Source of the DNA: an uncultured Flavobacteriales bacterium
GTDB lineage: Bacteria > Bacteroidota > Bacteroidia > Flavobacteriales_D > Sanyastnellaceae
Assembly (NCBI GenBank): GCA_905479395.1
Contig: CAJQMI010000023.1
Location: forward strand, 1 to 46,124
Direction of reading: 5' to 3'
Length of the DNA stretch: 46,124 bases
Below the pieces are notes generated by a model. It saw only the letters and a list, made by a program, of their open reading frames with translations. It was not told where the DNA came from and ran no database searches. Positions 1 through 46,124 of the stretch are shown one piece after another. Numbering within the stretch: the first letter of the stretch is position 1; each line of letters begins with the position of its first letter. The translations under genes and the position numbers were made by a program.

Positions 1-336
1 TTCTATTCGGCGAGCAAGGGATATGATCTACTCCACAACATGGACTCAGACGAGACCATTGGCGTTCTGCAATGGTTCAGTGCGGGGTATCTCAATGCGG
101 TGCGCCGCAACGACGGTTCGCTTCAGCTCAATGATTTGCGATTCGGCACATTTTCCGGCACAGCAAAGGATGCAGACGATTATATCTTTCGTTTCAAATT
201 GATTGATCGAGGCCTTCAAGAAGCATATGGCTTCGAGCGCGCGCAAGGTGGGCCGCCGGATGAGAAAGCCGAGGATATGATGATGGAATTGTTCGATAGG
301 GCGAGTGGGCGTGCGATTGAAACGCCTATGCGTTAG
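1..336 (+). CDS. Membrane-bound metal-dependent hydrolase (YdjM/DUF457 type), C-terminal fragment
   Basis: The reading frame is open from the first base of the window, so only the last ~111 residues of the gene are present; its start lies outside. The fragment resembles the soluble C-terminal tail of Bacteroidota YdjM/DUF457 proteins, inner-membrane proteins whose N-terminal half carries transmembrane helices and conserved histidines of a putative metal-dependent hydrolase. The recognisable part is the pattern YSASKGYDLL near the beginning, the stretch GYLNAVRRNDGSLQLNDLRF in the middle, and a final helix rich in Met and Glu. No catalytic residue is in the visible part, so function is inferred from the tail alone. 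It ends 146 bp before the J-domain gene and is probably not tightly coupled to it. Confidence 0.6.
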   Translation, partial: FYSASKGYDLLHNMDSDETIGVLQWFSAGYLNAVRRNDGSLQLNDLRFGTFSGTAKDADDYIFRFKLIDRGLQEAYGFERAQGGPPDEKAEDMMMELFDRASGRAIETPMR

Positions 337-482
337 TCCTTGCTGTTCTTGCCGGACTTTCATGGGAATGGTGCTACTTTTGCGCCCGCGTTCGAGGAGA
401 CGACTGCCGAGGACTTGTTCGCGATCATTGAGACAAGAAACAGCACGCTGTCCCCGAAAAAAAGACTAAAAGAGCCATCACT

Positions 483-932
483 ATGAAGCGGATCAATGCA
501 TACAAGAAGTTGTTTGAAGTGGAAGGAGACATTGATCTCGGAGCACTCAAGAAGACCTACCGCAACCTGGTGAAGGAATGGCATCCTGACAAGCATGTCT
601 TGGACAGTGATAAGGCCGCAGAGGCAGAGGAGATGACCCGCCAAATCACCGATGGGTATGCGTTTCTCATCAGCATTGCACCGGCGACCATCGCCAAGGG
701 ACTCGAGGAATACACGGACACCATCGAAAATGCCTTCATCGATGACATGCAGCACAAAAGCTTGCTGCTGGAATTGAAGTTTACGGACGGATCGACTTAC
801 GAGTATTTTGGGGTCAACAAAGCGCTGTTCACCAAGCTAGTGAACGCAGATAAGGTGCAACGATTCGCACGGCGCAACATCTTTAATTCGTTCCTCTACA
901 GGAAATCAAAAAAGACAACAGAGTCGGAATAA
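483..932 (+). CDS. J-domain protein fused to a KTSC domain
   Basis: A 149-residue cytoplasmic protein without signal peptide. Residues ~5-70 form a J domain with the diagnostic HPD tripeptide at 34-36 (in KEWHPDKH), the loop that stimulates the ATPase of DnaK/Hsp70. Residues ~92-140 match the KTSC domain, seen in the stretch LKFTDGSTYEYFGVNKALF followed by ARRNIFNSFLY; KTSC is a small domain of unknown biochemical role often found in phage and lysyl-tRNA-synthetase-linked proteins. There is no G/F region, zinc finger or C-terminal substrate domain, so this is a class C J protein whose KTSC part probably selects the client. The ATG at 483 is the only one that keeps the J domain complete. The C-terminus is Lys/Ser-rich. 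It is followed 25 bp later by the convergent XRE gene. Confidence 0.8.
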   Translation: MKRINAYKKLFEVEGDIDLGALKKTYRNLVKEWHPDKHVLDSDKAAEAEEMTRQITDGYAFLISIAPATIAKGLEEYTDTIENAFIDDMQHKSLLLELKFTDGSTYEYFGVNKALFTKLVNADKVQRFARRNIFNSFLYRKSKKTTESE

Positions 933-957
933 GAATGGGTTGAGCTTTTGGATAAGC

Positions 958-1170
958 TCATGGCAATTGGAATAGGTCCTCCACCTTGCATTTTAAAGTC
1001 GCCGCAATTTTGAGCGCCAAAACAGTGGAGGGGACGTAGATACCGTTTTCAATCGCATTGATGCTTTTACGAGACACTTCGGCGACAACGGAAAGTTCCT
1101 GTTGGGTGAGTCCGGCAGCTCTGCGGCGCTCTTCCAGTCGGTTCAATAGTTTTTGGTGGTCGCGGCCCAC
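958..1170 (-). CDS. Small XRE/Cro-type helix-turn-helix regulator
   Basis: A 70-residue protein that is almost entirely one HTH_XRE domain. The recognisable helices are RRAAGLTQQELSVVAEVSRK (helices 1-3, with recognition helix SRKSINAIEN) and the terminal GIYVPSTVLALKIAATLKC with the typical KVEDLFQL ending of YozG-like regulators. The start codon is GTG (complement of CAC at 1168-1170). It lies only 2 bp behind the stop of the small membrane-protein gene, so the two form one operon with the regulator second. Pairs of a small membrane protein and a 70-residue XRE regulator are common in Firmicutes and Bacteroidota; the regulator usually controls its own operon. The target is not visible from sequence. 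Confidence 0.88.
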   Translation of the reverse strand: MGRDHQKLLNRLEERRRAAGLTQQELSVVAEVSRKSINAIENGIYVPSTVLALKIAATLKCKVEDLFQLP

Positions 1171-1172
1171 AA

Positions 1173-1574
1173 TTACTTCTTTTCAAATTCCTCGACCGCG
1201 TTCGTCAGCTCCCTTCCCGTATTGGGGTAGAGGTATCCAGCGAGCAGCGAGCCCACACCGATGAAGCTGACAAGTGCGCCGACACCTTCGAGTATTGCTC
1301 CGATGGCAATAGCGCCGAGCAAATAAAGTCCGATGCCTACAAAAATTGCTATTACCCCATTTCTTCGGTAGTCAATGGGCTCTTTCTTGCGCTCCTCAAA
1401 GAGGTTGAGCAGATCATCCAATTTTGAATCATCGCCGAGGTGCTTGACAATTTCCAAGACTGTTTCTCTTTTTCCCTTCGCGTCGAAATACAGCCAAATG
1501 AATACAGAAATTGGAATGGCAGCGCCTGTTAGGATAGCGAGTATTGGAATTAAAAGTTCAGTTTGGTATTGCAT
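1173..1574 (-). CDS. Small membrane protein, DUF6249-like
   Basis: About 133 residues starting MQYQTELLIPILA. One transmembrane helix lies near the N-terminus (LIPILAILTGAAIPISVFIW), followed by a cytoplasmic charged segment with KLDDLLNLFEERKK, and two hydrophobic helices at the C-terminus (GVIAIFVGIGLYLLGAIAIG and VGALVSFIGVGSLLAGYLY). This arrangement matches Bacteroidota DUF6249 proteins, which have no known function. An in-frame ATG 51 bp further upstream exists (1625), but it falls inside the promoter described at 1595-1626, so the ATG at 1574 is chosen. It is the first gene of a two-gene operon with the XRE regulator, so it may be the effector or signal input for that regulator. Confidence 0.7.
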   Translation of the reverse strand: MQYQTELLIPILAILTGAAIPISVFIWLYFDAKGKRETVLEIVKHLGDDSKLDDLLNLFEERKKEPIDYRRNGVIAIFVGIGLYLLGAIAIGAILEGVGALVSFIGVGSLLAGYLYPNTGRELTNAVEEFEKK

Positions 1575-1594
1575 GATTGTCTGTTGATGTAACG

Positions 1595-1626
1595 CAAACG
1601 TAACATTTTCAGGAGTGAGAAGCAAA
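1595..1626 (-). promoter_or_regulatory. Bacteroidota-type promoter for the membrane-protein/XRE operon
   Basis: On the minus strand the sequence reads TTTG (complement of 1623-1626), 20 bp spacer, then TACGTTTG (complement of 1595-1602). This fits the Bacteroidota sigma-A consensus TTTG-N19/20-TAnnTTTG. The expected transcription start is about 1588-1590, giving a leader of about 15 nt before the ATG at 1574. Both elements sit inside an imperfect 11-bp direct repeat (GCAAACGTAAC at 1594-1604 and GCAAACGTTAC at 1622-1632), so a repressor binding the repeat, such as the XRE protein of the same operon, would cover both promoter elements; that last point is inference. Confidence 0.6.
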
Positions 1627-1785
1627 CGTTACATGATGAGTTTGTGATTGCTGCCCATTGACACCGGTTTGGCATGACGCTTTATGTTGGGATGTTGAGT
1701 GCCCAGAAAGCGCGGTGTTGATTGATCCTGTTCGACTGCAAAAAAAAAACCTCTTGCTATTGTCACAACTTCAATTGGTCTCCGG

Positions 1786-1793
1786 TATGTTTG
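1786..1793 (+). promoter_or_regulatory. TAnnTTTG box directly before the DUF4476 gene
   Basis: TATGTTTG matches the Bacteroidota -7 box exactly. A TTG lies at 1760-1762, 23 bp upstream, at the long end of the usual spacing. The box ends only 3 nt before the ATG at 1797, so transcription would begin at or next to the start codon. Confidence 0.3.
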
Positions 1794-1796
1794 AAT

Positions 1797-2684
1797 ATGA
1801 ATAGATTTTACCTCTCCTTTGTTTGCCTTTTTTTAGCTAGCGCAGTGTGTCAATCGCAAGGGTCAATCGCTCAGTTGACCTCTGAAAATATGGCCTTTTT
1901 CACCATCAGTGTTGATGGTGTTCGCCTTGCTTCGGATGCGTCCATCATGCAAGAAATCACAGGGCTCAAGGAAGGTGGGCAGTACAATGTCTACATTGAC
2001 TATGTATCTCCGGAATTTTCGGACGTGCGTGCTATGCTGAGGTTGGATGCCAACGGTGGTCGTGGCGCAGGTCATTACAGCTTTACAATTCCATCCTTTT
2101 TCCAAAATGAATTGCGGTTGGAGACCTTCGTTCCAATGTCACCTTCAGGCATGGGTGCTGGCGGAATCGACCAGATGTCTATGAACATGAATGTTGGTCA
2201 GACGAACATGAATGTGAGCATGAATACAAATGCAGGTCAAATGAGCATGGGCATGGGACAGCAGCAACAACACCAGCCACCAACGATGTCGCAACCTGCG
2301 CAACAGCCTCAAACATCTGTTCAGCCTCCTGCACAACCGGTACAGACGCAGATTGTCTACGTCGAAGGCTACTCAGGTCAGATTGGATGCGAAAAGCCTG
2401 TCTCTGCAGATCGATTCCAGCGCATGATGGCACGCATTGAAGACGCGAGTTTCAGCGACGATAAAGTCAACGTGGCGAAACAAATTTTGCGCACGAATTG
2501 CCTTGTGATTGAGCAACTCGTTGCGATGTTAGAGGAAGTGGCGTTTGACGAAGGCCAATTGGACCTTGCCAAATTCGCTTACGATCACATCTACGATTTG
2601 GAAAATTACTTCGAAGTGTACGGTGTTTTTTCCTTCAGTAGTAGCAACGATGAGCTGGACGAATTCCTTCAAAATAAGTACTGA
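1797..2684 (+). CDS. Secreted DUF4476 protein with a Met/Asn-rich linker
   Basis: 295 residues. The start MNRFYLSFVCLFLASAVCQS gives a clean signal peptide; the in-frame ATG 75 bp upstream would add a non-signal extension rich in Cys, Asn and Lys, so it is rejected. After the signal comes a ~100-residue beta-rich domain (VDGVRLASDASIMQEITGLK onward) that I do not recognise, then a low-complexity Met/Asn/Gln/Pro linker (residues ~127-195), and finally a helical DUF4476 domain (about residue 210 to the end: RFQRMMARIEDASFSDDKV ... FDEGQLDLAKFAYDHIYD). DUF4476 occurs only in Bacteroidota secreted or envelope proteins and has no assigned function. There is no T9SS tail and no lipobox, so the protein should stay in the periplasm. 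The gene is followed by the DoxX-like gene after 88 bp. Confidence 0.8.
   Translation: MNRFYLSFVCLFLASAVCQSQGSIAQLTSENMAFFTISVDGVRLASDASIMQEITGLKEGGQYNVYIDYVSPEFSDVRAMLRLDANGGRGAGHYSFTIPSFFQNELRLETFVPMSPSGMGAGGIDQMSMNMNVGQTNMNVSMNTNAGQMSMGMGQQQQHQPPTMSQPAQQPQTSVQPPAQPVQTQIVYVEGYSGQIGCEKPVSADRFQRMMARIEDASFSDDKVNVAKQILRTNCLVIEQLVAMLEEVAFDEGQLDLAKFAYDHIYDLENYFEVYGVFSFSSSNDELDEFLQNKY
2175..2275 (+). repeat. Met/Asn-rich low-complexity coding repeat
   Basis: Imperfect short repeats encode alternating Met-Asn/Ser units (MSMNMNVG, TNMNVSMNTN, QMSMGMG) followed by a Gln run. The repeated DNA unit is close to ATGAAC/ATGAAT. MxM patterns of this type can bind Cu(I) in other proteins, but no such role is shown here. 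Confidence 0.7.
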
Positions 2685-2772
2685 CCTTCCCGGCCGTTTT
2701 TCGTGTCGTCGGCACTCGGTTTATTCATCTAGGTGAACAGGAATAGCTAGGAGACATTGTTTCTTCGTGGGC

Positions 2773-3162
2773 ATGAAGAATAAATTTATCAATGTGCTCG
2801 TGCTGATCATTCAAGGACTGGTTTCGCTCGCTTTCTTAGGTGCTGGTTGCATGAAGTTGTTGACTCCGTATGACGCATTGGCGATTGCGCCCAACATGGG
2901 TTGGGTATTGGATTTTTCACCAACCTCTGTGCTTGTCATTGCATCTTCTGAAGTGCTCTTCGCAGTTGGGATGCTGCTTTCATTCTTCATCGAACCACTC
3001 AAAAAGTGGACATCCATATTCGCCCTTGGCTTGATTGCAATCATGCTCGGAGCTGCAGCGACGCACATCGGCAGGGGTGAACCAATTGCGCCAAATATCG
3101 TGCTCGCCTCCTTCGCTGCGATTGTCGCGATTTCACGCAGAGATCGCTTGAAATCTCATTGA
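2773..3162 (+). CDS. DoxX-like small integral membrane protein
   Basis: About 129 residues with four predicted transmembrane helices: VLVLIIQGLVSLAFLGAGC, a helix around SVLVIASSEVLFAVGMLLSF, WTSIFALGLIAIMLGAAATH and NIVLASFAAIVAI. The pattern of a Gly-x-x-Lys-Leu (GAGCMKLL) at the end of helix 1 and the GLIAIMLGAAATHI helix is typical of the DoxX/DoxX_2 family of unclear function, often annotated as quinol-interacting or as invasion proteins. A GTG two codons upstream (2767) is an alternative start. It is convergent with the nuclease gene (45 bp gap). Confidence 0.8.
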   Translation: MKNKFINVLVLIIQGLVSLAFLGAGCMKLLTPYDALAIAPNMGWVLDFSPTSVLVIASSEVLFAVGMLLSFFIEPLKKWTSIFALGLIAIMLGAAATHIGRGEPIAPNIVLASFAAIVAISRRDRLKSH

Positions 3163-3206
3163 AATCGCGGTTTTAGGCCAAGAACAAAACCAAAAATGAT
3201 TTGCGT

Positions 3207-4268
3207 TCAATATGGAGCTTTGTTGCTCCAGCTGATGTGTTTTCTAACCGAGCCATCGCTGAAGTGATAGAGCAGGACTTTGTTGGGCGTGTATTCACAG
3301 ATGCGTCCCATGAGGTCCGAAATTTGGAGCAATTCAGCTATTTCGGTTGAGCTTGGTGCCGATGAAGTGGTCAGAGGTGTGACCATGAGCTGCATGGCAA
3401 CGGGACGGTGATCACTGACGTTGTAGTCGTATTCCGACCAACCACCGTCCATGTGAGCGGCAATGTCGAGGCAGGCAACTTGCGTGCTAGAAGCGCTGAA
3501 ATCAGTAAAGAGTTCATCGGAGATGAGTAAATGATCCAGGTGCGATGGCCATCCCGGGAAAGACCAGCCCGAGCTGGGGCCTTGCGCAATGGGCATGTCT
3601 GCAAAGAGATAGTCCTCCGGCAGTTCCAGGAAAGGCTCAAACACATTGTTGGCTGGCGCCTCTTGGATGAGGTCGTTCAGATCGCCGAGGACGATGACGC
3701 GATCGTCTGACAACTCTTCTTGGATGTACTCATTGATGAGGACGCAAGCCTCTCTGCGTCTCATTTCTTCATCACCATCGTCTGACCAATCGATGCTCCC
3801 GTTTCCACAGCATTTGAAGTGGTTGTTGATGGCATAGAATGCTTCGCCATTGAATGAGAAATGAAGAATCAATGGGGAACGGGGGAGGGGACTCCAAAAC
3901 GGTGACTCTGTGTAGATTTCAAAAGCTTCAATTACTTCGATTTGACTGGAGTTGTAAACGTAAACGAGGCCACCAAACCAACCCTCCATGAGGATGTAGT
4001 CGTAGTCGTCCAGGTCTTCGATCATGCTTTTGAATGCGGTTGTGTCGTCAATTTCTTGGATGCCCCAGAGATCAATCTCTAAGTTTTGGACGATGGCTTT
4101 GACCCGATCAATCGTTGCTGTTCCATTTTTGGGAAACCATTCAATGTTCCACGTCGCAACATCGAGTGTGGCAGGCGTCCCGAATTCCAAATCCTCCAGC
4201 GTTTGAGCTTTGGTGACGGTTGGACTAAGCAGGGTCAACAGGAGGAGAAAAGGCATTAAGTTCCGCAT
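3207..4268 (-). CDS. Secreted endonuclease/exonuclease/phosphatase-family protein with an atypical T9SS-like tail
   Basis: 353 residues: signal peptide (1-22, ending VTKAQT) and an EEP domain at ~35-297. The family's catalytic and metal residues are in place: N41 in WNIEWF, E72 in QEI, H150 in NNHFKCCG, D196/N198 in GDLND, D245/H246 in SHLDHLLIS and D286/H287 in SDHRPV. It therefore should hydrolyse phosphodiesters of nucleic acids or a related phosphoester substrate outside the cytoplasm. After a Ser/Thr-rich spacer (~298-308) a C-terminal module (310-345) reads ELLQISDLMGR ... LLYHFSDGSVRK. This resembles a short T9SS type A signal variant, also present in the protein at 17100-18092. The start is the ATG at 4268, immediately behind a TAnnTTTG box. 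The gene is convergent with the DoxX-like gene. Confidence 0.85.
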   Translation of the reverse strand: MRNLMPFLLLLTLLSPTVTKAQTLEDLEFGTPATLDVATWNIEWFPKNGTATIDRVKAIVQNLEIDLWGIQEIDDTTAFKSMIEDLDDYDYILMEGWFGGLVYVYNSSQIEVIEAFEIYTESPFWSPLPRSPLILHFSFNGEAFYAINNHFKCCGNGSIDWSDDGDEEMRRREACVLINEYIQEELSDDRVIVLGDLNDLIQEAPANNVFEPFLELPEDYLFADMPIAQGPSSGWSFPGWPSHLDHLLISDELFTDFSASSTQVACLDIAAHMDGGWSEYDYNVSDHRPVAMQLMVTPLTTSSAPSSTEIAELLQISDLMGRICEYTPNKVLLYHFSDGSVRKHISWSNKAPY

Positions 4269-4694
4269 GCCTCAAAAGTAACTTGAAACGAATGCCCAGA
4301 AGACAAATTGAAGGCCTCTGTTCAGGGATCCAATATAGATTGCAGGTCACTTGTGACATCAGATCTAAAACGTGGTCTTTTATTCGCTCTTGCGGTCAGG
4401 CTCCAAATTGAAAAGCATCAAATGATTTCAAGCAGTGGCTCTCCTGATGGCTCTCCTGATGGCTCCTCGTCCGCTTCATTGCGGGCTATTTCGCCTTTGT
4501 TTGCATCTGTTTGCATCTGTTTCTAACGAGTCGAATGTGAGCGTGGCATGGTCAAAGCACGCATCGAAACAACTTTATCCATCAATGTGTGTTGGAGCAG
4601 GCAATGATTGCTTGAGCAGGTCCGATTTCTGCAAACAAAATCTGATCAAGCACGTCATGAAGGCATTGGCGCTGCGCTTTCGTTCAGGATTAAA
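4269..4694. other. Intergenic region with short tandem repeats, no gene seen
   Basis: Beyond the promoter at its left edge, this 426-bp stretch shows two small tandem duplications: GGCTCTCCTGAT twice at 4437-4460 and TTTGCATCTG twice at 4500-4519. It also has two interrupted palindromes: GTCAC-TT-GTGAC at 4346-4357 and GCAATGATTGC at 4601-4611. Open frames crossing it have low-complexity, non-protein-like translations. It looks like decayed or non-coding sequence. Confidence 0.5.
4273..4307 (-). promoter_or_regulatory. Promoter-like elements abutting the nuclease start codon
   Basis: Minus strand: TTTG (complement of 4304-4307), 23 bp, TACTTTTG (complement of 4273-4280), then 4 nt to the ATG. 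The -7 box matches the Bacteroidota consensus exactly; the spacer is long. The message would be leaderless or nearly so. Confidence 0.35.
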
Positions 4695-4952
4695 CTATGA
4701 CCCGATTTGCTCCTTAGCACCGGAGTTGATTTCATCGATTGCTTTGGCCAGTTTCCAATCTAGTTCGGTTACCACGTGCCCCGCGTCATGGGTCGTAAGC
4801 TCTAGGCGAACACGGTTGTATTCGTTGAAGATCGCAGGGTGATGGTTGAACTTCTCCGCTAGAATAGCCACTTCATTGAGGAATGAAAAGGCTTCCACAA
4901 ACGAATCAAAGTGCAAATCACAAATGAGTTTGTCGTCGGTTTCATTCCACAT
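4695..4952 (-). CDS. Pterin-4a-carbinolamine dehydratase
   Basis: 85 residues covering the entire PCD/DCoH fold. It dehydrates 4a-hydroxytetrahydrobiopterin, regenerating the pterin cofactor of aromatic amino acid hydroxylases. The signature is intact: AEKFNHHPAIFNEYNRV contains the catalytic histidine pair, followed by LTTHDAGHVVTELDWKLAKA with the third histidine and the conserved Asp. The start MWNETDDKL is typical of the family; an ATG 21 bp upstream (4973) would add MFRSLAI and is possible. The stop of the OM-barrel gene (4998) lies only 24-45 bp upstream, so it may be read with the sigma-factor operon, although no functional link is obvious. No phenylalanine hydroxylase gene is in the window. 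Confidence 0.9.
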   Translation of the reverse strand: MWNETDDKLICDLHFDSFVEAFSFLNEVAILAEKFNHHPAIFNEYNRVRLELTTHDAGHVVTELDWKLAKAIDEINSGAKEQIGS

Positions 4953-4997
4953 AATGGCCAAGCTACGGAACAATTGACATGCTTCGAATGGCTTGAA

Positions 4998-6605
4998 TCA
5001 CTCTGATTTGATGCGGGCTGCAAAAAATCGTGTGATTCCGATTTGAACTTGTCCATTGACCATACGGCCGCGCCATTCAGGAACACCATTCTCTTGGTTT
5101 TCACCACTGTATCCATTGTTGAACCGTTGTAGCCCTGCGCTTAAACTGAAGTCTGCACGCCATTCAGGCGCAATGTAAAAGCCCGTGTAGAGTCTTCCTG
5201 TAGGCATCCAGTTGAGCCGTGTTTGAGCCAGATTGGAATCAGAGTAATCGGATACCAGTCCGTTTGTGTCAATGGTTCTGCCTTCAGCATAGCTTCTCAA
5301 TTGGATCAATGCTCCCAATCCAATTCCTAATTGCCAACGTCCAAAATACTGCTGCTTTTGCCACTCGATAGGAAGTGCAAAAGCTCGAAACCGATTGTAG
5401 TGCGATATATCGCGCGTCTGCCGTTCAATGCCTTCGACGTCACCCAAGACGACCGCCATTGTGTCTCCCGTGATTTCGTTGATTTGAACAGACAGGACAC
5501 CTTCTGTTGTGATGGCATGTTCACTGTGTTCAGTATAATCCAAATGCTGAATGAATTCATTCCAAGCGATGCCCACAGCGAATGATTGCGACCATTTTTG
5601 GAATTCCAACATCAGACCGCATCCAGCACTGAAGTTTGCTCTAAAAAACTCGTTGAATTCGGGTTCTCGGCCATCGCCGTAGGCGAATTGACTGACGGTT
5701 GGCCCGCCGTAAGCGCGCAATGCGAATGGCATTCCGACTTCGGATTCTTGACTGTTGTTGTCTGGTTGAATTGCTAACCTTTGAATTGGTTTAATCGGTG
5801 CTTCCCGCACCAAAGGCAGAAAGAGCATGGGAGGCAATTTTCTTGCTGACTCCGAGTTGGTTTCTGGGCCGGTTGTTTGGGCATTTTCATGAGCGTATTC
5901 TACCGCGAGAGGTGCACTGGGATATGAAGGTGTTTTTGCGGAAACTTCCTCAACTGCACTGGTGGTGGGCTCGATGGAAGGCGCTGCCAAGGCGAGGTCC
6001 AACGCTGTTTCGCTTGTGGCTTCTTTCGCCAAAGAAGGGTTGATTTCAATTGAATTTTTGTTTGTGGAAGGAGTTGAAGTGTCGTCCTCATTGGTTGGAG
6101 GAGCTGGGGCATTGGACGCAAGGTTGATGCCTTTTTTGGCGATGTTTGTTGCCCTGGTTTCGAAAGGCGTGTTGGTTTCTGATGATGCCTCCGGCTCAGT
6201 CGATGCTGCGGTTGGCAAAGCGGAAGCCACAAGTGCAGAGGTTGATGGCTCAGATTCAACGGGAGACTGGAGCAATGGGTTTGCTTTTTGCGTGATTTGG
6301 TCAGATGGCAGAACTGATTCTGTCGAGATTGCAGTGACTTGCTGCGTTTCAATGGTTGCTTTCGTGTTCTGAGGTGCCTCGCTTGAGTAAAAGATGGCAG
6401 CTGCTGTAACTCCAAACACAGCAACCACGGCAATGGCCCAGCTGCCCCAATTGGTGAAAAGCTTAGAACCCGTAGCGGATGAGTTGGAAGTAGCCGGAGC
6501 TATTTGACTTTCTATGGAATTCCACAGAGTTTCCTCCTGACCCGGAGTTCCTTTTTCCTGGTATGAGCTGAGGCGATTTTTTAAAATTTCTTCCCAATTT
6601 TTCAT
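4998..6605 (-). CDS. Inner-membrane-anchored protein with long linker and C-terminal outer-membrane-type beta-barrel; probable partner of the ECF sigma factor
   Basis: 535 residues with three parts. Residues 1-52 are a soluble, charged N-terminus (MKNWEEILKNRLSSYQEKGT) resembling short anti-sigma cytoplasmic tails. One transmembrane helix follows at ~54-73 (NWGSWAIAVVAVFGVTAAAI). Residues ~75-290 are a Ser/Thr/Glu/Ala/Pro-rich, probably disordered linker. Residues ~294-535 form a beta-strand-rich region with alternating hydrophobic residues, many Tyr/Trp/Phe, and a last strand QVQIGITRFF, as in PorT/OmpW-like outer-membrane barrels. There is no cleavable signal peptide. The ATG overlaps the sigma-factor stop by 4 bp (ATGA), so translation is coupled. 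The expected role is to hold or release the sigma factor in response to events at the outer membrane; this is inferred from context and layout, not from a recognised anti-sigma domain. Confidence 0.7.
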   Translation of the reverse strand: MKNWEEILKNRLSSYQEKGTPGQEETLWNSIESQIAPATSNSSATGSKLFTNWGSWAIAVVAVFGVTAAAIFYSSEAPQNTKATIETQQVTAISTESVLPSDQITQKANPLLQSPVESEPSTSALVASALPTAASTEPEASSETNTPFETRATNIAKKGINLASNAPAPPTNEDDTSTPSTNKNSIEINPSLAKEATSETALDLALAAPSIEPTTSAVEEVSAKTPSYPSAPLAVEYAHENAQTTGPETNSESARKLPPMLFLPLVREAPIKPIQRLAIQPDNNSQESEVGMPFALRAYGGPTVSQFAYGDGREPEFNEFFRANFSAGCGLMLEFQKWSQSFAVGIAWNEFIQHLDYTEHSEHAITTEGVLSVQINEITGDTMAVVLGDVEGIERQTRDISHYNRFRAFALPIEWQKQQYFGRWQLGIGLGALIQLRSYAEGRTIDTNGLVSDYSDSNLAQTRLNWMPTGRLYTGFYIAPEWRADFSLSAGLQRFNNGYSGENQENGVPEWRGRMVNGQVQIGITRFFAARIKSE

Positions 6606-7168
6606 GACAAGTTTTGCATTTTGGGGATCAGTTCGCCCCCGGATAATTTAAAACGGTCCATCACCCACTTTCGCGCTCGGGTAAGTCGCTGCCGCGACAA
6701 TTCCGACGCAATCCCCAACATTCCTCCAATTTCTTTGTGGTTGTAGCCTTCTACGACGTAGAGGTTCAATACTTCGTATTGTTCCTTGGGCATGCCCTTC
6801 AAGACTGAAATCAAATCACCCAGAGCCAAAGTCTCTAGGGCAGACGGGTCTACCTCGAGCGATGTTTGTCCGGGAAGTTCTTGAATGCGCTGTCGCTTTT
6901 TCCCTTCGGTAATAGCTACGTTGACCGCGATTCGGGCAGCCCAACTTCTGAATTTTCCTTTGCTTGGATCAAACTTTTCCAAATTTTTGAAAATCCGAAT
7001 GAAGGCCTCTTGAAGAACGTCCTGAACCTCATCTTCATCAAATATGTACCGCCGAACTGCTCCTTTGAGGTAAGGAAACATAGCTCCAAACAATTTCCGT
7101 TGCGCTGCGGTATCTCCGCGTTTGCATCCTTCAATCCACTCCGCTTCCTGGTGCTCTGAATCAGTCAT
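6602..7168 (-). CDS. ECF-subfamily RNA polymerase sigma-70 factor
   Basis: 188 residues, the normal length for an ECF sigma factor. Region 2 covers ~25-95 (YIFDEDEVQDVLQEAFIRIF with the DVLQEAF core-binding motif, then KFDPSKGKFRSWAARIAVNV, the -10 recognition helix). Region 4 covers ~122-175 (MPKEQYEVLNLYVVEGYNHK, then EIGGMLGIASELSRQRLTRA, the -35 binding helix-turn-helix). It is the middle gene of a three-gene operon: lipoprotein stop 6 bp upstream, barrel gene overlapping by 4 bp downstream. It probably directs transcription of envelope-stress or surface genes when released by the barrel protein. Confidence 0.93.
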   Translation of the reverse strand: MTDSEHQEAEWIEGCKRGDTAAQRKLFGAMFPYLKGAVRRYIFDEDEVQDVLQEAFIRIFKNLEKFDPSKGKFRSWAARIAVNVAITEGKKRQRIQELPGQTSLEVDPSALETLALGDLISVLKGMPKEQYEVLNLYVVEGYNHKEIGGMLGIASELSRQRLTRARKWVMDRFKLSGGELIPKMQNLS

Positions 7169-7174
7169 CTAGCA

Positions 7175-7705
7175 TCAACAATCGATGACCAGAGGTCCGA
7201 CCACACCATTGATTGGAGTGCCGGTAAGAATGATTTCAGGGAAAAACATAAACCCGCTTGGTCCGCAAGTGTAGGAGACGGTGAGTGTACATTCTGTGGT
7301 GCCTTCTTCAAAGAGGTATTGCTGCAAGGTCAATCCCGAGTGCGCTTCAAATGAGCTTGGACCTGCAATGAACGAGGGAGAAGCCTGCACCGTTATGTTG
7401 CTGTTCCAGAAAAGATTTGATTCAATGACAATGGTGATTTCCTCTCCACTGGCATCGGCATCGCAGTCGCAGTCTTCGTTTACGAAGCCCATGACGTATC
7501 CAAATTGGTCAGACTCCACATGGCACGTGTCTCCAATGTTGAGATCGAGCTCTTCACAATCCATGAGGAAGACCGTCTCGTGTTCAGGCAGTTCTTGGAC
7601 AACTTGAACTTCTTCGAAATTCGTTTTGGTGCACGAAATAGTAGCCATGCAAAGCACAAGGGCAATCCAGAAGATGGAAGTGAAGGCGTGAATTGGACGA
7701 TGCAT
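7175..7705 (-). CDS. Cysteine-rich putative lipoprotein upstream of the sigma factor
   Basis: 176 residues. The N-terminus has a hydrophobic helix ending in ATISC (Cys25), a plausible though not classical lipobox, followed by TKTNFEEV. The mature part has at least eight cysteines, several in acidic clusters (MDCEELDLNIGDTCHV and NEDCDCDADASG), and ends in Cys, which suggests disulfides in the periplasm or on the surface. Most of the rest is predicted beta strand. No family is recognised. It is the first gene of the operon with the ECF sigma factor (6 bp gap), so it may be a sensor or a third component of the signalling unit. Confidence 0.65.
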   Translation of the reverse strand: MHRPIHAFTSIFWIALVLCMATISCTKTNFEEVQVVQELPEHETVFLMDCEELDLNIGDTCHVESDQFGYVMGFVNEDCDCDADASGEEITIVIESNLFWNSNITVQASPSFIAGPSSFEAHSGLTLQQYLFEEGTTECTLTVSYTCGPSGFMFFPEIILTGTPINGVVGPLVIDC

Positions 7706-7763
7706 ATGTACGTCGGTGAATGGATTTCCTGAGGTCTGTACTAAACTAACAGGCCAAATGTGA

Positions 7764-7771
7764 CAAAAATA
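7764..7771 (-). promoter_or_regulatory. -7 box for the lipoprotein/sigma/barrel operon
   Basis: TATTTTTG on the minus strand, exact match to TAnnTTTG, 58 bp upstream of the lipoprotein ATG. No TTG at the right distance upstream is seen, so the -33 element is weak or absent, which would suit a promoter using an alternative sigma factor or activator. Confidence 0.35.
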
Positions 7772-7899
7772 CGGAACAACGTTTCAGCGAGCGCAGTAAG
7801 AACAACACGAGACCAAATCAATTGATCTTATGTTGCAAGAGGAGAGGGTTCTCATCAACCTAACCTTTGTTTCTCGGGCAATCCGCTGTGGTCTGAGAA

Positions 7900-10068
7900 T
7901 TACTGTTGGATGACTCGCAAAGATCGAGTCGCTCCCTCCGAAGTTTTGAGGTTCAATGAATACAATCCTTTCGCGATGCCAAAAAACTCAATGCTTTGTG
8001 CACCTGAACCTGCGTAGGATTTGACGAGCTTGCCGTCAGTACTGATGAGTTGGCCCTGCCATTCGATGTGAGAGGCGATGCCGTTCAGCTGCACCATGCC
8101 ATTGGCAGGATTGGGGTAGAGGCTGGTTCCCTCGAAAACATTGTCGCGCACTGATGAGGCCGATGCTTCGCAAATTTCAATGCCATACGAGCTAGGCGGA
8201 ACCTCATTTGTACTCGTCTCCTCCACCAAAAGAGCGCCTGCTTCATCAAAGACGACGTAGCCGGCGTATTGCGGTTCAAAAAAGGGTGATTGAACAACAA
8301 AATCCAATGGCCCTGGAGCCACCTGTGCCATAACGGATACTTGATAGAAAGGACTGTACGTTTGATTGAAAGGAATGTAGGTAACGAGTTCAGCGCCCGA
8401 ATAAATAGACAAGCTTCCACCGAACCAGCCTTCTTGGGCATCATCGTTGAACTGGATTTCGATGGGTCCGCATGCTTCGGCGCTTTCGGAACAGGGGCGT
8501 AGGCCGTAGATGCTCCGAGCTCCGCCTGAAGAGGAGTAGATCACATAGCCGTTGTCATCTTCAATTTCATAAGCATCTGAACCACCTCCTCCAGAATACA
8601 CAACATTGATTGTGCTGTTCGCATTTGCTGGAAAGCTAAATGAATCGACTCCAAAATTGTTTGGTGACTCAGAAGCAATCAAAACACCATCGGCGTAGAT
8701 GTCCAATGAACCGCCGTTCCACGGATCCTCACCCCAAGGGTTTGAGGCTGAAATCATGCTTGCCGTCCAGGTCCCGCAGGTTCCTTCAATCACAGGAAAA
8801 TCGTAGGGAATTAGTTCTCCCATCGAGTGCACAACACCATTGTAAGCGAGGAGGTTAGCTTGTTCGACGAGCGCTCCATCGACAGCAATCCCATCAGAGT
8901 CTACAGAAACATTGAGGAAGTCGTTGCTGTAGGTCTGAAGCTGCATACCGTTGAATAAATCGGAGCTCTCGTACACAGCTTCTACGATGTGCCTGTTGAC
9001 AATTTCGTCCATTTCTTGGGAAGCGAGCAATTCATCCACATCAGCAAATCCATTCAATTCAGCAAAAGCAAACAACGCCGCGTCGGTTGGAGCGAATACA
9101 GTGAAAGGCCCAGGTGCGTCTTCATTGTCATTCAAGATCGGCTGGCCACGCAGGTCATCGTCCAATCCTTCATTGAATATTGCTTGCTCAAATAGCGTGT
9201 GATTCTCGCTTTGCATAATGACATCGAGCACTGTTGCTCCAGGATAACCGGCTGGGGCAAGGACTTTGTCGATGATATGAGCCACACCGTTTGATGCGGT
9301 GAAATCCGTGTAGATAATGTTTGCGTCATCCACCATGGCGCCTGCAGCATTGATGCTAATTGTGATGGATTGACCTTCTGTTGTCTCGATGGTCATTCCA
9401 TCGGTGAGGTCTTCTGCCATATATATTCCCGGGACCACATGGTATTTCAATGCATTGGGCATATCGTAAAAGCTCAGCATGTCAAATTGACTCAAATTCA
9501 TCAATTCCATCAGTGCGTCTGTGGCACTTTCTGTTGGAACAAATACAGTGTATTCGTCCAAGAGATTCAAATCCACACCATAACTGGTGCTGCCTTGGTA
9601 AAGACTTGGACTTAGGTAGGTATTCATGGCGTAAGCCCCTTCCCAACTCTCAACATAAGCAAGGGAGGCGTCGGCATAAGTCATATCACTCATCAAATCA
9701 GAAAGGGTGTAGGCATCAACGCTGATGGTCGCATTCATTCCCAAATCTGGTTGCACGCCGACGGAAGATGTGTATTGGTAATTTCCGGGGGTATCGAACG
9801 TGATGACACCCATGCAGACTCCATCGATGTTGCCTTCCAACGATTCTAGGAAGAACGACTCGGGATTGTCTTCGTTTGTGCCATCCACATTGTGGTTGCC
9901 TTCTGCATTGATGAATGCCACGGATTCCCCAACGGTTATTGGCAATGCGGATGGAGTGAAGACAAAATCAGTGAGATAAACAGTGTGGTCTGCCTCACAT
10001 TGTGCTTGGATTTCGGCTTGTGTAAATCCAAAAATCAAAGCTGCGAACAAGAGAATGTGTTTGATCAT
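7900..10068 (-). CDS. T9SS-exported fasciclin (FAS1) protein with a degenerate plastocyanin-like head
   Basis: 722 residues from MIKHILLFAALIFGFTQAEI (signal peptide); an in-frame ATG 57 bp upstream would hide the signal and is rejected. Domains: 24-118 a cupredoxin-like beta sandwich (TVGESVAFINAEGNHN ... GNYQYTSSVGVQPDLGM); ~120-270 first FAS1 domain (YTVFVPTESATDAL, ALKYHVVPG, GVAHIIDKVL); ~278-421 second FAS1 domain (FTVFAPTDAALFAF, NRHIVEAV, GVVHSMGEL); ~430-640 two beta-rich domains each opening with CG and containing a WNGGSLDIY / WFGGSLSIY motif; 649-722 a T9SS type A sorting domain (SLYPNPANGM ... GLYSLNLKTS). FAS1 domains mediate adhesion. Of the four type-1 copper ligands only His59 and Met111 remain; Cys and the second His are absent. 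It is a monocistronic minus-strand gene. Confidence 0.88.
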   Translation of the reverse strand: MIKHILLFAALIFGFTQAEIQAQCEADHTVYLTDFVFTPSALPITVGESVAFINAEGNHNVDGTNEDNPESFFLESLEGNIDGVCMGVITFDTPGNYQYTSSVGVQPDLGMNATISVDAYTLSDLMSDMTYADASLAYVESWEGAYAMNTYLSPSLYQGSTSYGVDLNLLDEYTVFVPTESATDALMELMNLSQFDMLSFYDMPNALKYHVVPGIYMAEDLTDGMTIETTEGQSITISINAAGAMVDDANIIYTDFTASNGVAHIIDKVLAPAGYPGATVLDVIMQSENHTLFEQAIFNEGLDDDLRGQPILNDNEDAPGPFTVFAPTDAALFAFAELNGFADVDELLASQEMDEIVNRHIVEAVYESSDLFNGMQLQTYSNDFLNVSVDSDGIAVDGALVEQANLLAYNGVVHSMGELIPYDFPVIEGTCGTWTASMISASNPWGEDPWNGGSLDIYADGVLIASESPNNFGVDSFSFPANANSTINVVYSGGGGSDAYEIEDDNGYVIYSSSGGARSIYGLRPCSESAEACGPIEIQFNDDAQEGWFGGSLSIYSGAELVTYIPFNQTYSPFYQVSVMAQVAPGPLDFVVQSPFFEPQYAGYVVFDEAGALLVEETSTNEVPPSSYGIEICEASASSVRDNVFEGTSLYPNPANGMVQLNGIASHIEWQGQLISTDGKLVKSYAGSGAQSIEFFGIAKGLYSLNLKTSEGATRSLRVIQQ

Positions 10069-10251
10069 GTGTGCTGTGGTTATTTTTGGTGGTACTTCTA
10101 TTGTCTGGCAATTGTGACACTTCAATGCTTGAAAATTCGTTTTTTCTTCAGAGCGGCATTTTTCCGATCATTAAGCTACCGAATCAACCGCCAATAAAAC
10201 CGAACCTTGGAAGTTTTGTTCTTGTTTCACTTGGCAGGTTGAGCCGATTCA

Positions 10252-11253
10252 ATGCTGATGTTTCCCATTTCATCTCCTGCCGATGTACCTTGCCGCGTGC
10301 CAAAAGATTCATCGAAACAAATCGCCCGATCCCATGGGCAGCGGTTGCATCCGCGCAATCGAAACCTCAGCCGCTATCTGATTCCTGCTTTGGTCAAACG
10401 GTTGCCTCAACTTGGGGAATTTGTGCAGAAGTCCAAAGGGGGAGAGGATACCATCGATTTCACGCGTCCAGAGGCGGTCAAACTATTGAATCGTGCTTTG
10501 ATTTTAAACGATTATGGTCTGGATCACTGGGACTTCCCACCGGAGAACCTTTGTCCACCCGTACCTGGACGCGCTGACTACCTGCATCACATGGCGGATC
10601 TGTTGCGTGAAAATCACTTTGGCAACATTCCAATGGGCTCAGAATTTCGAGTATTGGATATTGGCGTAGGTGCCACGGCGATTTATCCAATCGTAGGAAT
10701 CGTTGAATACGGTTGGTCTTTTGTTGGATGTGACGTTGCCCAGGCCTCTTTGGATTCTGTTAAATCCATCGTCGCGTCGAATTCAATGCTCCAAGACCAT
10801 TTGGAGTTGCGCTACCAAGACGATTCCACCTGCATGTTGCGAGGAATCATAACTGATTCCGATCGTTTTGTGTTTACAATGTGCAATCCCCCATTTCATG
10901 CCAGCGCCGAGGATGCTGCTCAGGGGACGATGCGGAAAACCAAGAACCTTTTGGGGGGAAAGCAATCCAATCCCATGCTCAACTTTAGCGGAATAGCGCA
11001 GGAGTTGATATTCGAAGGAGGTGAAGTGAGATTCATTCAAACGTTGATCCGTGAGAGCCAGAATTATGCTCACAATGTATTTTGGTTCACCACCTTGGTA
11101 TCAAAACAGTCGCATCTCAAAGGGCTTTATGCCGTTTTGAAGACCGTTCGTCCTGTGGAGGTCAAAACGATCGCCATGGGCACTGGAAATAAAACAACGC
11201 GGATTTTGGCTTGGACCTTTGTTCCAAAAGAGGAACGCTCGCATTGGCGATGA
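10252..11253 (+). CDS. rlmF: 23S rRNA (adenine-1618-N6)-methyltransferase RlmF
   Basis: 333 residues. RlmF transfers a methyl group from SAM to N6 of A1618 in 23S rRNA. Family hallmarks in order: LHPRNRNLSRYLIPALVKR at 32-50, the block DHWDFPPENLCPPVPGRADY at 91-110, SAM-binding motif I LDIGVGATAIYP at 135-146, the N6-adenine catalytic motif CNPPFHAS at 211-218, and the C-terminal FTTLVSKQSHLKGLYAVL and AWTFVP. The first ~25 residues are poorly conserved in the family. The gene stands alone between divergent and co-directional genes; a 99-bp gap with inverted repeats separates it from the oxidase pair. Confidence 0.95.
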   Translation: MLMFPISSPADVPCRVPKDSSKQIARSHGQRLHPRNRNLSRYLIPALVKRLPQLGEFVQKSKGGEDTIDFTRPEAVKLLNRALILNDYGLDHWDFPPENLCPPVPGRADYLHHMADLLRENHFGNIPMGSEFRVLDIGVGATAIYPIVGIVEYGWSFVGCDVAQASLDSVKSIVASNSMLQDHLELRYQDDSTCMLRGIITDSDRFVFTMCNPPFHASAEDAAQGTMRKTKNLLGGKQSNPMLNFSGIAQELIFEGGEVRFIQTLIRESQNYAHNVFWFTTLVSKQSHLKGLYAVLKTVRPVEVKTIAMGTGNKTTRILAWTFVPKEERSHWR

Positions 11254-11292
11254 GGCGTTTTGTGCATCGCATTGCGCATGCAATGGACGATT

Positions 11293-11319
11293 GCCAAAAA
11301 GCACGCTCTTTTTTTTGGC
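11293..11319 (+). terminator. Possible hairpin after rlmF
   Basis: GCCAAAAA and TTTTTGGC form an 8-bp perfect inverted repeat with an 11-nt loop. The U-tract is within the stem rather than behind it, so termination is only possible, not convincing. A weaker repeat GCGATG/CATCGC (11247-11270) overlaps the rlmF stop. Confidence 0.25.
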
Positions 11320-11347
11320 TGTGGTCTTAATTTCTGAGTTACTTTTC
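11314..11347 (+). promoter_or_regulatory. Promoter-like elements before the split oxidase operon
   Basis: TTTG at 11314-11317, 22-bp spacer, TACTTTTC at 11340-11347 (7 of 8 to TAnnTTTG), then 4 nt to the ATG at 11352. The same close arrangement is seen at 1786 and 4273. Confidence 0.22.
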
Positions 11348-11351
11348 TCAC

Positions 11352-12206
11352 ATGCGATTATGTAAGTCTCTCATTGCCATATTTCTCGCGCTGATTTCTA
11401 ACTGTATATCGGCGCAGGACACGTTGTGGATCGTTCGTGGAGAATGGACGCACATTCCGGATTCTGTTCAAGCAATTCGATTCAATTCCAGTGCAGATTG
11501 GTCAGGCATTAACGCCACCCTTTCTCGAGCGTCTGACGAATCGACTTCGCTCGTGGTGGTCAACACGGACAGCTTGAGCCATACGTGGAAACTGCATGTG
11601 GATGAAGAGGAGGAGTGGGCGATTGAAGCTTTTGATACGTTGACTTTTGAAATCCCCGCACTTCCCATTGGGACATACCTCTTCGGTCTTACGGATGAGA
11701 TTGGACGTGTCTTGGGCGCGAGCGGTCAATTGCAAGTAGGGTTAGGAGTTGAATTCCCTCTCTTTCATTGGAATTTGGGAGATTGGTCCGTGCAACGAAT
11801 GGCGTCAGCAAACATGGGAGTTCCTGTGGCATGGGAAGAGCCATATGTACCCGAGCAATTCACCATCAATGAGCGCACTTATCCTGCGACTGTCGATGAT
11901 CCTGAAGCCCTTGTGGCCATGAACCTTGGTGATACGTGTTGGATTTCTATTGCGAATCACGGGTTCATGGATCACGTGTTTCACTTTCATGGATTTCACG
12001 TGATTATGGTGAGCAGCACGCATCATCCTGAGCGCGTTGGATGGTCCAAAGACACCGTCCCTATTCGTATGGGAGAGGGGCTTGTTGTTCAACTCGTTGC
12101 CAACCAAATGGGAATGTACCCTGTTCACAATCACAATTTGATTGCTGTAACAAATGCAGGCTTTTATCCAGGAGGAATGATCACGCAAATCCATGTGATG
12201 CCATGA
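11352..12206 (+). CDS. Multicopper-oxidase-like protein, subunit with type 2/3 copper histidines only
   Basis: 284 residues: signal peptide 1-21, a first cupredoxin-like domain (~25-130) without copper ligands, and a second (~165-284) with multicopper oxidase C-terminal motifs. The motif H208-x2-H211-x-H213 (DHVFHFHG) matches HPxHLHG, and H259-N-H261 (PVHNHN) matches the HCH motif. The type-1 copper Cys is replaced by Asn260 and the following type-1 His by Ala265. So four histidines for the trinuclear cluster remain, but no electron-accepting type-1 site. The gene ends directly after the cupredoxin fold: no T9SS tail. Its TGA overlaps the ATG of the next gene, whose ligand set is complementary; the two probably form one oxidase. 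The substrate is unknown. Confidence 0.8.
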   Translation: MRLCKSLIAIFLALISNCISAQDTLWIVRGEWTHIPDSVQAIRFNSSADWSGINATLSRASDESTSLVVVNTDSLSHTWKLHVDEEEEWAIEAFDTLTFEIPALPIGTYLFGLTDEIGRVLGASGQLQVGLGVEFPLFHWNLGDWSVQRMASANMGVPVAWEEPYVPEQFTINERTYPATVDDPEALVAMNLGDTCWISIANHGFMDHVFHFHGFHVIMVSSTHHPERVGWSKDTVPIRMGEGLVVQLVANQMGMYPVHNHNLIAVTNAGFYPGGMITQIHVMP

Positions 12207-13354
12207 ATCAGTTTCGAGTTTGCTTGATGATATGTGCCATTGGCGGAGCTTCACTTTGCTCCGGGCAAATGGCGCCACCTCAGTTGTTTTCGGGCATGGA
12301 GGGATATACTTTTTTGCCTGACGGCACAGCCATACCCATTTGGGGCTACGGTTGGGTTGCTGACGGTTACATTACCCTGCCAGGTCCTCTGCTAGAATAC
12401 ACCCAAGACGAGTTCGTGCAGCTCAACTTCACGAATCCTAGCCCTGAAAGCCATACAATCCATTTGCATGGTCTGGACGTAGACCAAGCCAATGATGGAG
12501 TGCCGGCAACAAGTTTTTTTGTTGTCACAGGGCAGGAAGCCACGTATGAGTTTACCGCGGATTATCCCGGCACGTTTCTTTATCACTGCCACGTGACGAC
12601 GACCTTGCATTTGACGATGGGAATGTACGGGATGATTTTGGTGAATCGTCCTGACATGACGTTGTTTGAGGGAGGGCCATCGTACGCCAAAAATGCCCCA
12701 ATCTTGTTCAGTGATTTGGCCATTGAGACCAATGTAGATGCCGTGCAGTCTTTTCCTTTCCATGACATTCGCCCAGACGTTTTTATGGTCAATGGTGTTT
12801 CTGGCAATCAGTTGGAACAACCAGACCATATCATTGACTTTGAGCCTGGTGAGCCGATTGCGCTGCGCCTGGGATCCATGGCTTACAGTCTGATGCGATT
12901 GGACTTTCCATCGGAATTGAACGCGACCTGCTACATGAGCGACGGAAGGCCACTTCCAGAGCCGTTTGATGTGGAGGAAATGGACATTTTTCCAGGTGAG
13001 CGATTCACTGTTATGATTGAACCCGTTGAAGGATGGGACGGATACATCGGATGTGAATTCTGGAACATTCCGGACCAGGAACTTGATGGAGAACAATCGA
13101 TTCATGTGAGAGATAAAAGCCTATCGGTGGGTGAATGGAGTGAATTGATCGCTCCTTTGGGATACCCAAATCCCACCCGTTCAAGCATCTCATGGAATGG
13201 GCCTGCCTCGGTGTCCGTGTTTGATGTCTCTGGTGTTCTTGTATTTCAAGGTCCTCTTGACCAAGGTCAATTGCACGTCAATGGATGGTCCACTGGAATG
13301 TACACGGCCATTTTCCCTGACGGAAATCGCTCTCGGTTTTCAGTGATTCACTGA
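12203..13354 (+). CDS. Multicopper-oxidase-like protein with type-1 site and T9SS type A tail, second subunit
   Basis: 383 residues from the ATG that overlaps the upstream stop (ATGA); a longer frame extends further upstream inside the previous gene but lacks a signal peptide. Signal peptide 1-22. Domain 1 (~25-150) holds H84-x2-H87-x-H89 (HTIHLHG) and H128-C129-H130 with H136 and M141 (YHCHVTTTLHLTMGM): a complete type-1 copper site plus four trinuclear-cluster histidines. Domain 2 (~160-305) keeps the cupredoxin outline (PDVFMVNGVSG, FEPGEPIALRLGS) but has lost the ligands. Residues 318-383 are a T9SS type A signal (GYPNPTRSSIS ... GMYTAIFPDGNRSRFSV). It thus complements the upstream subunit, which has the ligands in its second domain. 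Laccase- or nitrite-reductase-like copper chemistry outside the cell is expected. Confidence 0.85.
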   Translation: MNQFRVCLMICAIGGASLCSGQMAPPQLFSGMEGYTFLPDGTAIPIWGYGWVADGYITLPGPLLEYTQDEFVQLNFTNPSPESHTIHLHGLDVDQANDGVPATSFFVVTGQEATYEFTADYPGTFLYHCHVTTTLHLTMGMYGMILVNRPDMTLFEGGPSYAKNAPILFSDLAIETNVDAVQSFPFHDIRPDVFMVNGVSGNQLEQPDHIIDFEPGEPIALRLGSMAYSLMRLDFPSELNATCYMSDGRPLPEPFDVEEMDIFPGERFTVMIEPVEGWDGYIGCEFWNIPDQELDGEQSIHVRDKSLSVGEWSELIAPLGYPNPTRSSISWNGPASVSVFDVSGVLVFQGPLDQGQLHVNGWSTGMYTAIFPDGNRSRFSVIH

Positions 13355-13696
13355 GCCATAACGGACTTGATTCTCTTTGCTCAATGCAATGTTTCTTTGG
13401 AGCGCTGACAGCTTGAAATCGGGAGTGTAAAAATGATTCACGCGATTCATTGGCTTGGTCACACAAGCTCCTCATTAGCTCCGCAATAGCTGCGCAATCG
13501 CCCGAACACTGGTTCGTTGGCAGTGAGCCCAAATTTCGAAGAAGTGTGCATGCACAATGGCAAAGTGAGGGTTGTAGTTGCCGATCTGCTTTTTATCCGT
13601 CGATATGAATGAAGTGCTTTAGACCATTTGAATGACGGTTTATGCCCTCGAGGTCAGAATGGTGGAACATGTCATTAAGATATTGGTTACCAAGGC
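13355..13696. other. Intergenic region upstream of gapN
   Basis: No gene is seen in these 342 bp. Notable are an 11-bp tandem repeat with one mismatch (TAGCTCCGCAA / TAGCTGCGCAA, 13476-13497) and a perfect 12-bp palindrome TGTGCATGCACA at 13545-13556, about 140 bp before the gapN ATG, which could be an operator. No TAnnTTTG box was found. Confidence 0.45.
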
Positions 13697-15271
13697 ATGA
13701 AAGCCGAACTAACACCACCAGTTATCGACCACAAGACCTACTTGCTCAATGGAAAATTGATTCCATGGAGCGGAGACGTGGCAGAGGTTCGCAGTCCCAT
13801 TTTACCGTCAGATGCCTCAAAAGAGGATGAGCTGAGGGGTGTTTTATTGGGATCTGCTCCGGACATGGATGAACCCTCGGCAATTGCAGCACTGGAATCT
13901 GCAAAAAGTGCATATGATTTTGGTCGCGGAGCATGGCCAACTGCAGATGCAAGCGTTCGAATCAGTGCAATGGAGAAATTCATCGAGCGGATGGTGCCCA
14001 AACGCGAAGAGGTGGTCAATTTGCTCGTTTGGGAGATTTGCAAAAAACGAACTGATGCGGAGAAAGAGTTCGACCGAACTGTGATTTACCTGAAAGAAAC
14101 GGTCGCCGAATACAAAAACTTACACAGGGAAGGAAGCCACATCACCTCTGTCGACGGAACATTGGCTCAAATCCGTCGTGGTCCAATTGGTGTTGTGCTC
14201 TGTCTCGGTCCGTTTAACTACCCTCTGAATGAAACGTTTTGTGTGTTGCTTCCAGCTCTGCTGATGGGAAATACGTGTGTGTTCAAGCCCGCAAAATATG
14301 GAGTGCTGTTGATTACACCGCTGCTCGAAGCATTTGCAGAGAGCTTCCCTCCCGGTGTTGTCAATATCATATTTGGCCGTGGCCGTACCCTCGCTTCGCC
14401 CATCATGAAGACTGGGAAAATTGATGTTTTGGCTTTGATCGGAAATAGCAAAAGCAGCAATGCATTGATTTCTCAACATCCCAAGCCCAACAGGGTGCGC
14501 CAGGTTTTGGGATTGGAAGCGAAAAATCCTGCAATTATTTTTGAGGACGCAAACATTGAGTTAGCGGTCAAGGAATGTGTCAAAGGTGCCTGGAGTTTCA
14601 ACGGTCAGCGCTGCACGGCGTTGAAGGTCATTTATGTTCATAAGGGCATCCGCGAGGAGTTCCTCAAGGCGTTTGCTGCTGAAACTGACAAGTTAAGCGT
14701 GGGCAGTCCTTTTGAAAATGCAGACATCACACCTCTGCCAGAACAAGGCAAGGTGCAGTACATGCAATCTTATGTTGATGAGGCAATCGCCAAGGGCGCT
14801 GAGGTTGTGAATGGAAGGGGAGGACTGGTCCAAGGAAATGCATTTTTTCCTGCCATTCTCTTCCCAACTAGCCGCGACACAGCCATATTTCGCGAAGAGC
14901 AATTTGGCCCTGTTTGTCCCGTCTTGGAATTTGAAGATTTTGAGGAGGTGTTAACCGATGTTGCGGAGAGCAATTATGGCCAGCAAGTGAGTGTTTTCAC
15001 ACAAAATGCTGAAGCGGCAGGCCGCTGCATCGATCATCTGGTCAATCAAGTTTGCCGTGTAAACATCAATGCTTCTTGCCAGCGCGGCCCCGATGCATTG
15101 CCCTTCACAGGGAGGAAGGACAGTGCGGTGAGCACCCTCAGCGTGAAAGCTGCCTTGCGTTCTTTCTCCATCCGCACGCTGGTCGCGTGCACAGAAGACC
15201 AGAAAGAACTCATGGAAGATGTAATCTCAGGAGGTCATTCCTCCTTCTCATCCATGAATTACTTGCTCTAG
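13697..15271 (+). CDS. gapN: NADP-dependent non-phosphorylating glyceraldehyde-3-phosphate dehydrogenase
   Basis: 524 residues of the aldehyde dehydrogenase superfamily. GapN oxidises glyceraldehyde-3-phosphate directly to 3-phosphoglycerate with NADP+, bypassing one ATP-forming step and supplying NADPH. Visible: oxyanion-hole Asn174 in GPFNYPLNE, the general base Glu274 in LGLEAKNPAI, catalytic Cys306 in FNGQRCTALK, the EEQFGPVCPVLEF block, and the GapN-type sequence QRGPDALPFTGRKDS with arginine and neighbours used for phosphate binding. The N-terminal ~60 residues (SDASKEDELRGVLLGSAPDM) are longer than in streptococcal GapN (about 475 residues) and match the larger Bacteroidota form. It converges on the helicase gene with 17 bp between. 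Confidence 0.88.
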   Translation: MKAELTPPVIDHKTYLLNGKLIPWSGDVAEVRSPILPSDASKEDELRGVLLGSAPDMDEPSAIAALESAKSAYDFGRGAWPTADASVRISAMEKFIERMVPKREEVVNLLVWEICKKRTDAEKEFDRTVIYLKETVAEYKNLHREGSHITSVDGTLAQIRRGPIGVVLCLGPFNYPLNETFCVLLPALLMGNTCVFKPAKYGVLLITPLLEAFAESFPPGVVNIIFGRGRTLASPIMKTGKIDVLALIGNSKSSNALISQHPKPNRVRQVLGLEAKNPAIIFEDANIELAVKECVKGAWSFNGQRCTALKVIYVHKGIREEFLKAFAAETDKLSVGSPFENADITPLPEQGKVQYMQSYVDEAIAKGAEVVNGRGGLVQGNAFFPAILFPTSRDTAIFREEQFGPVCPVLEFEDFEEVLTDVAESNYGQQVSVFTQNAEAAGRCIDHLVNQVCRVNINASCQRGPDALPFTGRKDSAVSTLSVKAALRSFSIRTLVACTEDQKELMEDVISGGHSSFSSMNYLL

Positions 15272-15288
15272 AATCGTTGGGTTTTGGA

Positions 15289-16992
15289 TTAGCCCCGAAA
15301 CGGTTTTGATCCGAATCCACTGCGTTTCCCAGCCCCACCCGTCTTTTTCTTTTTGAAGCCACCTCCAGAGTCATTGGATCGCCCAGACTTTCCAAAGCCT
15401 CCGTACTTTTTTCCGCCTCCGCTGCTGCTGCCTTCTCCGGCTGATCCGCTTCGGTCTTTGCGTCCGTTTCCACCCGAGCTGCTCGAATCGCTGGATTTTT
15501 TAAAACCACTACGGGACTTGGTGTACCCTCCTGAACGGCTAGATCCTCCTGAGCGGCTGGACCCTCCTGAACGACCAGATCCGCCTGAACGGCCATATCC
15601 TCCAGCAGAGCTCCGTCGTTGCGGAGATCGCTCGCCATCTTGTTTGGCGCGTTGATTGATGTCACGACCAGAATCCACGTTCAAACGCGCCAGTTCCCGC
15701 GCTACGAGCCTTGCAATCAATTCGTCCTTTGGCGTTTCCTCAAACAGCAAGTTCATTTGCATGATGAGATCGAAAGGCACACGGTCAAAGGCTTTTTGAT
15801 CCAGGACATCATGTGCCCATTTCATCATTCGGGCTTGTACGATTTCTTCAGCACCTGGGACTTCGACGGGGTCGAATGAAATGTCCATCTCACGTGCCAT
15901 TCGGTTGACATAGCCTTTTTCACGGTTGCTGATGAATGCGAGTGAGATTCCCTTTTTTCCGGCACGTGCAGTCCGTCCAGAACGGTGTGTGTAATAAGCT
16001 TGCTCGCTTGGTAACGAGTGGTGAAATACGTGTGTAAGGTCATTCACGTCAATTCCACGAGCTGCAACATCTGTGGCAATCAGAACCTGCAAGTCACGAT
16101 TCTTGAAACGACTCATCACGCGATCGCGCTGTGGTTGAGACATTTCACCGTGCAAAGCATCGGCTCTGAATCCCATTTTCAACAGGTCTTCGGCCAAGGC
16201 TTGGGTGTCTCTTCGCGTGCGGCAAAAGACAACACCATACAAATCGGGCTCGAGCTCCAAAAAGCGCGCCATTGCCTCCGTTTTGTCAGACTGCTTGACC
16301 ACGGCATACCGATGCTCAATGTTGGCGTTTACAGTGGTCTTAGGATCTACGCTTACTTCAAAGGGAGAATCCATGTATTGCTTGACCATGCGGCGGATTT
16401 CACGCGGCATCGTAGCTGAAAACAACCACGTTTTTTTTGTTTCTGGTGTGAATTCTAGGATGGTGTCTAGCTCATCCTTGAAGCCCATGTTGAGCATTTC
16501 ATCCGCTTCGTCCAAAACCAAATATTTGATTTGATCCAATTTCAACGCTTTGCGCTTCACCAAGTCGATCAATCGACCAGGCGTGGCGATGACGACATGG
16601 CGTGGTCGCTTGAGTTGGGTGATTTGCGTCGAAATATTTGCGCCTCCATAGACAGCTACGCTTTTGATTCCTTTGAGATGCTTGGAAAACAACTCAATTT
16701 GTTCCGCAATCTGCTGACCCAATTCACGTGTTGGTGCCAAAATCAAGGCTTGCACGCTGTCATCCGATGCGTCGAGATGATCGAGCAGAGGAAGACCAAA
16801 TGCGGCTGTTTTTCCCGTTCCGGTTTGGGCTAGACCAATGAAATCGCGGTCACCTTGCAACAGGTGCGGGATGGCTTGGCTCTGAATGTCGGTGGGGGTG
16901 TCAAAACCAAGTTGACCGATGGCTTTGAGGATCGGGGCGGAGAGGCCGAGGGTGTCGAATGAATCCAATGCAGTATTTACTTCAGCGTGCAA
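15289..16992 (-). CDS. DEAD-box ATP-dependent RNA helicase with Gly/Ser/Arg-rich tail
   Basis: 567 residues. All helicase motifs are intact: Q motif (GFDTPTDIQSQAIP, 29-42), motif I AQTGTGKT (55-62), Ia PTRELGQQ, Ib TPGRLIDL (137-144), II DEAD (161-164), III SAT (192-194), and in the second RecA domain ARGIDVNDL and HRSGRTARAGKKG. After a helical extension (~365-435) comes a ~125-residue tail of SGGSSR-like repeats and Lys-rich patches, expected to bind RNA non-specifically. DeaD/CsdA/RhlE-type helicases unwind structured RNA during ribosome assembly and cold adaptation. The start is TTG at 16992: an in-frame stop lies three codons upstream and there is no ATG before the Q motif. The gene is divergent from 17100. 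Confidence 0.93.
   Translation of the reverse strand: MHAEVNTALDSFDTLGLSAPILKAIGQLGFDTPTDIQSQAIPHLLQGDRDFIGLAQTGTGKTAAFGLPLLDHLDASDDSVQALILAPTRELGQQIAEQIELFSKHLKGIKSVAVYGGANISTQITQLKRPRHVVIATPGRLIDLVKRKALKLDQIKYLVLDEADEMLNMGFKDELDTILEFTPETKKTWLFSATMPREIRRMVKQYMDSPFEVSVDPKTTVNANIEHRYAVVKQSDKTEAMARFLELEPDLYGVVFCRTRRDTQALAEDLLKMGFRADALHGEMSQPQRDRVMSRFKNRDLQVLIATDVAARGIDVNDLTHVFHHSLPSEQAYYTHRSGRTARAGKKGISLAFISNREKGYVNRMAREMDISFDPVEVPGAEEIVQARMMKWAHDVLDQKAFDRVPFDLIMQMNLLFEETPKDELIARLVARELARLNVDSGRDINQRAKQDGERSPQRRSSAGGYGRSGGSGRSGGSSRSGGSSRSGGYTKSRSGFKKSSDSSSSGGNGRKDRSGSAGEGSSSGGGKKYGGFGKSGRSNDSGGGFKKKKTGGAGKRSGFGSKPFRG
15526..15601 (-). repeat. 18-bp tandem repeat in the helicase tail
   Basis: Four imperfect 18-bp units (15526-15597) encode repeats of SGRSGG/SSRSGG in the C-terminal tail. 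On the plus strand each unit is close to CCTCCTGAACGGCTAGA. Such a repeat can change copy number between strains. Confidence 0.75.
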
Positions 16993-17054
16993 GTTCCGTC
17001 AAATCAGGGACATTTCGACTTTTCTGGCAAGGGAATGCTGAAATGATGGGTGAA

Positions 17055-17062
17055 TATTTTTG
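17055..17062 (+). promoter_or_regulatory. -7 box for the secreted protein at 17100
   Basis: TATTTTTG, exact TAnnTTTG, 37 bp before the ATG at 17100. No clear TTTG at -33. Confidence 0.35.
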
Positions 17063-17099
17063 CTACCTTCCCTGATTCATCCTTTAATCTCGCCTCAAT

Positions 17100-18092
17100 A
17101 TGACTCAAAAGTCCTTTGCTTTGATAAGCCTGGCTTGCTCGTTCGTGACTTGCAAGGCGCAGCAGGAGGTGTGTTTTTCCATTGAAGGCAATCCTTTTGA
17201 ACAGGAAGATGCATTTTCTGAATTCACTCATTATATTGATGTGTTGGGGTGTTTTCATGTTTTGGCAGAATCAGGTGTTTCCGATTCGAAATTGCTTCAC
17301 GTCGCTGCTGTGGCAGCGGAGTTACTAGACCAAGATGAGGATGGCCAAGTCGATGATCCCTCAATCGAGGAAGCTTTGTCCACCGGGCAGGCTTTGATGC
17401 CAATTTTGAATTTCGAAGGTTCTGATGCTGAAGAAGTGCTCTTCGAATCATACGATGGAAGTGGCATTGCTGCAGTTCTGTACAACGAGGAGATTGATCC
17501 CGAACAACCCGGTCACTGGGGGGCGGACGCAACAGTGGAAGAAGTGCTGCATACCATCAACCATGTGGGGCATGCAATGGTTTACCCAGAAGCCTTTTCC
17601 TTACAGCCTAATTCTTCATTGCTCAGCGAAGCAATGGACGTGGCCCGGGGAGGCCAGTTCATGTCCGTCCCTGATGCATACCCAGAAGAAGCTTGGTACC
17701 ACTACGACGACTGGACGTGTGACTATGAGTGCATGGCAATAGAGTACCTTTATTGGAGCATCGTTACGCAGATGGGTATTTTGAACGACGCAATTACTGC
17801 CCAAGGGATTTCCAATGAGTGGGAGCTGCCATCCCCTGAAGCGTTGGAGAGTACGGACGTTTTGATGCATGCATTGATCAACGATGCAACATACATGCTT
17901 CCTTTGGTGGCTCCGGATGGGAATTATTGCCCGACTTCGGCGGGCGCTTCAGATGGTTTTGGCGTCGAGCGCAGTGTGGTGAAAGTTTTGAATCTGCTCG
18001 GACAGGAAGTGAATGGATTGGAAAAGGGAATGAAGTTGCACGTGTTTGACGACGGCACTGTAGAAAAGGTCCTGTCCAACGACCAGAACTAA
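17100..18092 (+). CDS. Unrecognised secreted protein with HxxxHxxH motif, Ca-loop-like segment and short T9SS-like tail
   Basis: 330 residues. The signal peptide is MTQKSFALISLACSFVTCKA. The mature part (25-280) belongs to no family I recognise. A segment LDQDEDGQVDD (76-86) resembles a calcium-binding loop with Asp at alternating positions. EEVLHTINHVGHA (147-159) places His151, His155 and His158 as in a metal site, with Glu147/Glu148 nearby; EAMDVARGG and YHYDDWTCDYECMAIEYLYW look like further conserved blocks. A metal-dependent hydrolase is possible but unproven. Residues 291-325 (SVVKVLNLLGQEVNGL ... LHVFDDGTVEK) form a compact T9SS type A-like signal of the same kind as in the nuclease at 3207-4268. 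It converges with the membrane-protein gene, 5 bp apart. Confidence 0.75.
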   Translation: MTQKSFALISLACSFVTCKAQQEVCFSIEGNPFEQEDAFSEFTHYIDVLGCFHVLAESGVSDSKLLHVAAVAAELLDQDEDGQVDDPSIEEALSTGQALMPILNFEGSDAEEVLFESYDGSGIAAVLYNEEIDPEQPGHWGADATVEEVLHTINHVGHAMVYPEAFSLQPNSSLLSEAMDVARGGQFMSVPDAYPEEAWYHYDDWTCDYECMAIEYLYWSIVTQMGILNDAITAQGISNEWELPSPEALESTDVLMHALINDATYMLPLVAPDGNYCPTSAGASDGFGVERSVVKVLNLLGQEVNGLEKGMKLHVFDDGTVEKVLSNDQN

Positions 18093-18097
18093 TCAGT

Positions 18098-18958
18098 TCA
18101 CTCCAGATCTTCAGCGTGTCGGCTGCTCAACCCGCGCTGCAACAAGAGCATAATCACAGCAAGCAGTACCGCTGTCATTTCATATGAAAAAGCATACCAC
18201 GCGCCGATGCTCAAGGCTCGCCTGAGTAAAATGGTGGCCACAACGAATCCCGAATTGCGCAATACAAAACCGAAGTCGTCCAGGTACTTGAAGGATACCA
18301 CCAGCAACAGGACGTCCACTAAAATGAGTGCAGTGAAGAATTCATTGTAAAAAACGCTGTTGAGATCCGTGTGGAGTGCTTCAGGGTAAGTGATCCACTC
18401 CCAAAGCCAATTTCCAATAGAGTAGACACTTAGTCCGATGAAGAACATTGTCAATAAACCCGCCATGCCCATTTTGAATCGCACAAATTTTTTCAATTCA
18501 GATTCCTCCAATCGTGCGACTCTGCGCGGCAAGAGATGATAAAATAGCACCAGCATGCCGCCGAGCGCAAGTGCTGACAGCATGTGGGGGAAAAATGCGG
18601 CTTCCCAAGGCCACGTTGACGTGTCTTCCAAGTTTTTGAACACCGAACGGATTTCGATCAAGGCCACAATCTCAATCTGCTTTCCCAGGGAACGTGCAAA
18701 CGAAGTGGGCAGATAGTAAATGAGCAAGTACACCTCCGCAATCAGAATCACGGAAAATGGCGTGTACAAGGTGGCCAACGGATGAGAGAAAAGAGACTCA
18801 GGCAGGTTCCATGTGAAGAATTCGTTTCCAGCGTACAAACTCAAATGGACCAGGAACAAGACCAGTGCGCACGTCACCAAAAACCGCTCAATGTTGCGGC
18901 GCATGGTAGGGTTCAGAGCATATTGGGCAAATGTCAGGAACGGAGTGAAGCGTTGCAT
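18098..18958 (-). CDS. Multi-pass membrane protein of unknown function
   Basis: 286 residues with about seven hydrophobic segments: FLVTCALVLFLVHLSLYAG, LYTPFSVILIAEVYLLIYYL, MLSALALGGMLVLFYHLL, MGMAGLLTMFFIGLSVYSIG, FFTALILVDVLLLVVSF, GFVVATILLRRALSI and MTAVLLAVIMLLLQRG. Between segments 2 and 3 is an amphipathic stretch with KQIEIVALIEIRSVFKNL. No transporter, kinase or protease motif is visible. A weak resemblance to voltage-sensor-like helices (NSGFVVATILLRRAL) is noted but not relied upon. It is followed (transcriptionally preceded) by the FMN reductase gene 58 bp upstream, so the two may be one operon. Confidence 0.7.
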   Translation of the reverse strand: MQRFTPFLTFAQYALNPTMRRNIERFLVTCALVLFLVHLSLYAGNEFFTWNLPESLFSHPLATLYTPFSVILIAEVYLLIYYLPTSFARSLGKQIEIVALIEIRSVFKNLEDTSTWPWEAAFFPHMLSALALGGMLVLFYHLLPRRVARLEESELKKFVRFKMGMAGLLTMFFIGLSVYSIGNWLWEWITYPEALHTDLNSVFYNEFFTALILVDVLLLVVSFKYLDDFGFVLRNSGFVVATILLRRALSIGAWYAFSYEMTAVLLAVIMLLLQRGLSSRHAEDLE

Positions 18959-19016
18959 AATGGTTTAACAGCGAATCGCTTGAAATGTTTGAAAATCAGA
19001 GCATTGAGATTTCGGC

Positions 19017-19562
19017 TCAATCGGTTTCCATGCCAATCAACGCCTTTTCAAACACGCTGGATGCTGCTTCAAATTCCATTTTTAGCACTGGATCTTTGAT
19101 TCCTCGATCGAATGTGGCGTAGAATGAAGGCAAGACAAAATGTGAATGGACCTTTCCTCCACGATGAGGGAAATCACTGACTGCCAATTCCAAAAGAGTT
19201 TTTCCTCCTCGTTTTCCAGGTGAGGTGGCCATGAGGAGCATTGGTTTTTGTTCCCACAAATCCTTTTCAATGACGGAGACCCAATCAATGATGTTCTTGA
19301 ATGCAGCTGTGTAGCTCCCGTTGTGCTCTGCAAATGAAATGATGATCCCGTCGCATGCCTTGATTTTATTTTTGAAATCCTGCGCAAGGGAGGGGATGCC
19401 AGATTCTGCTTGGCGGTCTTCGCTGTAAATCGGCATCTCAAAATCATTCAAATCAACATCGTCAACTTGTGCGTCAAATTGATTTGCTGCCCAAACGGCC
19501 AATGCTCGGTTGATGGATTTGCGGCTTGAACTTGCTCCGATAGCTAGCAATTTATGGGTCAT
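19017..19562 (-). CDS. NAD(P)H-dependent FMN reductase
   Basis: 181 residues with a flavodoxin-like fold. The FMN phosphate-binding loop is GASSSRKSINRAL near the N-terminus, and the second flavin-contacting loop is AEHNGSYTAAFKNIIDW, with MATSPGKRGGK later; these are the marks of the NADPH-dependent FMN reductase family (ArsH/azoreductase-like group, YieF). It transfers electrons from NAD(P)H through FMN to quinones or other acceptors. The start MTHKLLAIG is selected because the frame upstream (to 19628) overlaps the divergent promoter region and has no family similarity. It is divergent from the lipoprotein hydrolase at 19629. Confidence 0.88.
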   Translation of the reverse strand: MTHKLLAIGASSSRKSINRALAVWAANQFDAQVDDVDLNDFEMPIYSEDRQAESGIPSLAQDFKNKIKACDGIIISFAEHNGSYTAAFKNIIDWVSVIEKDLWEQKPMLLMATSPGKRGGKTLLELAVSDFPHRGGKVHSHFVLPSFYATFDRGIKDPVLKMEFEAASSVFEKALIGMETD

Positions 19563-19628
19563 CTGATGGCTTTTCTTGATAACAAGGACTTGCGCGAAAG
19601 GTTGTCTTTTCGGTATTAAATTCACCAC

Positions 19629-20426
19629 ATGCGAATCTTTACATGGTTGGTAATTGTCTGTTCAGTCGGTGCGTGCCACAGCAATGGATCTCAAAGAGCA
19701 TCGACCAATGATCGCGATACGCTCGTTGTTGTTGCTTCTCGTCTTTTTGAAAGCCGAACGTACCAAGATTTTATTGACCCTTTGGCGCATCCGGTCGTCA
19801 TCAGATGGCACAATGCTTCGACAATGACAGAACGCGAATTGGCCGCTGTTTTGGCAGAAGCTGACGGTGTTCTCCTCACCGGAGGTGCTGACATTCATCC
19901 GGATCGATACGGTCAATCACAGGATACATTGCTCTGCGGAAGCATCGACTTGGAGCGCGACGCGCTGGAGTCTTTTTTGCTTGATGAAGTCGATCGAACG
20001 GGGCTGCCCTTCTTGGGGATCTGCCGTGGCATGCAGTTCATGAACGTTCACAATGGAGGTAGCTTGCATCCGCATCTCCCCGATTTTCTTGGTCACAACG
20101 GCCATCGGGGTGGGGTGTCTGAAAACTCATTGGATACAACCCACGTAGTTGTGGCGCTGCGCCAATGGTCCTCGGGGTCCTGGCAAACCGATGATTCTTC
20201 TCAGGTCATTTCTCATCATAATCAAGGCATTGATCGTTTGGCCGAAGGGCTCGAAGCGTGGGCTTTGGCACCGGATGGATTGATCGAAGGTGTTGTGCGC
20301 AAGGATACTTTGCGTTATCCCTGCTACATTGGTGTTCAATGGCATCCTGAAAGATCGACAATGAATCAGCCTTTGGTGGAGGGTGTCGGTTCCTTTTTCG
20401 TTCACCAGATGCTCATGCTCGATTGA
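19629..20426 (+). CDS. Exported gamma-glutamyl hydrolase-like protein (class I glutamine amidotransferase fold, PuuD/peptidase C26), lipoprotein
   Basis: 265 residues. The fold is that of PuuD-type gamma-glutamyl-GABA hydrolases: LTGGADIHPDRYG (83-95), nucleophile elbow GICRGMQFMNVHNGGSLHP with Cys132, HHNQGID, and the catalytic His239/Glu241 in GVQWHPER. It should cleave gamma-glutamyl bonds. The N-terminus MRIFTWLVIVCSVGAC is a lipoprotein signal (lipobox VGAC, Cys16), which is unusual because this family is normally cytoplasmic; here the substrate must be met in the periplasm or outside. It precedes the GH92 gene by 26 bp in the same direction and is probably co-transcribed. Confidence 0.85.
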   Translation: MRIFTWLVIVCSVGACHSNGSQRASTNDRDTLVVVASRLFESRTYQDFIDPLAHPVVIRWHNASTMTERELAAVLAEADGVLLTGGADIHPDRYGQSQDTLLCGSIDLERDALESFLLDEVDRTGLPFLGICRGMQFMNVHNGGSLHPHLPDFLGHNGHRGGVSENSLDTTHVVVALRQWSSGSWQTDDSSQVISHHNQGIDRLAEGLEAWALAPDGLIEGVVRKDTLRYPCYIGVQWHPERSTMNQPLVEGVGSFFVHQMLMLD

Positions 20427-20452
20427 AGCTGTGCAGAGAAAATTAAGTTGAT

Positions 20453-22786
20453 ATGATAAGCACTGAATCCTCGGGGTTAAGTCTGATGGTTTTGGCCATC
20501 TTGTTGGCATCGGCAATGGGTTGCGAGGGCCCAAAGACGATCGATGTTAGCACCACTTCGCACTTGTTTTCAGATACAGAGGATTATACGAAATGGGTCA
20601 ATCCTATGATCGGTACGGCGAAAATGGGACACACCTATCCGGGAGCTACTGTCCCGTATGGCATGGTTCAACTCACGCCACAAACCCATTTTGAGCCGAT
20701 TGTGGATGCGTCGGGATCTTACAACCCTGCTACCTATCCGTATTGCGCGGGATACCAATATGATGATTCAACTATTTTGGGTTTTGTACACACTGCGTTC
20801 AGTGGAACTGGCCATAGTGATTTAGGCGATTTACTTGTGATGCCGACTGTTGGTCGTCCGGATCTTGACTCAAATGACAAAGGAGGGCCTCGATTTGGTA
20901 GCTCATTCAAGCATTCACAAGAAAGGGCAACTCCGGGCCGTTACAGGGTGCGTTTGGATCGCCACGCGATTGATGTTGACCTCACTGCCACGACGCGGAC
21001 GGGTGCTCATCGTTACACTTTCACAGAGGGAGGTGCTGCTCATATTGCCTTGGATTTGACCTATAACATTTACCATCATCCGGATAAAAATGTCTGGACA
21101 TTCGTGCGCGTCGAAAATGACTCCACAGTTGTGGGGTATCGGCAGACCTCGGGATGGGGACGAACCCGATTGGTTCATTTTGCCATGCGCTTCGACCATG
21201 CAATCGCAGACTACGGCTATGAAAAGGGTCAAGAGCTTGCTTACAATGGCTTTTACCGGCGTTTCGATGAGGAACGTGGTTTCCCAGAAATGGCGGGCAG
21301 AGATCTTCGCGCTTGGTTTGACTTCGGAACCTTTGAAGCCGAAGAAACATTGGAAATCCGCGTGGGTTTGTCCGGTGTAAGCACGGCCGGTGCGTTGGCC
21401 AATCTCCAAGCGGAATCTGTCTCCAAATCATTTGAACAATTGCAACGGGAAGCCCATGATGTGTGGAATGATGCTTTGTCCACTGTTCACATTGAGTCGG
21501 TTGAATTGAAAGATGACACAACATTCTATACGTCTCTGTATCACAGCATGTTGAGTCCTGTTGTTTATGAAGATGTAAATGGGCAGTACAGAGGCTTAGA
21601 TCAAAATATTCACACGTCAGAAGGCTTCACGAATTACACCGTTTTTTCCCTTTGGGATACCTACCGTGCGCTGCATCCTTGGATCAACTTGACGCAACCA
21701 GATCGAGCTTCAGATATGGTGTCGAGCATGCTGGCCCATGCCGACGAAAGCGTGCACGGCATGTTGCCAATTTGGAGCCACCATGCCAACGAGAATTGGT
21801 GCATGATTGGTTACCATGCGGTGTCTGTTCTGGCGGATGCGTTGGTGACGAAAGTGCCCAATTTCTCATTGGAAAGAGCCCTAGATGCGGCCATTCGCAC
21901 CGCAGAGGTTCCATATTTTGATGGCTTGAGTTCGTACATTGATCACGGTTATTTTCCGGACGACTTGAGTCATTCATCGGTGTCAAAAACCTTGGAATTG
22001 GCTTACGATGATTGGTGCATAGCTCAATTGGCTGCAGCTGCAGGTGATGTGAGTATGCAGAAAGTTTTTGAGGAACGTGCCAATGGATATCAGCGCGTTT
22101 GGGACAAGACTTCGGGATACATGCGCCCGCGCCTTTCTGATGGGTCGTTTCGTGCAGAATTTGATCCACTCGATACCCATGGACAAGGCTTCATTGAAGG
22201 CAACGCATGGAATTATGGGCTCTATGTCCCTCATGCAATTGATTCCCTGATTGCCTGGCATGGTGGCAATGCCGCATTTATTGCTCACTTGGACTCCCTT
22301 TTTACAATGCGCTTAGACGATGTCTATTTTGCCCATACGGAAGACATTTCGAGGGATGGCATCATTGGCAATTATGTGCACGGAAATGAGCCGGGACATC
22401 ACATCGCTTACCTGTACAATTATGCCGGTGCCCCTGAGAAGACGCAAGCACGCGTCCGAATGATTTGCGAATCGATGTACGGCCCTGATGTGAATGGGCT
22501 ATGTGGGAATGATGACGCAGGCCAAATGTCTGCCTGGTTTTTATTCAGCAGTCTCGGATTTTATCCGGTAGCTCCGGGATCCGGTTGGTACGATTTAGGA
22601 GCTCCTCTCGTTCGGTCTGCTGTGATCAAAGTGGGGGATCAAATTTTACAGATAGAAACAGAAGGAGCAATGGATGGAGCGTTGGTGGAAAGGATATTGT
22701 GGAATGGTGAAGTCATTCAAGGTCTTCGGATTCACGCAGATCAACTTTTGCAGGGCGGAACACTTCGATTTGAATTCAAGGGCTGA
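20453..22786 (+). CDS. GH92 alpha-mannosidase, lipoprotein
   Basis: 777 residues. The family-92 glycoside hydrolase signatures are clear: VNPMIGTAKMGHTYPGATVP near the N-terminus, GFVHTAFSGTGHSDLGDLL, the central SLWDTYRALHPW, and the C-terminal (alpha/alpha)6 part with GNEPGHHIAYLYNYAGAP (acid Glu) and GNDDAGQMSAWFLFSSLGFY (base Asp pair). GH92 enzymes are calcium-dependent, inverting exo-alpha-mannosidases acting on N-glycans or yeast-type mannan. The signal LMVLAILLASAMGC has a lipobox with Cys24, so the enzyme is membrane-anchored in the periplasm or on the surface. It follows the lipoprotein hydrolase gene by 26 bp. No SusC/SusD pair is nearby, so it is not in a canonical PUL within this window. 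Confidence 0.95.
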   Translation: MISTESSGLSLMVLAILLASAMGCEGPKTIDVSTTSHLFSDTEDYTKWVNPMIGTAKMGHTYPGATVPYGMVQLTPQTHFEPIVDASGSYNPATYPYCAGYQYDDSTILGFVHTAFSGTGHSDLGDLLVMPTVGRPDLDSNDKGGPRFGSSFKHSQERATPGRYRVRLDRHAIDVDLTATTRTGAHRYTFTEGGAAHIALDLTYNIYHHPDKNVWTFVRVENDSTVVGYRQTSGWGRTRLVHFAMRFDHAIADYGYEKGQELAYNGFYRRFDEERGFPEMAGRDLRAWFDFGTFEAEETLEIRVGLSGVSTAGALANLQAESVSKSFEQLQREAHDVWNDALSTVHIESVELKDDTTFYTSLYHSMLSPVVYEDVNGQYRGLDQNIHTSEGFTNYTVFSLWDTYRALHPWINLTQPDRASDMVSSMLAHADESVHGMLPIWSHHANENWCMIGYHAVSVLADALVTKVPNFSLERALDAAIRTAEVPYFDGLSSYIDHGYFPDDLSHSSVSKTLELAYDDWCIAQLAAAAGDVSMQKVFEERANGYQRVWDKTSGYMRPRLSDGSFRAEFDPLDTHGQGFIEGNAWNYGLYVPHAIDSLIAWHGGNAAFIAHLDSLFTMRLDDVYFAHTEDISRDGIIGNYVHGNEPGHHIAYLYNYAGAPEKTQARVRMICESMYGPDVNGLCGNDDAGQMSAWFLFSSLGFYPVAPGSGWYDLGAPLVRSAVIKVGDQILQIETEGAMDGALVERILWNGEVIQGLRIHADQLLQGGTLRFEFKG

Positions 22787-22931
22787 CTAGGGATGGATGA
22801 AGAAAGAAACCTACGGAAAAGGATTCCATAAGGAGATGCCTTAAAAATGTTGCTCTGAACGGTCGTGTTTGATGTAAATTCCGCTCGCTAACCTGCGCTT
22901 TGTTTTGCAAAGCACCTCTATAAATGTGGAA

Positions 22932-24335
22932 ATGACCACCGACCGAACCTCAATGGTAAACTCGCTTGAGTCGCTTGTTGAAGACCTTGCTTTGCAAGGA
23001 CCGAATCCGTTGAATTACGAATCCCTTTGCGCGTGGGTAGAATCCATGGACTGGAATTCCATGGATTGGCAACCGCTTTTGCCTTCAATGGATGATCCAT
23101 CAGACTATGCGAGGAACATCTTGTGCTTGGAGCCTTTCGAGGTGGTTCTGATTCAATGGCCTCCCGGTGTTGAGAGCGCCGTGCATCACCATAAAGGATT
23201 TTGGGGAGCAGTGGTTTGCCTCCAAGGAACTGTCGAAAATGTCGCTTTTGAGCTCAAGCAAGATCAGTTGCGCATTTCTGAAATCATCCACGCTACGGAG
23301 CGAGGCATCATAGCAGAACCGGACGGAACCCTGCACAAAATAAAAAATGCCAGCGATTCGGAACCTTTGGTCACGCTTCATTTTTATTCTCCTGCGCTGG
23401 CAGATCTCGATGGCCTTGTCTTGTTCGATTTGCCCTCAGGGAATCGCCTTACATGCAATTCACTGGCACCGACCGCCTCAGTCGCTTTGGATCGGAGTTT
23501 CTATCGGGCAGTTGAGCTTGAAGCATTTGAATACATCCCTCCTTCGGATGCGTCTCATTTTCATTGCAATATTGTTCCGAAGCCATCGCCAGAAGCCATC
23601 GAAAAAATGGTTTCAGATTACTATGCCGAGCATGCCTCGGTATATGACGTACAGGATTTCCAGGTGCTAAAACGCAACCGCTACACCGCTGCCATTGACG
23701 ATCGAATCGTGCGATGTCTTCGTGATTTGAATACAGATCAGTCCATTCGAAAGGTCATGCACTTTGCCTGTGGCACAGGGCGCAGGGCAGCTTCAATTCG
23801 TGAATTGGCTGCTTTGTCCTATCAAATGCATGGGGTTGACTTGTGTCAAGGAATGGCAGATCAGGCTGAGGAGCGGGGATTGCAGGTCGAGGTGGCTTCA
23901 CTGATTGATATCGACCGACGATCGAATTGGGATGATTTCGATGCCATAACGCTACTCTACGCTTATGGCCACTTGCCGACCCGGAAAATTCGGAAGCAAA
24001 TTTTGGAAACAGCCTATCAAATGCTCCGCTCGGGCGGTCAATTGATTTTTGATGTGTTTGATGCCGCTGATCCAAGTGAATGGGGCCCTGACGCGGCACG
24101 CCAGTTTCATGATCAACGATTGGGCGCGCAAGGCTACGAAATTGGAGACGTCTTTTACAAAAGAAGCAAAGGTGATGAGCTCGCTTTCATGCACTATTGC
24201 GATCGAAAGGAATTGGAAAAACTTGTCTTGCAATCGGGATTTGATTCCGTTGAAATGACCACCATCGGTTACGATGAAAATTCAGGTGAAGAGGCGGAAA
24301 CAGGCAAGCTTTTTGTTGTAGCAAAAAAGGTGTAA
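22932..24335 (+). CDS. Cysteine-dioxygenase-like cupin fused to a class I SAM methyltransferase
   Basis: 467 residues, cytoplasmic. Residues ~10-165 form a cupin with cysteine dioxygenase traits: iron-ligand motif VHHHKGFWGAV (His85-87), followed by a LQGTVEN turn, a second-motif histidine at 135 (TLHKIKN) and the characteristic end LVTLHFYSPAL. Residues ~225-467 are a Rossmann methyltransferase: motif I VMHFACGTGRRAAS (276-289), acidic residue in HGVDLCQGM, motif IV-like FDAITLLYAYGHLP, and LRSGGQLIFDVFDAAD. A two-step reaction on one thiol or sulfinate substrate is plausible (oxidation plus methylation) but unproven. The ATG at 22932 is preferred; TTG at 22905 is alternative. The gene stands alone, 145 bp after the GH92 gene. 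Confidence 0.82.
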   Translation: MTTDRTSMVNSLESLVEDLALQGPNPLNYESLCAWVESMDWNSMDWQPLLPSMDDPSDYARNILCLEPFEVVLIQWPPGVESAVHHHKGFWGAVVCLQGTVENVAFELKQDQLRISEIIHATERGIIAEPDGTLHKIKNASDSEPLVTLHFYSPALADLDGLVLFDLPSGNRLTCNSLAPTASVALDRSFYRAVELEAFEYIPPSDASHFHCNIVPKPSPEAIEKMVSDYYAEHASVYDVQDFQVLKRNRYTAAIDDRIVRCLRDLNTDQSIRKVMHFACGTGRRAASIRELAALSYQMHGVDLCQGMADQAEERGLQVEVASLIDIDRRSNWDDFDAITLLYAYGHLPTRKIRKQILETAYQMLRSGGQLIFDVFDAADPSEWGPDAARQFHDQRLGAQGYEIGDVFYKRSKGDELAFMHYCDRKELEKLVLQSGFDSVEMTTIGYDENSGEEAETGKLFVVAKKV

Positions 24336-24492
24336 CCGCATCTTATCAGCACAAGCGAGTTTCTGGAGTGGTGGGGCTCCGAGCTTGTTCGTCAGGGCAT
24401 GGCGATGGTTGGATTTTCTTGCACCTGGCGATGGCTCGTTTACCGTTGGCATCTTTTGCAACTCTTGAACAATTTTGTCCGATTGCGGTAAT

Positions 24493-24500
24493 TACTTTTG
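24493..24500 (+). promoter_or_regulatory. -7 box before the small membrane-protein gene
   Basis: TACTTTTG (exact TAnnTTTG), 10 bp before the ATG at 24511. The nearest TTTG is at 24474-24477 with a 15-bp spacer, shorter than normal. Confidence 0.4.
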
Positions 24501-24510
24501 TACCTCTGAT

Positions 24511-24855
24511 ATGAAAGACCTCACACCAGTTTCATTGCCTGTTGCTTTTTCGATCCAATGCATTCTTGCGGCGGTCACCATGATGTGGGTGATATTGCCG
24601 TTGGTTCAATTTTCCAAAGCATTGAGTGCAGATGACATCCAGACTGAATGGATATTCGATCTGACCGAGGACGAAAGAGGTGGTGAAAAGGAGACTGAGA
24701 AAGACCAATCGGATGACGAGGAAAAAACCCACAATCCGTCACAATTGGAGTCAGAGCGTGATGCTCGTGCGGCGCTGACCTGCGTGGTTCGGCTGAACGT
24801 AGCATTGGAGGAGCGGCCAACCATAGAAGATTTAGAACAACCTCCCAGAGCATAA
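24511..24855 (+). CDS. Small single-pass membrane protein with acidic tail
   Basis: 114 residues, unrecognised. One transmembrane helix near the N-terminus (SIQCILAAVTMMWVILPLVQ) is followed by a strongly charged, acidic stretch (LTEDERGGEKETEKDQSDDE) and a helical C-terminus. Such layout is common for small Bacteroidota membrane proteins of unknown role. The ATG at 24511 follows a promoter box and is preferred over a frame extension further upstream. It precedes the SulP transporter by 92 bp and may be transcribed with it. Confidence 0.5.
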   Translation: MKDLTPVSLPVAFSIQCILAAVTMMWVILPLVQFSKALSADDIQTEWIFDLTEDERGGEKETEKDQSDDEEKTHNPSQLESERDARAALTCVVRLNVALEERPTIEDLEQPPRA

Positions 24856-24947
24856 AGGAATGGTTGACTCTGGCAGAGAATGCCAGCCTATTTTTTTCGT
24901 ACCGAAGATGCGGTGCAAACTTCTTTTTTCTCTAATTGACCCAAGTC

Positions 24948-26468
24948 ATGTTTCGTTCTTTATCTCAAGATGCTCCAGCATCGTTGGTTGTTTTTTTAGT
25001 TGCTCTTCCTCTTTGTCTCGGCATTGCTCTTGCATCTGGCGCTCCCCCTCTTTCAGGCTTGATTGCGGGCATCATAGGCGGTCTCATTGTCGGCATGATC
25101 AGCGGATCACAACTCGGTGTAAGTGGACCTGCGGCAGGATTGGCTGTCATTGTATTCAACGGAATCCAAGAAATGCCATCGTTTGAAATTTTTCTCCTCG
25201 CCGTGTTTATCGGAGGTGCCATTCAAATGATCCTGGGTTTTATCAAGGCAGGTATCATTGGTTTTTACTTTCCTTCGTCTGTCATTCAAGGAATGCTAGC
25301 GGCGATTGGGATCATTATTTTTTTAAAGCAAATTCCGCACGCTGTAGGATATGATTATGAGCCGGAAGGATCGTTTGAGTTTGCTCAAGATGCAACGCAC
25401 AACACGTTCTCGGATCTTTTGTTGATGATGAATTACACGGAGCCATTGGCGATGTTGATCGCATTCGTAGGTTTATTTGCCTTGATTTTGTGGGAGCGAC
25501 CTTTCATGAAAAACATGAACTGGACGCGGTATTTGCCCGGTTCACTTGTTGCAGTTGTTTCAGGTGTTGTGATTCACACACTGACCCAGAACACCGAATT
25601 AGGTCTCAGTGGTGACCATTTGGTCCAAATCCCATTGATGACAAATGGATTGAGTGATATGCTGACTACTCCTGACTTCAGCGGGTGGATGCGAGGCGAT
25701 GTCTGGTTGCTTGGAGCCACCATTGCCATCGTCGCTTCTCTGGAGACCCTTTTGTGTGTTGAGGCTACAGATAAGATGGACCCTGAGCATCGAATAACAC
25801 CTACAAACCGAGAGTTGGTTGCGCAGGGAGCCGGGAATATGATTTCTGGATTAATTGGTGGTCTTCCCATTACGCAAGTCATTGTACGTAGTTCTGCGAA
25901 CATCATCAGCGGAGGGCGCACAAAGCTTTCCGCTATTTTGCATGGTTTGTTGCTTCTGGTCTCAGTGCTGGTCATTCCAAACTTGCTGAACCTGATTCCG
26001 CTGTCAAGCCTCGCCGCGATTCTTTTGGTTGTAGGCTATAAGCTTGCGAAGCCTGCTCAATTCGTGTCCATCGCGAAAAGTGGAATTCGAAATTTCATTC
26101 CCTTTATCGTCACGGTGGCTGCGATTGTCTTCACGGATTTGTTGGTGGGCATTGGCATCGGCATTGCAATTGCAGTGGCTTTGGTAATTTTCGACCATGT
26201 AAAAATGAAGCAAAAGTTGCGACTGAAGCCGCAGTTGAATACGACCGTAGATTCGGAAAAGAAACATCAAACGGTGCACCTAGACAAAGTGGTTCCATTC
26301 TTGCACAAGGCGGCCGTTCTCAGAAAGTTAGAGCAACTGCCTTTGGACTATTCCGTCACCGTGGACGCTTCCCATTCCGAGCACTTGGATAGTGACGTTT
26401 GCGAAATCATTGAGGCCTTTGTGAGCAAGGAGGACCGGCAAACCAACGAGCGCCAATTTCGGCGTTGA
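24948..26468 (+). CDS. SulP-family inorganic anion transporter
   Basis: 506 residues. The SulP (SLC26) core is visible: the N-terminal DAPASLVVFLVALPLCLGIA, GLIAGIIGGLIVGMISGSQL with the following GVSGPAAGLAVIVF (anion-site region), NRELVAQGAGNMISGLIGGL with PITQVIVRSSANI, and about 11-12 transmembrane segments. Transport of bicarbonate or sulfate with Na+ or H+ is likely; the substrate cannot be told from sequence. The C-terminal cytoplasmic part (~430-506; PLDYSVTVDASHSEHLDSDV) is a short STAS-like domain. The ATG at 24948 is preferred over TTG four codons upstream. No carbonic anhydrase gene, a frequent partner of SulP genes in Bacteroidota, is adjacent. Confidence 0.93.
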   Translation: MFRSLSQDAPASLVVFLVALPLCLGIALASGAPPLSGLIAGIIGGLIVGMISGSQLGVSGPAAGLAVIVFNGIQEMPSFEIFLLAVFIGGAIQMILGFIKAGIIGFYFPSSVIQGMLAAIGIIIFLKQIPHAVGYDYEPEGSFEFAQDATHNTFSDLLLMMNYTEPLAMLIAFVGLFALILWERPFMKNMNWTRYLPGSLVAVVSGVVIHTLTQNTELGLSGDHLVQIPLMTNGLSDMLTTPDFSGWMRGDVWLLGATIAIVASLETLLCVEATDKMDPEHRITPTNRELVAQGAGNMISGLIGGLPITQVIVRSSANIISGGRTKLSAILHGLLLLVSVLVIPNLLNLIPLSSLAAILLVVGYKLAKPAQFVSIAKSGIRNFIPFIVTVAAIVFTDLLVGIGIGIAIAVALVIFDHVKMKQKLRLKPQLNTTVDSEKKHQTVHLDKVVPFLHKAAVLRKLEQLPLDYSVTVDASHSEHLDSDVCEIIEAFVSKEDRQTNERQFRR

Positions 26469-26546
26469 TTATTTTATGTTCCTCTAACAATGGGGGGGTG
26501 TTTGAGAAACTGTTATTGCCTTGATTATTGAATTAAATTGCGGCAA

Positions 26547-27080
26547 ATGGAGGATTTTCAAAATAATAAATTGTCGTTGGATGAGCTTCCGCAGCTGAAT
26601 GTTCTCGATTTTGAGAGGCTCCCAGGCCGCTATTTTCGGTTGCGCCTCTGGACGTGGGCACTGGTGCTTTTTTTGAGCTCGTTCATTTTGTTCGGGGGGA
26701 TTCTGTGGGCCAATGTGAAAGAAGACGTTCTGATTTCAGAAATACCGGCTGTTCTGTGGGGGCTTATGACTGCTTGGTATCTTTTCATTTCGTTGTGGGG
26801 AATTTCCGAGTTTAATGGCTTCGCGCTTCGAGGCTATGCAATGAGGGAGCGGGACCTGTCTTTTCGCTCGGGCTATTTCTTTCATGCTTACACGACTGTT
26901 CCATTTAACCGGTTGCAGCACAGTGAAATTTCGCAAGGTCCTTTGGCGCGGGCTGTAAAACTGTGCACGCTCAAAATTTATACAGCAGGAAGTTCAGGTG
27001 CGAATTTGAGCATTTCAGGTATGGACCCTATCGATGCCCAACGGATTCGAGATTACATCGATGAGCATGGAAGTGAATGA
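26547..27080 (+). CDS. Bacterial PH-domain membrane protein, YdbS-like
   Basis: 177 residues. Two transmembrane helices (LWTWALVLFLSSFILFGGIL and VLWGLMTAWYLFISLWGI) precede a single bacterial PH (bPH2/DUF304) domain with GYAMRERDLSFRSGYFFHAY, VPFNRLQHSEISQGPLAR and the ending TLKIYTAGSSG. YdbS and YdbT-type proteins occur as pairs; their function is unknown, with YdbS/YdbT of Bacillus linked to amphipathic-toxin resistance. The 3' end overlaps the next gene by 20 bp. Confidence 0.88.
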   Translation: MEDFQNNKLSLDELPQLNVLDFERLPGRYFRLRLWTWALVLFLSSFILFGGILWANVKEDVLISEIPAVLWGLMTAWYLFISLWGISEFNGFALRGYAMRERDLSFRSGYFFHAYTTVPFNRLQHSEISQGPLARAVKLCTLKIYTAGSSGANLSISGMDPIDAQRIRDYIDEHGSE

Positions 27081-28554
27081 TGATTTTAAGGCTGCCTTCA
27101 GCGACCCAAGAAGGCAGCATTTTCTCGGGGTGATCCGTTATTTCACGAAGTACCTCGTCTTGCTCGTGCGTTCGTTTTTTCCGATTCTCGCTGGATTGGC
27201 TATATCTGATGGGTTGAGACAATATGCCGAGGTGATCGGTTGGGGCATTTTCACATTGGTCGTTGTGGCTGCAATCGTTGAATATTGGCGGTTTCGATTT
27301 CACGTTGAGAATCGCACCATCATCATCCAAAAAGGATTGCTTGAACAGGAAACGATCACGATTCCATTTGACCGCATCCAAGCCCTTCATCTCGAGCAGG
27401 CACCTTGGCAGCGATTTGTTGGCTTAACGGGATTGAAAATAGATACTGCTGGGACGAGCGGGTCTGAAGTAGACCTTCAAGCACTGAAGATTGATGAGGC
27501 CAACGTCTTAAGAGATGGCATTATGTCTGCTCGCGAAGAGAGCGTCACGTCTTCGTCAGAGAATGAGCCGGAGTCGAAGCTGCTGGTTCATTTGTCGCTC
27601 AATGCATTGCTGAAGGTGGGAGTGACCCAAGATCACTTTCGGAATGGGTTTTTGGCATTTGGTGCGGTAATAGCGCTATATGAACCCTTGAAGTCTTGGA
27701 TTGATGTGTGGCTTTCAGCGGTCCCAGAGATGGTTTGGAGTGTGCTGTCATGGACTTGGTTCTTGTTCATACCTCTTGGGGTTTTCTTGTTTTTGATAGT
27801 ATCATTCACAATTTCAATAGTTGGGGCATTTTTGAAGTACTTCAACCTTCGTGCTGCACTTCATGCCCAAGAAATTAGTTTGAGGGCTGGTTTGCTGAGA
27901 CGCTTTGAATACCGAATTCCATTGACCAAAATTCAAATTTTGGAGTGGAAGAGCAATTTGCTTCGTCGCTCATTGCACATCGAAACGCTTCGCATCTTTC
28001 AAGCATCTGCTCAAGAGAGCGATGCATCGGGCAAGGGATTGGCAATATCTGTTCCGGGAATTTCTCAAAAATCCTCTTCAAAGCTAGTCACTGCGGTTTT
28101 CCATGATCAGACATATGATGTCAAAGCAGAGCAAATCCAACCCGATTCGTATTTGTTCTACCGTCTTTTAATCACTCGAATTTTATCAGGGAGCGTCCTC
28201 TCGTTTGCGTTTGCATCAGGATGGGGGCAACTTTTCATGATTGGGTTGGTCTTGCTTTGGGCATTCTGGTCGTCCCGAAAAATTTTTGAGAATCACTGGT
28301 TGAGGGTCACTCCAGATTTGTGCCAGTTGCACTCAGGTTGGCTTCGTAAAAAACGTACGTTGTTTAGTTTTTACCAATTGCAGCGGGTGGTGTTTTACCA
28401 GAATGCAGTGATGCGAAAAAGAGGAGTTGCTCACATCACTTTTGCTACATCCGCAGGAAACAGGACGTTTAAGTACCTAAATGAAACGGACGCTTCTCGA
28501 TTATACGATTGGTCTCTTGCGCAAATTGAGCAAAGCGATCTTGAATGGATGTAG
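27061..28554 (+). CDS. Bacterial PH-domain membrane protein, YdbT-like with three bPH2 domains
   Basis: 497 residues. Three bPH2 domains are recognisable by their repeated pattern of a turn, a strand, and ...P..rIq.l..: HVENRTIIIQKGLLEQETIT with FDRIQALHLEQAPWQRFVG, HAQEISLRAGLLRRFEYRIP with KIQILEWKSNLLRRS, and CQLHSGWLRKKRTLFSFYQL. Pairs of transmembrane helices precede each domain (VIGWGIFTLVVVAAIVEY, FLFIPLGVFLFLIVSFTISI and GWGQLFMIGLVLLWAFW). This is the normal YdbT layout, and the gene overlaps its YdbS-like partner. The start at 27061 is chosen from the overlap; 27067 is an alternative. It converges with the regulator at 28569. Confidence 0.88.
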   Translation: MSMEVNDDFKAAFSDPRRQHFLGVIRYFTKYLVLLVRSFFPILAGLAISDGLRQYAEVIGWGIFTLVVVAAIVEYWRFRFHVENRTIIIQKGLLEQETITIPFDRIQALHLEQAPWQRFVGLTGLKIDTAGTSGSEVDLQALKIDEANVLRDGIMSAREESVTSSSENEPESKLLVHLSLNALLKVGVTQDHFRNGFLAFGAVIALYEPLKSWIDVWLSAVPEMVWSVLSWTWFLFIPLGVFLFLIVSFTISIVGAFLKYFNLRAALHAQEISLRAGLLRRFEYRIPLTKIQILEWKSNLLRRSLHIETLRIFQASAQESDASGKGLAISVPGISQKSSSKLVTAVFHDQTYDVKAEQIQPDSYLFYRLLITRILSGSVLSFAFASGWGQLFMIGLVLLWAFWSSRKIFENHWLRVTPDLCQLHSGWLRKKRTLFSFYQLQRVVFYQNAVMRKRGVAHITFATSAGNRTFKYLNETDASRLYDWSLAQIEQSDLEWM

Positions 28555-28568
28555 ACGAGTCGACGCTT

Positions 28569-29753
28569 TTATTGGACTGCGTCTTCAACGATATCAATCA
28601 TAGCCAAAGCAACTTTCTTCAAGTCCTTGGGCCACGTGATCGTTTTTTTCTCATTCAGCTGCTTGAGGATTTCATCCTTGGTCCATTCGTCGCTCATTGC
28701 ATACAAGTGCGCGATCTCTTGCATGGAAAAGAAACTTTGTTCAATCCAGTTGTTCACAGTATCATTCGTCAGCGAGCATTCATCACAAAACAACTGGCAC
28801 CATGTCTTTTGCTTCAGCAATACAATTTCAGTGGAGATTGCATGGAAATAATGCAACCGCTGATTTTTAGGAGGCCGCAAATCTGATGGCTCCAAGGCTG
28901 TTCCAACGCCTTCATGAACAATGCGAGACAAGAAATCAACTCTGCCCTTTAGAATGGGGTGGATGTTGCTGATCTCTTTGCTGTTTTGAACCGCTAAATT
29001 TGTTAGTTCTCTTGCTTTTTTGGCGTCTTGATTGCGCCAAGCATTTGCTCCGAGCAACGAGTAGCCAAAAGCCAAATGCTCAGGATTGGTGCTAAAACGC
29101 AGCAGGCATTGAATGTGCTTCCCAAAGCTGGCGTCTAAGTCTAGAATTGGGACAAAGTGGCAGAGCACGATGGCCGCATAAGAAGTTTCTTGGATGAAGC
29201 GTTTGATGATGGCTTCTTCCTGGATTTTGTAGAAATGAGGGGCGACAACCTGTGCGAAAAGCATCAAAGCGTTGTAATGCCTTTGCTTCATTTTCGCCAT
29301 CGGTTCAACTGTACCGAGGAGGTCAATGACACGTTGTATTTGATTCTGCTCAAGGGCGGATTGAATGTTGGAGCCAACGACCATTATGCTGTCGATGCTC
29401 GGAGAATTTCGGATGAGTTTTTCGTAGAGGAAAATGTCCGAGTTTTCCTGATCGTTGACCTTCAGAAAGGCACTTAAATCCGCTTGAGATCGAAGCTCCT
29501 GAAGAAAGGCATTGATTGAAGTAAAACCAGCTATAAGAGCCAGAATATCCATGGTCTTTGTCCGGAACTCACCCTGCCACTTGACAATTCCGAAAAAGCG
29601 CCTCAGCGTATGGCTTCCAACTTGCTTACCTGTGTTCTCTTCTATAAAGTTTGATAGGAGTATGCAATCAGCTTGGTTTCGAATGGGCATTTGACATTTC
29701 TGTTCAATGGCCTCTCTGAGTTGATGCGTTTGATAAGATGAAAGTTGAATCAT
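28569..29753 (-). CDS. Putative HTH-type regulator with helical repeat C-terminus
   Basis: 394 residues, cytoplasmic. The N-terminal ~85 residues have a pattern seen in Bacteroidota-specific XRE-like proteins: ADCILLSNFIEENTGKQVGS, HTLRRFFGI, then TMDILALIAGFTSINAFLQE, consistent with a helix-turn-helix of the kind that takes hits in regulators of surface genes. The rest (~100-394) is almost all alpha helix in TPR-like pairs (AFGYSLLGANAWRNQDAKKA is the clearest) and may bind a ligand or partner protein. No known domain name can be given with certainty. It is transcribed in the same direction as, and downstream of, the giant surface-protein gene at 29889-32708, from which it is separated by 135 AT-rich bp. 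Confidence 0.65.
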   Translation of the reverse strand: MIQLSSYQTHQLREAIEQKCQMPIRNQADCILLSNFIEENTGKQVGSHTLRRFFGIVKWQGEFRTKTMDILALIAGFTSINAFLQELRSQADLSAFLKVNDQENSDIFLYEKLIRNSPSIDSIMVVGSNIQSALEQNQIQRVIDLLGTVEPMAKMKQRHYNALMLFAQVVAPHFYKIQEEAIIKRFIQETSYAAIVLCHFVPILDLDASFGKHIQCLLRFSTNPEHLAFGYSLLGANAWRNQDAKKARELTNLAVQNSKEISNIHPILKGRVDFLSRIVHEGVGTALEPSDLRPPKNQRLHYFHAISTEIVLLKQKTWCQLFCDECSLTNDTVNNWIEQSFFSMQEIAHLYAMSDEWTKDEILKQLNEKKTITWPKDLKKVALAMIDIVEDAVQ

Positions 29754-29888
29754 ACGTTCAGGGCGCTAGTTTCTTTTTTGTTTTAGGTTGGGTTATTTCC
29801 AAATGTAATCTTATCAGGTTAATGTGTTGGATTTAAAATCATTAACTTTTATTAATTTACAAATGCGCGTGACACGAATGCTTTGCAT

Positions 29889-32708
29889 TCAGTTCCTGAA
29901 AAGGGCGATGGTTCCTGTGCAAAATTCTTGCAAATCAGGCGTGTCGGAGCAGGGGTACTCTAGGATTTCCATGATGTAGAAATAAGACCCTTCAGGGAGT
30001 TCGTTTCCGCTTTCATCAAGTCCTTGGAAGGCTGTTTTTTCTGGAGTCATGGTATACACCTGTTGTCCCCATCGATTGAAAATGGTAACAGTATAATTGA
30101 GGCAAGAAGCTACCGCGCTGGGAATGACGAATTTCTGGTTGTATTCATCACCGTTAGGTGATATGACATTGGGAACAAAAAATCCCGAGAGATCAAGTGC
30201 ATTTTGAAGGAACACTTCATCTGTTTGATTGAAGCTACATCCAAATTCATCGGTGACCGTTAGGCCCAATTCAAATGTTCCGGTTTGATCGAAATAATAA
30301 ATGGACTCTGCAAACAAGGCGATCAATTCGCCGTCTAGAAACCATGAATATTGGTGGGATTCGTTGTCATCTGATGTGGTACTCACCAAGTTCAATTCAT
30401 TGCAAATCATTTGGAATGTGAAGGACGGTTCGATTGGGGTTGCAAGCACATAATCTATGGTTTCTGTGTTGGAACAGCCATTGGCGTCCACGAGCGTGTA
30501 TGAAACGCTGTAATTGCCTGGTGTTGCTTCCGTGTGAATCAATGTGCTCCCTTCTAGCAAGTCACCGGTGAGTTCTCCGCCTGCCGGGGCTGGAGAAAGG
30601 TCGATGTCCCCCTCGTCAACGCAATAGCTTTCACTTGCACCGCTGGATACTTCTGGCAATGCATTGACCACTAACGCAATAGTGATGATGCTGTCGCAGC
30701 CCAATGTTGAGATGAGATTGGTGGTATAGCTTCCCGAAGCATCCACGTTGGAGCCATCCGGCAAGGTGTAACCCACTCCAGCACACGCCTCATCTGCATA
30801 ATTGATGTTGTACGCCGGGTTTAACGTAAGGTCGATTGTCACGCTGCTGTCGCAGCCTAGAAGCGTCTGCAGTTCAAAATCAAAAACACCAGAGCTTGTT
30901 GGAAGGTTTCCGTCGGGCAGCAAGTAGGAACCGTCATCGCATTCCGATAAGCTGACTGCAACATCATAATTTGGCTGGTAAATAACATTGGAGGTGACGG
31001 TGCTATCACATCCATTGACCTGAGAGGTGAGAACCGTCACATAGAGTCCTTCTTCGGTCACCACAGTTCCATCACCGAGTTCGATGGGCTCACCCTCGCA
31101 AAGCGCAAGGGTGTTTTCCGTTTCGAAAGGCTGTAAAATGGAAACCACGGTTGTAATGGAACTATCGCATTGCGCTAGGGCGGTTTCCAGTGCTACGGGG
31201 TATGTTCCCGGTGCCTCGATGATGCTTCCATCGGGCAACGTGAATGTTTCGCCCGCACAGAGCTGCACAGGCATCTGAAAATCGTATGTGGACTGCTCAA
31301 ACAAATTGACCGTGACGATGCTGTCACAGCCTGCTTCGGAGATGTAATTGGCAATGTAAGTGCCTTCTTCGGTCACCTCTGAGCCATCGGGGAGGGAATA
31401 GCCTTCGCCTTCGCAAAAATATTCGGTCGATTCCACTTCCAGTTGGAATGCAATGGTCACGGTTTCCGTGCTGCTGCACCCTTGGTTCGTGCCAGTTACA
31501 GTGTAGGTTGTGGTTTCAGTGGGTGTGGCCGTTGTAAATGGTCCAAAGCCATTGCTCAGGGTTTCAACAGGAGTCCATGCGAGCTGGAAGGCTCCTGTCG
31601 CAAAGAGCTGAATCGGATCATTGCAAGAGGTGGCGTAAACAGGATCGACCGTTAGGATTGGGTATGGGACTACGGTTACAGTGACATCAATGGTGTCAAG
31701 GCATTCTTCGGTGGAAGCAATGACGCTGTAAACGGTCGTTGAATCGGGGCTGACCCAAACGTCAGGGCCTTCAAATGTGCTCAGTCCGTCGGCTTCAAGC
31801 CATTGGTAATTATCGGCTCCTGCGAGATTTAGAAAAAGCGAATCACCTTCGCAATACTGAGGATTGAGCGGCTCAATGGACATTCCAATTCCGCCCAAAG
31901 GAGTGATCGTAATCGTTCCATCTCCTGGTACATTGCCACCAGTGCAAGTAAACCCTGCAGGTGTCAGGCTGGATCCGCCGCCGCCGCCACCGCCGCCGAG
32001 GGTACCTGAGGCAAAGCAATCGCTTCCGCCGCCGCCGCCGCCGTGTTTGCCACCACCACCGCCACCACCTGGTCCAACATTGTAACAGGGATCCGTAGCT
32101 CCATTGCCTCCAATTCCCAATGTTCCGGCATCCCCATTGTTTCCTGAGTTGATCCAAGGAGGGCCGCCAGCGCCTCCATTGTTTGCTGTGGCACCACTGC
32201 CCCCTTGCCCAAAAGGACTATCTCCATCATCGCCATTGTTGCACCCCGAAGTGCCTGCTTCCGCATCGGTATTTCCACCTCCAGTGCCTCCCCCTCCGGC
32301 AGCAACAGCCACTCGGTCTTCCAATCCGTACGGAGCGACTCGGATGTCCGATGCTCCGCCGCCGCCGCAGCCGGCATTTGCATTGTTGTTCGCTCCACCA
32401 CCAGCTCCACCACCATTGAATCCAGCGCCAGGACAGTTTCCTTCGCCTCCCACTCGGATTTCGAGAATCTGACCTTCAACAACGTCAATGATGCCCGAGA
32501 CGGTGGAGCCATTGCCACCATTTCCTCCGCCACCACTTGCTCCTTCTAGTGTGATTTCAATCTGAGCTACGCAGCTCGGCACAACGTAGATTTCAACTTC
32601 ACCGCTGTAATCAAAAGCGATTGGGGTTTGCCCTGTTGCCGTGTTCCAAGCCAATGCTGCAAGGATTATCACAAAGACTTGACCAGTTCTGGGGATGATT
32701 GATATCAT
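29889..32708 (-). CDS. Large T9SS type B surface protein with ALK-like glycine-rich domain and repeats
   Basis: 939 residues. Signal peptide 1-26 (VFVIILAALAWNTATGQ). Residues ~50-270 are a glycine-rich domain: a beta strand (IEITLEGASGGGG), DIRVAPYGLEDRVAVAAGGG, then runs of Gly with Cys and Asn, ending GDGTITITPLGG. Residues ~278-420 hold two Ig/PKD-like modules with paired Cys (PQYCEGDSLFLNLAGADNYQ, SCNDPIQLFATGAFQ). Residues 424-682 are five ~52-residue repeats (C-x-G-x5-LPDGS ... GCDSxxTxxL). One PKD-like domain follows, and 850-939 is the gliding-motility-associated type B C-terminal domain (FVPNVISPNGDEYNQKFVI, VTIFNRWGQQVY). The product should be exported by T9SS and attached to the surface or released. 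It is divergent from the giant protein at 32830. Confidence 0.9.
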   Translation of the reverse strand: MISIIPRTGQVFVIILAALAWNTATGQTPIAFDYSGEVEIYVVPSCVAQIEITLEGASGGGGNGGNGSTVSGIIDVVEGQILEIRVGGEGNCPGAGFNGGGAGGGANNNANAGCGGGGASDIRVAPYGLEDRVAVAAGGGGTGGGNTDAEAGTSGCNNGDDGDSPFGQGGSGATANNGGAGGPPWINSGNNGDAGTLGIGGNGATDPCYNVGPGGGGGGGKHGGGGGGSDCFASGTLGGGGGGGGSSLTPAGFTCTGGNVPGDGTITITPLGGIGMSIEPLNPQYCEGDSLFLNLAGADNYQWLEADGLSTFEGPDVWVSPDSTTVYSVIASTEECLDTIDVTVTVVPYPILTVDPVYATSCNDPIQLFATGAFQLAWTPVETLSNGFGPFTTATPTETTTYTVTGTNQGCSSTETVTIAFQLEVESTEYFCEGEGYSLPDGSEVTEEGTYIANYISEAGCDSIVTVNLFEQSTYDFQMPVQLCAGETFTLPDGSIIEAPGTYPVALETALAQCDSSITTVVSILQPFETENTLALCEGEPIELGDGTVVTEEGLYVTVLTSQVNGCDSTVTSNVIYQPNYDVAVSLSECDDGSYLLPDGNLPTSSGVFDFELQTLLGCDSSVTIDLTLNPAYNINYADEACAGVGYTLPDGSNVDASGSYTTNLISTLGCDSIITIALVVNALPEVSSGASESYCVDEGDIDLSPAPAGGELTGDLLEGSTLIHTEATPGNYSVSYTLVDANGCSNTETIDYVLATPIEPSFTFQMICNELNLVSTTSDDNESHQYSWFLDGELIALFAESIYYFDQTGTFELGLTVTDEFGCSFNQTDEVFLQNALDLSGFFVPNVISPNGDEYNQKFVIPSAVASCLNYTVTIFNRWGQQVYTMTPEKTAFQGLDESGNELPEGSYFYIMEILEYPCSDTPDLQEFCTGTIALFRN
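30663..31439 (-). repeat. Five-copy ~156-bp coding repeat
   Basis: Residues 424-682 of the surface protein are five tandem units of ~44-55 residues. Each has a Cys near the start, the turn LPDGS or GDGT, and the end GCDS followed by TxxLxx. In unit 4 the first Cys is displaced (SECDDG). Each unit probably forms a small beta sandwich closed by one disulfide between the two Cys. DNA identity between units is low, so the repeat is old. Confidence 0.8.
31899..32561 (-). other. Glycine-rich domain coding segment with poly-Gly tracts
   Basis: The segment codes for the glycine-rich domain. Several tracts of 5-8 consecutive Gly codons occur (residues ~213-227 and 236-245), and Gly is regularly repeated as GG-x-G elsewhere. 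The DNA is therefore GC-rich relative to its neighbours. Similar bacterial domains share their pattern with the extracellular glycine-rich domain of animal ALK/LTK receptors, whose Gly tracts form polyproline-II-like helices. Confidence 0.7.
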
Positions 32709-32793
32709 TTGAATTGGAATGTATCTGCCAATCTAAGAAAATAGTAACAACGAAACATCCATGAACGTTGCAAGGAGATATTTTTTTCAATAC

Positions 32794-32803
32794 GAAACGT
32801 TTC
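32794..32803. promoter_or_regulatory. Palindrome between two divergent surface-protein genes
   Basis: GAAACGTTTC is a perfect 10-bp palindrome within the 121-bp region between the two start codons. TATTTTTT at 32779-32786 is a 7/8 match to the -7 box for the plus-strand gene. Position suggests a shared operator; nothing more can be said. Confidence 0.22.
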
Positions 32804-32829
32804 CATTGATTAACGCGTAGAAGGAAACG

Positions 32830-35800
32830 ATGTTCTTTTTTAAGAATTACAATCCTTTTTTAGCCGGCTTGAGAAAATCTCTCTGCTGGCTTTTGGTGTT
32901 CGGTTTTTTGCAAACGAGCGATGCCGTGCAAGCTCAGGATTGTGCCCCCCCCTGCGAGGCCATTGATGCCATTGATTCTTTCGAGATTTGGTCGGACTTC
33001 GACGGCGTTTGCGCTCCTGTATCTGCGACTTTGATGAGTGATGTGCCCAACCCGAGTTGCGGCGAATTTACTTACCAATGGGACATACAGGGAGGCGCGT
33101 ATGAATGGAGCGCTGGGAGTTCAGCGTTGGATGCGTCACCTTCTGTGATTTTCTTAGACCCAGTCCTTTATCAAGTGGAGTTAACAATCTCTGCTTCAGG
33201 TTTTCCATCATGCACCATTTATTCAGAAGCAACCTATATCAACGCTGCGCAGGCTCCAGAAGTGAGCACAACCAGTGGCGGTGAAATCTGTGCTTTTGAC
33301 ATTTGGGAGACTTTGGTCTATGTAAACCCGGGAAATACTGCAATTTCAAATTTTGCCTGGATTGTCAATGGAGATAGCGTCATATCGAATTCTCCAGCGC
33401 CTTTGAACATGTCTTTTGAAGAGGCAGGTGTGGTCGAGGTCGTTGCCTGGGTAGAGAACACCTGCGGAACGAGCAGCGATACCAGCTATGTCCAGGTTCG
33501 TGCATTGCCTTCCGTTGCCGTTGATTTTGATTACAACTGGTTTTGCCAAGGGGCTCCCGTGGAAGTGAAGGCTTCCGGAGCTGATTCATACAGCTGGAAT
33601 TCTTCTGCTCTGCTCTTGAGTGGCGGGGCTGAAGGTGATTCTGTAGCGGTTTATGAAATGGAAAATTCGGTCGTTGGTGGTGTAGAAGGGCTCAATGATT
33701 ATGGGGGTTTAACCTGTTCTGCATCCGCTGGATTTCAGGTTTATTCCTGGTTTGTACCTGGAATAAACATCGTCGGGGAAGAGGTGATTTGCGATGGTGA
33801 CCCTGTAGGACTTGAGTCTTCGGTAATCAGTTACGGCTGGTCTACGAGCCAGCAATGGTTGTTCAACGACAGCGTTGTTGCTGGTGAATACTTGGGCCTT
33901 TCAGCATTGAATTTAGCTGAGGGTGATTATTCAGTGAGTGCAGAGGTTGTATTCGATCCATTTCCGCTTTGGTTGCAACCAGAAGGTTGCACAGGAAATG
34001 CGCAATTTGACTTTTCAATTGTCGGATTGCCTGTGGTTGCAGCGCCTCAAAACTTGGAGTTTTGCAATCAGAATTTTGATGAATTATTGCCCGAAGGTTC
34101 ACCCGCAGGAGGCGCTTGGGCGGGTCCAGGAGTGATGAGTGGTTTCTTCAATCCGGATAACCTCGAGCCCGGCACAGTTGCATTGGAATACCATTTTGTC
34201 GATTCCAACGGATGTGCCTCGATGGATACGGCGCATGTTTTGGTGAACGAACCAGTCTGGGCCAATGCCGGGATGGACAGCTTAGTTTGTGAAAGCAATG
34301 AATGGGGCAATTTAACTGGATTTGAAGCAGTGGAATCAGGGATATGGAGCGGACCTTCCCTCATGGATCCATATTCTGGTCTCGTTGATGTAGGCGAACT
34401 TGAAGTGGGCTTGAATGAGTTTGTCTATCAAGTCGGTGCAGGCTCATGCGCTAGCGCCGATACGATTGTTTGGACGGTTACTGAACACCCGGTTGCATTG
34501 CTGTCTACTCAAGGCAGTTTTTCATGCGATGAGGACACCATTTGGTTCGAGGTATATGCGGGAGGAGGAACGTTGGCAGAAGGCAATGAATACAGCTACG
34601 AGTGGTCTGATGGTGTGCAGTTTACACCTGCGAGTGATCCATTTTGGATTGCCAACGTTGAAGAAGGATTTTCGTTTGTTTTCGTTGAAGTTTTCGACGA
34701 TTTCGGTTGCTCAGATGCGGGGTCGGCTTTCATTGAACCTCTCGAACTTCCAGAAATAGCATTGCCCGACCTTTGGCAATTGTGCGATCAATCTTTGGAG
34801 GTGAACACTCCCGACGCTGAACCTGCTTTTGGCACATGGTCAGGCGATGGCGTTGTTGATTCATCAGGGACTTTTAACCCGGGATTGGTAGGAGAAGGAA
34901 TGCATATGTTGACTTACACGGCAGCGGGCCCTTTGGGGTGCACAGGTTCTGATTCAATGGTGGTTGATGTTTCGGCTTTGGATGCGATTTCTGCAGGCAT
35001 GGATCAGTCCATTTGTCAGGGCACCCCTGAATTAATTTTGACTGATTTTGTTCCCATCGCAGGAGGGTGGTGGTCTGGAGAAGGCGTGACAGATTCACTT
35101 TCTGCTGTGATTGCCACATCCGAGTTGTCTGTGGGACTGCACCCGTACATTTTTCACACGGGCTCATTTACATGTGCTCAACGGGACACGGTCACCATTG
35201 AAGTTTTGCCGTTGCCGAGTGCCACAATAGAAGAAGCGTCATCGTTCTATTGTCCTGATGATTCCATTGCGCTTTCGGCTTTGCCATTTGGAGGAACAGC
35301 AACAGGTTTATTGGACTACGCATTGGAGTGGACAGGAATGGGCATTCAGATTGAAGCGGGTGATTTTTTCATCGTCGCGCCTTCCGATGGACCTGACACG
35401 TTGTCGGCTCAATTGATTGTCACAGATGCATTGGGATGTTCGAATTTTGTGGATGCGAATTACACAATTAACCCAAGACCAGATCTTTCAGTTCCGACGC
35501 AGGTTGAGGTCTGCGACCAGAGCATTGCCATTCCGTTGCCTTTTGCATCTCCAACAGGGGGGGCTTGGGCGTTACCCGCAGCCGCGGAAGTTGAAGGAGA
35601 TCTGAATCAAATCTTCCTTCCAAGTGGATTTGGAATTGGACAATGGCCATTGATTTACACTTACATCGATGGATTCGGATGCAGCGCGAAAGACACCACG
35701 CTTCTTGATGTGATCGCTCCGATAACGCTAGAATTGGCCTCGGAAATAGAGGCATGCGCTGATGGATCCATCTTACAGCTGCCGCTGCCGTTGGATGCAA

Positions 35801-38800
35801 TTGGTTTCTGGAGCGGTCCGGCTCTGTTGGATTCAATTGCGGGCAGCGTGGATCTTGCAGCACTCAGTGCGGGGTTATACGACTATCACTATTCGAGTGG
35901 AGATGCATCATGTTTCGTGACGGATTCGTTGGTCTTGGTGAGCCATGATGTGCCTGAAATTTCAAGTTCCATAGATGGATTGGCCTGTCCAGGCGATTCG
36001 GTTCAAATACTGACACAGGTGAATGATGGCAATGTGGGAATCACGTTTGCATGGTTTTCTGCTGAATCTGCTGCGCTTGTGGCAGACGGTCCTGCTGCTG
36101 CAGTGAGTTGGAATTTTCCAGGCACGTATGTTGTTGAACTGTCTGCGACAGACATGAATGGGTGTTCATCCCAGGCTTCTTGGAATGTCAACATCCCTGC
36201 TTTGCCCGAAGTTTTTGCTGGAGGTGATTTGGCGCTTTGCGATCAGTCTTTCAATGTGGTATTGAATCAAGCAAGTCCCGTCTCAAGCGCTCAAGGCTCG
36301 GGATCTTTTTATGGATTGGGCAGCGCGTCTTCACTTGTGCAGTCTTCAGGTGTTCTTGATCCTGCTCTACTTGGTTTGGGATCATTTGGAGTGGAATATG
36401 TTTACCTCGACTCCCTGACGGGCTGCTCCAATGCCGATACCCTCGATGTCGTGGTGGAACCGTTGTCAGCGATTTTTGCAGGATCTGACACGGCGTTTTG
36501 CGCTGGCGATGCGCTGGTTCAATTGGAAGGTCAACTTTCAGGAGTTTCAGCAACGTGGAACGGATTCGGTTTGGAGGAGCAGAGCGCGCTGGTGGACTCC
36601 GTTATCGGTTCCATTGATTTGAGCACGCTCAATCCGGGCAATTATCAGTTTCAATACGCAGGCGGAGAGAATTCTTGCTTTGTATCGGATGAACGCATCA
36701 TTGTCATCCATGATTTGCCCGCAATCATTTTAGAATCCGAAAGTTCGCTTTGCCTTGGAGACCCTGAATATATGCTGCCTCTTGCCTCGCCATCCGGAGG
36801 CGCATGGAGTGGGCCAGGCATCTTGGATGCACTTGCTGGAGTTTTTGATGTGGATCTTTCGGAGAATGATTACCTCGTTGAATATGAAGTGGAAAGTGAT
36901 TCAACAGGTTGCATGAATGCTGCAGAACACCTCGTTCGGGTTCATGGAATTCCTGTGGCTGATTTTTCAGTGACCGACCCGCAATGTGTTGGTGAGCCAT
37001 TTGCTACGTCTTCAACTTTTGCAGGCTTTGAATCATATGCTTGGTGGTTGGAGGATAGCCTTGTGGGTGTTGCTCTTGATGTGAGTGTTGTCAGTGTTGA
37101 GGAAGGGGCACAAGCTTTGAAATTGGTTGTTGTGAACGAGTGGGGGTGTGCCGATTCAACGGATCAAACGGTGCAATGGATTGCTGCGCCATTGGCCTTG
37201 TTTAGCCTCACTGAAGACTCGGGATGTTCACCTTTCGAGGTTGGCATTGAAAACGCTTCGACAGGTGCGATCGATGCGGTACAGTGGAGCATCGATGGTG
37301 TCGATTTGACCCTCGGTTCCGGTGACTCGGCTGTTTTCGAACAACCATCACCTGCTGAAGGATTCATTTTGGAGATGGTTGTGTCCAACCAATGTGGTGC
37401 CGACTCCATGCAAGATTCTGTTGTGGTCTTCTCTGTGCCTGAAGTCGATGTATTTGAAACAATAGAAGGAGGTTGTTCGCCCTTCTTCCCCGAATTTGAA
37501 TTCAATGTGAATGGTTCTCCAGACAATTTAGACTGGGATTTTGGCAATGGTCAAACGTCAAGCGGTTCCAACCCAACCTGGCCTGCATACGAGGCCGTGC
37601 TAGAATCGGTTGTGTATTCCATGACATTGACCGCTTCTAACGCATGTGGATCGGCTTCGGACTCTACTTCTGTTTTGATTGAGCCTGCTTTGGCTCAAGC
37701 TCAGTTTGAGTTGAATGCGATCTCGGGCTGCTTGCCTCTGGAAATCACGGCAACAGACCTCAGCTCTGGCGCTGATGCAATTCAGTTGTCATTCGGAGAT
37801 GGCGCAATGAGCCTTGATTCGTTAGCTTCTCATACATACACGGAATCAGGCACTTATGCCATTGTTCAGACTGTTTCGAGTGCTTGTTCCGTTGACTCAT
37901 TTGCGTTGAATGTGACAGTGCACCCCGCTTTTGAATTGGAATTTACAGCATCAAACCCAAACGCATGCTTGGGCGATTCGGTGCTCTTTGATGTGATTTC
38001 TTCAGGCACAGCGAGTGACATTCAAATCCAATGGATGTCTCCATCGGGGCTGGATACTTTGCCTTCTCCTGCACTCATTGGTTGGAACATGCCGGGATCT
38101 CAAACTTTGGAAGCAGAAGCAACGGATTCCATCAACGGTTGTTTGGCTGCCAGCACATTGGATATTGTCATCCATAGTCCTTTGACGCTTGCTGTTGAGC
38201 CAAGCGCAATCAGTGGATGCTCTCCCTTGGAGGTGACGATGGAAAACGAAACTTTCGGAGAAGGCGAATGGTCGTGGTTTATGGATGGAGACATCCCATT
38301 TTCGAATGCGTTTTCACCGGAAATTTCGGTAAGCCATTCGGGAGGAACTCCATTGGCGCAATGGATTCAATACGCTGTCGTGAGTGAATGGGGCTGCGTC
38401 TCTTCGGATTCAGTTTTGCTTGAGGCATTGCCGTCACCCGTTGGAACCTTCCAGCTGCTGGACTCTACATCATGTGGTTTGCCGGCAATCATTGACCCAA
38501 TCGTTGAATCGTCTGAAGCATCAGAGATGGCGTGGTTCGTCGATAGCATCCTCGTTGCAGTAGGAGAGGTGGTTGAGTTGGAGCTATTGACTCTGGGGAA
38601 TCATGTGGTTGAGTTGATCAGTGAAAATGAATTCGGTTGTCAAAGTTTCACGCAGGATTCCATCGAGGTTCTAGCGCTTCCCGAAGTTTCTCTTTCTGCC
38701 AGTCCTTTGATGGGCTGTGTGCCTCACTTGCTGGAAGTTGAACATTCCTCAAGCGGCGCGACAGATTGGGTTTTTGAAATTTATTTGGACACAACGCTTG

Positions 38801-39501
38801 TTTATGAGAGCGATGCTGAGGTGTCAGAAGTGATGTTAGACGTTCCCGGTTCATACGGTGTTCAGTTAACGGCTGTTTCTGAACGAGGTTGCGTCGCGTC
38901 ATTGGCTTTGGAGGACTCTGTTGTCGTTTTGCCCCGTCCTTCAGTCGGTTTTTATGCCGATCCATATGCGGGGACTTTTGATGCTCCTGATCCGCTCAAC
39001 AGCTCGTGGACATTTGAAAACATTTCAGATTCGGGTCAGTCAATTTGGGACTTTGGAGATGGCCAGCTTTCTTCTGAATGGCACGCCAATCACGTTTATG
39101 ATGCCTCGGGATCTTATGAAGTTTTGCTCACAGTCATCAATGAATTCGGCTGTGCTTCAGAATTCATGATGGTGGTCGAAGTGCTTGAGAGCCTTGAAGT
39201 TTATGTGCCAAATGCATTCACTCCACCGGAGCAGGGTTATGCAGACGGCATCAATGACGGATGGAAGCCAGTGTTGTCCGACCCTTCCTTGGTGGATCGT
39301 TATGAGCTTTTTGTTTACAATCGATACGGCCAAATGATCTGGCAAACTCAGGACTCTGAGGCCCACTGGGTCGGAGAGGCGCGAAATGGGGGTGCATATT
39401 ATGCGCCAGGTGGAATTTACACATGGGTGTTGCAAATTGATTCGCGTGTTTTTCCCGAGTCATCTCGTCAGTGGAAAGGGCAGGTCAACTTGCTCCGATG
39501 A
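32830..39501 (+). CDS. Giant (2223-residue) T9SS type B surface protein with higher-order repeat and PKD-like domains
   Basis: Signal peptide ~1-35 (SLCWLLVFGFLQTSDAVQA). Residues ~40-400 contain PKD/Ig-like modules, each with Cys pairs. From ~400 to ~1310 is a repeated array of three module types in the order A-B-C, period ~242 residues (see the repeat entry). From ~1370 to ~2130 are about ten PKD-like domains; the PKD hallmark appears as DNLDWDFGNGQTSSGS, IQLSFGDGAMSLDS and SIWDFGDGQLSSEW, and most begin with GCxPxxxx. Residues ~2130-2223 form the type B C-terminal signal (LEVYVPNAFTPPEQGYADGI, ELFVYNRYGQMIW, GGIYTWVLQI). It is rich in Ser, Gly, Asp and poor in Lys. The expected function is a long surface adhesin or filament. 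No enzyme domain is visible. The stop overlaps a 28-codon frame before the Gre-like gene. Confidence 0.92.
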   Translation: MFFFKNYNPFLAGLRKSLCWLLVFGFLQTSDAVQAQDCAPPCEAIDAIDSFEIWSDFDGVCAPVSATLMSDVPNPSCGEFTYQWDIQGGAYEWSAGSSALDASPSVIFLDPVLYQVELTISASGFPSCTIYSEATYINAAQAPEVSTTSGGEICAFDIWETLVYVNPGNTAISNFAWIVNGDSVISNSPAPLNMSFEEAGVVEVVAWVENTCGTSSDTSYVQVRALPSVAVDFDYNWFCQGAPVEVKASGADSYSWNSSALLLSGGAEGDSVAVYEMENSVVGGVEGLNDYGGLTCSASAGFQVYSWFVPGINIVGEEVICDGDPVGLESSVISYGWSTSQQWLFNDSVVAGEYLGLSALNLAEGDYSVSAEVVFDPFPLWLQPEGCTGNAQFDFSIVGLPVVAAPQNLEFCNQNFDELLPEGSPAGGAWAGPGVMSGFFNPDNLEPGTVALEYHFVDSNGCASMDTAHVLVNEPVWANAGMDSLVCESNEWGNLTGFEAVESGIWSGPSLMDPYSGLVDVGELEVGLNEFVYQVGAGSCASADTIVWTVTEHPVALLSTQGSFSCDEDTIWFEVYAGGGTLAEGNEYSYEWSDGVQFTPASDPFWIANVEEGFSFVFVEVFDDFGCSDAGSAFIEPLELPEIALPDLWQLCDQSLEVNTPDAEPAFGTWSGDGVVDSSGTFNPGLVGEGMHMLTYTAAGPLGCTGSDSMVVDVSALDAISAGMDQSICQGTPELILTDFVPIAGGWWSGEGVTDSLSAVIATSELSVGLHPYIFHTGSFTCAQRDTVTIEVLPLPSATIEEASSFYCPDDSIALSALPFGGTATGLLDYALEWTGMGIQIEAGDFFIVAPSDGPDTLSAQLIVTDALGCSNFVDANYTINPRPDLSVPTQVEVCDQSIAIPLPFASPTGGAWALPAAAEVEGDLNQIFLPSGFGIGQWPLIYTYIDGFGCSAKDTTLLDVIAPITLELASEIEACADGSILQLPLPLDAIGFWSGPALLDSIAGSVDLAALSAGLYDYHYSSGDASCFVTDSLVLVSHDVPEISSSIDGLACPGDSVQILTQVNDGNVGITFAWFSAESAALVADGPAAAVSWNFPGTYVVELSATDMNGCSSQASWNVNIPALPEVFAGGDLALCDQSFNVVLNQASPVSSAQGSGSFYGLGSASSLVQSSGVLDPALLGLGSFGVEYVYLDSLTGCSNADTLDVVVEPLSAIFAGSDTAFCAGDALVQLEGQLSGVSATWNGFGLEEQSALVDSVIGSIDLSTLNPGNYQFQYAGGENSCFVSDERIIVIHDLPAIILESESSLCLGDPEYMLPLASPSGGAWSGPGILDALAGVFDVDLSENDYLVEYEVESDSTGCMNAAEHLVRVHGIPVADFSVTDPQCVGEPFATSSTFAGFESYAWWLEDSLVGVALDVSVVSVEEGAQALKLVVVNEWGCADSTDQTVQWIAAPLALFSLTEDSGCSPFEVGIENASTGAIDAVQWSIDGVDLTLGSGDSAVFEQPSPAEGFILEMVVSNQCGADSMQDSVVVFSVPEVDVFETIEGGCSPFFPEFEFNVNGSPDNLDWDFGNGQTSSGSNPTWPAYEAVLESVVYSMTLTASNACGSASDSTSVLIEPALAQAQFELNAISGCLPLEITATDLSSGADAIQLSFGDGAMSLDSLASHTYTESGTYAIVQTVSSACSVDSFALNVTVHPAFELEFTASNPNACLGDSVLFDVISSGTASDIQIQWMSPSGLDTLPSPALIGWNMPGSQTLEAEATDSINGCLAASTLDIVIHSPLTLAVEPSAISGCSPLEVTMENETFGEGEWSWFMDGDIPFSNAFSPEISVSHSGGTPLAQWIQYAVVSEWGCVSSDSVLLEALPSPVGTFQLLDSTSCGLPAIIDPIVESSEASEMAWFVDSILVAVGEVVELELLTLGNHVVELISENEFGCQSFTQDSIEVLALPEVSLSASPLMGCVPHLLEVEHSSSGATDWVFEIYLDTTLVYESDAEVSEVMLDVPGSYGVQLTAVSERGCVASLALEDSVVVLPRPSVGFYADPYAGTFDAPDPLNSSWTFENISDSGQSIWDFGDGQLSSEWHANHVYDASGSYEVLLTVINEFGCASEFMMVVEVLESLEVYVPNAFTPPEQGYADGINDGWKPVLSDPSLVDRYELFVYNRYGQMIWQTQDSEAHWVGEARNGGAYYAPGGIYTWVLQIDSRVFPESSRQWKGQVNLLR
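34030..36930 (+). repeat. Higher-order coding repeat, ~725-bp period
   Basis: Module A is marked by CDQS (or CNQN) followed by SPxGGxW. Its first Cys codon starts at 34063, 34783, 35512 and 36238: steps of 720, 729 and 726 bp. Module B (AGMD-x3-C) has its Cys codon at 34288, 35014, 35755 and 36499: steps of 726, 741 and 744 bp. Module C lies between B and the next A. The fifth A (Cys at 36751) follows after only 513 bp, so C is missing there. Protein similarity between copies is modest, so the duplications are old or selected for divergence. Confidence 0.82.
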
Positions 39502-39546
39502 ACGATTGGAATGACTTAGTTTTGACGCTCAATCCTCAACGCCAGC

Positions 39547-39996
39547 ATGCACTCTCTCAAATCGAACTGGATCCTGCTCATTGACCGTCAACTTCGGCTT
39601 CGATTGGAAGCCTTGAGAAGTGAGCAGGTGCAATTGGAGGAATCCAAGGGTTCAGCGACCAAGAGCTCAGCGGGCGACAAACACGAGACAGGGCGAGCAA
39701 TGATGGAGCAGGAGCTTACGCGCATTCAAGGACAAATTGAGTCCACTCGAAAGCAGCTGAACGAAGTGGGGCAAATGCCGACCAATCCGATGAGCGAAGT
39801 GGTTTGGGGCGCAGCGGTTAAAACCAAACAAGGGATTTATTTTGTTTCGGTGCCTCTCGGACGTGTCAAGGAGTCGGAAGAGCCTCTTTTTGCCATTTCC
39901 GCAGGCTCTCCATTGGGGCAACTTTTACTGGGCAAGAAAGCCGGGGACTCGGTCTCCTTTCGTGGAAATACATTCGACGTATTCGAGGTTCATTGA
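39547..39996 (+). CDS. GreA/GreB-like transcription factor
   Basis: 149 residues. Residues ~8-80 form an antiparallel coiled coil with the loop TKSSAGDKHETGRAMMEQEL, which is the acidic tip by which Gre factors reach the RNA polymerase active site. Residues ~85-149 form the FKBP-like C-terminal part (KQGIYFVSVPLGRV, FAISAGSPLGQLLLGKKAGD and FRGNTFDVFEV). Canonical GreA has a slightly different tip sequence; this smaller form is widespread in Bacteroidota and sometimes mislabelled as 3-oxoacyl-ACP synthase. It might rescue backtracked polymerase or block the secondary channel. It begins 45 bp after the giant gene and converges with the GH2 gene (11 bp). Confidence 0.85.
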   Translation: MHSLKSNWILLIDRQLRLRLEALRSEQVQLEESKGSATKSSAGDKHETGRAMMEQELTRIQGQIESTRKQLNEVGQMPTNPMSEVVWGAAVKTKQGIYFVSVPLGRVKESEEPLFAISAGSPLGQLLLGKKAGDSVSFRGNTFDVFEVH

Positions 39997-40007
39997 TCCC
40001 TGTTGGT

Positions 40008-42599
40008 TCACTGGAATTGGGCGAAGTGCCGCGCCGAATGCACGCCAAGAGTCGTCCCTTCGTGGTGGGTTGGCAGAAACTGCACATGGCGGGCGTTCTC
40101 ATTCCCGGGGAGCAGCAAGAAGCCATTTTCAGTGAATCTGCCGTCAATGTCACTTTGGAGTCTGATTCCGTATGCAATGCTATCGGTAGAGACGATTAAA
40201 TCGTTTCCATTTTGAATGAGTTTTAAATGGGCATTTGGCCAGTTGATCTCAGAGGGTTTGGTCAGTAAAACGTGACCGGCATCAATCGTGCCACCATCAT
40301 CACCGATCCAAGTCCAAGAAACAAGGGCGGATTCATTTGGAATGCTTGGGAAGCTCAATTCGATTGATTCAAATGGATTCAAGTGCGTTGTTTTTGTTGC
40401 TTCATGTTCCAGCTCACCACGTTCGTTGCGCCATTGCACATGGAGTTCTGTATTGTGCAGCTGCTTCGGGCTTTGGTTGTGCAGTTGCATGGATGAAGTC
40501 GTAGGATTGGATCGATTCCAAATCACCCGGCAATCCGCATTTGCATGTTTTACAGCATGGTGAGCCAACTTCCAACGACCCGCGTGATCTACGGTGGACC
40601 ATGAAACTGTAGGCCACACGTCATCCAATTGCCAGTAAAGCGAGCCGGCAATTTTTCCATGGCTGTTTCGATGGCGTTCGATTGCTTCTTGAAGTCCAAT
40701 GGCTTGCGTCAATTGACTGAGGTAAATCCACCGATTCAATGCAGTTGTGCCATCGGTTTCTGATGCCTCAACGGTCTGCGCAGGATCGGCGGTGTGACGC
40801 CTTGCATATATCCGCATCATGCCCCATCCATCGAGTCCGGGCTTCAACCATTCCATGCTGGATCGTTGTCGAAATTGCAAGGCTTCATCGTCCCATTCAG
40901 TGATGCCAACTTCGTTCAATGTCTTTCGGTGTGGTAAACTTTGAAGCCCATACTCACTGGCAAAACGACCCCGATGCCCTGAGAAATAATCAAAGTCTAA
41001 GGTGTCAAACCAAACCCGCCACGCATGCTCATCTCCTGAGAGCATGCCACGGGTTTCATTCGGATCTTCCATGGGCGATGAAGGCCAATAATCTAAATCG
41101 GTCAACGAGTCGATGGCATGTGGTAAAATGGATTCAAAAATGGTGTGATAAGCTTGTTCGGTGGCCAGTGAATCTTCATCGTGGAGATCAAACGCTTTGG
41201 GCCATCCCCAATTTTGCCAAGCGTGCATGGATTCATTGTTGCCGCAAAAAAGCCCCATACAGGCATGGTTTCGCATCTTTTTCAGTTGGTCTATGGCTTC
41301 GAGTTTGACATTGGTTTGGTGCGCTGAATCGCCCCGAACCATGCCGCATGCGAACATGAAATCTTGCCAAATGACCAAGCCACGTTCATCGCATTTGTCC
41401 AGAAATGATTGACTGGGATAAATCCCACCGCCCCAGATTCGGAGCATGTTCATGTTTGCGTCGATTGCAGCATCAATGAGGCGATCTTCGAAGTTTAGAG
41501 CTCGTGCTGGGAAAAAATCAGGCGGAATGATGTTCGCGCCTTTTGCAAAAAAGGGAATGTCGTTCACCACACACTCGAATGAGGTGCCAAATGCGTCTTG
41601 CGTCCGGTTCCATTGCATCTTGCGAATGCCGAAGCGCACGTTGAGGTGTTGATTCTCCCCCGACCAACTGAGTGTGTACAAGGGCTGTCTCCCCATTCCG
41701 CGTGGCCACCACAGCTCAGGGTTTGAAATTTTAATCAAGCAATTTCCTTCATTCTTGAGAGTTGTGTTCCAATGTACCCTCGAGCCATTCGGTCCTTCGA
41801 TGCGCATGTTTTGGCTCTCAAGGTCAAACGGTGCCTTGATTTCATAAATCGCTTCTTGTGCATCTAGTGAGATGAGCGATAACTGAATGTCTTCAGATTG
41901 CATGGGCCTTGTTTCACGCAGGATGACCGGTCGCCAGATACCGCACGAGGTCAGCCTTGGTCCCCAGTCCCAGCCAAATTGGTATTTTGCTTTGCGTGTC
42001 ACGCTGCTGGTTCGTTCGTCAAGAGGACGGTTTTCATTGCTCGTAGGTATGAGAAGTTGCAGGTCATCCATTATCTGCTTGCCGGAGTTGACTGCTGATC
42101 GCAATGCAATTTCGAGGGTACATGGCGACTGAATGTTGTTTGAAATCGGCAGCACGTGCGTTCGATGCATGTTGTCCGTTTTCAGCTGTAAGATGCCGTT
42201 CAGACGAATTTCGGCGAAGGTGTCAATGCCTTTAAAAACGAGTTCTTGCAGAGGCCTTTTGGAGTCTCCTCGATGTGGCATCAATTCAAAAACACATTGG
42301 TAATGCCAATCTTGAGTTTCAACCCATTGACTTGCTCGCTCATTGGTTCCTGCGAATGGATTTTCAAGTTTACCCTGCTGCATGAGGTCTGTCATGGCAT
42401 CGCCCGGAACATTCGCGGGCATCCATAGGCTGTCCAATGCGTTGCGAAATTCCCAGCCTTGGCTGAGGACGATCTGGGAAGAAGCGATGGTTTCATGCGA
42501 ACCGCGATCGCCTGAACAGGAGCAAAGTCCGGCAGAAACTAAAAATGCAAGAGAATAAAACGGCATGCACTGGAGGTGGCTCGAAAATGGCGCTTTCAT
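40008..42599 (-). CDS. GH2 beta-mannosidase, lipoprotein
   Basis: 863 residues from the ATG at 42599; an ATG 69 bp upstream would overlap the regulator gene and bury the signal. Signal SLAFLVSAGLC ends in a lipobox (Cys after SAGL), so it is lipidated. Domains: N-terminal sugar-binding jelly roll (VPGDAMTDLMQQGKLENPFA, FGWDWGPRLTSCGIW), Ig-like domain, (beta/alpha)8 catalytic barrel (GANIIPPDFFPAR, MLRIWGGGIYPSQSFLDKCD), acid/base Glu456 in CGNNES and nucleophile Glu549 in FASEYG, then C-terminal Ig-like domains. These are the signatures of exo-beta-mannosidase, which removes terminal beta-1,4-mannose from manno-oligosaccharides or N-glycan cores. It lies 25 bp behind the LuxR-type regulator in one operon. 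Confidence 0.93.
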   Translation of the reverse strand: MKAPFSSHLQCMPFYSLAFLVSAGLCSCSGDRGSHETIASSQIVLSQGWEFRNALDSLWMPANVPGDAMTDLMQQGKLENPFAGTNERASQWVETQDWHYQCVFELMPHRGDSKRPLQELVFKGIDTFAEIRLNGILQLKTDNMHRTHVLPISNNIQSPCTLEIALRSAVNSGKQIMDDLQLLIPTSNENRPLDERTSSVTRKAKYQFGWDWGPRLTSCGIWRPVILRETRPMQSEDIQLSLISLDAQEAIYEIKAPFDLESQNMRIEGPNGSRVHWNTTLKNEGNCLIKISNPELWWPRGMGRQPLYTLSWSGENQHLNVRFGIRKMQWNRTQDAFGTSFECVVNDIPFFAKGANIIPPDFFPARALNFEDRLIDAAIDANMNMLRIWGGGIYPSQSFLDKCDERGLVIWQDFMFACGMVRGDSAHQTNVKLEAIDQLKKMRNHACMGLFCGNNESMHAWQNWGWPKAFDLHDEDSLATEQAYHTIFESILPHAIDSLTDLDYWPSSPMEDPNETRGMLSGDEHAWRVWFDTLDFDYFSGHRGRFASEYGLQSLPHRKTLNEVGITEWDDEALQFRQRSSMEWLKPGLDGWGMMRIYARRHTADPAQTVEASETDGTTALNRWIYLSQLTQAIGLQEAIERHRNSHGKIAGSLYWQLDDVWPTVSWSTVDHAGRWKLAHHAVKHANADCRVIWNRSNPTTSSMQLHNQSPKQLHNTELHVQWRNERGELEHEATKTTHLNPFESIELSFPSIPNESALVSWTWIGDDGGTIDAGHVLLTKPSEINWPNAHLKLIQNGNDLIVSTDSIAYGIRLQSDIDGRFTENGFLLLPGNENARHVQFLPTHHEGTTLGVHSARHFAQFQ

Positions 42600-42624
42600 G
42601 CGTGTGAAATTAAGGTGCCAGGGC

Positions 42625-45528
42625 TCAAATGTTTTGAATGAACGCGATGAGGTTCTGTTCTTTTTCAAGACCTAATCTCTTCCGAAGCCTGGATCGACTT
42701 ACTTCAACAGCTCGCAACGAGACAAACATGAGGGAGGCTATTTCTTTCGAGGATAGGTTCATGCGGAGGTAGGTGCAGAGTTTGAGGTCGGTTTTTGTCA
42801 ATTGTGGAAATTGTTCGGTAATGCGTTTGTGGAATTCAACGTGCACTTGGTCGAATTGCTTTGTAAAAGTGTCCCATGCATCATCTAGCTTCCCACCATC
42901 TTTGATGATGTTCAATAGTCCATCAACCTCGGCTTTGTTTTCGCCTGGTATTTGAGACTTCAAAGATTGCAAGTTCGAGTCGATTGTTTGAATCAATTGG
43001 GATTTTTGAACCAAGTGCATTGTTGCCGAAGCCAATTCTTTATTCTTAGCAGCCAATTGCTGCTCTTTCGCCCGGGCCTTTTGTGCTTGCAAGGCCATTT
43101 CGGTATGCTCCATGGAAGCTTTCATGGCCTTTTCAATTTCGATGCGCTTGTCATGTTCCTTTTGCTTTTGGATGAGATGGTCAGCTTCAAGGATGCGTTT
43201 GTTGCGTTGGAAGAAAATCACCACAAGTGAAATCGAAAGCAGAGCTGCAATGATGCGCACCCAGGACAGTTGATACCAATATGGGCTGATGATGATTTTT
43301 ACGGGAGTCACGGCGCAAGGAATGTTTTCGCCAATGAACGCGCGAAACTCCACTTCATGCGTTCCGGGTTGCAAGCCTGAGAGCGTGATTCTTGAGTTTG
43401 AAGTTGGTCGTGACCATTGTTCGGCTACATTTTGAATGCGCCACTGGTATTCGAGCAACCCTGCCCAATCTGAGTTGAGTCCGGTGAGCTTGAACTCGAG
43501 GGCGTGAACACCAGCATTAAGCAGTATGGTTTCGTCTTGAATGAACGCTTCTGATTTTGCGTTGTTCAAATGCTTCACTTCGCTAATGTGCAAGTTCGGT
43601 AAGCTTTTTTCATGATGCATCAATTGAGGTGTGAGGTAGATGAACCCTTGCTCAGTAGGGATGGATACTTGACCGTTTTCGAGGAACTCGATGGCCTCAA
43701 AAGGAGTGGGGACTGGATTTTGCTCCATTGTTGCGAAACGTGATCTTGGGGCTTCGAGGACAGAAAGGCCTCCCAGCGGTAACATGCGGATAGATTTGTC
43801 GTCAAAAATCCAGATGTCTCCTGTTGGGCTATTCATGATGCGCTGATACGACCGGTCGTGATCGATCCAATTGCTCAAAGCGCTGCTATCAGGAATCATT
43901 CGATCCGTTTCACGATTCCAACGATAGAACCCGCGTGAGGTGGCGAAAATCATTCGTTTATCGAGCTCGCACATGTTGATCTGAAGAGGGGTTGGGAAGC
44001 CCGAAGAATCGGCGTAAACCGCAGCATTCGTGATCGTACGTTCCTGTTCGTTCAAATTCAACCGAAAAGCTCCCTTATAGGGGTGAGATATCCACCATAT
44101 GCCGCTTTTTTCTTCTTGAAGGAAACGAGAGCTTTCATTGAAGCCTTCGATTCGTCCATTGTTGTGCCATCGACTGCTCGGGTGACGCCCCCTCGGGGCA
44201 TAACCAATTTGGACCATGCCGAGGTAGGTTCCTGCATACCAAACCGAAGGATCTGACGAGGGCCAGATATTCCATACACCCGTCTCATCGATGACTGGCT
44301 GATATTGACCGTTCTGAATGATGCCAGCTCCTGAACGATGGCACACCCAAACGTCATTTTGCCTCAAGGACAATGACCATATTGGCCCTGGGACGCCCTC
44401 AATTACTTGAAGAGAAGCATCATCGCGAGATTGAAGATAAACGGCCTGAGAAGTTCCCCAATACTTGCTCCCATCCGCAAGGTGCAAGGATGAATACCCC
44501 GCTTCATTGAGCTCCTCCAAGCCAGCTGGTGTTCGATGCGGCCAGTTGTATTTGAGCAAGTCGATGCCCCCTTCGAGGCCAACCCAGAGATTCCCAAGAG
44601 TATCCGTTTTCAGGCTGAGAACACTATTGCTGATCAAGCCGGAATTTTGGGTGTAGGAATTTTGAAATGTCTTAAAGTTGGTGGTGCTTACAATCCCTCC
44701 ACGAGATGTGCCGATGAGCCAGGAATTTTCATGCTGCTCAATGCAATTCACACGGACCTCTTTCAAGTGTTCGCTCAACGGCGAAGTGCTTGCTTGCCAA
44801 TAGGAATCCTTCCACACTTGAATGCCATGGTCGTGGGTCAAGATCATGATGTCGCCATCCTGATCTTTTAGCACACCTTCCATTTTCCAGTCGTCTTGCA
44901 ATTGGATTTTTTCAACTTCAACACCCAACCAATCAAAGAAATGGATGAAACCATTCGTCTGAAATGCAACTCCTTTATCCCACGTAGCAGCATTTCGTAT
45001 TGGACCCTTTAGCCATTCTCGATAGTCACCATCAGGCGAAAGGGAGCCAGCAAATTCCTGACAACTGAAAACTGCGTTGAGATTAGATTCCCTGCCATTT
45101 CTTGGCAATTGCGGCACAAACATTCTCCATACGTCATCAAAGGCACCTGACTTTGCTTGGATTTGCGGAGTGCAATCAGTCCATTTAGGTTCGTGCGTGG
45201 CGACGTTGTGACGAAGGATCCCTGCGAACCCCTGTCCGCCGCAATAAAGAAGGTTCTCAAAACCTGCGACAGATCGTGCTTGCGCCCCATTGGGCATGTC
45301 CATTAAGGACCATTCGTTTCCGTCAAAAATGAGCAGACCGAGGTTGTTAGCTGCAGCAACGAAGTTGGGGTCACCAATCGAAATATAGGGGCAATGGGTG
45401 CCGCCGCCAATGGTTTTTCGATCAAAGTGTTGAATGACAACTTGCGAAGGATTCGTGTTTGCCAAACACATTGTTCCGAAGATGAGGTAGGGTACTACGA
45501 GAAGGGAAGTGAGAGGCGATGTGCTCAA
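42625..45528 (-). CDS. Membrane-bound one-component regulator: beta-propeller sensor, Y_Y_Y domain, LuxR-type HTH
   Basis: 967 residues. N-terminal signal/hydrophobic segment 1-25, then a long periplasmic part (~28-670) of two-component-regulator-propeller repeats (e.g. GTSRGGIVSTTNF, NLWVGLEGGIDLLKYN). A Y_Y_Y-type domain is at ~672-753 (LEYQWRIQNV, GTHEVEFRAF), one transmembrane helix at ~757-774 (VRIIAALLSISLVVIFF), a coiled coil at ~775-850, and a C-terminal HTH at ~910-967 (LTKTDLKLCTYLRMNLSSKE, then IASLMFVSLRAVEVSRSRLR). No histidine kinase, receiver or AraC domain is present. It should detect an oligosaccharide in the periplasm and act directly on DNA. The start is TTG at 45528, since no ATG precedes the signal. 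It is divergent from GH3 and co-directional with GH2. Confidence 0.88.
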   Translation of the reverse strand: MSTSPLTSLLVVPYLIFGTMCLANTNPSQVVIQHFDRKTIGGGTHCPYISIGDPNFVAAANNLGLLIFDGNEWSLMDMPNGAQARSVAGFENLLYCGGQGFAGILRHNVATHEPKWTDCTPQIQAKSGAFDDVWRMFVPQLPRNGRESNLNAVFSCQEFAGSLSPDGDYREWLKGPIRNAATWDKGVAFQTNGFIHFFDWLGVEVEKIQLQDDWKMEGVLKDQDGDIMILTHDHGIQVWKDSYWQASTSPLSEHLKEVRVNCIEQHENSWLIGTSRGGIVSTTNFKTFQNSYTQNSGLISNSVLSLKTDTLGNLWVGLEGGIDLLKYNWPHRTPAGLEELNEAGYSSLHLADGSKYWGTSQAVYLQSRDDASLQVIEGVPGPIWSLSLRQNDVWVCHRSGAGIIQNGQYQPVIDETGVWNIWPSSDPSVWYAGTYLGMVQIGYAPRGRHPSSRWHNNGRIEGFNESSRFLQEEKSGIWWISHPYKGAFRLNLNEQERTITNAAVYADSSGFPTPLQINMCELDKRMIFATSRGFYRWNRETDRMIPDSSALSNWIDHDRSYQRIMNSPTGDIWIFDDKSIRMLPLGGLSVLEAPRSRFATMEQNPVPTPFEAIEFLENGQVSIPTEQGFIYLTPQLMHHEKSLPNLHISEVKHLNNAKSEAFIQDETILLNAGVHALEFKLTGLNSDWAGLLEYQWRIQNVAEQWSRPTSNSRITLSGLQPGTHEVEFRAFIGENIPCAVTPVKIIISPYWYQLSWVRIIAALLSISLVVIFFQRNKRILEADHLIQKQKEHDKRIEIEKAMKASMEHTEMALQAQKARAKEQQLAAKNKELASATMHLVQKSQLIQTIDSNLQSLKSQIPGENKAEVDGLLNIIKDGGKLDDAWDTFTKQFDQVHVEFHKRITEQFPQLTKTDLKLCTYLRMNLSSKEIASLMFVSLRAVEVSRSRLRKRLGLEKEQNLIAFIQNI

Positions 45529-45637
45529 AGCGCTGAGGGTTGAGATGGTGTGTAAAATATGATCAAAGCAATGTATAGTAATGGTTCATGTGATTTTCAG
45601 TGTCGTATCTTCTGCAAATATATGAGTGAATGTTGAG

Positions 45638-45713
45638 GTAAATGTGCAAGTAATGTGCATGGAAAAGTAGGGTTACTGCTGCGGAGGGAATCGGATGTTC
45701 ATTGTAATTTGCA
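45638..45713. promoter_or_regulatory. Three copies of a GTAAT(G/T)TGCA-like motif
   Basis: GTAAATGTGCA (45638-45648), GTAATGTGCA (45650-45659) and GTAATTTGCA (45704-45713) lie in the 216-bp region between the regulator and the GH3 gene. The shared core AATGTGCA of the first two is 11 bp apart, one helical turn. They could be binding sites for the LuxR-type regulator. No consensus -7 box is evident for either gene. Confidence 0.4.
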
Positions 45714-45744
45714 CACGATATAAACTCGAAAAGCGACTTCAATC

Positions 45745-46124
45745 ATGAATCACTGGTTTCTCCATCAATTGTCCATTGCAAGTTGCATGCTACTGCTCAT
45801 AGGCTGTGCAGACAAACAGGTGTCAAGTGGCAATGACCAAGATGCTTTTGTCGATTCTTTGCTCTCGACCCTCAGCATCGAAGATAAGGTGGGTGAAATG
45901 ACCCAGCTCACTCTGGGAGCGATCGCCATCGGCGAACCATATGATTTGCAGGAGCCCCAGCATTTGGATTCTGTGAAAGTTCAAAACGCTCTTGTGAAAT
46001 ACCGAGTGGGTAGCATTTTGAATTGTGGAAATCATGAACACGCTCCGGAAAAGTGGCACGAATTCATCACTGGAATCCAAACAGCCGCTGCTGCCAAGTC
46101 ATCGGGTATCCCGGTATTGTATGG
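45745..46124 (+). CDS. GH3 beta-glycosidase, lipoprotein, N-terminal fragment
   Basis: The frame is open to the last base; the visible 126 residues are the N-terminus. MNHWFLHQLSIASCMLLLIG is followed by Cys21 (lipobox LIGC), so the mature protein is lipidated. The GH3 start is clear: DAFVDSLLSTLSIEDKVGEM with TQLTL next, then VGSILNCGNHEHAPEKWHEF and the strand SGIPVLYG, which in this family leads into the substrate-binding Asp/His motif. The remainder, including the nucleophile SDW motif, is outside the window. Its divergent placement from the propeller-LuxR regulator, with GH2 behind it, implies that it acts with GH2 on the same oligosaccharide. Confidence 0.9.
   Translation, partial: MNHWFLHQLSIASCMLLLIGCADKQVSSGNDQDAFVDSLLSTLSIEDKVGEMTQLTLGAIAIGEPYDLQEPQHLDSVKVQNALVKYRVGSILNCGNHEHAPEKWHEFITGIQTAAAAKSSGIPVLY

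Follow-up and report, generated by a model that had tools for sequence, protein, structure and literature searches.

Two overlapping Bacteroidota genes with complementary copper ligands may encode the halves of one multicopper oxidase

Can two neighbouring genes, each encoding a cupredoxin protein with only part of the copper ligands of a laccase, together encode a single oxidase? This question is raised by two overlapping genes in the window, a stretch of 46,124 nucleotides from an uncultured Flavobacteriales bacterium. An earlier note on this DNA had proposed that their products, here P1 and P2, form a heteromeric oxidase in which each subunit contributes one functional and one structural domain. 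On rechecking both open reading frames, its coordinates and ligand numbers proved correct, and the ATGA overlap of stop and start that it described was borne out (Table 1). The host draft genome (2.29 Mb), of which the window is one contig, contains a single copy of each gene. Pfam recognised one Cu-oxidase_2 domain in P1 (residues 165-266), and in P2 Cu-oxidase_3, a borderline Cu-oxidase domain and the type IX secretion system (T9SS) sorting domain.

Table 1. Features of the P1-P2 locus, in window coordinates. Where two E-values are given for a ligand-less domain, the first is for its match to the corresponding domain of the partner protein and the second for its match to the corresponding domain of single-chain relatives.
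Feature	Position	Strand	Length	Description or support
Gene 1 (P1)	11352-12206	+	284 aa	Signal peptide, then two cupredoxin domains; four trinuclear-cluster His in domain 2
P1 Sec-type signal peptide, about residues 1-21	11352-11414	+		Sequence, hydropathy
P1 domain 1, residues about 22-150, ligand-less	11415-11801	+		hhalign E 4e-9 and 1e-5
P1 domain 2, residues about 160-284, half of trinuclear cluster	11829-12203	+		hhalign E 7e-22
P1 HVFHFH: His208 (non-ligand), His211 and His213 (trinuclear)	11973-11990	+		H211, H213 102/102
P1 HNH: His259 and His261 (trinuclear cluster)	12126-12134	+		102/102
ATGA overlap, gene 1 stop and gene 2 start	12203-12206	+		Sequence
Gene 2 (P2)	12203-13354	+	383 aa	Signal peptide, two cupredoxin domains, T9SS sorting domain
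P2 domain 1, residues about 24-155, copper-binding	12272-12667	+		Cu-oxidase_3; hhalign E 8e-29
P2 HTIHLH: His84 (type 1), His87 and His89 (trinuclear)	12452-12469	+		102/102
P2 HCHx5Hx4M: His128, His130 (trinuclear); Cys129, His136, Met141 (type 1)	12584-12625	+		101/101
P2 domain 2, residues about 156-308, ligand-less	12668-13126	+		hhalign E 7e-13 and 1e-9
P2 type IX secretion C-terminal sorting domain	13163-13351	+		TIGR04183 26.1 bits vs cut-off 23

Every residue named in the earlier note was found: in P1 His208, His211 and His213, then His259 and His261 with Asn260 and Ala265, and in P2 His84, His87 and His89 followed by the HCHx5Hx4M motif that spans H128-C129-H130, His136 and Met141. 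Among 102 non-redundant pairs of relatives, with identity down to about 22-25%, the complementary ligands were kept throughout: H211, H213, H259 and H261 of P1 were invariant (102/102), as were H84, H87 and H89 of P2 (102/102) and its H128, C129, H130, H136 and M141 (101/101). Each protein has one domain devoid of a copper site, and the full ligand set is present only in the two together. We also scanned all alignment positions for a His, Cys or Met that at least 90% of the sequences keep. The scan returned exactly the eight copper ligands in P2 domain 1, and in P1 domain 2 it picked out H208, H216 and M276 in addition to the four cluster histidines; P1 domain 1 had H77 alone (97%), and P2 domain 2 had no His, Cys or Met position at this level. 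Neither His77 (11580-11582), 97% conserved among P1 relatives, nor His216 (11997-11999), 100% conserved, is an expected ligand. The HxxHxH motif described in P1 is present, but its first histidine, His208, does not belong to the trinuclear ligands and is kept in 96 of 102 relatives.

The earlier note further held that the type-1 Cys and His of P1 had been replaced, which is misleading. Across the 102 pairs, residue 260 is one of Asp, Asn, Ala and Glu, and residue 265 one of Ala, Thr, Ser, Gly and Asn; neither is ever Cys or His. Four single-chain relatives (L169-L172; 400-434 aa) carry all of the ligands, with HTIHWHG and HCHx5Hx4M in domain 1 and HxLHLHG and HDHD...YPGG in domain 2. Their type-C-like domain 2 (HDHD) has no type-1 site, so P1 domain 2 did not lose one; the actual loss in P1 is that of the entire domain 1 ligand set. 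In domain-by-domain hhalign comparisons, P2 domain 1 matched domain 1 of the single-chain proteins (E = 8e-29) and P1 domain 2 matched their domain 2 (E = 7e-22), while the two ligand-less domains matched their counterparts in the partner protein (P1 domain 1 with P2 domain 1, E = 4e-9; P2 domain 2 with P1 domain 2, E = 7e-13). P2 domain 2 had no match to domain 1 of any protein compared. The ligand positions of P1 domain 1 and P2 domain 2 are filled by other residues, with the exception of P1 His77, which aligns with the type-1 His.

As judged from profiles and predicted folds, P1 and P2 are collinear relatives of the type-C two-domain multicopper oxidases. The only PDB matches of the P1 profile at E<1e-10 were 2zwn and 3g5w, and the best two of the P2 profile were 3g5w and 2zwn. 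Each of these structures is a two-domain oxidase whose type-1 motif lies in domain 1, and the cluster histidines of P1 align with the HxH pairs of their domain 2. AlphaFold2 models of the single proteins (pLDDT 93 for P1, 90 for P2) superpose on 2zwn and 3g5w over both domains. The low-confidence stretches of the models (P1 261-280; P2 91-100 and 131-140) include conserved copper-site loops, which would fit the absence of a partner, although this is soft evidence. Both proteins have the two collinear cupredoxin domains of type C. P2 has the type-C domain 1, with a type-1 site and four trinuclear histidines, which P1 does not, and lacks the other four in its own domain 2; P1 has the domain 2 histidines without the domain 1 set. 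Going by these ligands, neither protein would be functionally type-C alone, and the pair supplies the complete set.

A heteromer could also be real and yet not reduce O2 by four electrons; its interface might, for example, form a type-2 site like that of nitrite reductases. Two-domain copper nitrite reductases have the same fold, and they too have an inter-subunit site. In nitrite reductases, however, no His is known to follow the Cys, whereas P2 has HCH, and the eight invariant histidines suit a trinuclear site and not a three-His type-2 site. The copper nitrite reductase model TIGR02376 scored 62 against a cut-off of 296, and the HCH and further invariant histidines also depart from the motif of that enzyme. 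We regard this reading as very unlikely. Scores were likewise far from the CueO, CopA and laccase equivalogs of NCBIfam, the best being 67 bits against 479 for copper_res_A.

Genomic co-occurrence, which had been set as a test beforehand, was near-perfect. In 399 genomes of the order there were 106 matches to P1 and 107 to P2. With G636 set aside, where one single-chain protein matches both profiles, both genes were found in 104 of the 399, as adjacent same-strand P1-P2 genes in 102 and with each gene at a contig end in two; nearly all genomes with either gene had the same order and adjacency. In two others (G759, G698) one gene is visible and the contig stops there. Elsewhere P2 is intact and P1 disrupted by a frame change (G555), or remnants of both genes are left (G518, G078). 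The sole P1 without P2 (L179) has an in-frame TGA and lies in a genome, G060, that also has the pair at a contig end. In one draft genome only, G055, does an intact P2 stand without P1, between the same neighbours as in its relatives (L177), which may be a true loss or an assembly error. The pairing recurs in other families of the class: a broader profile recovered it in at least seven more, with all motifs kept, and a narrower profile run on a 395-genome sample of the phylum returned the window's own genome and only two single-chain proteins. The related records that bear names were Flavobacteriales and Crocinitomicaceae metagenome assemblies. Tree distances of P1 and P2 were correlated (0.83), which we do not take as evidence of contact because linked genes share their history; both the co-occurrence and this correlation are partly expected for any operon.

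These data bear on whether P1 and P2 act separately, P2 as a type-1-only blue-copper carrier and P1 as a copper-binding or structural partner with no trinuclear cluster. P2 does have a full type-1 set by itself, and G055 keeps it without P1. A type-1 carrier would nevertheless have no need of His87, His89, His128 and His130, which are invariant in more than 100 proteins; the four histidines of P1 are just as invariant and fall on the domain 2 HxH pairs of 2zwn and 3g5w; and the genes are almost never found apart. We therefore consider separate action very unlikely.

The gap between the genes was −4 (ATGA) in 36 of 42 loci of a first set and 40 of 66 of a second, and −1, 1 and 2 were the most frequent of the other values. 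The overlap is out of frame, as it might be had a single-chain oxidase been split by a frameshift or by an artefact of assembly, and in G894 one open frame does span both genes. Yet more than 100 genomes show separate open reading frames, each with its own signal peptide, and the short overlap, and some of these genomes are assembled in one or two contigs. The domain order from P1 to P2 is D1-D2-D1-D2, unlike that of one split two-domain protein, and the joined frame of G894 comes from a run of eight G, with the normal P1 end intact in the adjacent frame. Sequence comparison thus contradicts a split or artefactual gene, which we hold to be extremely improbable. A true gene fusion in G894 (L204) was ruled out on the same ground; the 692-aa P1-P2 frame that the G run yields could reflect sequencing error, slippage or phase variation. 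At another locus (L110), a four-letter step at the P1 stop puts P1 and P2 in one frame.

We looked for neighbours common to all pair loci as a clue to the substrate and found none, the flanks varying between genera. Defence-system models gave no match. The reverse strand of the window encodes, at 7900-10125, a T9SS protein that has two fasciclin domains and an N-terminus weakly resembling plastocyanin, and a relative of this protein adjoins the P1-P2 pair in six loci, the window included. At locus L203 (G1091), P1 forms the C-terminal end of a secreted protein of 1093 aa (3300-6578, reverse strand) whose long N-terminal region has no Pfam match; P2 is next to it, 684 aa long, with an insert ahead of the sorting domain. 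These extra regions could hint at the electron donor or at the location of the enzyme.

We infer that P1 and P2 are very probably subunits of one obligate heteromeric multicopper oxidase that arose by tandem duplication and reciprocal ligand loss. Intact halves lying side by side in more than 100 Bacteroidota genomes strongly suggest an oxidase that works only once assembled. A type-C two-domain oxidase gene would have been duplicated in tandem. In the P1 copy, domain 1 would then have been stripped of its copper ligands while domain 2 went on supplying half of the trinuclear cluster; in the P2 copy, domain 2 would have been stripped of its ligands while domain 1 kept the type-1 site together with the remaining half. 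That duplication preceded loss is suggested by the pattern of domains and ligands rather than by a dated tree.

In two-domain oxidases, the trinuclear cluster is coordinated by residues from two protomers of a homotrimer, and in type C the type-1 copper is located in the N-terminal domain (PMC13151041; PMC3192119). A heteromer is the likelier because both P1 and P2 are collinear with this class, which builds its trinuclear site between two subunits. Convergence of the P1 and P2 ligands in one site is argued from this homology: P2 domain 1 would pack on P1 domain 2, as domain 1 of a subunit does on domain 2 of the next in known two-domain oxidases, and the eight histidines at the contact would form one trinuclear cluster. 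Electrons would pass from the type-1 copper of P2 through Cys129 to His128 and His130 and on to the shared cluster, where O2 would be reduced to water. By the same analogy, a site could form only where P2 domain 1 meets P1 domain 2, and from their ligand content homomers of P1 or of P2 would be unable to complete one. Two kinds of subunit cannot alternate strictly around a ring of three, and the quaternary structure therefore has to be other than the homotrimer already known. Candidates are a heterodimer, a mixed trimer that has one site only, and a larger assembly with an even number of subunits.

The ATGA overlap would couple synthesis of the two subunits. P2 has the C-terminal sorting domain of type-A T9SS cargo, whose PNP motif is present in 93 of 97 relatives, and P1 is without one; judged by C-terminal length, none of 102 P1 relatives has a sorting domain after the fold. 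Since P2 has this signal and P1 lacks it in every relative, P1 is probably carried out in complex with P2, and the enzyme would act at or beyond the cell surface. On balance, we think it more likely than not that a widespread Bacteroidota clade acquired a two-gene trinuclear cluster by duplication and reciprocal loss and exports the enzyme by way of one subunit whose T9SS signal also carries the signal-less partner.

If this is true, here is a multicopper oxidase whose O2-reducing site cannot be built by any one polypeptide, and reciprocal loss has in nature turned a homomeric enzyme into an obligate heteromer. It would also bear on the origin of the dead cupredoxin domains of three- and six-domain oxidases. 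The half-sites could be expressed apart and then mixed, making assembly of a trinuclear cluster observable in vitro, and type IX secretion of a partner without its own signal becomes a testable question. Annotation that seeks complete copper motifs within one protein would miss such an enzyme. The open-access literature that we searched held no report of a two-gene oxidase of this kind, which does not prove that there is none.

Among known systems, the type-C oxidases 2zwn (from a metagenome) and 3g5w (from Nitrosomonas europaea) are the closest in plan. They have two cupredoxin domains, as do P1 and P2; their domain 1 has the type-1 site and half of the cluster (HTIHxHG, HCHx5H...M), as in P2, and their domain 2 the other half (HxHG, HxH), as in P1. 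The known type-C enzymes are, however, encoded by one gene, with one kind of subunit that carries all ligands, whereas P1 and P2 come from two genes and each has one dead domain. The single-chain proteins L169-L172 resemble P2 in domain 1 and P1 in domain 2, but they hold all ligands in one chain, have a Tat-like N-terminus and lack a T9SS domain. CueO, ascorbate oxidase and ceruloplasmin also have ligand-less cupredoxin domains beside one trinuclear site; there the dead domains are within one chain, and in P1 and P2 they are in two separate proteins. A 2011 survey had suggested that Bacteroidota are without two-domain oxidases (PMC3192119); L169-L172 show that complete single-chain ones do occur in the phylum. 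The fungal enzymes POXA3 and NLAC, of the laccase superfamily, are heterodimeric too, with a catalytic subunit that is itself a laccase and a small partner that adds stability and activity (PMC10741624). P1 and P2 differ from these in that the catalytic subunit of POXA3 and NLAC is a laccase in its own right.
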